A stretch of DNA of 64,000 bases from Bacteroidia bacterium (lineage in GTDB: Bacteria; Bacteroidota; Bacteroidia; M30B66), in contig JAGYKL010000001.1 in the NCBI GenBank assembly GCA_018401705.1, positions 1 to 64,000 of the forward strand, given 5' to 3'. Of this stretch, positions 1-64,000 are shown piece by piece. The position numbers and the translations under genes are program-made. The notes beneath the pieces are model-generated. The model saw only the letters and a list, made by a program, of their open reading frames with translations, had not been told where the DNA came from and searched no databases. How positions within the stretch are numbered: the first letter of the stretch is position 1; each line of letters begins with the position of its first letter.

Positions 1-1260
1 TGCTTCTATTACAACTTTATTTCTAATCGCAGAAACAGATTCTTCTTTAAGCATCATACCTCGCATAGCCGAAGTTGGAACTGCCATTTCATATGTTTCA
101 ACTATTCTAGGGTAACAAGGATTTTCATCAAAATACTCAACAAGCCTTGGTCCTGAGTAAGCATCAAGAGATTGAAAAATGGAGCTATTAATAATTCGAA
201 TCTCATTTCGCTTAAGGACAACGGGAACAGGAACCACCATAGCAAAATCTCGAACAGCACCCTGAAAATCACTATGCATTGAAATAATTGAGCGGGTGCC
301 ATCTCTCACGATAATAACCTGAGATGATTTATTAAATAATTTAGCATTGGCTTGTGCGACATAGAAGCCACAAAAGGCTTTGCTCTCTTTTATTCCAAAT
401 GAGGATAACATAAATACTGCCAATAATAGCTTAACAGTATTTGCGGGACGCAGGGGCATCCATTCGAATTTTCTTGCTTTAAGTAACATGTCAAATAAAA
501 TAGTTAAGGGTGAAACAAAGAATAGCGTCCAAAAAGGAGCTGTTTGGATTTGATAATATGATTGGAGAAAGAATGCAATCAAGGCAATTGATGCAGCCCA
601 AATGATGCGAGCCTTTTTATGATTAGGGGTTGTGGCGGGATCGGTAATCATGAAAAAACTAAATAATAATAAAGAGCCATTCATGTACTTGTGAAATAGC
701 ACGTCCAATTCCCAACCTTGATAAACTATGAGTCTAAGAAAATCTAATAAGAATAGAGTCAGCAAAAAGGTTATGCCTGTATCAATTCTACCAGCTTTAA
801 ATAAAACCATCAAGCCAGCAGAGCCAATAATTAAAAGAAGTAAAACCGAGCTTCCCCATTTGCCTGGCGAAATCCAACCATCATTAAACAAGAGCATACT
901 TGTTACAATGCCAAAATTGGCTGGATTAAATATATGTTTGCCCCGAAAGCGGATTAAAAACTTCCCTGCAATAGCAAGAATTGCGGCAATCATGAGAATC
1001 TTAAAATCGTCTGATTTATACAATAATGTCAATCCTATCGATGTGATGGCGGCACTCTTAATTGAATCTAATGGCAGTTTTAAAATTTTAATCGCAAGTA
1101 ATTGGATAATAATAGCCGTGGGGAATATCACCATCATGTTTTGAGGTTCTGATTCCCAGTCAAGAAACCAAATACCAAAGAGAAGAAATGAACTGAGAAA
1201 AATGATTTGGAGATTTCTAGCGTCTTTAAATAGAACGGAGTTTCGAATCGAATAAAGCAT
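1..1260 (-). CDS. RnfD/NqrB-like polytopic membrane protein fused to a C-terminal DUF2330 domain (3' end truncated by the window)
   Basis: Hand translation from ATG (complement of 1258-1260) found no stop in the codons checked down to base 1. Motifs: 'RFRGKHIFNPANFGIV' and 'GSLLLFSFFMITDPATTPN' (RnfD/NqrB-like), then 'FCGFYVAQANAKLFNKSSQVIIVRDGTRS...DFQGAVRDFAMVVPVPVVLKRNE...LDAYSGPRLVEYFDENPC' (DUF2330-like). Confidence 0.8.
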   Translation of the reverse strand, partial: MLYSIRNSVLFKDARNLQIIFLSSFLLFGIWFLDWESEPQNMMVIFPTAIIIQLLAIKILKLPLDSIKSAAITSIGLTLLYKSDDFKILMIAAILAIAGKFLIRFRGKHIFNPANFGIVTSMLLFNDGWISPGKWGSSVLLLLIIGSAGLMVLFKAGRIDTGITFLLTLFLLDFLRLIVYQGWELDVLFHKYMNGSLLLFSFFMITDPATTPNHKKARIIWAASIALIAFFLQSYYQIQTAPFWTLFFVSPLTILFDMLLKARKFEWMPLRPANTVKLLLAVFMLSSFGIKESKAFCGFYVAQANAKLFNKSSQVIIVRDGTRSIISMHSDFQGAVRDFAMVVPVPVVLKRNEIRIINSSIFQSLDAYSGPRLVEYFDENPCYPRIVETYEMAVPTSAMRGMMLKEESVSAIRNKVVIEA

Positions 1261-1396
1261 GGGCGATTTATTTTGCTCCTGCTATGCATCAATATTTTGA
1301 TGGTTCAATTATCTATAATATTTATTGAATACTTGATTTTAATAACTCAATTGCACAAGGTTTCGGATTTCAGAAAATTCAGTTTCCTTTGCATCA

Positions 1397-3841
1397 ATGT
1401 GCAAAAACAAGCCCTATTATTTAATTTTGCTACTTAGCGTTTTCTATGTTGATGGATTATCACAAATACGTAACATACAGGGAAAGGTAATTGACATAAA
1501 TTCTGAAAAGGCTTTAGAATATGCTGTAGTTTCTATTTTTAATGAAGACAGTTCTTTAATCTCAGGTGGTTTTACAGATAGTTTAGGTCATTTTGCAATT
1601 GATAAAATAAAGCAGAACCCCGCTTATATAAGCATCACTTTCATTGGGTATCAAGATTATTTTAAAGAGTTGAAAAGTGCAAATCACAGAGATTTAGACC
1701 TTGGAATAATTCCACTAAAAGTTAATTATTCCATATTAAAAGAGTTTGAAATTGAAGCAGAAAAATCAACTGTATTTTTTGATATTGACAAACGAGTTTA
1801 TCAGGTTGACAAGGATTTAGGCGCACTTGGAGGAACCTCTTTAGATGCACTAAAAAACATTCCCGGGCTTACTGTCGGAATTGATAATTCGGTTCAGTTA
1901 AGAAACCAATCGCCCACGATTTTCATTGATGGAAGACCTACCCTTTTAACATTAGAGCAGATTCCTGCAGATGATATAGATCGCATTGAAGTTATTACCA
2001 ACCCTTCGGCCAAATATTTAGCTAGTGCCTCCGGAGGAATAGTGAATATAATATTAAAACAAAATCTGAAGCCAGGCTATTGGGGCAGTTTAAGAGCAGG
2101 AACAGGGACAAACAATAGGAATAACTTTAACTTTAATTTAAGTTTTAGAGAAAAGAAATTTAGCCTTCAAGCCTCCGGCGGATTTAACACTGCATTTAAT
2201 AATAACAATGGCTATAGTAATCGAATAAACTTTGAAAATGATATTGAAACCGGCAGGTTTAATTTGACAAATAATAATGAGAGCAATCGGTATAATATTA
2301 ATGGAAGAATTTCATCAGATATAAAACTGAGTAAAAATTCAAGTCTGAGAATATCATATAGTTATACTCCAAACTCGGTGATCACTCAAGAAAACCAAGA
2401 TTTTGAAGTTATAGATAATGACCAAAATACTGTTTTAACCGGCTTTAGAATAAATGATCTTGAAAATACTTGGCGCACACATTGGGGCTCTATTAATTAT
2501 AAAAAAGATTATAAAAAGGAAGGTAAAGTCTTAACTAGTGATGTAACTGTTATTTCTTCTTCAAATAGAAACAACTCAACTTTTGAAAATTATCTTGAAC
2601 TAGGCAACTTTTTGATTCCTGGTATAATTCAACAAAACCAAGGGGCACGTGAAGCTGATTATATCGTATGGCAATTGGATTATGAAAATCCAATCTTGGA
2701 AAACATGATGCTTGAAACAGGCTTAAGAGCTGCATATAAACAGTCGTTTGCTGATTTCGAAGTATTTTTCAAAGAAGATATTGACTCAGACTTTATTCAG
2801 GATAATACTTTATCTAATTATTTTAGGGTGGATGATTTTGTTGGTGCAGCTTATGCCAATCTAAAGGGAAAGATTGGTTCTATCGGCTGGCAAGCCGGAT
2901 TAAGGTATGAACAAACAAATTTTGTTGCCGAGCAATTAGTAAGCGGCGAAAAGTTCAGTTATATATATCCTTCATCACTAAATGATGTAGATAAGACATT
3001 ATTTCCTTCAGTCTATTTGAGTCGAAAAATTGGTGGTGACGGCACGATGCAGGTTAACTTCTCAAGAAAAATTGGAAGACCCGGCTACATGGAACTCATT
3101 CCATTTATTACTTATGCCGACAGGCAAATCATTCAAATTGGAAATCCGGTACTAGCTCCTTCATTTATTCATCTTGCCGAATGGAATTACAGCCTGTCGA
3201 AACCTGGCATCCAACTATTAACTGGAATTTATGGTAGAAATGAGAATGGAGCAATTACAAGAGTTGTTTATCCCTCTGAATTAGATCCTGAAGTATTGAT
3301 AAGTACTTATGAAAACGGGCAAACCCAAAATACTTTTGGATTTGAAAGTAGCCTGAAGAAAAGCTTTTTCGAAAAGCTCGATTTCACACTCAATGGAAAT
3401 GCATTTTATACTGATATAAGTATTGCCCAGGAAACTATAAATGCAAGAAATCAAGGCTGGAGTTGGAATGCTAAAGCGATGCTTCAATATTCGTTTTTTG
3501 AAAAATTAAGCATTCAAGTAAATGGTAATTATGAAGCTCCTAGAATTATTCCGCAAGGTAAAATACTTAGCATTTGGTTTGCCGACTTCTCGGCAAACTA
3601 TAAGATAACAAAGAAGTTAAATGCATCATTTGCAGTGAGCGATGTATTTAACAGCAAGCGTTACAGAACCTTATTTGAAACAACAGACTTGATTCAAGAA
3701 ACCAGTCGCAGATGGGAAGTTCGATTTATAAGATTAAATCTTAGCTGGCGTTTTGGCGAACCCGGAAAATCAATCTTCAATAGACGAAACAGGTATGAAA
3801 GAGACCCCGGAAATAAAGGAACTGAGATACAAGAACTTTAA
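1397..3841 (+). CDS. TonB-dependent receptor / outer membrane beta-barrel family protein with N-terminal carboxypeptidase-regulatory-like domain
   Basis: Signal peptide, 'IQGKVIDINSEKALEYAVVSIFNEDSSLISGGFTDSLGHFAI', plug motif 'IEVITNPSAKYLASASGGIVNIILK', C-terminal beta-barrel. Confidence 0.88.
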   Translation: MCKNKPYYLILLLSVFYVDGLSQIRNIQGKVIDINSEKALEYAVVSIFNEDSSLISGGFTDSLGHFAIDKIKQNPAYISITFIGYQDYFKELKSANHRDLDLGIIPLKVNYSILKEFEIEAEKSTVFFDIDKRVYQVDKDLGALGGTSLDALKNIPGLTVGIDNSVQLRNQSPTIFIDGRPTLLTLEQIPADDIDRIEVITNPSAKYLASASGGIVNIILKQNLKPGYWGSLRAGTGTNNRNNFNFNLSFREKKFSLQASGGFNTAFNNNNGYSNRINFENDIETGRFNLTNNNESNRYNINGRISSDIKLSKNSSLRISYSYTPNSVITQENQDFEVIDNDQNTVLTGFRINDLENTWRTHWGSINYKKDYKKEGKVLTSDVTVISSSNRNNSTFENYLELGNFLIPGIIQQNQGAREADYIVWQLDYENPILENMMLETGLRAAYKQSFADFEVFFKEDIDSDFIQDNTLSNYFRVDDFVGAAYANLKGKIGSIGWQAGLRYEQTNFVAEQLVSGEKFSYIYPSSLNDVDKTLFPSVYLSRKIGGDGTMQVNFSRKIGRPGYMELIPFITYADRQIIQIGNPVLAPSFIHLAEWNYSLSKPGIQLLTGIYGRNENGAITRVVYPSELDPEVLISTYENGQTQNTFGFESSLKKSFFEKLDFTLNGNAFYTDISIAQETINARNQGWSWNAKAMLQYSFFEKLSIQVNGNYEAPRIIPQGKILSIWFADFSANYKITKKLNASFAVSDVFNSKRYRTLFETTDLIQETSRRWEVRFIRLNLSWRFGEPGKSIFNRRNRYERDPGNKGTEIQEL

Positions 3842-3849
3842 TGCCACAG

Positions 3850-4455
3850 TCATTTTGCTGGTGGCATTGTACCAAAAACGATATCCCAAAAAGGAGAAGT
3901 AACACCAAACGCTTTGTCAGGGTGCTTATAGTGATGTATGCTATGATGCTTCCAAAAGAAGGAGAATCGCTTTATGGGACGTTTTAAATGGATGTAAAAA
4001 TGAATATTTGAATAAATTAAATACCCACTTATAAAACCAGCTAAAATCACAAATGAAAACTTATTAAAAAGACCGTAAAATAGAACTCCAAAAATGAATA
4101 TGTATAAAGTTCCAGGAAACGGAGGCATAAAAACCCAGTTTTCAACACGGGGTTTATCGTGGTGAATGCCATGCATTAAATAGGCAAACCGCTTAATAGC
4201 TTTAGACTCTCCTTTTATGTGAAAAAGAAATCTGTGTAAAATATACTCGAATAAAGTCCAAAAAATTATTCCTGCAAAAAAAGACAAAGTCAGAAATAAA
4301 AATGAGTCTGTCTTAATTAAAGTAAATTGAAAGTAAAATAACACGATTATATAAATCGAGATATATGTAACCGTAATTTGTCTGTTAGTGAATGAAAGAA
4401 ACTTCATCAGTGGACTCCTGAAAAGCTCTTCATTTTGAGGAGTTTGATTTTTCAT
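3850..4455 (-). CDS. Fatty acid hydroxylase (sterol desaturase superfamily, FA2H-like)
   Basis: Histidine boxes 'HRFLFH', 'HGIHHDKPRVENWVFMPP', 'HHSIHHYKHPDKAFG' with several TM segments. Confidence 0.85.
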   Translation of the reverse strand: MKNQTPQNEELFRSPLMKFLSFTNRQITVTYISIYIIVLFYFQFTLIKTDSFLFLTLSFFAGIIFWTLFEYILHRFLFHIKGESKAIKRFAYLMHGIHHDKPRVENWVFMPPFPGTLYIFIFGVLFYGLFNKFSFVILAGFISGYLIYSNIHFYIHLKRPIKRFSFFWKHHSIHHYKHPDKAFGVTSPFWDIVFGTMPPAK

Positions 4456-4563
4456 GGAATGATCCTTAAATACCTTTCAAAGGTAATCACATCCATGAGG
4501 GACGAGTGTTTAACTATGTTAAAAATCAATAATTAAACTTAACAACATTAAGCTACTCCTTTA

Positions 4564-4899
4564 TCACTGAGGTGTAGCCGTATTTCTTGCTGACAAAACG
4601 TAAGCAAGCAGCTTATCTTCCTTCATTTTATCAATGCCGTAACCTTTCTTATTTGCCTTTACAACCATTTTAGGCATTATAGTTCTCCATTGTTCTTCTG
4701 TTCTTGATGAAGGTTTTTTTAATGGATGACAAGAACCACAGCTGTTCTCATATAATGCTTTTGAATCATTTAAATCTGAAATGGTAATTCCTGGATAATA
4801 TTTAGAAGCCTCTGCTAATTGGACATCAGTTGGTGCAGAGATTTTTGCTGCACATGCAGAAAGCAAAACAGCAGCGAATAAATAAAAATACTTTTTCAT
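4564..4899 (-). CDS. Small cytochrome c-like lipoprotein, single CxxCH haem site
   Basis: Lipobox-like 'LLSACAA'; 'CGSCHPLKKPSSRTEEQW'. Confidence 0.75.
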   Translation of the reverse strand: MKKYFYLFAAVLLSACAAKISAPTDVQLAEASKYYPGITISDLNDSKALYENSCGSCHPLKKPSSRTEEQWRTIMPKMVVKANKKGYGIDKMKEDKLLAYVLSARNTATPQ

Positions 4900-4973
4900 A
4901 ATTTATTTTAAAAATGGGTCAAGAAAATCTGAACAGTTTGTTTGTAATTGTTCTTTTTAAATTAGCAAAAATC

Positions 4974-6353
4974 TTAATGAGCAATAACCACTTTTTCTGC
5001 GTGCCAAAGTCCTTCGACATCTTGAAATCTTAATGAATAAACTCCTGAAGCTATTCCTTGAGTATTAATCACAAATGTTTTGGCATCATAATTTGTTAAG
5101 CTAATTGAATTTGATTTTCCATAAATGTCAATTAGTTGGAGGCTTGAGCTTAGAAATTGTTTATCAAAACTCTTTAGCGTAATCAGTCTATTGGCAGGGT
5201 TTGGGTAAATTGAAGCTGCTTTTTCGCCTGGTAAATTCACATGCCCTGTTGAAACATTAAAAGCTTCAACTGAAGCGTCTACTCCTCCTGTAACTAGAAC
5301 TGTTCCATTACTTAAAGCTGCAACAGAAAATTCATACCTTGAGTCCTGAAGAAGAGGATTTTCTGTCCACTCTCCAGCAACTGCATCATAAAGAAAAGTG
5401 CTAGATGCATATGTAGTGAAGCCAGTAATGTCAGAAGTATTACTTGAGTCAACACCCGCAATTGCAAGGATATTTCCATCCTCAAGTGTTATCATTTCAT
5501 GATAGCTAAGTCCTAAAGGTAGTGGTTCATCAAATTGCCATTGCTGTGTATTAGGATCATATATTTCAACATCTATAATACCATTGTAGGCATAATTCAC
5601 TGAGCCATTAAAATAACGACCGCCAGAAACCATAATTCGTCCATCACTCATGATTGTTGAAGCATGGTAATCTCTGGCAATTATCATTGGTGAGCCTGCC
5701 GACCATGAATCATTTGCAGGGTCATAAATTTCAACAGAACTTAACTGGAAGCCAGCATTAGGATTGAAGCCACCGGCTATTAAAACTTTTCCGTCGGGTA
5801 AAATATTTGCCGTGTGATATGAACGGGCTGTATTTATGGAAGCGGCTGCAGACCATGTATTAGTTTCAGCGTTGTAAATTTCGCAAGAATTAAGATTATT
5901 TGTTCCATCATAACCACCTACAACCAAGACCTTACCGTCGTTTAGTTTGGTGGCAGTAAAATATGATCTTCCCTGACTTAGAAAGCCTGCACTTTCCCAA
6001 ACATTATCTGTGGGATTAAAAAGCTCGCAAGCTTCTGTATTGAAAACGCCAGTAAATCCAGCAATGATTAGAACATTGCCATCATCTAATCTCACTGCTC
6101 TGGAGTTATAATGTTCACTATCCATGCTTGGCACACTCGTCCAAGCATTACTTATTGGATCGTATACTTCAGCAGAAGACAGATTAATTGAGTAATCCCA
6201 ACCTCCTGCCACAAGCAATCTGCCATCTTCAAGAGCTGTAGAAGTATGTCCTGCTCTGGTAGTTGACATAGATGGGTATCCAATCCATTGTGCAATAGCA
6301 CAATGTGAGAAAAGAAATAATCCTAGAGCCAGAAATAAGTTATTGCATTTCAT
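4974..6353 (-). CDS. Kelch-repeat beta-propeller protein with T9SS type A sorting domain
   Basis: Repeated '(D)GKVLVVGGYDG...AEVYDP..NTWS' units; C-terminal 'IYPNPANRLITLKS...GVYSLRFQD..HAEKVVIAH'. Confidence 0.88.
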   Translation of the reverse strand: MKCNNLFLALGLFLFSHCAIAQWIGYPSMSTTRAGHTSTALEDGRLLVAGGWDYSINLSSAEVYDPISNAWTSVPSMDSEHYNSRAVRLDDGNVLIIAGFTGVFNTEACELFNPTDNVWESAGFLSQGRSYFTATKLNDGKVLVVGGYDGTNNLNSCEIYNAETNTWSAAASINTARSYHTANILPDGKVLIAGGFNPNAGFQLSSVEIYDPANDSWSAGSPMIIARDYHASTIMSDGRIMVSGGRYFNGSVNYAYNGIIDVEIYDPNTQQWQFDEPLPLGLSYHEMITLEDGNILAIAGVDSSNTSDITGFTTYASSTFLYDAVAGEWTENPLLQDSRYEFSVAALSNGTVLVTGGVDASVEAFNVSTGHVNLPGEKAASIYPNPANRLITLKSFDKQFLSSSLQLIDIYGKSNSISLTNYDAKTFVINTQGIASGVYSLRFQDVEGLWHAEKVVIAH

Positions 6354-6388
6354 GAAGTTTGATTTTTAGATTGACTTAAACGATGCAT

Positions 6389-6421
6389 CAAATCTAAATA
6401 ATCCTCTATGAATAAGGCAAA
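6389..6421 (-). promoter_or_regulatory. Bacteroidota-type promoter upstream of the Kelch/T9SS gene
   Basis: On minus strand TAGATTTG (complement of 6389-6396) with TTTG (complement of 6418-6421), 21 nt spacer. Confidence 0.45.
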
Positions 6422-6437
6422 ACTTTAAAAATAAAAC

Positions 6438-7973
6438 TCATTCATCATCCTTAACCCAAAGGGTTAAAACTCCAGCCAAAATCATGCATGCGCCTCCAAG
6501 AACCAATGTATACATAGTATTTCCACCGAAAAGGTGCATAGTGAAATAACCAAGTATAGTAGCAGCTACAATCTGAGGGATAACAATAAAGAAATTAAAA
6601 ACTCCCATAAAATACCCCATTCTATCGGGAGGCAAAGACCCCGATAATATTGCATAAGGCATAGAAAGAATACTTGCCCAGGCAATTCCAACAGCACCCA
6701 TGGCAACTGCAAGCATATTAGGATCACTTATGAACTTTATTGACACTAGACCTAAACCTCCAATAAAAAGACATAACATATGAGTTCTTCTTCGACTTGT
6801 ATATTTAGCTATTAATGGAATCAAGAATGCAAATAATGCTGCAACCCCATTTCTAACCGAAGAGCATACACCCAGCCAATCGGCACCATCATTATATTCA
6901 GTCTTTACACGCTCAATATCTGCTGTTTCAGCTTCCGTAAGAATTTCAGAATGATCACTAAAATAATTTGCCAAATTTATAGTTATAGCAACCTGGTCTT
7001 CACCTGCTTGAAACTGTCTTACTTCAGATGCATCAGTTTGCAATGCTCGAAAACGTTTTAGCTCTTCTTGATCTCCTTTAAAAGAAGCAAGTTGCTCTCC
7101 CAATGCTCCGTCCATTTTTTCAAATGTTTGCCTATCAACTTTCATATTGTAGATAGAAGTTGTGACAGCATTCGTAGAATAAATCCACATGGCAAACAAT
7201 GCAAACCAAGTAAAAAACTGCACCCAAGCCAATTGCCTCATTGTTCTGGGCATTTTAAAGATACCTGTAAACGGTTCTGTAAGGGCTTTGCCTAATGAAG
7301 TCTTCTTTTTTTCACGCTTAAAGGCTTCCATATCTTCAGGCGGAAACTCTCTTGTTGTAAACACAGTGTACATCACTGCAGTTAAAAATGCAAATGCTCC
7401 AATGTAAAATGACCATTTAACAGAATCAGGGATAACCCCTGCTGGTGCAGTATTACTTAAGTGAAACCAGTTTTTAAAAACCCAAGGCAAAAGTGCTGCA
7501 ATTACAGAACCAGCTCCAATAAAGAAGCTCTGCATGGCAAAGCCTGTTGTTCTTTGCTCTTTCGAAAGCTTATCTCCTACAAATGCTCTGAATGGCTCCA
7601 TTGATATATTAATGGAGGCATCTAAAATCCATAACATACCACCTGCAATCCATAATGCTGAAGAATTTGGCATCACAATCAATGCTATTGTAGCAAGCAC
7701 TGCTCCAATAAAGAAATAGGGCCTTCTTCTTCCCCAGTATGGATGCCAAGTTCTATCACTCAGGTAACCAATAATTGGTTGAACCAAAAGTCCGGTTAGT
7801 GGCGCTGCAATCCATAAAATTGGAATTTCATCCTTGTTAGCTCCAAGCGTTTCGAATATTCTACTAACGTTTGAATTTTGCAGTTCAAAGCCGAACTGTA
7901 TACCGAAAAAACCGAAGCTCATATTCCAGATTTGCCAGAAATTGAGACGCTTCTTTTCTACTCTTTGACTCAT
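6438..7973 (-). CDS. MFS transporter (sugar/SLC45-like)
   Basis: 'GVLVQPIIGYLSDRTWHPYWGRRRPYFFIGAVLA'-type motif, about 12 TM segments. Confidence 0.85.
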   Translation of the reverse strand: MSQRVEKKRLNFWQIWNMSFGFFGIQFGFELQNSNVSRIFETLGANKDEIPILWIAAPLTGLLVQPIIGYLSDRTWHPYWGRRRPYFFIGAVLATIALIVMPNSSALWIAGGMLWILDASINISMEPFRAFVGDKLSKEQRTTGFAMQSFFIGAGSVIAALLPWVFKNWFHLSNTAPAGVIPDSVKWSFYIGAFAFLTAVMYTVFTTREFPPEDMEAFKREKKKTSLGKALTEPFTGIFKMPRTMRQLAWVQFFTWFALFAMWIYSTNAVTTSIYNMKVDRQTFEKMDGALGEQLASFKGDQEELKRFRALQTDASEVRQFQAGEDQVAITINLANYFSDHSEILTEAETADIERVKTEYNDGADWLGVCSSVRNGVAALFAFLIPLIAKYTSRRRTHMLCLFIGGLGLVSIKFISDPNMLAVAMGAVGIAWASILSMPYAILSGSLPPDRMGYFMGVFNFFIVIPQIVAATILGYFTMHLFGGNTMYTLVLGGACMILAGVLTLWVKDDE

Positions 7974-8048
7974 GGGCTTATTTCAATGGTGTCTTTATGA
8001 CACCGCAAAATACATAAATACTTGAATGATAAATATGCCTATTTAAAA

Positions 8049-10148
8049 TCAATCGGTAGCTTTAATGATTCTCTCCGACAATAATTCCTTTCCATCAGTA
8101 AAAATTCTAATGAAATAAATGCCTTCAGCTAATGGATCTAAGAAAAACTGCAATTCATTAAGCCCTTTCTTTGCCTCTGAATTAATAATCTCGGCAACCA
8201 GTTTTCCGGAAGCATCATAAATAAATACCTCCAACTTTGTGTCCTGTTCTAAGGAGAACTGATAATTTATCTGATTGGTAAAAGGATTGGGATAAACAAC
8301 TCCAAATGCACCTTGGCTTTGAGGGGTAAAATCAACAATTGCAGAACAGCCCCTAGCATCAACAACTCTTAAGTTAACAGGAACTCCATCGCAAGCTTGA
8401 TTAAATTCTGAGTCACCTTGCTGTGAATTCCAGAAATACTGGTAAGGAGAAATTCCCTGAGAAACCTTAGCTCTAAGTATCCCACTGCAAGTGGAAGCCA
8501 TACCTTCTTGAGTTATTGAGGCATAAATCTGAGTTGTATCTGGACTAAATATCTCATTTACCCAGGTAGCGTTCTTTCGATTTAGCATTCCAAAATAACC
8601 TGAAGAATAAACCTTACCTGGTTGATTGAATCGGGTTTGAAAACCAAGGTAATCACCCCATCGTTCGTAGGTTCCGGTTAGCCTGTCGACATAATTTTCT
8701 CCTTCCTTTAGAATTAATGTTTCTGAAATGCGTCCGTCATTTGCCACATATTTACAGGCTACGCCAGGGAAGCTATCGGGAGAAGAATAATTGAATCCGA
8801 TCATTACCTCTGCATCACAGTTTTCATTTCCCGCGAAAGCGATGTTGGGATATCCATAATCTAAAATTGAATCTCCGAGAATAGTTCCGGTGATTGAAAA
8901 ATCGCCTGTTGGGTTAGTTACATTTCCATAGTAAATTGAAGAATATCCAGTTTCCGGATTAATTGTATTGGCAACAAACTTTATTTCATCATTTAAAAGT
9001 ATTGCTCCTAAGACTCTTGCATCATTAGTTTGCAGACCTCCTGTAGGGTCGGTCGGATCAGTATCTTGCTGCCTTCCGTTAGGTGGCATTCCATAAGGAA
9101 CATCGGTTTGAGATTGTCTTATTTCGAGCAAGGTATCTCCTTCGGGGGAAGGTTTTAATTGCAATAAAAACAAAGTGTCGTTCTCGAGATCGAAATTCCG
9201 ATTAGACATGAAGAATACTTGTTCTGCTTGCCCTCTAGCTCCTTGCACAGGGTGAAGATTTCTTATAAAACGTCCGTTATAGCGTATATCGGAAAATAGC
9301 TCGGAATCAATCTCTTCTTCTCCAGCATACCCTTTGGCAGTATTTACTTTCCAAATAACAGAACCGTCAAAACCCTCTTGCCAAGTTGGAGCCGTGTCAA
9401 TGATTAAATTTCCAGTAATGTATAACATTCCTCCGCTTAAGGAGATTGCAGGAAAATCAGTCCACCTGTCATTATTGAGCGGATTTCCTGATAAAAAATA
9501 AGTATTCCATGGATCAAGTGGGCTGTTTGAGGATGAAAAAGCTACAATATATCCATTGGTAGCAGGGTCTGAGTTCTTTAGAAACACAAGAATAAACCTA
9601 TCGGTTAGCTCATCGTAGATAAGTTTAGGGTCAAAATAGTTATCTGTTGCACTACCACCGCCTGCAATTGCTCTGAGGCTAAGAGACCCGTTTGGGAAAA
9701 CAATAGTGTCATTATCAAGGTCATAAGCATAAACCAAACTGTTAATAGCAGCCAACAAAATTCCTCCGTTGGAAACAGCAAGTGTGTTATCGTTTGGAAT
9801 TCCGCCGGTAATAACTATTTCGGTTCCGCTTGGCAGAACTCTTGTGAATCCCAATCCACGGCCAAGAACAGGAGCCGGTGCAGGCTCTGAGTTAATATTT
9901 TTGGGTGCGCCTTGAACTTTGCTTTTAAAATATTCCTTCTGCTTTATCTTTTGCTGCATCAAAAATGAGCGGTAAGAATTACCATCAGGCAATGGCGCTT
10001 CAAGACTAAAAAGCTGAGCGTTGAAATCGGGCTGAGCTTCCATTGGATTAAAACTTCCAAGAAATTTCGCAGACAATTGAGTCTTAACAGTAGTTTGCGC
10101 CCATGAAAAGCATGGAAGCAGAAAAATAAAAACAAGAATTCTAAGCAT
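8049..10148 (-). CDS. Large secreted protein with T9SS type A sorting domain
   Basis: Signal peptide, extracellular repeats, C-terminal 'GVVYPNPFTNQINYQFSLEQDTKLEVFIYDASGKLV...EGIYFIRIFTDGKELLSERIIK'. Confidence 0.82.
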   Translation of the reverse strand: MLRILVFIFLLPCFSWAQTTVKTQLSAKFLGSFNPMEAQPDFNAQLFSLEAPLPDGNSYRSFLMQQKIKQKEYFKSKVQGAPKNINSEPAPAPVLGRGLGFTRVLPSGTEIVITGGIPNDNTLAVSNGGILLAAINSLVYAYDLDNDTIVFPNGSLSLRAIAGGGSATDNYFDPKLIYDELTDRFILVFLKNSDPATNGYIVAFSSSNSPLDPWNTYFLSGNPLNNDRWTDFPAISLSGGMLYITGNLIIDTAPTWQEGFDGSVIWKVNTAKGYAGEEEIDSELFSDIRYNGRFIRNLHPVQGARGQAEQVFFMSNRNFDLENDTLFLLQLKPSPEGDTLLEIRQSQTDVPYGMPPNGRQQDTDPTDPTGGLQTNDARVLGAILLNDEIKFVANTINPETGYSSIYYGNVTNPTGDFSITGTILGDSILDYGYPNIAFAGNENCDAEVMIGFNYSSPDSFPGVACKYVANDGRISETLILKEGENYVDRLTGTYERWGDYLGFQTRFNQPGKVYSSGYFGMLNRKNATWVNEIFSPDTTQIYASITQEGMASTCSGILRAKVSQGISPYQYFWNSQQGDSEFNQACDGVPVNLRVVDARGCSAIVDFTPQSQGAFGVVYPNPFTNQINYQFSLEQDTKLEVFIYDASGKLVAEIINSEAKKGLNELQFFLDPLAEGIYFIRIFTDGKELLSERIIKATD

Positions 10149-10297
10149 GACAGCAAGATAGCAAAGAAGGTGATTAGTAGATTAATTTTTACTGTGTAGA
10201 GAATTGAAGGACTCACAAATCAGAGAATCTTTAATATTTCAACATATGTGTTAACAAAACAAGGTGATAAAGCATCAAAAGAAAGGCACTCCTTCCC

Positions 10298-10305
10298 TAT
10301 TTTTG
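10298..10305 (+). promoter_or_regulatory. -7 type promoter element TATTTTTG directly upstream of the parC ATG (10312)
   Basis: Exact match to TAnnTTTG; 6 nt from the start codon. Confidence 0.45.
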
Positions 10306-10311
10306 CGCACC

Positions 10312-12225
10312 ATGGTTGAAGAAATACCTGAATACGAAGACGAATCCTTAGAACCGGAGCCAGGCGAAGGAAGTGAAGAATCAACAGCTGATCGTGCCAC
10401 CCTTGTTTCAGGAATGTACGAAAGTTGGTTTCTCGATTATGCTTCTTATGTAATTCTGGAACGTGCAGTACCTTATGTTGAAGATGGCCTAAAGCCTGTT
10501 CAGAGAAGGATTTTGCATGCCATGAAGGAGTTAGATGATGGAAGATATAATAAGGTTGCCAATGTAATTGGTCATACCATGAAGTATCACCCGCATGGAG
10601 ATGCTTCAATTGGTGATGCACTTGTGCAATTGGGTCAAAAAGACTTATTAATAGATTGCCAGGGTAATTGGGGAAATACCTACACTGGAGATTCAGCAGC
10701 GGCCCCTAGATATATTGAAGCTCGTTTATCAAAGCTTGCTGGGGAGATTTTATTCAATGCAAAAACTACGAACTGGCAATTAAGTTACGACGGAAGAAAT
10801 AAGGAGCCTTTAACCCTTCCAGTGAAGTTCCCATTGCTTCTGGCTCAAGGTGTAGAAGGTATTGCTGTAGGACTTGCTTGTAAAATACTACCACATAACT
10901 TCATTGAATTACTTGATGCAAGTATTGCTGAATTAAAGGGAAAATCATTTGAAATTCTGCCTGATTTCCCATCAGGCGGATTGGCGGATTTTAGCAAGTA
11001 CAATGACGGAGCTCGAGGAGGCAAGGTAAGAGTTAGAGCAAAAATTGCTCAACATGATAAAAATACACTTCTTATATCCGATATACCATTCGGAACAACC
11101 ACAGGTTCTTTGATTGACTCTATATTGTTGGCAAACGACAAAGGGAAAATCAAGATTAAAAAGATTGAAGACAATACTTCAGATAAGGTTGAAATTTTAG
11201 TCCATTTACCTGCTGGCATTTCGCCAGATAAGACCATTGACGCTTTATTTGCCGTAACGGCTTGTGAGGTAAGCATTTCGCCAAATGCTGTAATCATTGA
11301 AAACGATAAACCAAGATTTGTCGGGGTTTCTGAAATACTTAAGTTATCGGTTAAAAACACCGTTAAGCTGTTAAAGCTAGAACTAGAAATTGAAAAATCT
11401 GAACTGGAAGAGCAGTGGCATTTTAGTTCCCTTGAAAAGATTTTCATTGAAGAGCGAATCTACCGGGATATTGAGGAATGTGAAACCTGGGAAGAAGTAA
11501 TTGAAGCTATTGAAAAAGGATTGAAGCCTTTTACCAAAAAGCTAAGAAGAGAGGTAACAAGAGATGATATTGTTCGATTAACAGAGATCAAAATCAAGAG
11601 GATTTCAAAATTCGACGCATTTAAAGCGGATGAACATATTCTTGGGCTTGAAGAAAAAATCTCTAATTGCGAATATCACCTTGAGCACTTAACTGAATAC
11701 GCAATAACCTGGTATCAGAACTTAAAAAAGAAATACAGTGATGGTCGAGAGAGGAAAACTGAAATCAGACATTTCGATACAATTGAGATTTCGAAAGTTG
11801 TCATAAACAACGAGAAGCTATATGTAAATAGAGAAGAAGGCTTCGCCGGATATGGAATTAAGAAGGATGAGTTTGTTTGCGATTGCTCCGACATTGATGA
11901 TATAGTAGTTATGCGAGCCGATGGAACGATGCTGGTAACTAAAATTGCTGATAAAGCTTTCGTAGGAAAGGACATTTTACATATTAATGTTTTTAGAAAA
12001 AACGACGACCGCACTATTTACAACCTGGTGTATCAGGATGGAAAAACTGGTCCATATTATGTGAAGCGCTTTGCTATTTCGGGCGTAATTCGTGACAAAG
12101 AATATGCTTTAACGAAAGGTAATAAAGGCAGTCGCGCAATTTACTTGAGTGCGAATCCTAACGGAGAAAGTGAAACGCTTCAAATATTCCTCAAACCAAG
12201 GCCAAAGCTTAAAAGACAAGTTTAA
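10312..12225 (+). CDS. parC: DNA topoisomerase IV subunit A, N-terminal part (breakage-reunion domain and first CTD blades)
   Basis: 'YASYVILERAVPYVEDGLKPVQRRILHAM', catalytic Tyr in 'GNWGNTYTGDSAAAPRYIEARL'. The provided ORF starts at 10264 (GTG); ATG 10312 (MVEEIPEYED) is more likely. Ends at TAA 12223-12225. Confidence 0.85.
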   Translation: MVEEIPEYEDESLEPEPGEGSEESTADRATLVSGMYESWFLDYASYVILERAVPYVEDGLKPVQRRILHAMKELDDGRYNKVANVIGHTMKYHPHGDASIGDALVQLGQKDLLIDCQGNWGNTYTGDSAAAPRYIEARLSKLAGEILFNAKTTNWQLSYDGRNKEPLTLPVKFPLLLAQGVEGIAVGLACKILPHNFIELLDASIAELKGKSFEILPDFPSGGLADFSKYNDGARGGKVRVRAKIAQHDKNTLLISDIPFGTTTGSLIDSILLANDKGKIKIKKIEDNTSDKVEILVHLPAGISPDKTIDALFAVTACEVSISPNAVIIENDKPRFVGVSEILKLSVKNTVKLLKLELEIEKSELEEQWHFSSLEKIFIEERIYRDIEECETWEEVIEAIEKGLKPFTKKLRREVTRDDIVRLTEIKIKRISKFDAFKADEHILGLEEKISNCEYHLEHLTEYAITWYQNLKKKYSDGRERKTEIRHFDTIEISKVVINNEKLYVNREEGFAGYGIKKDEFVCDCSDIDDIVVMRADGTMLVTKIADKAFVGKDILHINVFRKNDDRTIYNLVYQDGKTGPYYVKRFAISGVIRDKEYALTKGNKGSRAIYLSANPNGESETLQIFLKPRPKLKRQV

Positions 12226-12252
12226 CTGAGTCTCTAAGGTCTGGGGTCACAA

Positions 12253-12978
12253 ATGGCAGGTGGGAATATTTTAAGTAAAATTCCGATTAGAAAAATCATT
12301 CTTAAAGAAAAGGGACAATCGACCCTTGGTGCTCGACAGATTTGGTGGGATGAATCGGTGAAGAGAATTAACACCGATGGCAGAGGCGAACTATTAGGCT
12401 CATTTGGCGCAGGAGACAAGATTCTCACCATTATGCAGAGTGGCACTTATCGCTTGTATGATGCAGATCCTTCAACTCACTTTGATGAAGACTTGCTTTA
12501 TATTCTTAAATTTGATCAACGTCGCCCAGTTTCAGCTATTTACTACGATGGTGAAACAAAAACCCATATGGTTAAGCGTTTTCTGGTTGAGGGAGGCGAT
12601 AAAAAGACCTCTTTTATTAGTGAGCATGCTGATTCAAAGCTTGAATTTGTATCAATTGCCACCTATCCAAGAGTTCAACTTGAATTTGGCAAGATGGGGA
12701 AATTTGAACGGCAAGCGCAAGAGGTTTTGTTGGAAGAATTTATTGCAGTTAAAGGATTTAAAGCAAAAGGGAAGAAATTAAGTGCCAATCCACCTAAGAA
12801 GATAATTGCTCTTGATCCACTTCCGGAACCTGAGCCGGAGCCTGAACCTGAACCTGAACCTGAACCTACGTCTGATGCTTCTGAAAATGCTAAAGTAGAA
12901 AGTAGCGAAGTAAAGCCTAATATTATTGTTGACCTTGAGGACGATGACGCTCAGATGCGTTTGTTTGGAGGTGATTAG
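12253..12978 (+). CDS. parC: Topoisomerase IV subunit A, C-terminal part (remaining pinwheel blades and acidic tail), same frame as the upstream part
   Basis: 'GNILSKIPIRKIILKEKGQSTLGARQIWWDESVKRINTDGRGELLGSF' continues the ParC CTD; acidic tail '...DLEDDDAQMRLFGGD'. Confidence 0.75.
   Translation: MAGGNILSKIPIRKIILKEKGQSTLGARQIWWDESVKRINTDGRGELLGSFGAGDKILTIMQSGTYRLYDADPSTHFDEDLLYILKFDQRRPVSAIYYDGETKTHMVKRFLVEGGDKKTSFISEHADSKLEFVSIATYPRVQLEFGKMGKFERQAQEVLLEEFIAVKGFKAKGKKLSANPPKKIIALDPLPEPEPEPEPEPEPEPTSDASENAKVESSEVKPNIIVDLEDDDAQMRLFGGD
12823..12867 (+). repeat. Hexanucleotide (CCTGAA/CCGGAG) tandem repeat encoding (Pro-Glu)n in the ParC tail
   Basis: ccggaacctgagccggagcctgaacctgaacctgaacctgaacct; unit length keeps the frame. 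Confidence 0.85.
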
Positions 12979-13024
12979 GCTTAACTTATTATATTGCAAC
13001 GACATAGCAAATAAACATTAATTT

Positions 13025-14707
13025 TTGATGAGTACTTTTTTCTCTAGAAACCTGATTATTTCATTTCTGCTTAGTCTTATCACTTTACTTGGCATTGTAA
13101 TTATGATTCCAATGCGCTTTGAGACCATTGATGACTTTTTCATGAGTGCAATAGCCTCTGGTTTTATTGGTGGAAATCCAGATGAGCATTTGATATATTC
13201 AAATTTCATCATTGGATTAGGCTTAAAGTTTCTTTACGGATTAGTTCCTGGCATTGCATGGTATGGTGTTTATTTATTTTTGAGTCATTGTATAGCATGG
13301 ACAATAATTCTATTTGTTTTCTTAGAGTTTATCGAAAGGAAATTTGCAATTTGGATTTTCATATACTTGATTATAGTATTTGAAGTTTACTTCCTACAAA
13401 ATTTTCAATTTACTACTTCAACAGCTCTGCTTTCATCGGCAGGCATGCTCCTTCTGTTTAGAAACATAACGCATTTTGGTTTTAATTTTAAACACCTAAT
13501 CCTTCCTTTTATAATAGTTGTTTTTGCTTCTTTAATGCGAATGCATTCAGCTGTATTATCTGTTATTTTATTTAGCCCCTTATTCCTCATCTTCTTACCT
13601 GATTTTAAAAAACTACTAAAAAGTGCTTTGGTGGTTGGGATTTTATTTGCTGTATGTAATATGAGTATGCCTCTCGATAAATGGTACTATAATTTATCTG
13701 ATAAGTGGGGCGATTATTATGACCATTTCTATGAGTCGGCAATATTCAACGATGACTCTTCTTTTTATATAGCTCATCTAATAAACCCAGAGAAACCCTA
13801 CAAAGATTTTGGATGGAGTGATAATGACCTAGCTGTTTTCACCTCTTTTTTCAGAGACTACCCACCTGTTTTCAACAGCTCTGCCTATGCAAATCTTCAT
13901 GTTGCAATGGATAAAGTTGCCTTTGATAAAAAGGCATTTATAAACAACTTATTCAGCAAATTCAGAAATATTCATCTGCTTGTTGTTCTACTATTCTGTT
14001 TAATCTTTGTAAAATCCTTTCGTTTGTTGATACCTTTTGCCATACTTACTTTAACGGTTGCTATTGTAGGATATGTTTTAATAAGGTTTCAACTAAAGGA
14101 ACGCGTTTTATTTTCTATTTTATTTACCCAAATTACAATTTTCTTATTCTTAATTTTTAAAGAATACAAAGAAGGTCGGACAAGAAAAATAAACTTTCTT
14201 CCAAGCAGTTTGAAACCTTATTATATCGTGGTTTTCCCGGTCCTCTTAAGTCTTCTTGCATTAAATACGTTCAGAAACACATTTACCAAAGGGAATAAAG
14301 CAAATCTTGAAGCTAAACAACTCTTAAAAAGCCAACTAGCCCTAATTTCAGATTGTAAATTAATCGCAGTTTTTGGTTCAAGTATAAAATTTGAAGCTGA
14401 AAGTCCATTTATAAATCGCTTTAATCACGAACAAAATCCAAGAATATACCCTATTTCAGCTTTTAGCAGAAGTCCTCTTTTATATGATTTTTTGGATGAA
14501 TATAAAGTAAGTAATTTTCCTGAATTATTATTGAAAAAGGATATCACAATTGCATGTCAGACTTCAGAATTATACGGCTCAGGTCCTGAATATTTGAAAA
14601 CCTTTTACAATGAACATTTTAGATGTGACCCAATTCTGAATGACTATGAAAGTGATGAAAAAGCCAATCTCCTTCTTTATAGCTTTTCGGGATGTAAAAA
14701 GTATTAA
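13025..14707 (+). CDS. Polytopic membrane protein, glycosyltransferase-like (PMT/ArnT-like topology)
   Basis: About 10-12 hydrophobic segments with a soluble C-terminal domain; early 'TIDDFFMSAIASGFIGG' loop. Confidence 0.5.
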   Translation: MMSTFFSRNLIISFLLSLITLLGIVIMIPMRFETIDDFFMSAIASGFIGGNPDEHLIYSNFIIGLGLKFLYGLVPGIAWYGVYLFLSHCIAWTIILFVFLEFIERKFAIWIFIYLIIVFEVYFLQNFQFTTSTALLSSAGMLLLFRNITHFGFNFKHLILPFIIVVFASLMRMHSAVLSVILFSPLFLIFLPDFKKLLKSALVVGILFAVCNMSMPLDKWYYNLSDKWGDYYDHFYESAIFNDDSSFYIAHLINPEKPYKDFGWSDNDLAVFTSFFRDYPPVFNSSAYANLHVAMDKVAFDKKAFINNLFSKFRNIHLLVVLLFCLIFVKSFRLLIPFAILTLTVAIVGYVLIRFQLKERVLFSILFTQITIFLFLIFKEYKEGRTRKINFLPSSLKPYYIVVFPVLLSLLALNTFRNTFTKGNKANLEAKQLLKSQLALISDCKLIAVFGSSIKFEAESPFINRFNHEQNPRIYPISAFSRSPLLYDFLDEYKVSNFPELLLKKDITIACQTSELYGSGPEYLKTFYNEHFRCDPILNDYESDEKANLLLYSFSGCKKY

Positions 14708-14712
14708 TACCT

Positions 14713-15546
14713 ATGAATAATATAAATCTACTTGAGCTTTCAATCGGCCTTGAAAACAAAGAAGGAATTTGGTATCCAAGGGAAAAGAAAAAAATATCTT
14801 ATCCTGATGCAGGAAATGCAGATTGCCTTCAAGTTGAGGATAATAGTTTTTGGTTCAAACATCGAAACAAGTGTATTTCAACATTGGTAAAGCGATTTGC
14901 AGGTGATAAGATTTTCTGGGATATTGGTGGAGGAAACGGCTTTGTTGCAAAGGGATTACAGTCAGAAGACATTTCAACTATTTTAATCGAGCCTGGAGAG
15001 CAGGGAGCTCAATCAGCTTACGAAAGAGGAGTGGAGAATGTAATTTGCGCTACATTCGAGAATGCAGGATTAAACAAACAAGTTATTGAGGCTGCTGGAT
15101 TATTTGATGTTTTAGAGCATATTGAGAATGATGTTGATTTTCTTAAATCCCTAAACAATTCAATGGCTAAAGAAGGAATGGTATTTATTACTGTTCCAGC
15201 CTACCAAAGTTTATGGTCTAAGGATGATGATTATGCGGGACATTACAGAAGATATACAACAAAACAATTAAATGAAACTCTTGACAAAGCAGGCTTCTCA
15301 CCTGTTTTTGACACTTATATCTTTTCTGTTCTAGTCTTACCAGTTTTTCTATTAAGAACAATACCTAGCAAGTTAGGTATTGGCAATGATCCTTCATCGA
15401 AGAAAAAGATTCAGTCTGATCACCAAGCAGAAGGTCTGGCCTCAAAGGTGCTAACTTCAATTTGGAATAGTGAATTGAAGAAATTAAAAGACGGCAAAAG
15501 AATTTCAATTGGGGGAAGTTGCCTTGTGGTAGCAAGAAAAAGGTAA
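14713..15546 (+). CDS. Class I SAM-dependent methyltransferase
   Basis: 'IFWDIGGGNGFVAKGL', 'AAGLFDVLEHIENDVDFLKSL'. Confidence 0.82.
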   Translation: MNNINLLELSIGLENKEGIWYPREKKKISYPDAGNADCLQVEDNSFWFKHRNKCISTLVKRFAGDKIFWDIGGGNGFVAKGLQSEDISTILIEPGEQGAQSAYERGVENVICATFENAGLNKQVIEAAGLFDVLEHIENDVDFLKSLNNSMAKEGMVFITVPAYQSLWSKDDDYAGHYRRYTTKQLNETLDKAGFSPVFDTYIFSVLVLPVFLLRTIPSKLGIGNDPSSKKKIQSDHQAEGLASKVLTSIWNSELKKLKDGKRISIGGSCLVVARKR

Positions 15547-15547
15547 A

Positions 15548-15928
15548 TTAATTACCTCTTGCAATTACTATCACGCCTGCACAGATTAGAGCTATCCCAA
15601 TAAATCTTGACCAGGTAAATGGCTCATTAAAGACGAGCATACTTAGGATAAAAACCAGAACAAACGAGAGACTGGTAAATGGATAGGCGTATGACAATTC
15701 GAATTTTGTTAATGCAACAGACCAAGCAACACTAGCCAGGAAAGCTGCTGCAAATCCTGAAATAATCCATGGGTCTAAGTAGGCAAAGAATATGTATTTA
15801 AACTTGGAAGAAACCCCTGGTGGCATTTGCCCTTTCATACCCATACGCCACTTAAATACTATTTGACCGTAAACAGTTAAGGCAATAGTAAGAAAGATGT
15901 AGATATAAGAGCTTAGTTTAGCGAGCAT
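15548..15928 (-). CDS. EamA/DMT-family small 4-TM transporter (ArnE/SMR-like)
   Basis: 126 aa, 4 TM; 'LTKFELSYAYPFTSLSFVLVFILSMLVFNEPFTWSRFIGIALICAGVIVIARG'. Confidence 0.78.
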   Translation of the reverse strand: MLAKLSSYIYIFLTIALTVYGQIVFKWRMGMKGQMPPGVSSKFKYIFFAYLDPWIISGFAAAFLASVAWSVALTKFELSYAYPFTSLSFVLVFILSMLVFNEPFTWSRFIGIALICAGVIVIARGN

Positions 15929-17054
15929 TGAAAAAGTTTAAGATTGAATCTGTAATCCTATTTAAATCATTGTCAGAAAGCTCATAATAGAAAGGAAGTC
16001 TAAGTAATGTGTCAGTGTAATGATCCGCGAATTTTAATTCGCGACCATCATGACTACCTTTAAAATAATCACTTTTGTGCAAGGATAGATAATGAAATAC
16101 AGCTTGTATATTATTCTTTTTTAAATGCTCAATTAATGCGGAACGTTCTTGGATATTATTGCAAACTAGATAAAACATGTGAGCATTATTAGTCGCATAA
16201 TCAGGAATAAAGGGCAATTTCACACCCGATCTTGCTGTTAAGGGCGAAAGGGCTTTTCCAAAATGCTCCCAAATTGCCTTTCTTTTAGACTGAATTTCCC
16301 GCATCTTTTCAAGTTGAGCGAATAAAAATGCTGCAATTATATCAGAGGGGAGAAACGAAGAACCCATATCCACCCAATTATACTTATCAACTTCTCCTCT
16401 AAAAAATGCTGAACGATTAGTACCTTTTTCTCTTATAATCTCAGCTCTAGCATTGAACTTTTCATCGTTTGAAACAAATAGCCCTCCTTCTCCGGAAATA
16501 ATATTCTTAGTTTCATGAAATGAAAATGCTGACATAGCCCCAAAGGACCCTAAAGGTTTGCCTTTGTAGTAAGAATCAATTGCTTGAGCAGCATCTTCAA
16601 TAATAGCAATTCCATATTTGTTTCCCAATGCTAAAAGAGGGTCCATATCACATGCAACCCCAGCATAATGAACGGGAATAATAGCTTTGGTTTTGCTAGT
16701 AATTAGTTCTTCAACCAAATTAACATCCATATTAGGAGAATCAGCTGAACTATCAACAAAAACAATGTTAGCACCTCTTAAAATAAATGCATTTACAGTA
16801 GAAACGAATGTATATGAGGGAACTATGACTTCATCGCCAGGCTTGATGTTTAATAGGATGGCACACATCTCTAAAGCATCAGTGCAAGACGTAGTCAACA
16901 AGGCTTTCGAAAACCCATACTTATTTTCAAAAAAGTTGTGACATTTTTTGGTGAATTCGCCATCGCCACTGATTTTTTTATTGGTAACTGCGGCTCTGAT
17001 ATATTCCAACTCATTACCAGTCATGTAAGGCTTATTGAAGCCGATGAAGTCCAT
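15918..17054 (-). CDS. rffA: DegT/DnrJ/EryC1 aminotransferase, WecE/RffA-like (dTDP-4-amino-4,6-dideoxygalactose transaminase)
   Basis: 'MDFIGFNKPYMTGNELEYI', 'SCTDALEMCAILLNIKPGDEVIVPSYTFVSTVNAF', 'IEDAAQAIDSYYKGKPLGSFG', 'SFHETKNIISGEGG'. Confidence 0.85.
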   Translation of the reverse strand: MDFIGFNKPYMTGNELEYIRAAVTNKKISGDGEFTKKCHNFFENKYGFSKALLTTSCTDALEMCAILLNIKPGDEVIVPSYTFVSTVNAFILRGANIVFVDSSADSPNMDVNLVEELITSKTKAIIPVHYAGVACDMDPLLALGNKYGIAIIEDAAQAIDSYYKGKPLGSFGAMSAFSFHETKNIISGEGGLFVSNDEKFNARAEIIREKGTNRSAFFRGEVDKYNWVDMGSSFLPSDIIAAFLFAQLEKMREIQSKRKAIWEHFGKALSPLTARSGVKLPFIPDYATNNAHMFYLVCNNIQERSALIEHLKKNNIQAVFHYLSLHKSDYFKGSHDGRELKFADHYTDTLLRLPFYYELSDNDLNRITDSILNFFNAR

Positions 17055-17132
17055 ATTTGAGCGCTTATTTGAAAATGAAAATTATGTTGTTTGACAAGCC
17101 TTTAATTTTGAGATGCAAATTACGAATAGAAC

Positions 17133-18287
17133 TTAATGCTTGGTGCTTGGTGCAAATTTATCTTTTAAGCCATTTAAAGGACCCTCAAAGATTAACCACG
17201 ATATGTTTGCCAATAAATAGGCGATCATGAAAATTGTCACGCCATAAACAACGCCTTGAAAAGGAAATTTACCAGGGTTAATGAATGATAATCCAAAACT
17301 AAAAATCATAGCTGCAGGGTATTGAAGGAGGTACATTGCATAGCTATACTTTCCAATTTTACGCATAATTGAGCTAGAAAAAAACTTCAAAACAGGAGTA
17401 TCATAAAACAAACAAAATAGTATTATTCCTCCATAGCTAAGACTATTAAGAAGGTAGCCAAATAAGTACATTGGAGGATAGAATGAAACTAAGCCTAGGT
17501 TGCGTGTTCGATCATAATCTTCAAGAATATTCGAGCCACAATAATAAGCTAATCCAATTGTGAGGATAAGGATAAATGGTAATAAACGAAGATACCATTT
17601 GATGACATTTTGGTATTTATCATATTGAAACAAAAGCATCCTGAGCAGTCCGCCTAAAGCTATACCATCAAAATGCAAGAGAGTATTATGATACATCTGT
17701 CGTGGCTGGAAGAATTCAAAATGATGCCCGATTAGCCTTAAACTGAAAGAAAGTATTATAAGACTGAATAACAAGCGAACCCAGTTTGTCTCATTCAAAT
17801 AATAAACAAGAGTAGGATATAATAAATAATACTGCTCCTCAATAGATAATGACCATGCAACAACAAGTATTGGATGAAAAGGTATACCCAATTCAACATC
17901 GAAATTGCTTAAATAAAGCCAATACCAAGCGGATACTTCATATTCCTTCAAGAATAAAATGGATACAATAATCATTAAGTAATACAGAGGAAAAATCCTT
18001 AAAAACCTCCTTATATAGAAGTTCTTGAAGTAATTTTTCTTTTCTTTTGTCTTATACAATATCCCAGTAATCAGGAAACCAGATAGGACAAAGAAAAGAT
18101 CAACGCCTGACCATCCCATTAACCAAAAACAATCCCAAACTTTAAATATAAATGAATCTTTAAAGACACTCATTGTCTTTGGAAAGAAGTGATAAAAAAG
18201 AACAAATGAAACGGCAAAGCCTCGCACCCCGTCTAAAAAAGGAATATTCTTGCCGCTCTGAGCTAAAAGTAAACGTTCTGTATTCAC
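17133..18287 (-). CDS. Acyltransferase family 3 (OafA-like)
   Basis: 'IPFLDGVRGFAVSFVLFYHF', 'GWSGVDLFFVLSGFLITGILYKTK', 'FYIRRFLRIFPLYY', 'VAWSLSIEEQYYLLYP'. Confidence 0.88.
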   Translation of the reverse strand: MNTERLLLAQSGKNIPFLDGVRGFAVSFVLFYHFFPKTMSVFKDSFIFKVWDCFWLMGWSGVDLFFVLSGFLITGILYKTKEKKNYFKNFYIRRFLRIFPLYYLMIIVSILFLKEYEVSAWYWLYLSNFDVELGIPFHPILVVAWSLSIEEQYYLLYPTLVYYLNETNWVRLLFSLIILSFSLRLIGHHFEFFQPRQMYHNTLLHFDGIALGGLLRMLLFQYDKYQNVIKWYLRLLPFILILTIGLAYYCGSNILEDYDRTRNLGLVSFYPPMYLFGYLLNSLSYGGIILFCLFYDTPVLKFFSSSIMRKIGKYSYAMYLLQYPAAMIFSFGLSFINPGKFPFQGVVYGVTIFMIAYLLANISWLIFEGPLNGLKDKFAPSTKH

Positions 18288-19300
18288 TAGAATTGAATAG
18301 ATTTTAATTGCTTAATTACTTCTTGATATCTTATTTCATGCCCCCCATCAAAAAGCTGAAATGCTGTATTTTGATATGACTTACTAGCTAAACATTTTCT
18401 ATCGCCAATCGGAATAAACTCTCGAGTTAATAGAGGTTTCCGATACTTCAACCAAAAATTCAATTCATTAGACGATATATAAGATGACGAATCTGTATTT
18501 TGAAAGTGATTCATCAATTTATTATAAAAGCGAATTGGCTGTTCTATGCTAGTAGACCAACCATTTGTACCGTCATATATTCCAGTATAAATAATTAAAT
18601 GTTTTTGCTTTAGATCTTCAAGCTTGGGAAATTCAGCATAAAAAGGTGATTTTTTCTTTGCCATAAGTGTGTCAAAAAATGTCTCAGACCCAGTTCCCAG
18701 ATTAATTCTAGCTAAGTATTTGCGACTTAGGGTAGTATCCAACAAAACTTCATCGTGCCAAGATACAAAGTCAGTAATAGGCGCCCAACACATATAATGA
18801 GCTATATCATACTTTGAATGCAAGTAAGCTCCTAAAACAGCTGTACCACCTCCACTTTTTCCAATCACTACAATTTTTGAGGTATCAGCTTTAGTTTCTT
18901 TTAATGCAAAATCAATTGCTTCATCAATGGATTGAACAGATGCCGGGAAACAACATGATTCTGGATTCCATAGAGGACCGCCAATGTCGGGATGAATATA
19001 ATTCCAATTCATACTCTGGGCTACATAAAACAAAGAATCGTATTGGTCATAGCCACCGCCCCAAGTGTGTAAACTAATAATCAGAGGCTGTCCTTCTCCT
19101 GCATGATAAAGATATGCTTTCTGTGGCTTAGGATATGCGTTTGACGGAATTTCAACCAAAATTCTTGGCGCAATAATTTCATTATTGCTGATTTCATTTG
19201 AAGAGCCACCAAGAAAAAAATAGATCCAAATAAAGAAAATGATTCCTCCAAAGGTAAAGATTGGCCAAACTTGTTTCAATAGATTCTGTATCATTAGCAT
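18287..19300 (-). CDS. Alpha/beta hydrolase (prolyl-oligopeptidase/esterase-like), membrane anchored
   Basis: N-terminal TM; 'PLIISLHTWGGGYDQYDS', nucleophile elbow 'VIGKSGGGTAVLGAY'. Confidence 0.7.
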   Translation of the reverse strand: MLMIQNLLKQVWPIFTFGGIIFFIWIYFFLGGSSNEISNNEIIAPRILVEIPSNAYPKPQKAYLYHAGEGQPLIISLHTWGGGYDQYDSLFYVAQSMNWNYIHPDIGGPLWNPESCCFPASVQSIDEAIDFALKETKADTSKIVVIGKSGGGTAVLGAYLHSKYDIAHYMCWAPITDFVSWHDEVLLDTTLSRKYLARINLGTGSETFFDTLMAKKKSPFYAEFPKLEDLKQKHLIIYTGIYDGTNGWSTSIEQPIRFYNKLMNHFQNTDSSSYISSNELNFWLKYRKPLLTREFIPIGDRKCLASKSYQNTAFQLFDGGHEIRYQEVIKQLKSIQF

Positions 19301-19422
19301 GAAGGATTTTCTTACTTCAAGGCTTGCAATATACTTTTTTTAGATTCTATGAAAAGTTTATTATGAGGCAGGATTCACTAAAGGAATACCTCGAGGAGTA
19401 CATATCAATATTTAATTGATCA

Positions 19423-20340
19423 TCAATCCTTTAAAACAGCCAAGCCAAAACCTGATTTTGCATAGCTATTGCCATTATACAGCATCATCAGTTTGCCTTT
19501 ATGTCTGAAAACAAATGGATAAGAAATCATTTCACTATCCCAACCTTCTGGTGAAACATCAATTCCAACTTCTTCATCTTTTCTTTTCCATTGAATTCCA
19601 TCTGGAGACTCAGCATAACCAATTCGATAGGTTTCAACTTTTCCATTAGCTCTATATGAGTACCACATTTTGTAAACTTGGTTTTCTTCCTTGAAAACGA
19701 AAGGCTTAGAAAGTGCATATTCGCCTGGATGCATTAAATCGACTACAATCTGATTTGATCTTTCCCAATGAATACCATCCTCCGACTCGGCATATTTAAA
19801 AACATGCTTCATCGTTTCTTGAGTTTTCCCCCAAGTCAAATTAGAGCCATACCACATTCTGTAGCGATTGTCTTCAAAAAGAATCGAAGGGTATGATATT
19901 GTATATGGATCTTCTTCGCTCCTGTCCATCATAGGGGCTCTTCCGCATTTGATAAAACGATTTTCTTCATCTGACCAAATAGCTCTACCAATTGTATTAA
20001 GCCAAGGAACAGTAACTTTGAGATTCCAACCTAAATAATACAAATTAAGCTTGCCATCAAGCATCATAAGGTAACCTACAGCAACGCCAGAGTCATCGAA
20101 AAGACCTAATTCTCCAGGTTCGAGCACGGGATTGGGGCTTAATGAAATTAGTTTAAAATCATCATCAGCATCAAAATCACCATAGGTTATAAACGAGCGA
20201 CTTTGTTCATCTCTTACAGTGAAGAATATTCTGTAAATTGAATCTGTAAGCGTTATTGCAAAAGGATTAGCTGCATGAGTCTGCATCCATGAGAATTCTC
20301 CTGAAGGGGCGAACAAATGCTTTATTTTAATCCATTGCAT
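19423..20340 (-). CDS. Five-bladed beta-propeller (GH43/GH32/levansucrase-like fold) protein
   Basis: Repeated 'YRMWYGSNL.../YKMWYSYRA...', 'YAESEDGIHWERS', 'YAESPDGIQWKRKDEEVG'. Confidence 0.6.
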   Translation of the reverse strand: MQWIKIKHLFAPSGEFSWMQTHAANPFAITLTDSIYRIFFTVRDEQSRSFITYGDFDADDDFKLISLSPNPVLEPGELGLFDDSGVAVGYLMMLDGKLNLYYLGWNLKVTVPWLNTIGRAIWSDEENRFIKCGRAPMMDRSEEDPYTISYPSILFEDNRYRMWYGSNLTWGKTQETMKHVFKYAESEDGIHWERSNQIVVDLMHPGEYALSKPFVFKEENQVYKMWYSYRANGKVETYRIGYAESPDGIQWKRKDEEVGIDVSPEGWDSEMISYPFVFRHKGKLMMLYNGNSYAKSGFGLAVLKD

Positions 20341-20342
20341 GA

Positions 20343-21278
20343 TTAATCAAGGTTCATTGTTTCGTCGATGATGAATAGTGGACGATTTTTACTTTGTTCA
20401 AATGTTTTGCCAATGTAAATGCCACTAACGCCTATTGACATTAAAATTAATCCTGTTGAAAACAGTAGAAGTACAAATAAAGAAGTCCATCCTTGCTGAT
20501 AACCATTGATGAAATAATTAAAAATAATAAATGTGGCTAGAACTACTGAGGCCAAAAAAATGATAAAACCAATGCTAATTGATAGGTGAAGAAGTTTAAC
20601 AGATTGAGAGGTAATACCATTCAATGCGTGATGCAATAGTTTTGAAAAATTGTAAGAACTTTTGCCTTCAAACCTTTTATTATGCTCAATAGTGATGTAA
20701 GCAGATGAAAAACCAAGCCATTTTAAAATAAGTAAATAGTGACGGTGATAATCGTTCATTGAAGAAAAAGCATCGGCAACCTTCCGTTGCATAATCAGAA
20801 AGCTACCAACATCTTTGGTTGCTTTATGCGAATTATCGCTAAGCCAGTTATATAGCCTAAAATAGGCACGTGCAAAGAGATTTTTAAACCAACCATGGCC
20901 TGTTCGTTTTTTAGAAGTGTAAACTATTCCAAAACCCTCTTTGACTTTTTTATACAGTTCGGGAATGTAATCAGGGTTATCCTGAAGATCACAGTCCATT
21001 GTAATAACATAGTTGCCGGAAGATTTTTGAATGCCAGCAGATAGTGCATAATGCTGTCCAAAATTTCTACTTAGTCTTATCAGTTTCACCCGATTATCTT
21101 CTCTAGCACCTTCAACCATTTTAATCCAACCCTGATCTGGACTTCTATCGTCAACTAAGATTATTTCATATTCATTGGTTATTTGAGACAGAGAATGATG
21201 AAGTCTTTTGAGAAGCTCTTTTACAATTTTCTCTGCACCATAAACTGGAATAACGACAGAAATTTCAGGGCTTGTCAT
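20343..21278 (-). CDS. Family 2 glycosyltransferase, polyprenyl-phosphate type (ArnC/GtrB-like)
   Basis: 'EISVVIPVYGAEKIVKELLKRL', 'ILVDDRSPDQGW', 'ITMDCDLQDNPDYIP', two C-terminal TM segments. Confidence 0.85.
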   Translation of the reverse strand: MTSPEISVVIPVYGAEKIVKELLKRLHHSLSQITNEYEIILVDDRSPDQGWIKMVEGAREDNRVKLIRLSRNFGQHYALSAGIQKSSGNYVITMDCDLQDNPDYIPELYKKVKEGFGIVYTSKKRTGHGWFKNLFARAYFRLYNWLSDNSHKATKDVGSFLIMQRKVADAFSSMNDYHRHYLLILKWLGFSSAYITIEHNKRFEGKSSYNFSKLLHHALNGITSQSVKLLHLSISIGFIIFLASVVLATFIIFNYFINGYQQGWTSLFVLLLFSTGLILMSIGVSGIYIGKTFEQSKNRPLFIIDETMNLD

Positions 21279-21284
21279 TCTTCA

Positions 21285-21950
21285 TCAGAAATTAAGTTCG
21301 TCACTATTTTTTTTGAATTTAGATGAAGGAGGAGGTAAATAAACTCCCTTTTCTTCCGTATCCTTAGCAATGATGGCCCCTGCTCCAAGAAGGCTTTCTT
21401 TAGCAATTTTAACTCCATTATGAATAGTTGCATTAACACCTAAAAAACAGTTGTTTTCAACTTCACAATGTCCAGAGATTACTACATGAGAGCTAATAAA
21501 TAAGTGACTTCCAATGGTAGAATGATGTCCAATATGATTACCACTCCAAAGGGTAACATTATTACCGATTTTAACGAAAGGTTGGATGGTATTATCTTCA
21601 AAAATAAAACAATTATCTCCATGTTTAAACTGCGACATGTAAGAGCATTTTGAACTCACATAGCTAACCAGATTATATCCTTTAGCTTTAGCTTCATGAT
21701 ATATTCTTTCTCTTATTTTATTCATTTGAGTGTAACTCAAAGCAATGAACATATCATAATCTGCACTAGGATAAATTGATTCAATATTCTCAAATGCTAC
21801 AACTGGTTTATTTTCAAAGGTACCTTCCTTAAGGTATTCTTGATTAACGGTAAAGCCAACAACGTCAAGGTCAGAATCAATTTCAAAATAGTAATTGGCT
21901 ATTTGTGCTATATCTCCTGTACCGAATATTACTATTTTCTTTTTATTCAT
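21285..21950 (-). CDS. NeuD/PglD-like sugar O/N-acyltransferase (left-handed beta helix)
   Basis: 'KIVIFGTGDIAQIANYYFE' plus hexapeptide repeats 'IGNNVTLWSGNHIGHHSTIGSHLFISSHVVISGHCEVENNCFLGVNATIHNGVKI'. Confidence 0.82.
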   Translation of the reverse strand: MNKKKIVIFGTGDIAQIANYYFEIDSDLDVVGFTVNQEYLKEGTFENKPVVAFENIESIYPSADYDMFIALSYTQMNKIRERIYHEAKAKGYNLVSYVSSKCSYMSQFKHGDNCFIFEDNTIQPFVKIGNNVTLWSGNHIGHHSTIGSHLFISSHVVISGHCEVENNCFLGVNATIHNGVKIAKESLLGAGAIIAKDTEEKGVYLPPPSSKFKKNSDELNF

Positions 21951-22576
21951 TGATCTTCTTTTTTTACAAGTATAGTGAATTCATAAAGAGGATAGTCATG
22001 CAGAAGTGCTACTTGTCTTGAATAATGAGTTTTGCAATAATTAAATAATCTCTCCGGATTAGCGTAATAGAGATAATCTCTCATGAATGGTTTATCTGAA
22101 TAGCTAGTTAAGACATTAAATGAAAACCCTTTAGAAGCAAGTTGGTCGAACTGGTTCAGAGTATTGATAATATAATCCCACCACTGTTCATCTGAAGTAT
22201 CTTGTCGCACATTAAAAACACCACTAGCAACTAGGTAATCGACTTTGAAATCATTAGGAAGAACTTTGTAAAAGTCCCCATGATTGGAATACTTCTCTTT
22301 TGCAACTTTAATCATTTCCTCAGAAATATCTAGCCCCGTATAGCTTAGTCTATTTCCATAAACAGGGTTGAGAAAATCTAGCATACCGCCATATCCACAG
22401 CCAAAATCTAATAGAGAAAATTCAGCTTTTGCAGATTCGGCTATTTTCATAAGCTGCTCAAATCTAATATTTTGAGATTCAACTCCATTCCAATCAACAC
22501 CTTGAGGTGTGGCTCCATGTTCAAGGATGCGTTTAGAATAATATTCATTAACCTTATTAAGTAGTTCTTTACTCAT
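21947..22576 (-). CDS. SAM-dependent methyltransferase
   Basis: 'FSLLDFGCGYGGMLDFL', 'YTGLDISEEMIKVAKEKY'. Confidence 0.8.
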   Translation of the reverse strand: MSKELLNKVNEYYSKRILEHGATPQGVDWNGVESQNIRFEQLMKIAESAKAEFSLLDFGCGYGGMLDFLNPVYGNRLSYTGLDISEEMIKVAKEKYSNHGDFYKVLPNDFKVDYLVASGVFNVRQDTSDEQWWDYIINTLNQFDQLASKGFSFNVLTSYSDKPFMRDYLYYANPERLFNYCKTHYSRQVALLHDYPLYEFTILVKKEDQ

Positions 22577-23265
22577 TTATTAAAGGTTTTCATATAGTGT
22601 GGCGCTGACTCTCCGGCACTAAATAATAAGTCAAGAATGGACACTCCATGGGTAAATGGGGGATACTTTTGTTCATACTCAGGGTATCCTGAGTAATCAT
22701 AATAATGAACTTGAATGCCTTTTTTTGCAAACAACGACTCATCCATATAAGCTTTTGCAGCTGCTCCCGTGAAATAGTCGCTAGCTTTTAGATCTTCACA
22801 AATTGATACTAATCTTTCAGTTTTACCTTCAGGTAATTCAAACTCACTAGACCAATGAATCTCTGTTTTAATGTTGAGCATTTCACAAATAGCCTTAATA
22901 AACGCGTAGTTTACTTCGCTTAAATACTCATAATCTTTGTTGTAGAGCTCCTCGAATTTCGTACCATATACTTGAAATCCAGGCAATTTGCCATAAGTAT
23001 GTTTTATCGTCATCCAATGTTGTTTGGCCCAAGAAGTGTCAGAAATTCGCGTTTCACTAATCTTTTGAAAATATTTCCCTTTTACTTCAACAGGAATACT
23101 AAGCCACTTCGTTCCATTTTCACACTTAATCAAATTGCGATTTCTCCAATCCCGTTTGGTGTATTGCATATCGTCGTATAAAACAAATACATCGACCAAA
23201 TTTACCGAATCGAAAAAGCCCTTCCAAGGGATATAATTTGATTGGGTTATGGCTACTTTCCTCAT
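22573..23265 (-). CDS. WbqC-like family protein
   Basis: 'VAITQSNYIPWKGFFDSVNLVDVFVLYDDMQYTKRDWRNRNLIK'. Confidence 0.85.
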   Translation of the reverse strand: MRKVAITQSNYIPWKGFFDSVNLVDVFVLYDDMQYTKRDWRNRNLIKCENGTKWLSIPVEVKGKYFQKISETRISDTSWAKQHWMTIKHTYGKLPGFQVYGTKFEELYNKDYEYLSEVNYAFIKAICEMLNIKTEIHWSSEFELPEGKTERLVSICEDLKASDYFTGAAAKAYMDESLFAKKGIQVHYYDYSGYPEYEQKYPPFTHGVSILDLLFSAGESAPHYMKTFNK

Positions 23266-23325
23266 TATTATAATTTCGGCAAATATACTTTAATATAAGG
23301 GATTTAATAGAGCAGATGCGAGCCT

Positions 23326-25179
23326 TTAGTTTACAAAAGCGCCATTACTAACTTCGAACTCTTTGGAAAAGATTACCACATTATCAAATTTTTCGGGGCC
23401 TTCGCCATATATGCAATTATTCTCTTTAATATAAACACGGTACGTTTGACTTCCTGTAAGATGCCTATGCTTAACATCTACCATAATAAGCCTGCGCATC
23501 AATTTATCTCCATAATTATCAGGCTTATAAAAATCATCGGCATCATACCAAATCAAAGACCTTTGGTGCTTCATAGTTGTACAAAAGTACAGAAGGTCTG
23601 AACCATGGTTAGTTAAATGCAGCCAATCTGAACCAAAGTAAGATAGTCTACCTCCATTTTCATCCATGATAGGAATTAATTCTTCGCCATCTTCGGTTAA
23701 TCGATAAAGAACAAAAAACTTTTGGTTCATTTTCAAATCGTCCTCATTAAAAACCATTGGAGTTATAAGCCCAAAAAAGTAAAGCGTCTGATCCATACCT
23801 TGATTAACAATGCTTAATCCAGATTCAGCTAATCGTTTAGGGACTTCTACATTAAAAACTGGCATCTCATGAATAAGGAAAACCGACGAAACAAAAAGGT
23901 AGATATAAAGCACTCCTTTCATAAATGAATGCTTAACTGAAGTAATTGGGGGAACATAAGGAGGAACAGGATAAGTTAGCTCACAAGTGCCAAATAACTT
24001 GTAACGATTGTTAGCAATCCAGGCATAAATCTTATATCCAATTCCAGTAATTCTTCCAAGAAAGAAAAGTGGCCATAATATCCATAACAGTGGATTAGAA
24101 TTTACAATTTGAATATATAAATCATACCCTTTATAAATATTATTTTCTTGAATGCCATAGAGCCAAACTCTAACTTCATTTCTATCTAGATTATGCTTTT
24201 TGACAAGGTCATCCGCTTTACTCAGTCCAAGAAATTCAACAGAGCCATTAAAATTTAAGAACTTTAAAATTCTAACCGACTTTTTACAAAGATTGCATCT
24301 ATCGTCAAAAAGTAAAACTATAGGGTTTCGTTTTCTTACTCGACTAAAAAAGGCAAGCCACGAAAGAACTTCTCCATGCGGTAAATAGGATAAGTTGACA
24401 AAAAACAAGGATGCTACAAAAAAGGAAAAGCCCCAAAAAATAACGAATCGCATACCCCATTTAGTCCATGCCAATGGAATCATACTGAATTGAAAGATGC
24501 TTTGTCCAATGGTTAAGAAAATACTCAAGGCCATAAAAACTGAAGGCCAATTATTTACAATTTCTCTGAAAAGAGGATAATACTTAGAGAGGAAAGCTGC
24601 AGGAAAAAATGCATATGGGGTTCTTCCCGCCACCCAATTTTCATCAAGAATATGAAAGCTAAGAGCACAAAAACTAACGAGTGCATAACTAAAGAATCCA
24701 ATAAAATAATAGAACTTCAAGCTTTCTCTTGAAGGTGTTCCTACCAAAGAGTAAAGTTTAGCCATTGCTCTACCAATTGGGTTTTTCCAATTCAACAGCA
24801 ATGCATCTGCAGAATAATATCTAGAGTGACTGGCAAGAAATAATACAATTAAGAACTGCGAAAAAATGTTTGTTCCTAAAGTAACTACCTCAAAACTTAC
24901 ATCAAACTTAGCCAAGGCCCAAATAGCTGCAATAGTTGATAATGGTCCAAATAATCCAATAGTAAAAAAGAAAATACAAGCCGTTGCAACAACTCCGACC
25001 AAGAATGCGCCTTGAAATTGATCTACATATTGCACTGTATAAAGCACTTGCAGGAATCGAAGAAGAATTATAGAACCTGCAATCCATCGAATAATTGCTA
25101 GCTTTTTTTGTTCATATTCAACCGACTTAACATCAGGGAAATACGAGTTATCTATACGTGCAATGAGTTTATCAATCAT
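23326..25179 (-). CDS. HTTM-like membrane protein containing an embedded DCC1-like (DUF393) thioredoxin-type domain
   Basis: N-terminal multi-TM region; 'IVLLFDDRCNLCKKSVRILKFLNFNGSVEFLGLS' (DUF393 DxxCxxC); additional TM and soluble C-terminal domain. Confidence 0.75.
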   Translation of the reverse strand: MIDKLIARIDNSYFPDVKSVEYEQKKLAIIRWIAGSIILLRFLQVLYTVQYVDQFQGAFLVGVVATACIFFFTIGLFGPLSTIAAIWALAKFDVSFEVVTLGTNIFSQFLIVLFLASHSRYYSADALLLNWKNPIGRAMAKLYSLVGTPSRESLKFYYFIGFFSYALVSFCALSFHILDENWVAGRTPYAFFPAAFLSKYYPLFREIVNNWPSVFMALSIFLTIGQSIFQFSMIPLAWTKWGMRFVIFWGFSFFVASLFFVNLSYLPHGEVLSWLAFFSRVRKRNPIVLLFDDRCNLCKKSVRILKFLNFNGSVEFLGLSKADDLVKKHNLDRNEVRVWLYGIQENNIYKGYDLYIQIVNSNPLLWILWPLFFLGRITGIGYKIYAWIANNRYKLFGTCELTYPVPPYVPPITSVKHSFMKGVLYIYLFVSSVFLIHEMPVFNVEVPKRLAESGLSIVNQGMDQTLYFFGLITPMVFNEDDLKMNQKFFVLYRLTEDGEELIPIMDENGGRLSYFGSDWLHLTNHGSDLLYFCTTMKHQRSLIWYDADDFYKPDNYGDKLMRRLIMVDVKHRHLTGSQTYRVYIKENNCIYGEGPEKFDNVVIFSKEFEVSNGAFVN

Positions 25180-25266
25180 ATCCTAGGAATTCAGAATTGC
25201 CAAATATCGTTAACAAATGAATTGAATACGAATGGATTTAAATAGTAATTATTTCAACAATGAATT

Positions 25267-27516
25267 TTATTGTTCAGAAAGCACCCATCTAAAGCCCAAA
25301 TAAATTACCCTTCCAAAAGTGGGCCCCCAGATATAAGAAGCATCAAAAAACTCATTGTGAGGATTATCGGGAGATATAATTTGGCGCTTTTGGCGAAAAT
25401 CCCAGAGGTTTTCAACACCCGCATAAATAGCCCAGTTCTTAAGATTACGGGTAATCTGAGCATTTATCAAGGCAAACTGGGGAGATCTTTCACGCATTTG
25501 AAATTCAATAGGATTCGAACTAGAATTTGGCAAACGCTTATCGCTAATGTAATTACCCGTTAAGTCAGCCAACCATTTATCACCTCTCGAGTGGAATGCT
25601 AAATTAGCAAGAGCCCTATGTGCAGCTAGAAAAGGTCTTGCCAGCATACCTGAAGTATATTGAGTTTTGGCATCGGTATATTTATAAGACATCCTTATAT
25701 CTAATCTGCGGTTGACTTCCTGATTCCAGTCTATTTGCGAGCTTAGGGCATATGAATTCCCTCTTTGATTATAGAATAGTATCTGTTGAGGAGATGCATC
25801 TAAATCAAGAACTGTTTGCCGCTCAAACCAAGTGTAATATACATCTGCCGAAAGGCTTCCTGGGCGTGTGCCAATAGAATAATTATGAGTAATTCCTCCT
25901 CCTCCATTCCATCCTATTTCAGGTAATAATCCAAAACCCGAATTTAAATTAGATGTTGAAGGCGTAATTTTTAGTTGTCTTGAGCTTGCAAAGTAGCCTA
26001 TATTTTCCTCAAGGATATTTGCTGTGCGCTGCCCCCTTCCGCCTGAAAGGCGAAAAGCAGTTTCATCAGTAATCATGAATTTATAATGCAAACGCGGTGT
26101 GGCAAAAGCCCCGAATAATGAATTATAGTCGCCTCGTAAACCTGCAACAACTGTTGAGCGCCCTTTTCGCAAAGTATATTCAAAGAAGACGCCTGATACT
26201 AACTCTTCCCTTAGATACGGATTGCCTGTAAAATACTCTTCGAAGTTGTCGTATTGAACATTAAAGCCTGTGCGGAAAGAATGTGTATTATTTTCGCCAA
26301 TCCAATTTTGAAAAATCCCACTCAGATAAGCACTTTTCTGCGTTGCATCATACCATTTCGAATCAAGAATGGTATTTTGCTTGTAGTAGAATGCATTGCC
26401 CAGAATAGCTAAGCTTTTATAAGGCTTATCAGCAAATAACTTACCCAATTTTCCAAACACATCAGCTCTTAACACATTGTTGGTGTAATTCCAGGCATGT
26501 TCTTCAGTTTCTTGATTATGCGCATGCGTTGTTCCTGAAACCTTTTCATCCTGCAAAACATGCACACCGAGTTGAGCTCTGAGATTTCGACCGTTATTAA
26601 AACTCCAGCGATTCTCTACGTTCCATTGTTTTGAATCTGGATTATCCATAAAGCCATCATTATTTCTATCCCATTGCCTTTGCATGTAATCTCCATGTGC
26701 GAGGACTGCCGTTTGAACTTTATCGCTCAACTTATAGGTTTTAATCAGGTTTACTTCATTACGACCCATTTGATTGATGTAGCCATTCAGATGTAGCTTT
26801 TCTTCCGAATCGGGCATTTTTAGTTCCAGATTAATCTGGCCTGCAATTGACTCAAAACCATTAACAACTGAGCCAACTCCTTTGCTAAGTTGAATAGATT
26901 CTATCCATGTTCCTGGTACCTGACCAAAGCCGGCATTGGTAATTAGCCCTCTCATTTGAGGCAGATTTTCTCTAAGTACTTGAGTGTACACTCCTGCGAG
27001 GCCAAGCATTTCGATTTTTCGGGAGCCCGTTATAGCATCAGTTGTAACTGCATCAACTGTATTATTAGTTTCGAAACTTTCAGACAAGTTGCAACAAGCT
27101 GCTTTGCACAATTCAGCTTTCGTAATAATTTCTGTTTTAATTGGGTTTAATGTAGAAATGTAGGAGCTTTCTTGCTTTCCGCGAATCTCAACAGTTCCAA
27201 GTTCATTCTGTTTCTTTAAAACTATTTTCTGCAGATTATCCTTGTGAATATAGATAGTGTCAGATATAAAGCCGATGAAACTAATAATCAACGAATCACA
27301 ATGGGAATCTTTCAGACTAAACTTTCCATTAACATCAGACTGTTCGCCTTCACTAAAATCAATACAATAGACATTAGCGCCGGGGAGAGGAATTAATTCT
27401 CCTGATTCATTTTCTTGCCAAACTCTGCCAGCTCTTTCCTGAGCCCTTAAGCTCTGAAAAGATACTACCAGAAAAAATGCTAAAATGAATCTCAAAAGAG
27501 TTTCAGATATCATTTC
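25267..27516 (-). CDS. TonB-dependent receptor (probable metal/metallophore uptake)
   Basis: CarboxypepD_reg-like N-terminus, plug 'KAELCKAACCNLSESFETNNTVDAVTTDAITGSRKIEMLGL', beta-barrel. The provided start at 27570 overlaps the upstream gene; MISETLLRF (27516) is more likely. Confidence 0.88.
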   Translation of the reverse strand, partial: EMISETLLRFILAFFLVVSFQSLRAQERAGRVWQENESGELIPLPGANVYCIDFSEGEQSDVNGKFSLKDSHCDSLIISFIGFISDTIYIHKDNLQKIVLKKQNELGTVEIRGKQESSYISTLNPIKTEIITKAELCKAACCNLSESFETNNTVDAVTTDAITGSRKIEMLGLAGVYTQVLRENLPQMRGLITNAGFGQVPGTWIESIQLSKGVGSVVNGFESIAGQINLELKMPDSEEKLHLNGYINQMGRNEVNLIKTYKLSDKVQTAVLAHGDYMQRQWDRNNDGFMDNPDSKQWNVENRWSFNNGRNLRAQLGVHVLQDEKVSGTTHAHNQETEEHAWNYTNNVLRADVFGKLGKLFADKPYKSLAILGNAFYYKQNTILDSKWYDATQKSAYLSGIFQNWIGENNTHSFRTGFNVQYDNFEEYFTGNPYLREELVSGVFFEYTLRKGRSTVVAGLRGDYNSLFGAFATPRLHYKFMITDETAFRLSGGRGQRTANILEENIGYFASSRQLKITPSTSNLNSGFGLLPEIGWNGGGGITHNYSIGTRPGSLSADVYYTWFERQTVLDLDASPQQILFYNQRGNSYALSSQIDWNQEVNRRLDIRMSYKYTDAKTQYTSGMLARPFLAAHRALANLAFHSRGDKWLADLTGNYISDKRLPNSSSNPIEFQMRERSPQFALINAQITRNLKNWAIYAGVENLWDFRQKRQIISPDNPHNEFFDASYIWGPTFGRVIYLGFRWVLSEQ

Positions 27517-27878
27517 TCTTGAGGTGGAAATTCTTTTATTGAATCGGAAGAAAGCCTCTCGTACATACAACAGCTATGAAGATTTTCATATGCTTTTTCG
27601 GATGACAAAAGATATTCTGTATCGTGTCCAACAAGGGAAATAGCCTGACAAATTTCTTGTAATGAGATTTTATCTGCTTTGTAGGTAACTTTAAGCACTT
27701 GGGTTTCAGGCGACCATTCAGCAGACTTCACACCCTTAATATCAGTAGCGTCAAGGATTCTTTTTTGACACATATCACATTTACCGGCAACGATTAACTC
27801 TGAAGTAATTGCCTGAGCATTAGATGTTAACGAGAATACTAACAACAAAAATACTGTTAGAAAAAATAAATTTTTCAT
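27510..27878 (-). CDS. Secreted heavy-metal-associated (HMA-like) protein
   Basis: Signal peptide; 'VAGKCDMCQKRILDATDIKGVKSAEWSPETQVLKVTYKADKISLQEICQAISLVGHDTEYL'. Confidence 0.8.
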   Translation of the reverse strand: MKNLFFLTVFLLLVFSLTSNAQAITSELIVAGKCDMCQKRILDATDIKGVKSAEWSPETQVLKVTYKADKISLQEICQAISLVGHDTEYLLSSEKAYENLHSCCMYERLSSDSIKEFPPQEK

Positions 27879-27940
27879 TTGAAATATAATTTAAGTGAAT
27901 GATTGAAAAGATGAGTTGTGTTTCTCAGATCAATCGCATC

Positions 27941-28312
27941 TCAAATTATATAAGAGCAAATCAAATTTAGAATATCAGGAGGAGGAAGATCAAGTGCATG
28001 ATAAACAATTTCATCAAGAGAGATTATTTCCTCGTATATACTAAATTCTGTTGGTTGTGTTAAGCTATAGAAAAGTTGAAAAGAAAATGAACTAGCTTGA
28101 GAAGAGTGATTATCGGCAACCTTTAAATAGAGGTCAGCATCAGCGCAACAGCTTTCTGAAAGTTCATCATCATCGCAACCACATCCAGAATGATGTATTG
28201 AATTAATGGTGAGGGAAGCCAATTCTCCTGAACACCAGTGCATATCCACATGCATACCCGTTATGCTAAAAGCATAAATAGAGGTTATGAGTATGTGAAT
28301 AAGCTTTAACAT
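27941..28312 (-). CDS. HYC_CC_PP-type small cysteine-rich protein
   Basis: Signal peptide, 'HWCSG', 'GCGCDDDELSESCCADA', C-terminal 'LPPPD'. Confidence 0.7.
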   Translation of the reverse strand: MLKLIHILITSIYAFSITGMHVDMHWCSGELASLTINSIHHSGCGCDDDELSESCCADADLYLKVADNHSSQASSFSFQLFYSLTQPTEFSIYEEIISLDEIVYHALDLPPPDILNLICSYII

Positions 28313-28313
28313 G

Positions 28314-28532
28314 TTAAATCTTGTTTGCTGCGTAGCCTAACTCAGCTAATTTCAAAATTAAATTGTCTTCGTTTTCAATTTCAGTGTGAATACTGAGGAT
28401 TTTGTTAGGCTTGTTTGTATCAACTTCCCAATTACCAATGCCAAACATTTCATTTAATGTTTCACTTACTTTTGCAATGCAAGAACTGCAATTAATAGTA
28501 GTTTCGAATTGGATTGTGTCTGATTTAATCAT
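28314..28532 (-). CDS. Heavy-metal-associated (HMA) domain protein
   Basis: 72 aa, 'TTINCSSCIAKVSETLNEMFGIGNWEVDTNKPNKILSI'. Confidence 0.78.
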   Translation of the reverse strand: MIKSDTIQFETTINCSSCIAKVSETLNEMFGIGNWEVDTNKPNKILSIHTEIENEDNLILKLAELGYAANKI

Positions 28533-28580
28533 CTTCTAATAAATTGCAAAAATCAAGTCTTGTAAAACAACAATTTTAAT

Positions 28581-28588
28581 TACGTTTG
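28581..28588 (+). promoter_or_regulatory. -7 type promoter element TACGTTTG upstream of the S8 peptidase gene
   Basis: Exact TAnnTTTG match 4 nt before ATG 28593; CTTG about 18 nt upstream as a weak -33. Confidence 0.45.
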
Positions 28589-28592
28589 GTTG

Positions 28593-30194
28593 ATGTTTCA
28601 AATGGGTAAAGTTAAGGTATTTTGTTTTGTTGTATGCATTTTGTCATTAAGTAAGCTATTTGCTCAAGAGACAAGTGAAATTAGTAAGTACTGGGTCTTT
28701 TTAAAGGATAAACCTGAAACACAATTTGATCCTCATTCTTATTTTGATGAGAAAGCCATTCAGCGTAGGTTGAATCAGAATTTAGCCAGTTTTGATTGGT
28801 ATGACTTACCAGTGAACCCTTCATACAGGCGAATAGTACAAGAAAGAGTTACTCAAATTAAGACAGAATCACGCTGGCTTAATGCATTTGTGGTTTATGC
28901 AAATGAATCTCAAATTGAGAGTTTGTTGACTTTAAACTTTGTTAAACAAATAGAGAATGCAGGAAGAAGTGAACTTTTACTATCGGAAGAAAGTTTAGCG
29001 GTAGATTCTAACAACCTTGAATTGCTGCAGCGACAAACTGAGCGCATGGGAATTGAATATTTTGATTCTTTAGGTTTACATGGAGAAGGAATGAGAATAG
29101 CTATTTTTGATGTTGGATTTAATGGCGCAAAGTCGCATCCGGCATTTGAACATATCTATAAATCTAATCGGGTAAAGCTCACGTACGACTTTGTTAAAAA
29201 CCGCGAAGATGTTTATTCTGGAGGTTCTCACGGAACCGCTGTTTGGTCTTGCATTGGTGGAAAACTTCAAAACAGATGGAGCGGCCTCGCTCACGAATCA
29301 GAATATTTATTAGCAAGAACTGAAATTGGCAAGAGAGAGCCATTTTCTGAAGAAGAGAACTGGATTGCAGCGGCTGAATGGGCCGATAAAAACGGTGCAG
29401 ATATTATTAATAGCTCTTTAGGCTACACCAATAACCGTTATTTTACAAGTGAAATGGATGGTAAAACAAGTTATGTGACCAGAGGAGCCAATATCGCTGC
29501 TAAAAAAGGCATTTTAGTGGTAAATGCTGCTGGAAATGAAGGTTCAGGGGATTGGAAAATCATAGGTGCTCCAGCTGATGCTGACTCTGTTTTAACTGTT
29601 GGAGGAGTTGTTCCTTGTTGTGACTATAAAATTTCATTCAGTTCTTTTGGGCCTACGGCCGATGGAAGGAAGAAACCTAACGTAATGGCCCAAGGGCGAG
29701 CCTGGTGCGCTAAACCAACAGGTGAAGGAGCTTTGGATGGAACTTCTTTTGCAAGCCCGCTTGCCGCAGGTTTTGCTGCTTGCGCATGGCAGAGCAACAA
29801 AGAGCTAAGCAATATGCAAATTTTTGCTAAACTCGAACAGTGTGGTCATTTATACCCCTATTTTGATTTTGCACATGGCTATGGAGTGCTGAATGCAAAA
29901 AGATTTATTGAAGGAAATACAACAACTCCCCCAACCTTTGCAGTAAACGAATTGGAAGAAGGAAGTGAAAAGATTTATGAGATTAAGATAAACGATGCGT
30001 ATTTTGACACGAATTCAAAACCTGAGCAACAACTGATTTATGTTTCATTTTTCAATCTTGAAAATAAATTAGACTCATATCAAGTGATTGAAGTTTCTGA
30101 GCAAATACCTGTTTCCATTAAGGATTCAGAGTATAAAAAGGGTCAGAAAGCAGTAATTTACTTTAAAGATTATATGAACAAAATTGATTTTTAG
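28593..30194 (+). CDS. S8 family (subtilisin-like) serine peptidase
   Basis: Asp 'RIAIFDVGFNGAKSHPAFEHI', His 'GGSHGTAVWSCIGG', Ser 'GTSFASPLAAGFAAC'. Confidence 0.88.
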   Translation: MFQMGKVKVFCFVVCILSLSKLFAQETSEISKYWVFLKDKPETQFDPHSYFDEKAIQRRLNQNLASFDWYDLPVNPSYRRIVQERVTQIKTESRWLNAFVVYANESQIESLLTLNFVKQIENAGRSELLLSEESLAVDSNNLELLQRQTERMGIEYFDSLGLHGEGMRIAIFDVGFNGAKSHPAFEHIYKSNRVKLTYDFVKNREDVYSGGSHGTAVWSCIGGKLQNRWSGLAHESEYLLARTEIGKREPFSEEENWIAAAEWADKNGADIINSSLGYTNNRYFTSEMDGKTSYVTRGANIAAKKGILVVNAAGNEGSGDWKIIGAPADADSVLTVGGVVPCCDYKISFSSFGPTADGRKKPNVMAQGRAWCAKPTGEGALDGTSFASPLAAGFAACAWQSNKELSNMQIFAKLEQCGHLYPYFDFAHGYGVLNAKRFIEGNTTTPPTFAVNELEEGSEKIYEIKINDAYFDTNSKPEQQLIYVSFFNLENKLDSYQVIEVSEQIPVSIKDSEYKKGQKAVIYFKDYMNKIDF

Positions 30195-30198
30195 AATT

Positions 30199-30894
30199 AT
30201 GAAGTTATTGTTACCAGCCATTTGTTTGGCACTATTAGTTAAGATGCCAGCCATTGGGCAAGAGATTATTATTAATGAATCTAATATTAATGATACGTTG
30301 GTAAAGAAGGTTGGTCCAAACTACAAACACTTTACCCATCCATTTATGAGTTTTGGTGCAAATGCTATGTTGGGTGAATCTGGAGCAGAGTTGAAACCCG
30401 GTTTAGATTATTTTGATTTTGGCGTTAGGTATAAATATAGAATAGCAGAGCCACTTGCAGTGGGATTTGATCTCGCTTATAGCAGCACTACTTTTAGACT
30501 CAAGCAAACTGGTTCTAAAAACACTCCTGACACTGCCTTATATGATGCTCAAAGAATGCATTTTCATTCAGCTAGACTTGGTGTATATTTTAGAATTAAT
30601 TATGGAAAAAGGGGAAATTCTCTAGGTAAGTATGTTGATTTAGGAGCTTATGGAGAGTATCTTTTCGCACACACTTTATTTACAAAAATAACTTTGGCAG
30701 ACGGCTCTGTTGCTCGAATCAACAGAAGTAAATTAAAATATTATCAGCCTATAAACTATGGTTTGCAGGCTAGAATTGGCTTTAATAAACTTGTTTTATT
30801 TGCTAATTATAGATTATCAAATGCATTCTTTGCACCATATAACTTTACAGAGCTTCCGCCTTTAATTGCAGGGGTGCAATTTGTTCTTAAATAA
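30199..30894 (+). CDS. Outer membrane beta-barrel protein
   Basis: Signal peptide from 'MKLLLPAICLALL'; alternating beta strands ending 'PPLIAGVQFVLK'. The provided ORF begins at 30184. Confidence 0.65.
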   Translation: MKLLLPAICLALLVKMPAIGQEIIINESNINDTLVKKVGPNYKHFTHPFMSFGANAMLGESGAELKPGLDYFDFGVRYKYRIAEPLAVGFDLAYSSTTFRLKQTGSKNTPDTALYDAQRMHFHSARLGVYFRINYGKRGNSLGKYVDLGAYGEYLFAHTLFTKITLADGSVARINRSKLKYYQPINYGLQARIGFNKLVLFANYRLSNAFFAPYNFTELPPLIAGVQFVLK

Positions 30895-32028
30895 TGGCAA
30901 AGATTGCAGTCAACACACGCTTATTGCAAGAGGGAAAGCTCGAAGGCATTGGTTGGTTTACTTATGAGACTTTAAGGCGCATTGTAAAGGCACATCCAGA
31001 GCATGAATTTTTGTTTATTTTCGATAGACCTTTTAGCAACAAGTTCATTTTTGCCAATAATGTAAAGGCTATTTATTCAGGGCCTCCAACACGACATGTA
31101 TTCCTTTTTATTCCTTGGTTTGATTTTATTGTTCCAAGATTACTTCGAAAGCATAAAGTAGATTTATTTGTAAGTCCAGATGGTCATATCCCACTTAGAG
31201 GCACTACGCCATCTCTTGCAGTTATTCATGATATAAATTTCCACCATCATCCTGAGCAATTGCCTTTTTTAGTTCGGAAGTACTACAATTTTTTCTTCCC
31301 TCGATTTGCGAAAAAAGCAAAGAAAATAGTCACAGTTTCTGAGTTCACTCGTAGTGATTTAGTTGAGAGTTACTCTGTAGAAAGGGACAAAAATTGATGT
31401 AGTATATAATGGCTGTAATGAAATTTTTAAGCCAATTTCGAACGATAAAAAGATTGGAAGTAAAAATACACTGCAGGTGCTGATTACTTTCATTTGTTGG
31501 CCTAATTATTCCAAGAAAAATTTACCCTGTCTCATTGAGGCATACATCTGCTCTAGGAGAAAAGCGAAAAGTCAACTGCTATTGGTTGTTGGGAGAAAAA
31601 TGGTGGGATTCAAAAATGAAGAACTTATTTTAGACAGTCCTTATAAGAACGATATTATCTTTTCTTGGAAGACTGAGGCAGAGGAATTGCATGAAGTTGT
31701 AGCGAGCGCATATGCTCTTACGTTTGTGCCTTTGTTTGAAGGTTTTGGAATACCTGTTCTGGAAGCGTTTGCCTGTGGAACCCCAGTTATTACATCAAAT
31801 ACAACGTCACTTCCTGAAGTAGCGGGCGGAGCGGCTTTGTTGTGTAATCCTTATGAGGTTGAATCAATTAGCGAAGCCATGCATAAACTTTCGTGCGATG
31901 AAGAACTAAGAAACTTCTTTGATTTCTAAAGGACTAGAAAGGAAAAGGCATTTTCTTGGGATAAAACTGCTTCATTTTATGGACCAGTATTGAAAATTCA
32001 CTGGGATAAAAAAAAACTGGCTCCCTAG
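30894..32028 (+). pseudogene. Family 1/4 glycosyltransferase interrupted by several frameshifts (possibly assembly errors)
   Basis: 'MAKIAVNTRLLQEGKLEGIGWFTYETLRRI', then in another frame 'AGADYFHFVGLIIPRKNLPCLIEAY', then 'VPLFEGFGIPVLEAFACGTPVITSNTTSLPEVAGGAALL'. Reading frame restored only by indels near 31390, 31470 and 31600. Confidence 0.75.
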
Positions 32029-32036
32029 AGAGCCGG
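32008..32036 (-). terminator. Rho-independent terminator for the minus-strand fad/acyl-CoA dehydrogenase operon
   Basis: Stem CTGGCTC (32017-32023) / GAGCCGG (32030-32036), followed on the minus strand by a 9-T tract. Confidence 0.6.
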
Positions 32037-32252
32037 CAAAACAATAAAATTAACCTAACCTTAACTATTTATTGTTTTCACATCCAAGATGCGTGGGATT
32101 GAATCCCAATACAATTTTAGTTTACAGCTAAGACTGAGTCAAATAAATTCTAGTCTATAACTTACATCGACAAAATTGATACAAACAGCTAATTGTTAAA
32201 AAGTAAAACAACTGGCAATCAACTTAGTTTAACATTGCTTACTAAAGCCTTA

Positions 32253-34031
32253 TCAGAAGCAATATTTATTTTCTTCAATAAGCTGTTGAGCAATTCGTTG
32301 ACGAAGTTCTTTAGTATTTAATGGTGCGACTTTAGTGAATCTCCTGAGGCCCATAAGCATCATACGCTGTTCATCACCTTCAGTAAATGCATTAATTGCA
32401 TTCTTTCCGGGCAATATGAATCTTATCGGCAGTCATAGATATAAACTCTAGCCATATCTAATTTAAGAGCAGCTGCTTGTTCACCATATTTAGAATAAAT
32501 CTTTCTGGCTCTTAAAAGTGTTGATTCTGCTACATATAATTCAATAAGCATATCTGCTATGTTCATGAGTATCTCTTTGCTCCTTTGCTAAAGTCATCAT
32601 AAGCTTTTGCACAGCAGCTCCGGCAACCATCAAAACAGCCTCTTGAAAGCAATGATATAACGTTTCTCTTCTGCAAAAAGGAGTCATCCATTTCACCAAA
32701 GTCAGGTATAGCCATTAATTCACCGGCTACATCCATGGCAGGTCCCATTAAATCAAGTTCACCTTTCATGGCACGCTTAAGCATCATATCAACGGTGAGC
32801 ATACGATTTATTCTTGTTTGTCCCTTCAAAGGATCTGGTTGATACGCATCACGGTAAGCCCTATCCATAGGCGCTTCAGCCGAATATCCCATTCCTCCAT
32901 AAATCTGAACACCTTCATCAACAACATAATCGAGTGTTTCTGAACCATGCACTTTCATCATAGCGCACTCGACAGCGAACTGCTCAACACTCTAAGTTTT
33001 GCTTTAGCTGGATCCATGCCTTCGGCAATCAAATAATCGTATGCATCATCTACAGCTCTGACCCAATTTGCAGGAAGCTATTCAGTATGAATGCTAATTC
33101 GCCATTTCAGCTAGCTTATATCTGATTGCACTGTATTTAGAAATGGGCCTTCCAAATTGCTCTCTCTCATTTGCATAGCCAACTGCTGTTAGATACATTG
33201 CTTGCAACCTCCTATGGCGGCAACAGCCAGTTTAATTCTACCTATATTGAGAATATTCACTGCTATTTTGTGTGCCTATTCTCTCTTTCAGAAAGAAGGT
33301 TTTCAACTGGCACTTTACAATCGTTTAAGAAAACCTGAACGGTAGAAGAACCTTTTAATACCCATTTCTTTTCTTCCTCATTGATAGAAAGTCCTGGAAA
33401 GTCTTTTTTCAACAATGAAGGCGCTAAGATTTTCATCATCATCTATTTTTGCGAATACCGTGAAAATGTCAGCAAAGCCGCCATTGGTAATCCACATTTT
33501 TTGTCCATTAAGAATGTAATGTTTACCATCATCAGTAAGAACAGCTTTGGTTTTTCCGCTATTAGCATCAGAACCAGAAGCAGGTTCTGTTATAACAGGC
33601 TTCATTCACCAGAGGTTAACTGTAATGTATTTCTGTTTCTGCTCCTCGTTACCATAATAAAGAATAGGTAGAGTTCCAATTCCTGTATGAGCAGAAAGCG
33701 CTACAGCAAAAGAGAACCCAGCTCCAGCAACTTCGGCAACGAGCATAGATGTATTAAAATCTTTACCAAATCCACCATATTCTTCAGGAACGGAAACTCC
33801 CATCAAACCGAGTTCTCCAGCTTTAGTAAGGAGTGAAGCCATTAGACCTTCTTCCATTTTATCAATACGTTCCAAATTAGGATGTACCTCAGCATCAAGG
33901 AAGTCTTGAGCCATTTTTGCAATCATTTGTTGTTCTTCATTCCAATCTTCGGGAATAAAAACATCATTTGCTTGTGTTTCTCTAATAAGGAATTCTCCAC
34001 CTTTAATAGACTTATTTTCTGCTGTTTCCAT
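32253..34031 (-). pseudogene. Acyl-CoA dehydrogenase, frameshifted (possibly assembly errors)
   Basis: N-term 'NEEQQMIAKMAQDFLDAEVHPNLERIDKM', middle '[50 protein letters not shown]', C-term 'DEGVQIYGGMGYSAEAPMDRAYRDA...' are in different ORFs; C-terminus reads to 32253. Confidence 0.8.
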
Positions 34032-34083
34032 GGTATTAAGATTTTATTTGCTCTTTTATTTATATCCACCGTAGGTGGGATTA

Positions 34084-35251
34084 TTATAACATTTCAAAAA
34101 TTCCGGCTGCCTGCCCTGTTCCAACGCACATAGTTGCCATTCCGTATTTGCCATTCCGCTTTTTTAATTCGTTCATAATTTGGACAGTAAGCTTTGCCCC
34201 AGTGCAGCCTAATGGGTGTCCTAAGGCGATTGCACCGCCATTTACATTGAGTTTTGATGTATCGATATCTAATTCTCTAATAATAGCAAGAGATTGAGAT
34301 GCAAAAGCTTCATTAAGTTCAATTAAATCCATTTGATTGAGTGTCATTCCAGCAGCTTTCAATGCTTTAGGAATTGCTTCAACTGACCAATTCTCATGAT
34401 ACGAGGAGTGAACTCCAGCAACACCGTATGAAACCATTCTTGCCATAGGTTGAAGGTTAAGTTCTTTTACCATCCTTTCAGACATCACCAGAACAAATGC
34501 GGCACCATCGGAAGTTTGGGAGGAATTTCCCTGCCGTTACTAAGCCATCGGCTGCAAAACCGGCTTTAGTTTTGCCAATTTATCTATTGCCGTATCTGCT
34601 CTGGCCCTTCATCAGTATCAACTATGTAAGTTTTTGTTTTGCGTTTTTTCTTCGTCTAAATACACTTCATTGATCTCAACCGGGACAATATCGTCTTTAA
34701 AGCGGCCTCATTAATAGCTTAATGCCTTCATATGATTCATATGAGAAAGCATCCTGGTCTTCTCGACTAACCTTAAATTCTCTTGCTACGGCTTCAGCAG
34801 TAAGTCCCATGCCCCAATAATAATCGGGATTTTCTTTTGCTACTTCATAATTAGGAACGATGCGCCATCCTCCAAAAGGAATTGGCGACATACTTTCAAC
34901 ACCACCTGCAATGATACAATCGGCCATACCACTGTTAATTTTTGCCGTTGCTATTGCAATTGTTTCCAGACCTGATGCACAATACCTGTTTACAGTCATG
35001 CCTGGCACTTTGTCGGTGTTAAGTCCCATTAAAGAAACCATTCGACCAATGTTAAGACCTTGCTCGGCTTCGGGAGTTGCATTGCCCACGATGATGTCAT
35101 CAATTCTTTCTTTATCAAGCTGCGGAACTTGCTTGATAAGATGCTCAATTACAGTTGCAGCAAGATCATCTGGGCGAGTAAAACGAAACATTCCTCTTGG
35201 AGCCTTTCCAACTGCAGTGCGGTATCCGGTAACTATATATGCTGTTTTCAT
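34084..35251 (-). pseudogene. fadA: Acetyl-CoA C-acyltransferase (thiolase), frameshifted (possibly assembly errors)
   Basis: 'GYRTAVGKAPRGMFRFTRPDDLAATVIEHL', 'VNRYCASGLETIAIATAKI', then after 34697-34488 disruption '[18 protein letters not shown]...[20 protein letters not shown]...[15 protein letters not shown]'. Confidence 0.82.
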
Positions 35252-35267
35252 TTTTGTATTTTTATGA

Positions 35268-35756
35268 GATATTCGATTAACGATAAACGAGATTCGATTT
35301 ATGTAGCTGATTTTCGATTGTTTCTATCTATTTCAATTTGAATTCTCTTTTGAAGGCTGCAATTCATTCTTTTTATGTGATCTATGTTATCTAAAATCCT
35401 TATTCTACTCGTATCATCTATGTATGATCTTCTACAGGATAATTCAATCTGAAAAATCAATTCATTTGCAGAACCATTAGCTATCCCTAAGAAGTGATAA
35501 AATTCTCTGTTTGAATTTCGACCTGCTCCTTCAGCAATATTAGACCCAACTGAAACAGCAGCTCTTCGCATTTGAGAGGATAATCCCCATAATTCCTGAG
35601 GAGGGAAAGCATCAGTGATATTGTATATTTCTTGAGCCAAATCAAGTGCTTTATTCCAAACAGTTAATTGATAAACATTATGCATAATCTACAATTAAAG
35701 AGTGTGCTGGCCATATTCATTATTTATCGGTCTTCGAAATTCGCTTATCGAACATC
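35268..35756 (-). mobile_element. Putative IVS-like insertion: four-helix-bundle gene bounded by imperfect inverted repeats between fadB and fadA
   Basis: Left arm 35268-35283 GATATTCGATTAACGA; right arm 35741-35756 reverse complement GATGTTCGATAAGCGA (13/16 identical), weaker similarity inward; encloses the 35299-35685 ORF. Confidence 0.45.
35299..35685 (-). CDS. Four helix bundle protein (S23/IVS-encoded protein family, Avd-like fold)
   Basis: 'LTVWNKALDLAQEIYNITDAFPPQELWGLSSQMRRAAVSVGSNIAEGAGRNSNREFYHFLGIANGSANELIFQIELS'. Confidence 0.88.
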   Translation of the reverse strand: MHNVYQLTVWNKALDLAQEIYNITDAFPPQELWGLSSQMRRAAVSVGSNIAEGAGRNSNREFYHFLGIANGSANELIFQIELSCRRSYIDDTSRIRILDNIDHIKRMNCSLQKRIQIEIDRNNRKSAT

Positions 35757-38160
35757 AGTTCCTCAACACCTTTCCTGTTTTGAGAATACTCTGAACCCTT
35801 TCAAGAGTTTTGCGCTCTGCACAAAGGCTTAAGAATACTTCCCGTTCAAGATCGAGGAGATATTGTTCTGAAACTTCTGTTGGTTCTGATAAATCACCTC
35901 CACATAAAACGTAACCCAATTTTTCTGAGATAAGTTTGTCATGTGCTGAAATGAAATGTCCACTAAACATTGTATTTGCGCCTGCATAAACCATCCCTAA
36001 CCCAGTGCGACCTAACACTTTAATATCCTTTCTTTGGACCGGTTTAGTGTATCCTGCTTCAGCAAGTTCAATAGCTGTTTTTTTGGCTTCGGCGATAAGT
36101 CTTTGTCCATTGGGTACAATTCTATCTTTCCCTTTTCTAAGGATACCTAGATCAAATGCTTCTTCAGCGGATGTTGAAACTTTTGCCTGACCAATAGTGA
36201 GGAATTTGTCTCTCAAGGTATTAAGCATGATATCACCATCTCTAAATGCGTCAGAAGCTCTCAGAGCAAACTCCTTTGTTCCTCCCCCGCCAGGGATTAA
36301 ACCAACGCCAAACTCAACTAAACCGATATACGTCTCGGCAGCAGCCACAACCGCATCAGCATGTAGATTGAGTTCACATCCCCCGCCAAGGGTTAAACCA
36401 TGAGGAGCCGAAACCACTGGTATTGAGGAATATCTAACTCGCATCATTGTATTTTGAAATGCACGAATTGAGAAATCAATTTCATCGTATTCCTGCTCAA
36501 CAGCCATCATAAAGAGCATTGCCAGGTTTGCACCAGCAGAGAAATTAGCACCGTCATTACCGACTACTAATCCCCTGAAATCTTTTTCGGCGATATCAAT
36601 AGCCTTTTGCACTCCTTGCAGCACTTCACTGCCAATGGAGTTCATTTTAGTATGAAATTCAACATTAAGAATTCCGTCTCCTAGGTCGGTAACAGTTGTT
36701 CCTGAATTTTTCCAGATTGTATTGTTTGGCCTAATGTGATCTAGAATGATGAAATTCTCATAACCCGGAACAGGTAAGTAAGATTTTGTTGGAATATCGT
36801 AGTAGAGTTTCTTGCCATTTTCAACTTTGTAAAAGCTAGTGTTTCCAGCTTTTATGAAATCATGAACCCAAGAAGCAACTTCAATTCCCTGCTCTTTCAT
36901 TTTATCGATACAGGAGGCTACTCCCATATAATCCCAGCTTTCGAAGGGCCCCACTTCCCAACCAAATCCGGCTTTAACACCTTCATCGATACGATAAAGT
37001 TCATCGGCAATTTCGGGAATGCGATTAGAGACATAAGCAAAAAGCGCGAAAAAAGATTTGCGGTAGAACTCTCCTGCTTTGTCTTTACCAGAAATAAGCA
37101 CTTTATACCTCTCCTTAAGCCCCTCTATAGGCTTGGTGGCCTCAAGAGTGGCGAATTTCACCTTCATTTGAGGTGTATATTCAAGTGTGATAAGGTCGAG
37201 AGATAAAATCTCAGTCTTGCCGCCTTCGCCTTTAGTTTTCTTATAGAATCCTTGACCAGTCTTATCGCCTAACCAGCGATTTTCATTCATTTTAAGGACA
37301 TATTCAGGCAAATGAAAAAGCTCACGAGCTTCATCCTCCTTACAATTATCTCTTAAGCCATTAGCAACGTTAACCAAAGTATCGAGTCCAACTACATCGG
37401 TTGTTCTGAAAGTAGCTGACTTAGGGCGGCCAAGAACCGGACCTGTAAGTTTATCTACTTCTTCAACTGTTAGGCCCATTTCTTTAACGATGTGGAAAAG
37501 AGCAAGAATCCCAAAAACCCCAATTCTATTGGCAATGAATGCAGGTGTATCCTTAGCAAGAACTGTTGTTTTACCTAAGAAAAGATCACCATAATGCATC
37601 AGAAAATCCACTACAGATTGATCAGTTTGAGCAGTTGGAATTATTTCGAGAAGCTTGAGATATCTTGGAGGATTGAAAAAGTGCGTTCCACAAAAGTGCT
37701 TCTTAAAATCATCAGAGCGGCCTTCCAACATGCTGTTGATGGGAATCCCTGAAGTATTTGAAGTAATTAGTGTTCCAGATTTTCTGAATTGTTCAACCTT
37801 CTCAAAAACGGACTTTTTGATATCGAGACGCTCAACAACCACCTCGATTACCCAATCACATTCAGCAATTTTCTTCAGGTCATCTTCAAAATTCCCTGTA
37901 GTTATTCGATTTGCTGTAGTTTTATGATAAACAGGAGATGGCTTTGACTTGAGAGCAAAGGCTAAAGCTTCGTTTACGATTCTGTTTCTAACGGCTGGAC
38001 TTTGCAAAGACAAACCTTTAGCAGTTTCCTTTTCGTTTAGTTCACGAGGAATAATGTCAAGTAAAAGTACTTCAACACCAATATTTGCAAAATGGCAAGC
38101 AATTCGAGAACCCATGACTCCCGAACCTAATACCGCAACTTTACGAATGTTTCTTTTCAT
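35755..38160 (-). CDS. fadB: 3-hydroxyacyl-CoA dehydrogenase / enoyl-CoA hydratase
   Basis: 'VAVLGSGVMGSRIACHFANIGVEVLLLDI', 'GTHFFNPPRYLKLLEIIP', C-terminal crotonase-type 'GANFSAGANLAMLF', 'GLTLGGGCELNLHADAVVAA'. Confidence 0.9.
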   Translation of the reverse strand: MKRNIRKVAVLGSGVMGSRIACHFANIGVEVLLLDIIPRELNEKETAKGLSLQSPAVRNRIVNEALAFALKSKPSPVYHKTTANRITTGNFEDDLKKIAECDWVIEVVVERLDIKKSVFEKVEQFRKSGTLITSNTSGIPINSMLEGRSDDFKKHFCGTHFFNPPRYLKLLEIIPTAQTDQSVVDFLMHYGDLFLGKTTVLAKDTPAFIANRIGVFGILALFHIVKEMGLTVEEVDKLTGPVLGRPKSATFRTTDVVGLDTLVNVANGLRDNCKEDEARELFHLPEYVLKMNENRWLGDKTGQGFYKKTKGEGGKTEILSLDLITLEYTPQMKVKFATLEATKPIEGLKERYKVLISGKDKAGEFYRKSFFALFAYVSNRIPEIADELYRIDEGVKAGFGWEVGPFESWDYMGVASCIDKMKEQGIEVASWVHDFIKAGNTSFYKVENGKKLYYDIPTKSYLPVPGYENFIILDHIRPNNTIWKNSGTTVTDLGDGILNVEFHTKMNSIGSEVLQGVQKAIDIAEKDFRGLVVGNDGANFSAGANLAMLFMMAVEQEYDEIDFSIRAFQNTMMRVRYSSIPVVSAPHGLTLGGGCELNLHADAVVAAAETYIGLVEFGVGLIPGGGGTKEFALRASDAFRDGDIMLNTLRDKFLTIGQAKVSTSAEEAFDLGILRKGKDRIVPNGQRLIAEAKKTAIELAEAGYTKPVQRKDIKVLGRTGLGMVYAGANTMFSGHFISAHDKLISEKLGYVLCGGDLSEPTEVSEQYLLDLEREVFLSLCAERKTLERVQSILKTGKVLRN

Positions 38161-38597
38161 GCAAGATCGTATTTACCGTTTTCTGTAATAGATTGAATTT
38201 CATTAACAACTTGAAAGAATATGTCAAGTTTTTCCTGACTAATTCTTTCATGTACAAGATGGTTAAAAGTAAGCACCGCTTTTCTAGCAGCCTCTCTTTT
38301 TTTTATTCCTTTTTCAGTGAGAAAAATTCTGACTAATCTTTTGTCACTTATATCGGCCTGCCGAAAAATGATTTGTTGGCTCTCAAGAGTTTTTAACATT
38401 CTTGTAAGGCTTCTGGTTTCTAAGCCTATGAGAGGTGCTATTTTTGTAGCAGGAGTTCCATTTTTTACGTCAATATTAAGGAGCACAAAACCTATGGATG
38501 TAGTAATATCATGTTTTGCAGCTGCCATGTTGTACATGCGATAAATGGCATGCCATGCAGTTTTGATATTATAACATACAGTTTCGGATGCTTTCAT
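38157..38597 (-). CDS. MarR family transcriptional regulator
   Basis: wHTH 'GTPATKIAPLIGLETRSLTRMLKTLESQQIIFRQADISDKRLVRIFLTEKGI'. ATG at 38597 preferred over the GTG at 38603. Confidence 0.85.
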   Translation of the reverse strand: MKASETVCYNIKTAWHAIYRMYNMAAAKHDITTSIGFVLLNIDVKNGTPATKIAPLIGLETRSLTRMLKTLESQQIIFRQADISDKRLVRIFLTEKGIKKREAARKAVLTFNHLVHERISQEKLDIFFQVVNEIQSITENGKYDLA

Positions 38598-38602
38598 AAT
38601 CA

Positions 38603-38634
38603 CAAACTTAAGAAGATTTTGTTATGCATGCATA
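38603..38634 (-). promoter_or_regulatory. marR promoter/operator: TAAGTTTG element plus 12-bp perfect palindrome
   Basis: TAAGTTTG = complement of 38603-38610, 5 nt before ATG; TATGCATGCATA at 38623-38634 is self-complementary. Confidence 0.45.
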
Positions 38635-38681
38635 CCTTTTTAATTAAATTTTGTTAAAGCTTAGATTTCAGTGTAATTACT

Positions 38682-39509
38682 TCATTTCAATGTGTCAATT
38701 GCAAGGCGAAAGCCTATGAAGCTACTTTTATAATCAGGTGGGAAGTGATGCCTGATAGAGTTTCGACAAAAATCAGGAGATCCTGCCCAGCTGCCACCTC
38801 TTATAACCTTATCGGTTCCGGATGATGGTCCACGAGGGTCGTTTTGCGTTGCAGATGTATAATTGCCGTACCAATCAAACACCCATTCCCAAACATTTCC
38901 ACTCATATCATATAGACCCAAATGATTAGGGGCCTTCGACTTCACGACATGTGATTTTTGAAAACTATTCTTGTTGGTCCAGGCAACATCATTGGGGTCG
39001 GAGCTTCCGCTAAAACGGTTATTACAAGATTTATCAGCTCCTCTTGCACAATACTCCCATTCGGCTTCGGTTGGCAATCGAAATGACAAGTGGCTAAATG
39101 CGTTGAGACTATCTATAAAAACCAATAAGTCATTATAGCTAACCATCTCGACAGGAAAATTATCACTACGACAAAATGAAGATGGATTGTCTCCCATGAA
39201 GGCTTTCCACCAACCTTGTGTTACTTCGATATTTGATAGGAAAAAAGAAGAAATAATCACTCTGTGAACAGGCAATTCGTTAGAAGAGCAAGCCAATCCT
39301 TGATCAGGAGTGCATCCCATACTAAATTCTCCTTCAGGTATTTCTACCAGTGATTTTAGAATTTCATCAAGTGCTTGCTTTTTGTCAGATGAATTCTCAG
39401 GATACATTTCGAGATTGCTCGTGTTTTTAATAGAATCTGGAGATAAGAGAATCGAGCATTTTGCAATATTCATGGAATAAGCAATTAGCAAGCTTAAAAA
39501 TATTTTCAT
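38682..39509 (-). CDS. Formylglycine-generating enzyme (SUMF1/FGE) family protein
   Basis: 'IPEGEFSMGCTPDQGLACSSNELPVHRVIISSFFLSNIEVTQGWW', 'FRLPTEAEWEYCARG', 'GNVWEWVFDWYG', 'VIRGGSWAGSPDFCRNSIRHHFPPDYKSSFIGFRLA'. Confidence 0.85.
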   Translation of the reverse strand: MKIFLSLLIAYSMNIAKCSILLSPDSIKNTSNLEMYPENSSDKKQALDEILKSLVEIPEGEFSMGCTPDQGLACSSNELPVHRVIISSFFLSNIEVTQGWWKAFMGDNPSSFCRSDNFPVEMVSYNDLLVFIDSLNAFSHLSFRLPTEAEWEYCARGADKSCNNRFSGSSDPNDVAWTNKNSFQKSHVVKSKAPNHLGLYDMSGNVWEWVFDWYGNYTSATQNDPRGPSSGTDKVIRGGSWAGSPDFCRNSIRHHFPPDYKSSFIGFRLAIDTLK

Positions 39510-39580
39510 GCTTTGAGATAATATTATAATCTCAAAATTACTCCGTGTTAAGAACTATTAATATGATGAACATCATAAAA

Positions 39581-39616
39581 ACAAAAACGCCTCGTATTTC
39601 TACGAGGCGTTTGTTT
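39581..39616 (-). terminator. Intrinsic terminator at the end of the rplKAJL-rpoBC-DUF3467 cluster
   Basis: acaaaaacgcctcgta-tttc-tacgaggcgtttgttt; 11-bp stem, 4-nt loop, T-rich on the minus-strand 3' side. Confidence 0.85.
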
Positions 39617-39632
39617 AGTTGCAATATTAAAG

Positions 39633-39956
39633 TCAAGCCTGAGCTGTAGGGCCTCCAAAGTTCATTGGAAATGGAGTAGTATTTCCTCCTCCATCAGATT
39701 TGATAGTACCATTAGTACTTTCAAACTTGGAGATATTGTCTTTCAAAGCAGATAATAATCTCTTAGCGTGCTGAGGAGTTAATACTATGCGAGACTTTAC
39801 TTTCGCTTTAGGGACTCCTGGCATTACCTTAATAAAATCAAGCACAAACTCCGAGTTAGAGTGAGTTATGATTGCCAAGTTTGAATAAATACCTTCAGCT
39901 ACTTCTTCTGAAAGTTCAATATTAAGTTGACCTTCCTGATTGGTTTGTTCTGACAT
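39633..39956 (-). CDS. DUF3467 domain-containing protein
   Basis: 'EEVAEGIYSNLAIITHSNSEFVLDFIKVMPGVPKAKVKSRIVLTPQHAKRLLSAL'; position after rpoC. Confidence 0.85.
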   Translation of the reverse strand: MSEQTNQEGQLNIELSEEVAEGIYSNLAIITHSNSEFVLDFIKVMPGVPKAKVKSRIVLTPQHAKRLLSALKDNISKFESTNGTIKSDGGGNTTPFPMNFGGPTAQA

Positions 39957-39978
39957 AGTTTTATCTTTTAAGAATAAA

Positions 39979-42900
39979 TCAGATTGCAGATTCGGCTTTT
40001 AACTTCTTTTTAGAAGCCATCAAAGCATCGTATTCTTCTTGCGATCCAACAATAATGTTCTCATACTCACGAAGACCTGTACCGGCTGGAATTAGGTGAC
40101 CAACAATCACGTTCTCTTTAAGCCCAAGTAAATCATCACCTTTAGCACTTATCGCAGCTTCGTTAAGCACTTTTGTTGTTTCCTGGAAGGAAGCAGCAGA
40201 AATGAATGACTTAGTCTGTAATGAAGCTCTTGTGATACCTTGAAGAACCTGATTTGCAGTTGCAGGAACAGCATCTCTTGCTTCGATAAGTGTCATATCT
40301 TTTCTCTTAAGCATAGAGTTTTCATCACGCAGCTTTCTTGCGGTAATAATCTGACCGGCTTTAACTGCTGTTGAATCACCTGGCTCAATAACTACTTTCT
40401 TATCGAAGATGTAGTCATTTTCAACATGGAATTCAAGCTTGTTAGCCATCTGACCTTCGAGGAATTTAGTATCTCCCGGATCAAGAATCTCAACTTTACG
40501 CATCATCTGACGTACGATTACCTCAAAATGCTTGTCGTTGATTTTCACACCCTGCAAACGATAAACTTCCTGAATTTCATTCACTAGATATTCCTGAACC
40601 TTAGTTGGTCCTTTAATAGCTAGAATGTCGCTTGGAGTTGTAGCACCATCACTTAAAGGTTGACCAGCTTTTACGTAGTCATTTTCCTGGACAAGTATGT
40701 GCTTACTTAATGAAACAAGGTATTTCTTAATTTCTCCAGTTTTAGATTCGATGATAATCTCACGATTACCGCGTTTTACCTTTCCGAAAGAAACAATACC
40801 ATCAATTTCTGAAACAACAGCAGGGTTAGAAGGATTTCTAGCTTCAAAAAGTTCAGTTACACGAGGTAAACCTCCGGTGATATCACCTAGTTTACCAGAT
40901 TGTCTTGGTATCTTAACTAGAATTTCACCAGTTTTAACTTTTTGTCCATCGTTAACAATGATATGTGCCCCAACTGGTAAAGAATAAGACTTAACAGCAT
41001 CCTTACCATCCATAATTTTAAGGCTAGGATTACGTGTTTTATCACGACGCTCAGTAATAACTTTTTCCTTGAATCCAGTCTGCTCGTCACTCTCTTCGCG
41101 GTAAGTAATTCCATCTTCAAGATCCTCGAAGGCAATTTTACCTGTTGTTTCAGAGATAATCACGGCATTATAAGGATCCCAGTTACAGATTAGATCTCCT
41201 TTTTTAACTTCTGTTCCATTCTTAACATACATTTTTGCTCCGTAAGGAATGTTTCCTGTAGTAAGAATAACCATCGTCTTAGGGTCGATAATTCTCATCT
41301 CTGCTGAACGTCCGATTACGATATCAACTGGATTTCCTTCTTCATCTTCTTTGCTAACTACACGTAATTCATCTACTTCTAGAAGACCGTCGAATTTAGC
41401 TTCTACTTTAGAAGCAGCAGCGATATTTGATGCAGTACCTCCAACGTGGAATGTTCTTAGTGTAAGCTGAGTTCCTGGCTCACCGATTGACTGAGCTGCG
41501 ATAACACCAACAGCTTCACCTTTTTGAACCATACGGCCTGAAGCTAAGTTTCTTCCGTAACATTTAGAACAAACACCCTTTTCTGACTCACAAGTTAGAA
41601 CCGAGCGAATTTCAACTGCCTCAATGCCAGCAGCTTCAATTTTACGAGCTTCATCCTCACGAATCTGATCACCAGTTTGAATTAATAATTCTCCTGAAAC
41701 AGGATCAAATACATCATGTAAACTTGTTCTACCTAAGATTCTGTCATAAAGACTTTCAACAACTTCCTCGTTATTCTTAAGAGCAATAGCAGTAAGACCT
41801 CTTAATGTTCCACAATCTTCCTCACTGATGATAACATCTTGAGAAACGTCAACCAAACGACGTGTCAAGTAACCTGCATCCGCAGTCTTAAGTGCAGTAT
41901 CGGCAAGACCTTTACGAGCACCGTGAGTAGAAATGAAATACTCAAGAATTGATAATCCTTCTTTAAAGTTTGAAAGAATCGGGTTTTCAATAATCTCGCC
42001 TCCTGATGCACCTGATTTCTGCGGCTTAGCCATCAGACCGCGCATACCAGAAAGCTGGCGAATTTGTTCTTTTGAACCACGTGCTCCAGAATCAAGCATC
42101 ATGTAAATTGGGTTGAATCCTTGATTATCATTAATCAATTGATTCATCAAACGCTGAGTTAACCTTGAATTGGTATGAGTCCAAATATCGATGATTTGAT
42201 TGTATCGCTCGTTATTGGTAATGAAACCCATGTTGTAGTTTGCTAAAACTTCTTCAACCTGAGTATTAGCATCTTCAATCATCTTCTCTTTATCCTCAGG
42301 TACAATTACATCTCCAAGGTTAAATGAAAGTCCACCTTTAAATGCCATGGTAAAACCAAGCTGCTTGATATCATCTAGGAATTTTGCAGTTGTAGCCATT
42401 CCTGTTTCTTTAACGATATTACCAATAATATCACGAAGAGACTTCTTAGTAAGCAAATCGTTAATATAACCTACTTGCTCAGGAACAACCTGATTAAATA
42501 ACACTCTACCAACAGTGGTTTCGATTATTTTTTTCTTGATTACATTTCCTTCTTTCACATTGGTCTTCACCTTAATGAAAGCGTGCAAATCAACACGTTT
42601 TTCATTGTAAGCGATGATCACTTCTTCTGGAGAATAGAAAGTAAACCCTTCACCATTCATTTTACGACCTTCGTCAGTCTTTCTTCCTTTGGTCATATAA
42701 TATAGACCAAGTACCATGTCTTGAGAAGGAACAGTAATAGGCGCTCCGTTGGCAGGGTTCAGGATGTTGTGCGAAGCAAGCATTAGAAGCTGTGCTTCAA
42801 GGATAGCTGCATTTCCAAGTGGAACGTGAACAGCCATTTGGTCACCGTCGAAATCGGCGTTAAATGCAGTACAAACTAATGGGTGAAGCTGGATTGCTTT

Positions 42901-44277
42901 ACCTTCTACCAGCTTAGGCTGGAATGATTGGATACCCAAACGGTGAAGAGTTGGGGCACGGTTCAAAAGAACCGGATGACCTTTCAGGATGTTTTCAAGA
43001 ATATCCCAAACTATTGGTTCTTTCTTGTCAACAATTTTCTTGGCACTTTTTACAGTTTTAACAACACCTCTTTCAATCATCTTACGAATGATGAACGGCT
43101 TAAAAAGCTCAGCAGCCATATCTTTAGGAAGACCACATTCATGCAATTTCAAGTCAGGCCCAACGACAATTACCGAACGTGCAGAATAATCGACACGCTT
43201 ACCTAGAAGGTTTTGACGGAAACGACCTTGCTTACCTTTAAGTGAATCAGAAAGAGACTTTAAAGCCCTATTTGATTCTGTTTTAACTGCATTAGATTTC
43301 CTTGAATTGTCTAACAATGAATCAACAGCTTCCTGAAGCATACGCTTCTCATTACGAAGGATAACCTCTGGTGCTTTGATTTCAATAAGACGCTTCAAAC
43401 GGTTATTTCTGATAATAACACGGCGATATAAATCATTCAAATCTGAAGTTGCGAATCTACCACCATCAAGAGGCACTAGAGGACGTAATTCAGGAGGAAT
43501 AACTGGAATAACTTTAAGAATCATCCATTCAGGACGATTAACTCCATTACCTTCATTAGCTAAACGGAAAGCCTCAACAACCTGAAGTCTCTTAAGAGCT
43601 TCATTTTTTCTTTGTTGTGATGTTTCTGTATTTGCCTTATGGCGAAGATCATACGAAAGCTCCTCAAGATTTAGACGATTTAAGATCATATATAAAGCAT
43701 CAGCACCCATTTTGGCGATGAACTTATTAGGATCATTATCATCTAGATATTGGTTGTCTTTAGGAAGGTTTTCAAGTACTTGAAGATATTCTTCTTCAGT
43801 AAGGAAATCCATATAATTCAAGCCTTGCTCACCAGCCAGACCTGATTGAATAACCACGTAACGCTCATAATAAATAATTGCGTCGAGCTTTTTAGTCGCC
43901 AATCCTAACAAATAACCAATCTTGTTGGGAAGAGAGCGGAAGAACCAAATATGAGCTACAGGAACAACCAACTGGATGTGCCCCATACGTTCACGTCTAA
44001 CCTTCTTTTCTGTTACTTCAACACCACAGCGGTCGCAAATGATGCCTTTATAACGAATTCTTTTATATTTTCCACAATGACATTCATAGTCCTTAACTGG
44101 ACCAAAAATTCGTTCGCAGAAAAGACCACCCATTTCAGGCTTATAAGTCCTGTAATTGATCGTTTCAGGTTTAAGAACCTCTCCGTGACTCTGATCTAGA
44201 ATATCTTCTGGAGATGCTAGAGAAACGATGATTCTTTTGAAATTACTTTTAAGTTTTATGTCTTTGCGCAAAGCCAT
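39979..44277 (-). CDS. rpoC: DNA-directed RNA polymerase subunit beta'
   Basis: 1432 aa; '[25 protein letters not shown]', '[15 protein letters not shown]'. Confidence 0.98.
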
Positions 44278-44306
44278 ATTATATTAATTTCTAATGAAAT
44301 AAGAAT

Positions 44307-44333
44307 GTCCGGAATGCGCGGTGCATTCCGGAC
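44307..44333 (-). other. Strong hairpin in the rpoB-rpoC spacer
   Basis: GTCCGGAATGC-GCGGT-GCATTCCGGAC: perfect 11-bp stem; T-tract lies 5' rather than 3' on the transcribed (minus) strand. Confidence 0.75.
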
Positions 44334-44341
44334 TAAAAAAA

Positions 44342-47300
44342 TCACTCAAGGGTAATCTTAAGACCCAATCCGCGGAGTTCATGAAGTAATACGTTAAACG
44401 ACTCTGGGATACCCGGAGTTGGCATATTATCTCCTTTAACTATAGCTTCATAAGCCTTAGCTCGACCAATTACGTCGTCAGATTTAACTGTTAGTATCTC
44501 CTGAAGAATGTTGGCTGCTCCAAATGCTTCGAGTGCCCAAACCTCCATCTCACCAAAACGCTGACCTCCAAATTGTGCTTTACCACCTAGAGGCTGTTGA
44601 GTAATGAGAGAGTAAGGTCCGATAGAACGTGCGTGCATTTTATCATCAACCATGTGACCAAGCTTAAGCATATAAATCATACCAACAGTTGCTGGCTGAT
44701 CAAACTTATCTCCTGAACCACCATCATAAAGGAAAGTTCTTCCATATCTAGGAATACCAGCCTGATCAGAATATTCATTAATCTGATCAATAGTTGCACC
44801 ATCAAAAATTGGAGTGGCGAATGTCATTCCAAGTTCTTTTCCGGCCCAACCAAGAACAGTTTCATAAATCTGTCCAAGATTCATACGAGATGGTACACCT
44901 AATGGGTTAAGAACGATATCTACAGGAGTTCCATTTTCTAAGAAAGGCATCTCTTCGTCACGAACGATTTTGGCTACAATACCTTTATTACCGTGACGAC
45001 CCGCCATCTTATCACCTACTTTTAGCTTACGCTTTTTAGCGATATAAACCTTAGCTAATTGAACAATACCAGCTGGTAGTTCATCTCCAACAGTAGCAGC
45101 AAACTTCTTACGTTTTGCAATACCATTGATATCGTTGAAACGAATTAGATAATTGTTAAGAAGTTCTTTGATTAGGTTATTCTTGTCTTTATCTGTTGTC
45201 CATTTATTAGGGTTAACGATTGTATAATCAATACCCTGAAGAATTTTAACAGTAAACTTAGCACCCTTAGGAACCATTTCTTCCTTGAAGTTATTGAAAA
45301 TCCCTTGAGAGGTTTTTCCATTAACTATTTGGAATAATTTATCAATCAAGCGAGTTTTTAACTCTGCTGCGTCTTTCTCCTTTGCAACATCAATCTTAGC
45401 AAGAGTTGGTTTCTCTTCTGTTTTAGATCTTCTGTCTTTAATGATACGAGAGAAAAGTTTCTTGTCGATAACAACACCATTTAATGATGGAGGTGCCTTA
45501 AGAGATGCATCTTTAACATCACCAGCCTTGTCGCCAAAGATGGCACGTAAAAGTTTCTCTTCTGGAGAAGGATCGGTTTCACCTTTAGGTGTGATTTTAC
45601 CAATAAGTATGTCTCCTGGCTTAACATCAGCACCAATGCGAATCAATCCATTTTCATCGAGGTCCTTGGTAGCTTCCTCACTAACGTTTGGAATATCAGC
45701 CGTTAATTCCTCTAATCCTCTCTTTGTATCGCGCACTTCAAGAATAAATTCTTCGATATGAAGACTTGTAAATACATCTTCACGAACAATTCTTTCAGAA
45801 ATAACGATTGCATCTTCAAAGTTAAAACCTTTCCAAGGCATGAAAGCCACTTTAAGGTTTCTTCCCAGGGCTAGCTCTCCACCTTGAGTAGCATAACCTT
45901 CACAAAGCACTTTACCTTTGTAAACTTTCTCGCCTTTCGTAACGATAGGCTTAAGGTTGATTGTTGTGTTCTGATTGGTTTTGCGGAATTTAGTCAGTTT
46001 ATAAGTTCTAACATCATCAACAAAACTTACTAACCTTTCGTCTTCAGAACGGTTGTAACGAATAACAATCTCATTAGCATCAACCCATTCTACAACACCT
46101 TCACCTTCAGCATTAATAAGTACACGTGAATCATGAGCAACAGCTGCTTCCAAGCCAGTTCCTACAAGAGGAGCTTCTGGATTGAGAAGAGGTACTGCCT
46201 GACGCATCATGTTAGAACCCATCAATGCACGGTTAGCATCATCATGCTCAAGGAAAGGAATCAAAGAAGCTGCGATTGAAGCAATTTGATTTGGAGCAAC
46301 GTCCATGAGCTTAATTTGCTCTGGCTCAACAACAGGGAAATCTCCGGCAAATCTTGCCTTGATTCTGTTATTAATAAAGTTACCTTTCCCATCGATTTCA
46401 GTTTTTGACTGAGCGATAATTGAAGTTTCTTCTTCTTCAGCACTTAAATAAACAATTGGCTTATCCAAATCAACTTTACCGTCAGTAACTGTGCGGTAAG
46501 GAGTTTCGATGAAACCTAGTTTATTGATTTTTGCGAAAACACATAATGAAGAAATCAGACCAATGTTTGGCCCTTCAGGTGTCTCAATGGTACAAAGTCT
46601 ACCATAGTGAGTATAGTGAACGTCACGTACTTCGAAACCTGCACGCTCTCTAGAAAGACCGCCTGGCCCAAGGGCAGATAGTCTTCTTTTGTGCGTAATC
46701 TCAGACAGTGGATTGGTTTGATCCATGAACTGAGAAAGCTGATTTGTTCCAAAGAATGAATTGATAACGCTAGAAAGAGTTTTAGCATTAATCAAATCAG
46801 TTGGCGTAAATACTTCATTATCGCGAACATTCATACGTTCACGAATGGTTCTAGCCATTCTGGAAAGCCCTACTCCAAACTGACCATATAATTGTTCTCC
46901 AACAGTTCTAACACGACGATTAGAAAGGTGGTCAATATCATCCACATCAGCTTTTGAATTGATAAGTTCAATCAAATACTTGATGATAGAGATTATATCT
47001 TGCTTAGTTAGAACTTTTGTATCTCCGTCAATTTCAAGATTAAGTTTTTTGTTGATTCTGTATCTACCAACATCACCTAAATCATATCTCTTATCTGAGA
47101 AGAAAAGCTTATCAATGATACCACGAGCAGTTTCCTCATCAGGTGGTTCAGCATTTCTTAATTGACGATAAATATGCTCAACAGCTTCTTTTTCGGAGTT
47201 TGATGTGTCCTTTTGAAGCGTATTATAAATGATTGTGTAATCGGCGGTATTGATATCATTTTTGTGAAGGATGATTGACTTAACACCTGAGTCAAGGATT

Positions 47301-48163
47301 TGCTCAACGTGTTCTTTTTCAATTTCCGTTTCACGGTCGATAATCACTTCATTTCGTTCGATAGAAACCACTTCTCCAGTGTCTTCATCTACGAAATCCT
47401 CGATCCAAGTCTTAAGAACTCTGGCAGCGAGGCGGCGACCGATTGCATTTTTAATATTCGTTTTGGTGACTTTGAATTCGTCGGCAAGGCCGAAGATTTC
47501 AAGAATATCCTTGTCACTTTCGTAACCAATTGCACGAAGCAATGTAGTAACAGGAAGCTTCTTTTTACGGTCGATGTAGGCATACATGACACTATTGATA
47601 TCCGTTGCGAATTCAATCCATGAACCTTTAAAAGGAATCACTCTAGCAGAGTAAAGTTTTGTACCGTTAGCATGTCGGCTTTGGCCGAAGAAAACGCCGG
47701 GAGATCTGTGAAGCTGAGAAACAACAACACGTTCTGCACCATTAATAACAAAAGTTCCTTTAGGAGTCATGTAAGGTATTGTACCTAAATAGACGTCCTG
47801 CACAATTGTTTCAAAATCTTCGTGCTCAGGATCGGTACAATACAGCTTTAGTTTCGCTTTAAGCGGAACACTATGTGTTAGACCTCTATCAAGGCATTCT
47901 TCTATAGAATATCTTGGAGGGTCAATAAAATAATCGAGAAATTCCAATACGAAATTATTTCTGGCATCAGAAATAGGGAAATTCTCAGAAAACACTTTGA
48001 AGAGACCTTCATTCTGACGGTTCTCAGGAGTGGTTTCAAGTTGGAAGAAATCCTTGAACGATTGTACCTGAACATCAAGGAAGTCAGGGTACGCAATAGG
48101 TAGTTTGTCTGTAGCAAAACTAAACCTGTTCGGGCTTTTTTTTATGTATGTCAAGGGACTCAA
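44342..48163 (-). CDS. rpoB: DNA-directed RNA polymerase subunit beta (apparent TTG start)
   Basis: 1273 aa; '[17 protein letters not shown]', '[18 protein letters not shown]', '[12 protein letters not shown]'. Confidence 0.97.
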
Positions 48164-48204
48164 AATTTAAGATGAAAAAAGCAAATAAGGTAGAGATGTA
48201 TCCA

Positions 48205-48243
48205 AACAGCTAAAGACCTCCAAAAACAGAGGTCTTAGCTGTT
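48205..48243 (-). other. Hairpin in the rplL-rpoB spacer
   Basis: AACAGCTAAAGACCTC (48205-48220) pairs with GAGGTCTTAGCTGTT (48229-48243), one bulge; no 3' T-tract in the transcribed direction. Confidence 0.75.
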
Positions 48244-48261
48244 GAATTTTAAAGCTGAGGA

Positions 48262-48642
48262 TTACTTAAGCTCAACTTCAGCTCCGGCTTCAGTCAGTTG
48301 CGTTTTAAGCGCTTCTGCTTCGTCTTTGCTTACACCTTCTTTGATAGCTTTAGGAGCGCCATCAACAAGATCTTTTGCTTCTTTCAGACCTAGACCGGTA
48401 AGTTCTTTTACAAGCTTAACGATTGCAAGTTTATTACCACCTGCTGCCTTTAGAATTACATCGAATGCATTTTTCTCTTCTGCGGCCTCACCTGCTCCGG
48501 CGCCAGCACCAGGAGCAGCAACAGCTACTGCAGCAGCAGCTGGTTCGATTCCGTATTCATCCTTAAGGATTTGAGCTAATTCATTCACTTCCTTTACAGT
48601 TAAATTCACTAACTGCTCAGCGAAAGCTTTCAAATCTGCCAT
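48262..48642 (-). CDS. rplL: 50S ribosomal protein L7/L12
   Basis: '[56 protein letters not shown]'. Confidence 0.97.
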
Positions 48643-48696
48643 TTTATGATTGTTTTAGTTGATTGTACAAAAATGTGAATTAAAAAATTGTTGAAA

Positions 48697-49218
48697 TTAT
48701 TCAGGTCTTTCAGACAGCGTCTTAACAATTCCTGCGATTTTTCCTCCTCCAGATTGTAGAGCAGAAAGAACATTTTTAGCAGGTGATTGAAGCAAGCCGA
48801 TGATATCGCCGATAACTTCATTTTTGGTTTTGATGGCAATGAGAGTATCAATCTGATTGTCGCCGATGTAGAATGATTCTTCAACAAAAGCAGCCTTTAA
48901 GATTGGTCTATCACTGGTTTTTCTGAATTCCTTAATAAGCTTAGCAGGCTCATTTACTGTATCAGTAAACATTACTGATGTAGATCCTTTAAGCACATCA
49001 AACAAAGGAGAATAATCTGTCTCCATACGCTCGAATGCTTTTCTAAGCAAGGTATTCTTTACCATCTTTAGTTCGATATTCTTCTTATAGCAAGTACGAC
49101 GAAGGTTATTCGTTTTCTCTACTGTTAATTCAGAAATATCTGTAAGGTAAAAGTTCTTGGTTGCGGTCATTTTCTCAACCAATGCATCGATTACCCCGTC
49201 TTTTTCTTCTTTCTTCAT
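48697..49218 (-). CDS. rplJ: 50S ribosomal protein L10
   Basis: 173 aa, position and 'LKMVKNTLLRKAFE' motif. Confidence 0.94.
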   Translation of the reverse strand: MKKEEKDGVIDALVEKMTATKNFYLTDISELTVEKTNNLRRTCYKKNIELKMVKNTLLRKAFERMETDYSPLFDVLKGSTSVMFTDTVNEPAKLIKEFRKTSDRPILKAAFVEESFYIGDNQIDTLIAIKTKNEVIGDIIGLLQSPAKNVLSALQSGGGKIAGIVKTLSERPE

Positions 49219-49243
49219 AATTTAAGAGTTAAAAGGTTCGTAA

Positions 49244-49939
49244 TCAGGCACCGATTGATTTAAGATCAACCGAAACCGAAGGACTCATAGTACTCGACAT
49301 GTAAACACTTTTCACGTAAGTTCCTTTTGCAGACGAAGGCTTAAGTTTCAGAATAGTCTGAATCAATTCCTTAGCATTATCAAAAAGTTTGTCTTCCGCA
49401 AAGCTTACTTTGCCGATTGCAGCATGCACGATACCTGTTTTATCCACTTTGAAGTCAATTTTACCTGCTTTTACTTCTTGCACGGCTTTACCAACATCTT
49501 GTGTAACAGTACCTGTTTTTGGATTGGGCATAAGACCTCGAGGACCTAGGACACGTCCTAAAGCACCTACTTTGGCCATGATTGCAGGCATGGTAATAAT
49601 CACGTCTACATCAGTCCAACCACCTTTAATCTTTTCAATGTAATCATCCAAACCAACATGGTCGGCACCTGCTGCTTTAGCTTCTTCTTCCTTATCAGGA
49701 GTACAAAGCACAAGCACACGAACAGATTTTCCGGTTCCATGAGGAAGAGACACAATACCGCGAACCATTTGGTTTGCTTTACGTGGATCTACCCCAAGAC
49801 GAACCGCAACATCTACTGAAGCGTCGAATTTTGTTGTGGAGATTTCCTTTACGAGGCGCGCAGCATCAAGAAGTGGATAAGACTTGTCTTCTTCCACTTT
49901 TCCTGCAATTGCTTTGCGCTTTTTTGTCAGTTGTGCCAT
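49244..49939 (-). CDS. rplA: 50S ribosomal protein L1
   Basis: '[36 protein letters not shown]', '[16 protein letters not shown]'. Confidence 0.97.
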
Positions 49940-49964
49940 TTCACTCTATTAATTATAGGTTAAC

Positions 49965-50402
49965 TTAAAAAGGGCGCTGTCCTTCAACTTCGATTCCCAT
50001 ACTGCGTGCAGTACCTGCCACCATGCTCATTGCCGATTCTACTGTAAAACAGTTCAAATCAGGCATTTTTGCTTCGGCAATACCACGCACTGTATCCCAG
50101 GTGATTTTAGCAACCTTCTTGCGATTGGATTCCGGAGAACCACTTTTCAATTTGGCAGCTTCTTTCAGCTGAACAGCAACAGGAGGAGTTTTAATGATAA
50201 AGTCAAAAGACTTATCTACGTATACGGTAATAATTACCGGTAACACTTTTCCAGCCTGGTCCTGCGTACGGGCGTTGAATTGCTTGCAGAAATCCATGAT
50301 ATTAACACCTTTCGCACCGAGTGCCGGTCCGATTGGTGGTGATGGATTTGCTGCACCGCCTTTCACCTGTAACTTAATGAGTGCACCTACTTCTTTAGCC
50401 AT
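49965..50402 (-). CDS. rplK: 50S ribosomal protein L11
   Basis: '[38 protein letters not shown]'. Confidence 0.97.
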
Positions 50403-50505
50403 TTTTATTTGTTATTGAATCGCGGGTCCTGTATTTTCTCTGAGGAGGGGAAGCATTTTACGTGGAGAAGACAACCTCAGGCTCTTTCAGGATTTACCAC
50501 TGTTT

Positions 50506-51060
50506 TTATTCTTTTTCTACTTGCATGTAATTAAGCTCCAATGGAGTTTTCCTACCAAAGATTTTAACCATAACAGTTAACTTCTTCTTTTCTTCATTAA
50601 TCTCTTCAATAGTTCCGGTGAAACTATTAAATGGTCCGTCAATCACTTTAACAGACTCACCTACAATAAACGGAATTGAAATCTCAGCATCTGTTTCAGA
50701 AAGCTCATCTACTTTACCAAGAATCCTGTTTACTTCAGCTTGACGAAGAGGAGTTGGAGCTCCACCTTTGTCACCTAAAAAACCAATTACGTTTGGTATA
50801 TTCTTCAGGATGTGAGGAATTTCACCAATCATAATTGCTTCTATCATGATGTAACCTGGAAAATAGTTACGCTCCTTAGAAATCTTCTTACCATTACGAA
50901 TCTGGTATATCTTTTCGGTTGGAATCAAAACCTGAGAAATATATTCACCGATGTTATGATGCACAATCTCTGAGTCGATGTATTCCTTCACCTTCTTCTC
51001 CTTGCCACTTACAGCGCGGACAACATACCACTTTTTCGTGTTGACACTTTCTTCAGTCAT
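50506..51060 (-). CDS. nusG: Transcription termination/antitermination protein NusG
   Basis: 'KKWYVVRAVSGKEKKVKEYI', KOW-type 'VGESVKVIDGPFNSFTGTIEEI'. ATG at 51060 preferred over the provided 51069. Confidence 0.95.
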   Translation of the reverse strand: MTEESVNTKKWYVVRAVSGKEKKVKEYIDSEIVHHNIGEYISQVLIPTEKIYQIRNGKKISKERNYFPGYIMIEAIMIGEIPHILKNIPNVIGFLGDKGGAPTPLRQAEVNRILGKVDELSETDAEISIPFIVGESVKVIDGPFNSFTGTIEEINEEKKKLTVMVKIFGRKTPLELNYMQVEKE

Positions 51061-51076
51061 CACTTTCAATTATCAG

Positions 51077-51268
51077 TTAAAACAGGTCGTAAAACAATTC
51101 CATCACATTACTAAATGTGAAGTCCATTGCGAATATCAATAAAGCAATTATGATAGAAGAAATCATAACAACAATAGCCGAGTTTTGGAGTTCACTCCAA
51201 GTAGGCCAAGTTACTTTGTGTAACAATTCATTGTATGATTCTTCAATGTATGTCTTAATCTTTGACAT
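51077..51268 (-). CDS. secE: Preprotein translocase subunit SecE
   Basis: 'YIEESYNELLHKVTWPTWSELQNSAIVVMISSIIIALLIFAMD'; start at MSKIK more likely. Confidence 0.92.
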   Translation of the reverse strand: MSKIKTYIEESYNELLHKVTWPTWSELQNSAIVVMISSIIIALLIFAMDFTFSNVMELFYDLF

Positions 51269-51286
51269 GATTTTAACTTTTTTTTG

Positions 51287-51359
51287 CACGGGAGGAGGGA
51301 CTCGAACCCCCAGCCAACGGTTTTGGAGACCGCTACTCTACCAATTGAGCTACACCCGT
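51287..51359 (-). tRNA. tRNA-Trp (CCA)
   Basis: Minus-strand cloverleaf with anticodon loop CTCCAAA and T-arm GGTTCGAGTCC. Confidence 0.92.
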
Positions 51360-51587
51360 ATTTTAAATCGATTCTCTTTGTTTAGAAAATGAAATCCGAG
51401 ATTTAGCATTTCAACAACAGATAGCCGATAGAGATTCTTCCGTTTTCCGGCAATTAAAGAACAATATATTATAAATCAGCGCTTTACTTAAAATCTCTAC
51501 TTGCTTTGGGAAATGTAACCCTTATACAGGTAGAAGGTACCTCGCACAGGGCGGGGGCACCTTTAAGAAAATCACTGATAATCTTTA

Positions 51588-52775
51588 TTACTTGATGATC
51601 TCGATCACCTGACCAGCTCCAACTGTACGACCACCTTCACGGATCGCAAAGCGAAGACCTTTGTCCATTGCTACTGGTACAATCAAAGTAACATCGATAG
51701 TTACGTTATCACCAGGAACAACCATTTCGCGACCTTCTGGAAGCATGATTTCTCCAGTTACGTCAGTTGTACGTAAGTAAAACTGAGGACGGTATCTGTT
51801 ATGGAATGGAGTGTGACGACCACCTTCTTCTTTCTTAAGGATATAAACCTCAGCTTTGAATTGAGTGTGTGGAGTAATAGAACCTGGCTTAGCGATAACC
51901 ATACCGCGACGAATAGATTCTTTGTCAATACCACGTAGAAGTAAACCTACGTTATCTCCTGCTTCACCACGGTCTAGAATCTTACGGAACATCTCAACTC
52001 CAGTAACAGTTGACTTAAGTTTTTCTTCTTGCATACCAAGAATTTCAACCTCTTCACCAGAGTTAATAACTCCTTTTTCAATACGTCCTGTAGCAACAGT
52101 TCCACGACCTGTAATTGAGAACACGTCTTCAACTGGCATAAGGAAAGGCTTATCTACATCACGAGGAGGAATTGGAATGAAAGTATCAACAGCTTCCATC
52201 AACTCAAGAATTTTCTCAGTCCATTTTGGATCGTTGTTCAAACCACCAAGTGCAGAACCACGAATGATTGGAGTATTATCGCCATCGAAATTGTAGAAGC
52301 TAAGAAGCTCACGAATTTCCATTTCAACTAAATCTAAAAGCTCTTCATCATCAACCATATCCACTTTATTCATGAATACAACGATTTTAGGAACACCTAC
52401 CTGACGAGCAAGAAGGATGTGCTCACGTGTTTGTGGCATTGGACCATCTGTTGCAGCAACAACAAGAATAGCACCGTCCATCTGAGCAGCTCCAGTAACC
52501 ATGTTCTTAACGTAGTCAGCGTGACCTGGACAGTCAACGTGAGCGTAGTGACGATTAGCTGTAGTATATTCTACGTGAGAAGTATTAATTGTAATACCAC
52601 GTTCCTTTTCTTCAGGAGCGTTATCAATAGAATCGAATGAACGAGCTTCAGACAAACCGGCAGAGTGAAGCACAGTTGTAATTGCTGCAGTTAATGTTGT
52701 TTTACCGTGGTCAACGTGACCAATGGTACCAATGTTTACGTGCGCTTTGGAACGGTCGAATTTTTCTTTAGCCAT
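51588..52775 (-). CDS. tuf: Elongation factor Tu
   Basis: '[22 protein letters not shown]', '[26 protein letters not shown]'. Confidence 0.98.
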
Positions 52776-52846
52776 GGCTACTTTTTTGTTTTATTTGATT
52801 GAGTGTGTTGTTATTATTATTTTCAATTTTACTTTCAATTCAATAG

Positions 52847-52921
52847 TGGAGCCAATGACGGGATTTGAACCCGTGACCCCTTCCTTACCAAGGAAGTACT
52901 CTACCTCTGAGCTACATCGGC
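52847..52921 (-). tRNA. tRNA-Thr (GGT), 3' CCA encoded
   Basis: Cloverleaf with anticodon loop TTGGTAA. Confidence 0.93.
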
Positions 52922-52971
52922 TGAAAACAGACAAGGACTAACCTGTTTGCCGTTAGCCTGGTAAGGAATAG

Positions 52972-53044
52972 AGCGGAAGACCGGGCTCGAACCGGCCACC
53001 CTCAGCTTGGAAGGCTGATGCTCTACCAAATGAGCTACTTCCGC
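52972..53044 (-). tRNA. tRNA-Gly (TCC)
   Basis: Cloverleaf with anticodon loop CTTCCAA; acceptor GCGGAAG/CTTCCGC. Confidence 0.92.
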
Positions 53045-53143
53045 TATTATCGTTTCTCTTACATAGTAAAAATTTACTATGCCCAAGATTCGATTATCTG
53101 TTTTTCACATGCGAAAAACAAACATCCTCTTCTCTTTTCATGG

Positions 53144-53226
53144 TGGGGAGAGAAGGATTCGAACCTTCGAACTCCGAAGAGGACAGATTTACAGTCTGTT
53201 GCCGTTGGCCACTTGGCTATCTCCCC
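53144..53226 (-). tRNA. tRNA-Tyr (GTA)
   Basis: Class II tRNA with long variable arm; anticodon loop CTGTAAA; acceptor GGGGAGA/TCTCCCC. Confidence 0.93.
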
Positions 53227-53262
53227 TACCTCTTTGAAATAAGAAATTACTACAAAGAACAG

Positions 53263-53335
53263 AGCCGAAGAAGGGACTCGAACCCCCGACCAGCTGATTA
53301 CAAATCAGCTGCTCTACCAGCTGAGCTACTTCGGC
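53263..53335 (-). tRNA. tRNA-Thr (TGT)
   Basis: Cloverleaf with anticodon loop TTTGTAA; acceptor GCCGAAG/CTTCGGC. Confidence 0.93.
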
Positions 53336-53397
53336 TTTACCTTTTTTGAAAGTTCTTATCGAGATTCTCAATAGGAATACCCTTCAAAAAAGGTGTG

Positions 53398-53428
53398 CAA
53401 ATGTAGGTAAGAAATCATTCCCACCAAA
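53398..53428 (-). promoter_or_regulatory. Consensus Bacteroidota promoter for the tRNA-tuf operon
   Basis: Minus strand TTTG-N19-TACATTTG (TTTG = complement 53425-53428; TACATTTG = complement 53398-53405). Confidence 0.8.
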
Positions 53429-53492
53429 TATTTTTTATAAATATTCTTCAGTTTCTTGAAGAAGAAAAATCAAACAATTAAATATCAAGGGT

Positions 53493-53792
53493 TTAAACCT
53501 GTCTAATTTTTTCTTTATGCTTCGTAATTTGGTTCCTTAAAGCATCTACAGCAAGGTCTGTAGCCTCCTCAAAAGAGCTACATTGACGTTTTGCGAACAA
53601 ATCATTCCCCGGAACGTGCAAACGAATCTCTGCTACTTTGTTTTCATTATTACTCGCATTCTCTAAACGAAGAGTTACTTCACTTTCGATGATTTTGTCA
53701 TAGTGTGTAGCTAATTTCTCAAGCTTAGCTTCAATAAAATCTAATAATTTCTGATCTGCATTAAAATGCACTGACTGCACGGTTACTTTCAT
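53493..53792 (-). CDS. hpf: Ribosome hibernation promoting factor (HPF/RaiA family, short form)
   Basis: 'VQSVHFNADQKLLDFIEAKLEKLATHYDKIIESEVTLRLEN'. Confidence 0.88.
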   Translation of the reverse strand: MKVTVQSVHFNADQKLLDFIEAKLEKLATHYDKIIESEVTLRLENASNNENKVAEIRLHVPGNDLFAKRQCSSFEEATDLAVDALRNQITKHKEKIRQV

Positions 53793-53871
53793 AAATAAAC
53801 TGTTTTAAGTGTAAAAACAGGATTCCTCTTTATATGTTTCAAGAATCCTGACTACAAGAATCGCTAAATTA

Positions 53872-53879
53872 TATATTTG
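53872..53879 (+). promoter_or_regulatory. -7 type element TATATTTG upstream of the Ldh-family gene
   Basis: Exact TAnnTTTG match; supports ATG 53921 rather than the TTG at 53888 as start. Confidence 0.4.
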
Positions 53880-53920
53880 CTCCATCGTTGCAAACGATTT
53901 TTTTATCATTCGCTGATTTT

Positions 53921-55018
53921 ATGTCTCAAACTCTCAATTTTAAGCTAGAAACCCTTAAAGAATTCGCTGTTCAGGTTTTTGTCAATATGGGTTGCCCCAA
54001 TGATCAAGCTCAAACAGCTGCTCAAGTATTATTATCCGCAGATTTAAGAGGCATTGATTCTCATGGACTTGCCCGACTTAGTGGCTATGTTCGTTTATGG
54101 AAGAAGCAAAGGATTAACGCTAATCCAAGTTTAAGAATAATACATGAAACACCATCAACTGCCACTTTAGATGCTGATTCTTCTTTAGGATTAGTTTCAT
54201 CTCCAATGGCAATGAGCATTGCCATTGAAAAAGCAAAGGTTGCAGGAACTGGTTGGGTAGCGGTTAAAAATTCGAATCACTTCGGAATTGCAGGATACCA
54301 TGCTATGATGGCTCTTGAACATAATATGATTGGGATTGCAATGACTAATGCTTCGCCTCTTGTTGCACCTACCTACTCTAATGAGCGGATGCTCGGAACT
54401 AATCCAATGGCTTTTGCAGTTCCCGCACTTAATGAACATCCTTTTGTTGCCGATTTTGCCACAACAACAGCGGCTAACGGCAAACTTGAAATTCTTCAAA
54501 GAAAGGGCATGCCTGCTCCAAATGGCTGGATTCAGGATGCTGAAGGAGAAACAACAAATGATCCCTTTTCCTTAAGCAAAGGAGCTGCTCTTTTGCCTTT
54601 AGGAAGTGACTTTGAACACGGTAGTCATAAAGGCTACTGTTTAGGTTCGGTGGTTGATATATTAAGTGCGGTTTTGTCGGGCGCGAATTATGGTCCTTGG
54701 GTTCCTCCTTTTGTTGCTTTCTTGGAGCCTCCGTCAGATCCTGTGGGTGAAGGAATCGGTCATTTCTTCGGTGCAATGCGAGTTGATGCTTTCAGACCTG
54801 CTGAAGATTTCCTCAACAACATGGACAATTGGATTTCTAGATTTAGAAATGCCTCAAGAATTAATCCTGAGCAGGAAGTAATTATTCCCGGAGACCCAGA
54901 ACGATTGGCTGAAAGTATTAGACGTGAGCAAGGAATTCCCTTGCACGAAAAGGTGGTAGAAGACCTTAAACAACTTGCTCAAGAAATGAAGGTTGAATTC
55001 CCAGAACGATTGAATTAG
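53921..55018 (+). CDS. Ldh family (malate/L-lactate/ureidoglycolate) oxidoreductase
   Basis: 'VLLSADLRGIDSHGLARLSGYV', 'VAVKNSNHFGIAGYHAMMAL', 'MLGTNPMAFAVP'. Confidence 0.9.
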   Translation: MSQTLNFKLETLKEFAVQVFVNMGCPNDQAQTAAQVLLSADLRGIDSHGLARLSGYVRLWKKQRINANPSLRIIHETPSTATLDADSSLGLVSSPMAMSIAIEKAKVAGTGWVAVKNSNHFGIAGYHAMMALEHNMIGIAMTNASPLVAPTYSNERMLGTNPMAFAVPALNEHPFVADFATTTAANGKLEILQRKGMPAPNGWIQDAEGETTNDPFSLSKGAALLPLGSDFEHGSHKGYCLGSVVDILSAVLSGANYGPWVPPFVAFLEPPSDPVGEGIGHFFGAMRVDAFRPAEDFLNNMDNWISRFRNASRINPEQEVIIPGDPERLAESIRREQGIPLHEKVVEDLKQLAQEMKVEFPERLN

Positions 55019-55524
55019 CCGGCAATCTTTCCTCTTCTTCCCAACTCTACGGCTTCAACATTTGAGATTATTCCATCATCAATAGAAAATCTCAAAACTG
55101 TTCTGAAAATGTGAAATCCATGGTGGCCGGCAGCGCCGGGATTCATATGAAGAAGCTTATTTACTTTATCTGGCATCACCTTTAGAATATGTGAATGCCC
55201 GCAAATAAATAAACCAGGATTATGCTCAGCTATTCCCTGAGCAATTCGCGAAGGATACTTGCCTGGATATCCTCCGATATGGGTCATCCAGACCTTTAAG
55301 CCTTCACATTCAAATACATCATTGAGTGGAAACATTCTTCTCATCACACCGCCATCGATATTTCCATAAACTGCTCTAAAAGGCTTTAGAGAAGCTAATG
55401 TATCAGCCACCTCAATGGAACCAATGTCACCTGCATGCCAGATTTCATCACAAGAATCCAGAGACCGAACAATAGAATCATCCAGATAACTATGTGTATC
55501 TGATATAAGTCCTATTCGCTTCAT
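55015..55524 (-). CDS. YfcE/MJ0936-family metallophosphoesterase
   Basis: 'IGLISDTHSYLDDSI', 'IWHAGDIGS', 'VYGNIDGG', 'FICGHSH', 'LHMNPGAAGHHG'. Confidence 0.88.
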   Translation of the reverse strand: MKRIGLISDTHSYLDDSIVRSLDSCDEIWHAGDIGSIEVADTLASLKPFRAVYGNIDGGVMRRMFPLNDVFECEGLKVWMTHIGGYPGKYPSRIAQGIAEHNPGLFICGHSHILKVMPDKVNKLLHMNPGAAGHHGFHIFRTVLRFSIDDGIISNVEAVELGRRGKIAG

Positions 55525-56144
55525 TTCTGGAAATCCTCAATATTCAATTGCTGTTTGTGAAAGAAATACTCGTTGGGCTGATGGTTTGAACAAACAACTA
55601 TACTTCTACCTGTGGTGTAATTCTCAATGAGATTTGCATACCAATCGCCAGCTTTACTATCGAGATTAGACAAGGGTTCGTCGAGCAATAGCAAAGGTGT
55701 ATCGCTGAGAATTGCTAAGGATAGCTTTAGCCTTTGCTTCATGCCACTTGAGAAGTAGCTAATTTTCTTGTTTGCCGACTTCTTAAGGCCGCTTAATTCA
55801 ATAACTTCATTAACAGATAGGTCTCGAACAGACTTTTTTACTGAAAAGTGAAATTGAATATGCTCCTTTAAGGTGAAATCTTCGATAAGTTCCAGGTAAG
55901 GTGCAGCAATTGACACTTGCTGATAAACAGAAGCCTCATTGATGAGTTCATTATTAATCTTCCATTTTAAATCTCCTTCGGAGGGAAGTGTTGAACCAGA
56001 AATTATTGATAGTAAAGTTGACTTACCACTACCATTTGAACCTAAGATAACCAACGGTGAAAGTGGAGAAATCTGACAGGAAACACTCTTAAATATCCAG
56101 TTGAAATTAAATCGCTTAGAAACCTGATTAAGAGTAACTTCCAC
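55521..56144 (-). CDS. ABC transporter ATP-binding protein
   Basis: Walker A 'ILGSNGSGKSTLL', signature 'YFSSGMKQRLKLSLAI', Walker B 'LLLLDEPLSNLD'. Confidence 0.88.
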   Translation of the reverse strand: MEVTLNQVSKRFNFNWIFKSVSCQISPLSPLVILGSNGSGKSTLLSIISGSTLPSEGDLKWKINNELINEASVYQQVSIAAPYLELIEDFTLKEHIQFHFSVKKSVRDLSVNEVIELSGLKKSANKKISYFSSGMKQRLKLSLAILSDTPLLLLDEPLSNLDSKAGDWYANLIENYTTGRSIVVCSNHQPNEYFFHKQQLNIEDFQK

Positions 56145-56158
56145 TGCTTTACTTAAGT

Positions 56159-56944
56159 TTATTCTTCGGCACCATATCCTCTCATTATCCCACGCTTTGC
56201 GTGTTGAATAAAGAGAACGATTTCATCTCTCTCGGCATTTGCCGGAAGCTCTGCTTCTATCTTTTGAATTGCCTTAGTTGTATTTAAATTGCTTAGATAA
56301 AGAATCCGGTAAACATCCTGAATATTATTGATTTGTTCGTTTGAAAAACCTCTTCGTCTAAGCCCAATTGAATTAATTCCAACATAAGACAGTGGCTCTC
56401 GTCCCGCTTTAACAAAAGGCGGAATATCTTTTCTTACAAGAGAACCACCCGATACCATTACATGAGCACCTACTCTTACAAACTGATGAATTGCAGACAT
56501 TCCTCCTATTACTGCGAAGTCATCAACAACAACATGACCACCCATATTAACTGCATTTGCAACAATGCAATTTTCACCAATAATGCAATCGTGAGCCACG
56601 TGAGAATATGCCATAATCAAGGTATTACTACCAATTTTTGTGGTCATTCTGTCAACGGTGCCCCTGTTGAGAGTAACACATTCCCTGATGGTGACATTAT
56701 CACCTATTTCAACTGTAGTTTTTTCGCCATCAAACTTTAAATCCTGTGGAATTGCGGAAATAACTGCACCCGGGAAAATTCGACAATTGCTTCCAATTCT
56801 TGCTCCATCCATGATGGTAACATTGGATGCAATCCATGTATTATCTCCAATAACCACATCGCCATGAATGGTTACAAATGGGTCAATTTGTACGTTTTTC
56901 CCGATTCTCGCCTCGGGATGAATGCTTACTAACTCTCGGTTCAT
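56159..56944 (-). CDS. lpxA: UDP-N-acetylglucosamine acyltransferase
   Basis: Hexapeptide repeats, 'IREFVTLNRGT'-like 'IRECVTLNRGTVDRMTTKIG', 'AYSHVAHDCIIGENCIVAN'. Confidence 0.95.
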   Translation of the reverse strand: MNRELVSIHPEARIGKNVQIDPFVTIHGDVVIGDNTWIASNVTIMDGARIGSNCRIFPGAVISAIPQDLKFDGEKTTVEIGDNVTIRECVTLNRGTVDRMTTKIGSNTLIMAYSHVAHDCIIGENCIVANAVNMGGHVVVDDFAVIGGMSAIHQFVRVGAHVMVSGGSLVRKDIPPFVKAGREPLSYVGINSIGLRRRGFSNEQINNIQDVYRILYLSNLNTTKAIQKIEAELPANAERDEIVLFIQHAKRGIMRGYGAEE

Positions 56945-56981
56945 TCGCTAATAGAGGGAGGGCAAATGTAGGCAATTGAAA

Positions 56982-58391
56982 TTAATTGCTAAGACCTTTC
57001 TCTTTAACAATTTGTGCCATCATTTCAGCTTCTGTAACCGGCTTGTTATTTACATAAGCAGTTCCTTTCATGTGACAAATACCTCTTCTTATAGGAGAAA
57101 CAAGCTCTAGACGAAAGACGAGAGTATCACCAGGAATCACTTTTTGCTTGAATTTAACATTATCAATTTTCATGAAATAAGTGAGATAATTCTCAGGATC
57201 AGGAACTGTATTTAATACCAAAATACCTCCACATTGAGCCATTGCTTCAATGATAAGTACACCTGGCATTACAGGATTTCCTGGAAAATGGCCTCTGAAA
57301 AAATCTTCATTCATGGTCACATTTTTAACCCCAACTACGTGATTTTCACTCATTTCCATGATTTTATCAATGAGTAAGAAAGGCTGCCTGTGCGGCAGGA
57401 TACGACTAATATCGTTGATTGTATAGAGTGGAGGCTGATTTAGGTCAATCTCCGGCAAAGTGTTCTTTGATAGTTTTTCAGCTTTGATGAGTTGCTTAAT
57501 CTTCTTAGCAAATTCAACATTAGCTGCGTGTCCTGGTCTGGAAGCTATTATAGTTCCTTTGATTGGTCTGCCAACTAAAGCCAAATCGCCAACTACATCG
57601 AGTAGCTTGTGACGGGCGGCTTCGTTTTGAAACTGAATTTCTACATTATTCAAGGTTCCTTCTCTGGTTACAACCAGATCGTCGCGTTCAAATACTTTTG
57701 TTAAAACCTCATGATCTTCTGTAGACAATGCTCTATCAACATAAACAATTGCATTACTCAAATCCCCTCCCTTTATGAGGTTATTATCGAGTAACATTTT
57801 AAGCTCATGAAGAAAAACGAATGTTCTGCAGCCAGCAACCTGAGATTCAAAATCATCTATATTATCAAGCTGAGCGTGCTGAAAGCCTAAGACCGGACTG
57901 TTAAAATCAATCATCACCTTGATTTTGTATGAATCAGAAGGCACTGCAATTATTTCGACATTACGAGCTGGATCATTATAAAACACATTGGTTTTTAGCT
58001 CATAATACAATCGCTCTGCATTTTGTTCTACAATACCGGCATCTTTAAGTGCTTTTATAAAATGAGCTGAGCTACCGTCAAGAATAGGTACTTCAGGACC
58101 ATTGAGTTCAATAATAAGATTATCAATTCTTAATCCCGCGGCAGCGGCAAGAGCATGTTCAACAGTTGCAACATTAACTCCATCTTTTGTAAGTGTGGTG
58201 CCTCTCGAAGTCTCAGAAACAAAATCAACATCAGCCGGAATTTCCGGCTCTCCTTCTAAATCAATCCTTTTGAATTTTATTCCAGAATTCTCTTGAGCAG
58301 GTCTGAAAGTAAGCTCAACCTGCAGTCCTGTATGCAATCCAACTCCTTTAAGAGTTTTACTGCTTCCAATTGTATGTTGTTTTTCAGACAT
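56982..58391 (-). CDS. lpxC-fabZ: Bifunctional LpxC deacetylase / FabZ dehydratase
   Basis: LpxC '[38 protein letters not shown]'; FabZ '[17 protein letters not shown]...[24 protein letters not shown]'. Confidence 0.95.
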
Positions 58392-58392
58392 G

Positions 58393-59430
58393 TTATTTGT
58401 TTTGTAGCTCTTTGATAATTCTTTCAAGTTCTTCTATCCTGGCATTCAGTTCAGGTAATTTCCTGAAGCCTATGTATGATTTCTTATAATCTCCAATAAA
58501 GAATGCAGGAGAACCTTGAACAATTTCTCCTTCTTTGGTTATGGAAGTGCCAATACCTGATTGAGCGGCAATTTTAACTTTGTCGGCTATAACAAGGTGG
58601 CCTACAATACCAACTTGTCCGCCTATCATGCAAAAACGACCAATTTTGGTGGAGCCGGCAATACCAGTTTGAGCAGCAATAACAGTGTGCTCACCTATTT
58701 CAACATTATGAGCAACCTGAATAAGGTTATCTAATTTTACGCCTTTTCTAATTATAGTTGAACCCAAAGTAGCTCTGTCAATGGCAGTGTTTGAGCCAAT
58801 TTCAACATGATCTTCAATGATTACATTTCCTATTTGGGCTACTTTAAGGTAGTTGCTATCATCTTGCGGAGCAAAACCAAAGCCATCACCACCAATAACA
58901 ACTCCTGCATGAATGCGGCAATCATTGCCAATAACACAATCAGAATAAACTTTTACACCCGGAAATAGAAATGTATCGTCACCTATAGTCACATTATCTC
59001 CGATATAAACTCCCGGAAATAACTTAACTCGATTGCCGATTACAGAATTTTCGCCGATGTAAACAAATGCTCCTATGTAAGTATTTTCGCCAATCTGCGC
59101 AGAATCTGCAATTGTATGAGGGTTTTCGAGGCCCTCTTTGCTCATTGAAATTTTATTGTAAGTATCGAGAAGCACTGCAAAACTTTTATAAGGATCTTTC
59201 ACCTTAATTAAGTTTGCTTTAACTTCTCTTTCAGGTACAAATTGTTCATCAACAATAACCAGCGAAGCATTGGTTGAGTAAATAAATTCTTCGTATTTGG
59301 GGTTGGCCAAGAAGGTAAGTGAACCTGGTTCTCCTTCTTCGATCTTTGATAAGCGGTTCACCTTTACTTGAGGATCTCCTTCTACACTGCCATGCAGCAA
59401 ATCAGCGATTTGTTGTGCTGTAAATTCCAT
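58393..59430 (-). CDS. lpxD: UDP-3-O-(3-hydroxymyristoyl)glucosamine N-acyltransferase
   Basis: 'MEFTAQQIADLLHGSVEGDPQVKVNRLSKIEEGEPGSLTFLANPKYE', hexapeptide repeats, 'GGDGFGFAP'. Confidence 0.95.
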   Translation of the reverse strand: MEFTAQQIADLLHGSVEGDPQVKVNRLSKIEEGEPGSLTFLANPKYEEFIYSTNASLVIVDEQFVPEREVKANLIKVKDPYKSFAVLLDTYNKISMSKEGLENPHTIADSAQIGENTYIGAFVYIGENSVIGNRVKLFPGVYIGDNVTIGDDTFLFPGVKVYSDCVIGNDCRIHAGVVIGGDGFGFAPQDDSNYLKVAQIGNVIIEDHVEIGSNTAIDRATLGSTIIRKGVKLDNLIQVAHNVEIGEHTVIAAQTGIAGSTKIGRFCMIGGQVGIVGHLVIADKVKIAAQSGIGTSITKEGEIVQGSPAFFIGDYKKSYIGFRKLPELNARIEELERIIKELQNK

Positions 59431-59438
59431 GCGGATGA

Positions 59439-60686
59439 TTAATTGGATTCCAATTCTTTGGGATAACAGAAAAAATATTTTCGGGTCGATTCAGAAAGGA
59501 CTGACAAACGCATTTGGTCTGAAGCCTCTCGAATGTCGAGTACTTCACCAGATTTAAGCAGAATGTTAATCTTTTCTTCACCTGTTTTGTATGGGCTGTT
59601 TGCTATTTGACCTCCAAACACAAAATATGATGCTTCTTCTTTGGTATAGCCGCGATTCATCCAAGACTCTGTGTACGCATTTGATGTAACATCAGGAAAA
59701 GGACTGCTATCGAGTCTTATCTTGAATAATCGCCTGTTTATAAGTCGTGAACTAAGTGCTGCCAAAATTTGATCGGAATGAGACATCCAGTCTTTTGCGG
59801 ATGCAAATATATCATAATCATCTAAGAGGGCGAAACGCTCTGCAAGCTCTCTTCCATATGAATTTGAAGGAAGTCTTAGACTAGGATTAATAAAGTTCTC
59901 AAGCGATTTAGTTGCATTAACAACCACTCCTTTCTCTGCTAAATCCATAGCTCTACGAAGCATATTCACAAGCAAATTTTCGGCAGACAGAACCGTCTTA
60001 TGCAAATACACTTGCCAGTACATCAGCCTGCGAGCTAACAAGAATTTCTCAATGCTGTAAATGCCTTTCTCTTCTACAACAAGTTCATCATTAACAACTT
60101 CCATCATTTTTATGATGCGGTCAGAACCCACGGTGCCTTCAGCCACGCCTGTATAAAAGCTGTCGCGATTTAGATAGTCTAATCGATCAACATCTAATTG
60201 ACTTGAAACAAGCTGATGCAGAAAATGCTTTTGATGTTTGCCCTTAAAGATGGCGATAGCTGTATCCAACTTTCCGCCGAAATCGGCATTAAGCTCTTCC
60301 ATAAATAGCAACGACAACTTTTCATGCTCTATCCCCTTGATAATAGAGTTTTCAAGAGCATGTGAAAAAGGTCCGTGGCCTATGTCATGAAGCAGAATGG
60401 CTATTTGAGCTCCCAAACTTTCTTCGTAAGAAATATCATGTCCTTTCGAACGCAAAGAATCTATAGCAAGACTCATTAAATGCATAGCTCCAAGGGCATG
60501 ATGAAATCGAGTATGCTGAGCTCCAGGATAAACGTAATCAGTTAATCCAAGCTGTCTTATCCGCCGCAGGCGTTGAAACCATGGATGCTCAATGAGGTCA
60601 AATATGAGCTCATCGCTTATGCTTATGAAACCGTATACGGGATCATTAACAATCTTTTTTTTATTATGCGTAAGGTTCACCGGCAA
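59439..60686 (-). CDS. HD domain phosphohydrolase (dNTPase-like)
   Basis: 'YPGAQHTRFHHALGAMHLM', 'ILLHDIGHGPFSHALE', 'SSQLDVDRLDYLNRD'. Confidence 0.88.
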   Translation of the reverse strand: MPVNLTHNKKKIVNDPVYGFISISDELIFDLIEHPWFQRLRRIRQLGLTDYVYPGAQHTRFHHALGAMHLMSLAIDSLRSKGHDISYEESLGAQIAILLHDIGHGPFSHALENSIIKGIEHEKLSLLFMEELNADFGGKLDTAIAIFKGKHQKHFLHQLVSSQLDVDRLDYLNRDSFYTGVAEGTVGSDRIIKMMEVVNDELVVEEKGIYSIEKFLLARRLMYWQVYLHKTVLSAENLLVNMLRRAMDLAEKGVVVNATKSLENFINPSLRLPSNSYGRELAERFALLDDYDIFASAKDWMSHSDQILAALSSRLINRRLFKIRLDSSPFPDVTSNAYTESWMNRGYTKEEASYFVFGGQIANSPYKTGEEKINILLKSGEVLDIREASDQMRLSVLSESTRKYFFCYPKELESN

Positions 60687-60748
60687 TATTTACAGGTTTT
60701 TGCGGTTTGAACAGATACATTTACCTCACAAAAACGAAGCAAAGATAC

Positions 60749-62302
60749 ATGGACAAGATTAACATCCTTTGGGCAGACGACGAAATTGAACTTTTAAAAC
60801 CTCATATTCTCTTTCTCAGAGAGAAAGGATACGAAGTTCAGACTGCCAACAGCGGCGATGATGCTCTGGATTTAGTGAAAGAACAAAATTTTGATATCGT
60901 TTTTCTCGACGAAAATATGCCGGGAATTTCGGGACTTGAAACACTCATTCAGATTAAGCAAATCAGACAAAGCCTTCCAGTTGTTATGATTACCAAAAGC
61001 GAGGAAGAGCATATCATGGAAGACGCTATCGGCTCTCAGATATCTGATTACCTCATTAAACCGGTAAATCCAAATCAGATTCTGCTTTCATTGAAAAAGA
61101 ACCTCGAGAACAAACGTTTGATACGCGAAAAAACCTCAAGTGCTTATCAGCAGGAGTTTCGTTCGATAGGCATGACGCTTAGCGACAGGCTTAGCTTTGA
61201 AGAATGGAAGGAGGTTTACCAGAAGCTGGTGTATTGGGAGCTTGAGCTTACAAAAAGTAAGGAAGACGGCATGGAAGAAATTCTGAGAATGCAGAAAACA
61301 GAGGCAAATACTCAGTTTTCGAAGTATGTTGCTTCTAATTATCAGGATTGGCTAAATGGCAAAGACCCCGACGCCCCGCTGCTTTCACATACTCTATTTA
61401 AAGAAAAGATTGTCCCAGAAATGGATCAGCATCCAAGCACATTTCTTGTGCTTATTGATAATATGCGCTACGATCAATGGAAAGTAATGCAACCAATTAT
61501 ATCTGAGTATTTTAAACTGGAATCTGAAGAGCTCTACTGCTCAATTTTGCCAACAGCTACTCAATATGCAAGAAATGCATTCTTTGCTGGTCTAATGCCT
61601 TCTGAAATTGAAAAAAGATATCCAAAGCATTGGTTAAATGATGAAGATGAAGGTGGAAAAAATCTACATGAAGAATTCTTCATGGAAGAGCAATTTAAGC
61701 GTTTAGGTAAAGACATCAAGACTTCATATACTAAAGTAACCAACCATCAGGCAGGTAAAAAGCTGGCAGAAAACATCCCCAATCTTATGGGAAATAAGTT
61801 TAATGCTATTGTTTACAATTTCGTGGATATGCTTTCTCATGCCAGAACCGAAATGGAAGTTATTAGAGAGTTGGCCGACGATGAGAAAGCTTATCGCTCA
61901 ATCACTGTTTCCTGGCTTGAACACTCTCCATTGATGGATATTCTCAAGCAAATTTCTCAAAAGAAGGCTAGGCTTATACTTACTACAGATCACGGAACTA
62001 TTCGGGTTACTGAGCCAAGTAAAGTGATTGGAGACCGCAATACCAATACGAACTTAAGATATAAGCAAGGCAAGAATCTTAATTATGAGAAGAAAGACGT
62101 TTATGAAGTGAAGAATCCTGCTGATATTTACCTGCCTAGACAACACGTAAGTACAGGTTTTATCTTTGCTAAAGAGGATATGTTCTTTGCTTACCCCAAC
62201 AATTTTAATTACTTCGTGAACTATTATAGAAACACATTTCAGCACGGCGGAATTTCGTTGGAAGAAATGCTGATTCCATACATCACCATGAGTGCAAAAT
62301 AA
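60749..62302 (+). CDS. porX: PorX-like response regulator with C-terminal PglZ domain
   Basis: Receiver 'KINILWADDEIELLKPHILFLREKGYEV...DIVFLDENMPGISGLE'; PglZ 'FLVLIDNMRYDQWKVMQPII...LTTDHGTIRV'. ATG 60749 preferred. Confidence 0.88.
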   Translation: MDKINILWADDEIELLKPHILFLREKGYEVQTANSGDDALDLVKEQNFDIVFLDENMPGISGLETLIQIKQIRQSLPVVMITKSEEEHIMEDAIGSQISDYLIKPVNPNQILLSLKKNLENKRLIREKTSSAYQQEFRSIGMTLSDRLSFEEWKEVYQKLVYWELELTKSKEDGMEEILRMQKTEANTQFSKYVASNYQDWLNGKDPDAPLLSHTLFKEKIVPEMDQHPSTFLVLIDNMRYDQWKVMQPIISEYFKLESEELYCSILPTATQYARNAFFAGLMPSEIEKRYPKHWLNDEDEGGKNLHEEFFMEEQFKRLGKDIKTSYTKVTNHQAGKKLAENIPNLMGNKFNAIVYNFVDMLSHARTEMEVIRELADDEKAYRSITVSWLEHSPLMDILKQISQKKARLILTTDHGTIRVTEPSKVIGDRNTNTNLRYKQGKNLNYEKKDVYEVKNPADIYLPRQHVSTGFIFAKEDMFFAYPNNFNYFVNYYRNTFQHGGISLEEMLIPYITMSAK

Positions 62303-62735
62303 GAACATGAAAATCTCATTTGTTTGTAATGATTTAGAAGACCTTATAGAAGCCGCTGAAATTCTAAGTTCTTATTTTAAGGATGAGCAAGTTTTCGCCT
62401 TTTACGGCGGAATGGGTGCCGGCAAAACAACTTTTATCAAAGCTATTTGTCGAGAACTAGATTCACGTGATACTGTAAGTTCACCCACTTACTCTATTGT
62501 AAATGAATACCTTGATTCATCCGGATCTCCTATTTATCATTTCGATTTTTATAGAACAAAATCATCTGAAGAAGCGATTTCAATGGGTTTTGACGATTAT
62601 ATAAATTCAGGAAGTATCTGCTTAATTGAATGGCCTGAAAAAATTCAATCGCTCTTGCCATCTCGTTATGTGAAGGTTAACATTAAAACGAATGAGGAAG
62701 TGCGGACTTTTGATATGGAAATCGTTTCCTTATAA
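62292..62735 (+). CDS. tsaE: tRNA threonylcarbamoyladenosine biosynthesis protein TsaE
   Basis: 'VFAFYGGMGAGKTTFIKAICREL', 'SSPTYSIVNEY', 'IYHFDFYRTKSSEEAISMGFDDYI'. Confidence 0.93.
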   Translation: MQNKNMKISFVCNDLEDLIEAAEILSSYFKDEQVFAFYGGMGAGKTTFIKAICRELDSRDTVSSPTYSIVNEYLDSSGSPIYHFDFYRTKSSEEAISMGFDDYINSGSICLIEWPEKIQSLLPSRYVKVNIKTNEEVRTFDMEIVSL

Positions 62736-62766
62736 TTATCTTTAGGTCGATTTTTCACAACAGGTT

Positions 62767-63993
62767 ATGACGGAAGACAGGAATCCCCTCTTGCAATTTT
62801 CGCAAGGTTCAGTGCTTTTGCCTCAAGAGGCTATGTTAGAAGTTGCACGAGGCACTACTTCACTTCAAATAGGGATTCCCAAAGAAACGTCTTTTCAAGA
62901 AAAGCGTGTTTCATTAGTGCCTGCGGCGGTTGCATTGTTGGTCAACAATGGACATCAAATCACCGTTGAAACTGGAGCTGGAGCAAATTCAAATTATCAA
63001 GACAAAGATTACAGCGATGCTGGAGCTACAATTGCTTACAGTAGTGAGCAAGTTTATCAGTGCGACATTGTTCTTAAAGTAGCACCACCTACTTTTGACG
63101 AGATTGAAATGATGAAATCAAGGCAAAAGCTAATTTCAGCATTGCAGTTGACTGTTCAACAAAAGAACTTCTTCAACCATTTGATTTCCAAAAAGATAAC
63201 AGGCCTTGCATTTGACTATATCAAAGACCGTTCAGGCATTTATCCGGTAGTTAGGTCAATGAGTGAAATTGCAGGGAACACATCAATACTAATTGCTGCC
63301 GAATACTTAAGCGCTTCCAACAACGGAATCGGAATGATGCTTGGAGGTATTTCGGGTGTTGCCCCAACAGAAGTTGTGATTATTGGAGCTGGAACTGTTG
63401 GAGAGTTTGCAGCAAGAGCTGCTGTTGGACTAGGTGCTCATATAAAGGTATTTGACAATTCTCTTTATCGCTTACGCAGAATTCAAAATGACTTGGGCAC
63501 TCGCCTATTCACTTCTATTATAGAACCGCGTCAACTTGAAGCTGCCTTAAAGACAGCCGATGTTGTTATTGGCGCCCTTAGAGCTAAAGAAGGCAGAACA
63601 CCTATTGTAGTTACTGAAGAAATGGTGAGTAATATGAAGTTTGGATCTGTGATAGTGGATATCTCTATAGACCAAGGGGGCTGTTTCGAAACTTCAGAAG
63701 TGACCAATCATGCAAACCCAGTCTTTAAAAAATATGGGGTCACACACTATTGTGTTCCTAATATTGCTTCCCGAGTTTCGCAAACTGCCTCTATGGCATT
63801 GAGTAATATCTTTACCCCTATTCTATTAGATATGGGCGACAAAGGTGGCATTGACAATTACTTAAGAATTAACTCTGGTGTTAGAAATGGGGTCTACATT
63901 TATAAAGGAATCATCACCCATAAATACATAGGGGAAACCTATAATATTCCTTACAAAAATCTCGATTTGCTTATTGCAGCAACTCAATTTTAA
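62767..63993 (+). CDS. ald: Alanine dehydrogenase
   Basis: 'IGIPKETSFQEKRVSLVPAAVALLVNNGHQITVETGAG', 'VVIIGAGTVGEFAARAAVGLGAHIKVFD', 'VIVDISIDQGGCFETS'. Confidence 0.92.
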   Translation: MTEDRNPLLQFSQGSVLLPQEAMLEVARGTTSLQIGIPKETSFQEKRVSLVPAAVALLVNNGHQITVETGAGANSNYQDKDYSDAGATIAYSSEQVYQCDIVLKVAPPTFDEIEMMKSRQKLISALQLTVQQKNFFNHLISKKITGLAFDYIKDRSGIYPVVRSMSEIAGNTSILIAAEYLSASNNGIGMMLGGISGVAPTEVVIIGAGTVGEFAARAAVGLGAHIKVFDNSLYRLRRIQNDLGTRLFTSIIEPRQLEAALKTADVVIGALRAKEGRTPIVVTEEMVSNMKFGSVIVDISIDQGGCFETSEVTNHANPVFKKYGVTHYCVPNIASRVSQTASMALSNIFTPILLDMGDKGGIDNYLRINSGVRNGVYIYKGIITHKYIGETYNIPYKNLDLLIAATQF

Positions 63994-64000
63994 AGATTTT

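Follow-up and report, generated by a model that had tools for sequence, protein, structure and literature searches.

A probable mobile IVS-type element, with an S23 gene between inverted heptanucleotide arrays, at a bacterial fadB-fadA junction

Introduction

Why does a gene of the 23S rRNA-intervening sequence (IVS) protein family lie between fadB and fadA, two cistrons of a protein-coding operon? IVSs that carry an S23 open reading frame (ORF) occur in the 23S rRNA of Coxiella, Leptospira and Brucella, and we know of no function assigned to S23/IVS proteins since the rRNA IVSs were described. Heptanucleotide repeats have likewise been catalogued in bacterial genomes without, to our knowledge, a cause being given. 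The S23 gene considered here lies in a stretch of 64,000 nucleotides from a Bacteroidia bacterium (contig JAGYKL010000001.1; hereafter, the window). A first-pass annotation of the window had described the gene as bracketed by inverted repeats and had proposed either a mobile element or an RNA-processing or insulating device separating fadB from fadA.

Results

An S23 gene inside a fad operon

The S23 gene described between fadB and fadA proved to be an intact ORF with arms on both sides (Table 1). In a profile search its product matched PF05635 (E=3e-35, 121 bits) as well as TIGR02436, and the invariant residues Q38, S45, N49, E52 and E75 are all kept. fadB, with its stop codon at 35755-35757, S23, and fadA, with its start at 35251, all lie on the minus strand, and the S23 ORF thus has the sense of the host transcript. 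The window genome contains four PF05635 matches, of which one is truncated; among 60 relatives, 49 carry at least one and the maximum is 16.

The suggested kinship with Avd of diversity-generating retroelements was borne out, as Pfam bAvd was also matched by 20 of 21 S23 relatives (best E 7e-12). S23 relatives of solved structure are 2RLD and 2GSC, the latter cited as a homopentamer (PMC4990558). The S23 element encodes no transposase, nuclease or reverse transcriptase. At the window locus, where the neighbours of S23 are fadB and fadA, a reverse transcriptase and a TR/VR pair were absent beside the gene.

The fadA reading frame is split, and the downstream acyl-CoA dehydrogenase and a glycosyltransferase (30894-31929) also look broken; the three together suggest indel errors in the assembly.

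Table 1. Features of the S23 element and its host operon in the window
Feature	Position	Strand	Basis or remark
fadB-type 3-hydroxyacyl-CoA dehydrogenase/enoyl-CoA hydratase, upstream cistron of host operon	35755..38160	-	
5' arm in RNA sense, degenerate heptamer array TGTTCGATAAGCGAATTTCGAAGACCGATA, starts in fadB stop codon	35716..35757	-	inverted repeat, lag-7 test, predicted terminal stem
S23/four-helix-bundle ORF, 128 aa, 23S rRNA-intervening sequence protein family	35299..35685	-	PF05635, TIGR02436
3' arm in RNA sense, degenerate heptamer array, overlaps last S23 codons	35268..35319	-	inverted repeat, lag-7 test
fadA thiolase, downstream cistron of host operon	34084..35251	-	one apparent frameshift near 34735 in assembly

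The ends of the window copy are heptamer arrays

The arms at 35268-35283 and 35741-35756 are complementary at 13 of 16 positions, exactly as first described; the right one overlaps the fadB stop codon and the left one lies just upstream of fadA, with 16 nt between arm and start codon. The 3' arm reads, on the plus strand, TTCGATT, AACGATA, AACGAGA, TTCGATT; the fadB side reads TTCGATA, AGCGAAT, TTCGAAG, ACCGATA. The three TTCGATT copies noticed earlier are real, with spacings of 21 and 20 and the third copy inside the 3' end of the S23 ORF; because the window arms are heptamer arrays, these spacings approximate three times 7.

Taken alone, the inverted repeat of the window copy is marginal (best arm-arm alignment p=0.059, dinucleotide shuffles). 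The lag-7 self-match of the two flanks is 51, a value reached by none of 5000 dinucleotide shuffles. The predicted fold is closed by a terminal stem with 24 flank-flank base pairs (shuffle mean 8.4; 24 was reached by 6 of 150 shuffles); the whole-element folding energy is ordinary (z=-0.11) and uninformative. The significance of the layout comes from the comparative data and not from the window copy alone.

The architecture recurs in operon junctions of many kinds

We aligned the upstream flank of each of 130 distinct Bacteroidota copies to the reverse complement of its downstream flank, alongside 390 control intervals, and scored flanks as complementary when they exceeded the 95th percentile of the mismatched-pair null. 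Complementary flanks were found in 71% of the copies, compared with 1% of the control intervals (MWU p=1e-45) and 5% of the mismatched pairs, and the median alignment score was 30.5 in S23 copies versus 16 in both mismatched pairs and control intervals. Matched arms self-matched at 0.50, 0.47 and 0.44 at lags 7, 14 and 21, with other lags near 0.28; a minority of copies have a period of 8 instead of 7, and arms were undetectable in about a quarter of the S23 copies. By GC skew, the arm 5' of the S23 ORF is rich in G in 84 copies, as against 3 copies in which it is rich in C.

A single common terminal sequence was considered for these ends and rejected, since copies differ in their heptamer word, also when they come from a single genome, while the two arms of each copy agree. 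Many further copies were found in many contexts, but the idea that they have the same ends is wrong if it means one conserved terminal sequence: what the ends have in common is their layout, with inverted heptamer arrays and a G-rich 5' arm. A plasmid search extended the range of S23 genes to plasmids of Cyanobacteriota, Azospirillum (Pseudomonadota) and Gemmatirosa (Gemmatimonadota), and 10 of the 12 plasmid loci read have inverted heptamer arrays, with words such as AGGGAAC, AGGGAGT, AAAAGCY and GGAYGAC. Among phage records, no S23 relative was found at the cut-off used.

Among copies that were not found through fadB, 76 lie between genes that both run in the S23 sense and 3 between genes that both run opposite (p=3e-19). 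The recurrent junctions are fadB|fadA, fadA|acyl-CoA dehydrogenase, sufB|sufC, nuoH|nuoI, the two metH halves and cas6|cas4, where fadB and fadA were named by Pfam scan and the other genes from sequence clusters or record annotation. An insulator specific to fadBA, one of the roles first imagined for the locus, is not supported, as the same element also occupies sufBC, nuoHI, metH, cas6-cas4 and other junctions.

A more general RNA role is rather unlikely. In such a role the arm hairpin would be processed, for example by RNase III, would attenuate or insulate between cistrons, and would be the reason that the element is kept. Arm complementarity that persists while the words differ, the strict sense orientation, and the established RNase III cutting of the rRNA relatives (PMC4990558) all speak for such a device. 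However, it accounts for neither mobility nor the 7-nt period, and most junctions do without the element.

Nostoc plasmids point to movement of the element

Mobility was most directly visible in a five-gene block of Nostoc plasmids, in which three plasmids carry an element between genes 3 and 4 and five lack it; on one of these five, an S23 element unrelated to it lies between genes 4 and 5. The three gene 3-4 elements are 98.3-99.3% identical, whereas their flanks are 86-95% identical, and one occupied plasmid has a flank that matches empty plasmids at 98-100%. In a second plasmid set, elements 99.4% identical sit in backbones 82% alike on one side, and a backbone that is 96-99% alike there is empty. 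Occupied/empty alignment of a third set gave further empty sites. The S23 element would thus seem to move, apparently by homing, since near-identical elements are found at the same site in backbones that are otherwise closer to empty plasmids.

The same-site cases might instead reflect homologous recombination between related plasmids over very short tracts, with no movement driven by the element. The plasmids do have long homologous flanks in common, and mosaicism is visible. Nevertheless, identities of 98-100% give way to 82-95% over the first 100 bp or so beyond the element, and at the left boundary, which is identical to the base among the gene 3-4 elements, flank haplotypes already differ 4-10 bp outside (AGRTTCTA). 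We therefore regard recombination as an unlikely source of the pattern. The mobile-element proposal gained support from the empty sites, the many copies and contexts, and the independent same-site acquisition on plasmids.

With regard to a target duplication, the occupied/empty plasmid alignments show repeats of 0-5 bp and small junction changes, with no constant or clean target-site duplication.

Occupancy of the fadB-fadA junction is patchy

We read 101 fadB-fadA junctions, of which 30 contain S23, 63 are empty and 8 hold another gene, and close relatives are discordant. The junction is empty in the nearest relative of the window genome, a member of the same genus, and within the family it is occupied in 5 and empty in 4. 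A comparison of relatives for empty sites had been proposed as a check on the mobile-element idea, with occupancy in all relatives counting against it, and empty sites were found even within genus and family. Some empty junctions retain arms without an S23 gene (L068, L089, L108 and L141).

fadB ends in TAA at 46 of the 63 empty junctions and at 10 of the 30 occupied ones (Fisher p=5e-4), a difference explained by the array beginning within the stop codon. A TA target inferred from this change was considered and set aside; many fad sites are compatible with it, whereas plasmid set B is not.

The S23 tree is grouped by context and partly tracks the host at fad junctions, from which we infer that many fad-junction copies were inherited vertically. 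Much of the fad clade indeed looks vertically inherited as judged from this tree, and the window copy is probably an old resident of its family and not a recent arrival. Local copying between neighbours is seen in L066 and L110, where sister S23 copies occupy two junctions of one fad operon. The context diversity and the plasmid data led us to reject vertical inheritance as an explanation by itself, although it still describes much of the fad clade.

These patterns bear on a further alternative, in which S23 has a settled function within the fad operon, such as regulating fadB/fadA stoichiometry, and is ancestral and often lost, with the repeats forming a regulatory stem. The S23 genes at fadBA and downstream of fadA do fall largely into one 56-row clade with genus-level congruence, and S23 and FadB identities are weakly correlated (rho=0.25). 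Nevertheless, the family appears in the same form in dozens of unrelated junctions, S23 is missing within the same genus and in many of the close relatives, and it was inserted independently on plasmids, which leaves this alternative improbable.

Other inserts were observed at the same place. In several Bacteroidota, what is apparently a MORN-like repeat gene replaces S23 at fadB-fadA (L047, L049, L057, L059, L062 and L117), and GTCATTGCGAGG-type and CCCCACCTAGCCTCCCC-type intergenic repeats occur there in Pedobacter and Flavobacteriaceae (L067, L071, L099, L101, L102 and L139). Inserts of more than one kind have fadB-fadA as a hot spot.

Heptamer arrays also occur without the gene

Arrays of the same NNCGANN word are present elsewhere in the window genome without S23. 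We surveyed random 20-kb stretches of S23-bearing and S23-less genomes of one class, so that density was estimated from a sample. There were 16 heptamer arrays in 0.80 Mb from 13 S23-bearing genomes and none in 0.73 Mb from 10 S23-less genomes (p=3e-5, uncorrected for phylogeny); lags other than 7 gave counts of 0-5. The link between S23 and arrays across genomes is a correlation within one class.

On the plasmids, a 182-bp gene-less element with heptamer arms is inserted in the S23 ORF of one Nostoc plasmid (L227:1264-1445). Its family, which has an internal palindrome-rich core, occupies 98 places on 43 cyanobacterial plasmid records, and the Nostoc block has additional gene-less and nested units where genes 2 and 3 meet.

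It is very improbable that the arms are ordinary slippage heptanucleotide repeats unrelated to S23, among which the gene lies by chance: S23-less heptamer repeats are frequent in these genomes and are the subject of separate descriptions (PMC4679880, PMC4692102), but slippage does not make inverted pairs of fixed strand polarity around one gene in 71% of cases, arrays were absent from the sampled S23-less genomes, and whole elements move as units.

Discussion

Comparison with known systems

The closest counterpart of the operon element is the rRNA IVS. In Coxiella burnetii, three tandem GACAGAT heptamers and one degenerate copy are reported just before the S23 ORF, with a heptamer number that varies between strains and a terminal stem that is cut by RNase III (PMC4990558). 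Both kinds of element have an S23/PF05635 ORF oriented like the host transcript, a terminal inverted repeat or stem, and a length of about 430-500 nt. They differ in that heptamers are found in the 5' arm of the Coxiella IVS (PMC4990558) and, as a rule, in both arms of the operon element, and in that rRNA IVSs lie inside the 23S rRNA gene whereas operon elements lie between cistrons of protein-coding operons. The window element, sitting between fadB and fadA, is therefore not a classical rRNA IVS. It appears IVS-like in its defining parts except location, and RNase III excision may be proposed by analogy. The IVS analogy drawn by the first-pass annotation thus holds for the S23 ORF, sense orientation, terminal stem and heptamers.

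Similar to REPIN/RAYT systems and MITEs, many gene-less inverted-repeat units exist beside few gene-bearing ones, and the gene-less units are dispersed and, in the sample taken, confined to genomes with the gene. Unlike REPIN/RAYT, the S23 element lacks a Y1/HUH transposase, the S23 domain being the only one in its ORF, and unlike both systems its ends keep only the heptamer period, inversion and strand polarity, with no conserved sequence. A likeness to diversity-generating retroelements is that Avd belongs to the same protein superfamily as S23 (PMC10053308); in contrast to them, the S23 element lacks a reverse transcriptase as well as template and variable repeats.

Xanthomonas, Nostoc, Beggiatoaceae and Bacteroidetes are all known to contain heptanucleotide repeats (PMC4692102, PMC4679880), with 70 inverted pairs in X. 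campestris (PMC4692102). The STRR-type repeats of Cyanobacteria, Xanthomonas, Beggiatoaceae and Bacteroidetes (GGGAATC, GGGGATT, TAACTGA) resemble the S23 arrays in being intergenic, in having a 7-nt unit and strain-specific words, and in sometimes forming inverted pairs; the keyword-matched passages on these repeats in PMC4692102 and PMC4679880 do not mention S23. Our searches of the open-licence literature found no paper that ties S23 to mobility outside rRNA, and among the papers found heptamers accompany S23 only in the Coxiella one (PMC4990558).

A putative mechanism

We consider it probable that the fadB-fadA junction of the window is home to a mobile IVS-type element, with inverted degenerate 7-nt arrays around a sense-oriented S23 gene. 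At the level of sequence, comparison established the architecture, the sense orientation, the patchy occupancy, independent insertion at the same site and the S23-less array derivatives. RAYT proteins are thought to mobilise REPINs, and S23 may act similarly. The S23 gene looks promoterless and would be expressed by read-through of the host operon. Its protein would recognise heptamer arrays in DNA or RNA and could help its own element to move, as well as S23-less arrays in trans. The transcript would form a terminal hairpin, which, judging from 23S rRNA IVSs, is a possible RNase III substrate for excision, and an excisable hairpin would make the stop-start codon junction a harmless home. An RNA-templated route of movement is conceivable by analogy, because S23 matches bAvd and Avd works with a reverse transcriptase in retrohoming (PMC10053308).

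More tentatively, we speculate that S23/four-helix-bundle proteins may characterise a pan-bacterial class of mobile elements whose ends are defined by format (inverted 7-nt arrays, fixed strand polarity, free word) and not by sequence. Such elements might home to operon junctions through an Avd-related, possibly RNA- or cDNA-level mechanism, and the heptanucleotide repeats of many bacterial genomes would be their non-autonomous remains.

Our data tie S23 proteins to heptanucleotide arrays, point to movement of the element, and show that, outside rRNA, it usually resides where two genes of an operon adjoin. The role of S23, the origin of heptamer arrays, and the way in which a mobile element with neither a recognised recombinase nor a fixed end sequence finds its site all become testable.

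Two junction settings were observed in addition. An S23 element with long heptamer arrays lies between cas6 and cas4 on plasmids of Pseudanabaena galeata and Anabaena sp. 90 (L206 and L210), and the setting in L210 is a type I-D operon. Three S23 copies occupy successive or nearly successive junctions of one gene cluster in two genomes (G017:C2:45151-48915 and G037:C1:116338-123580), which suggests local spread within operons.
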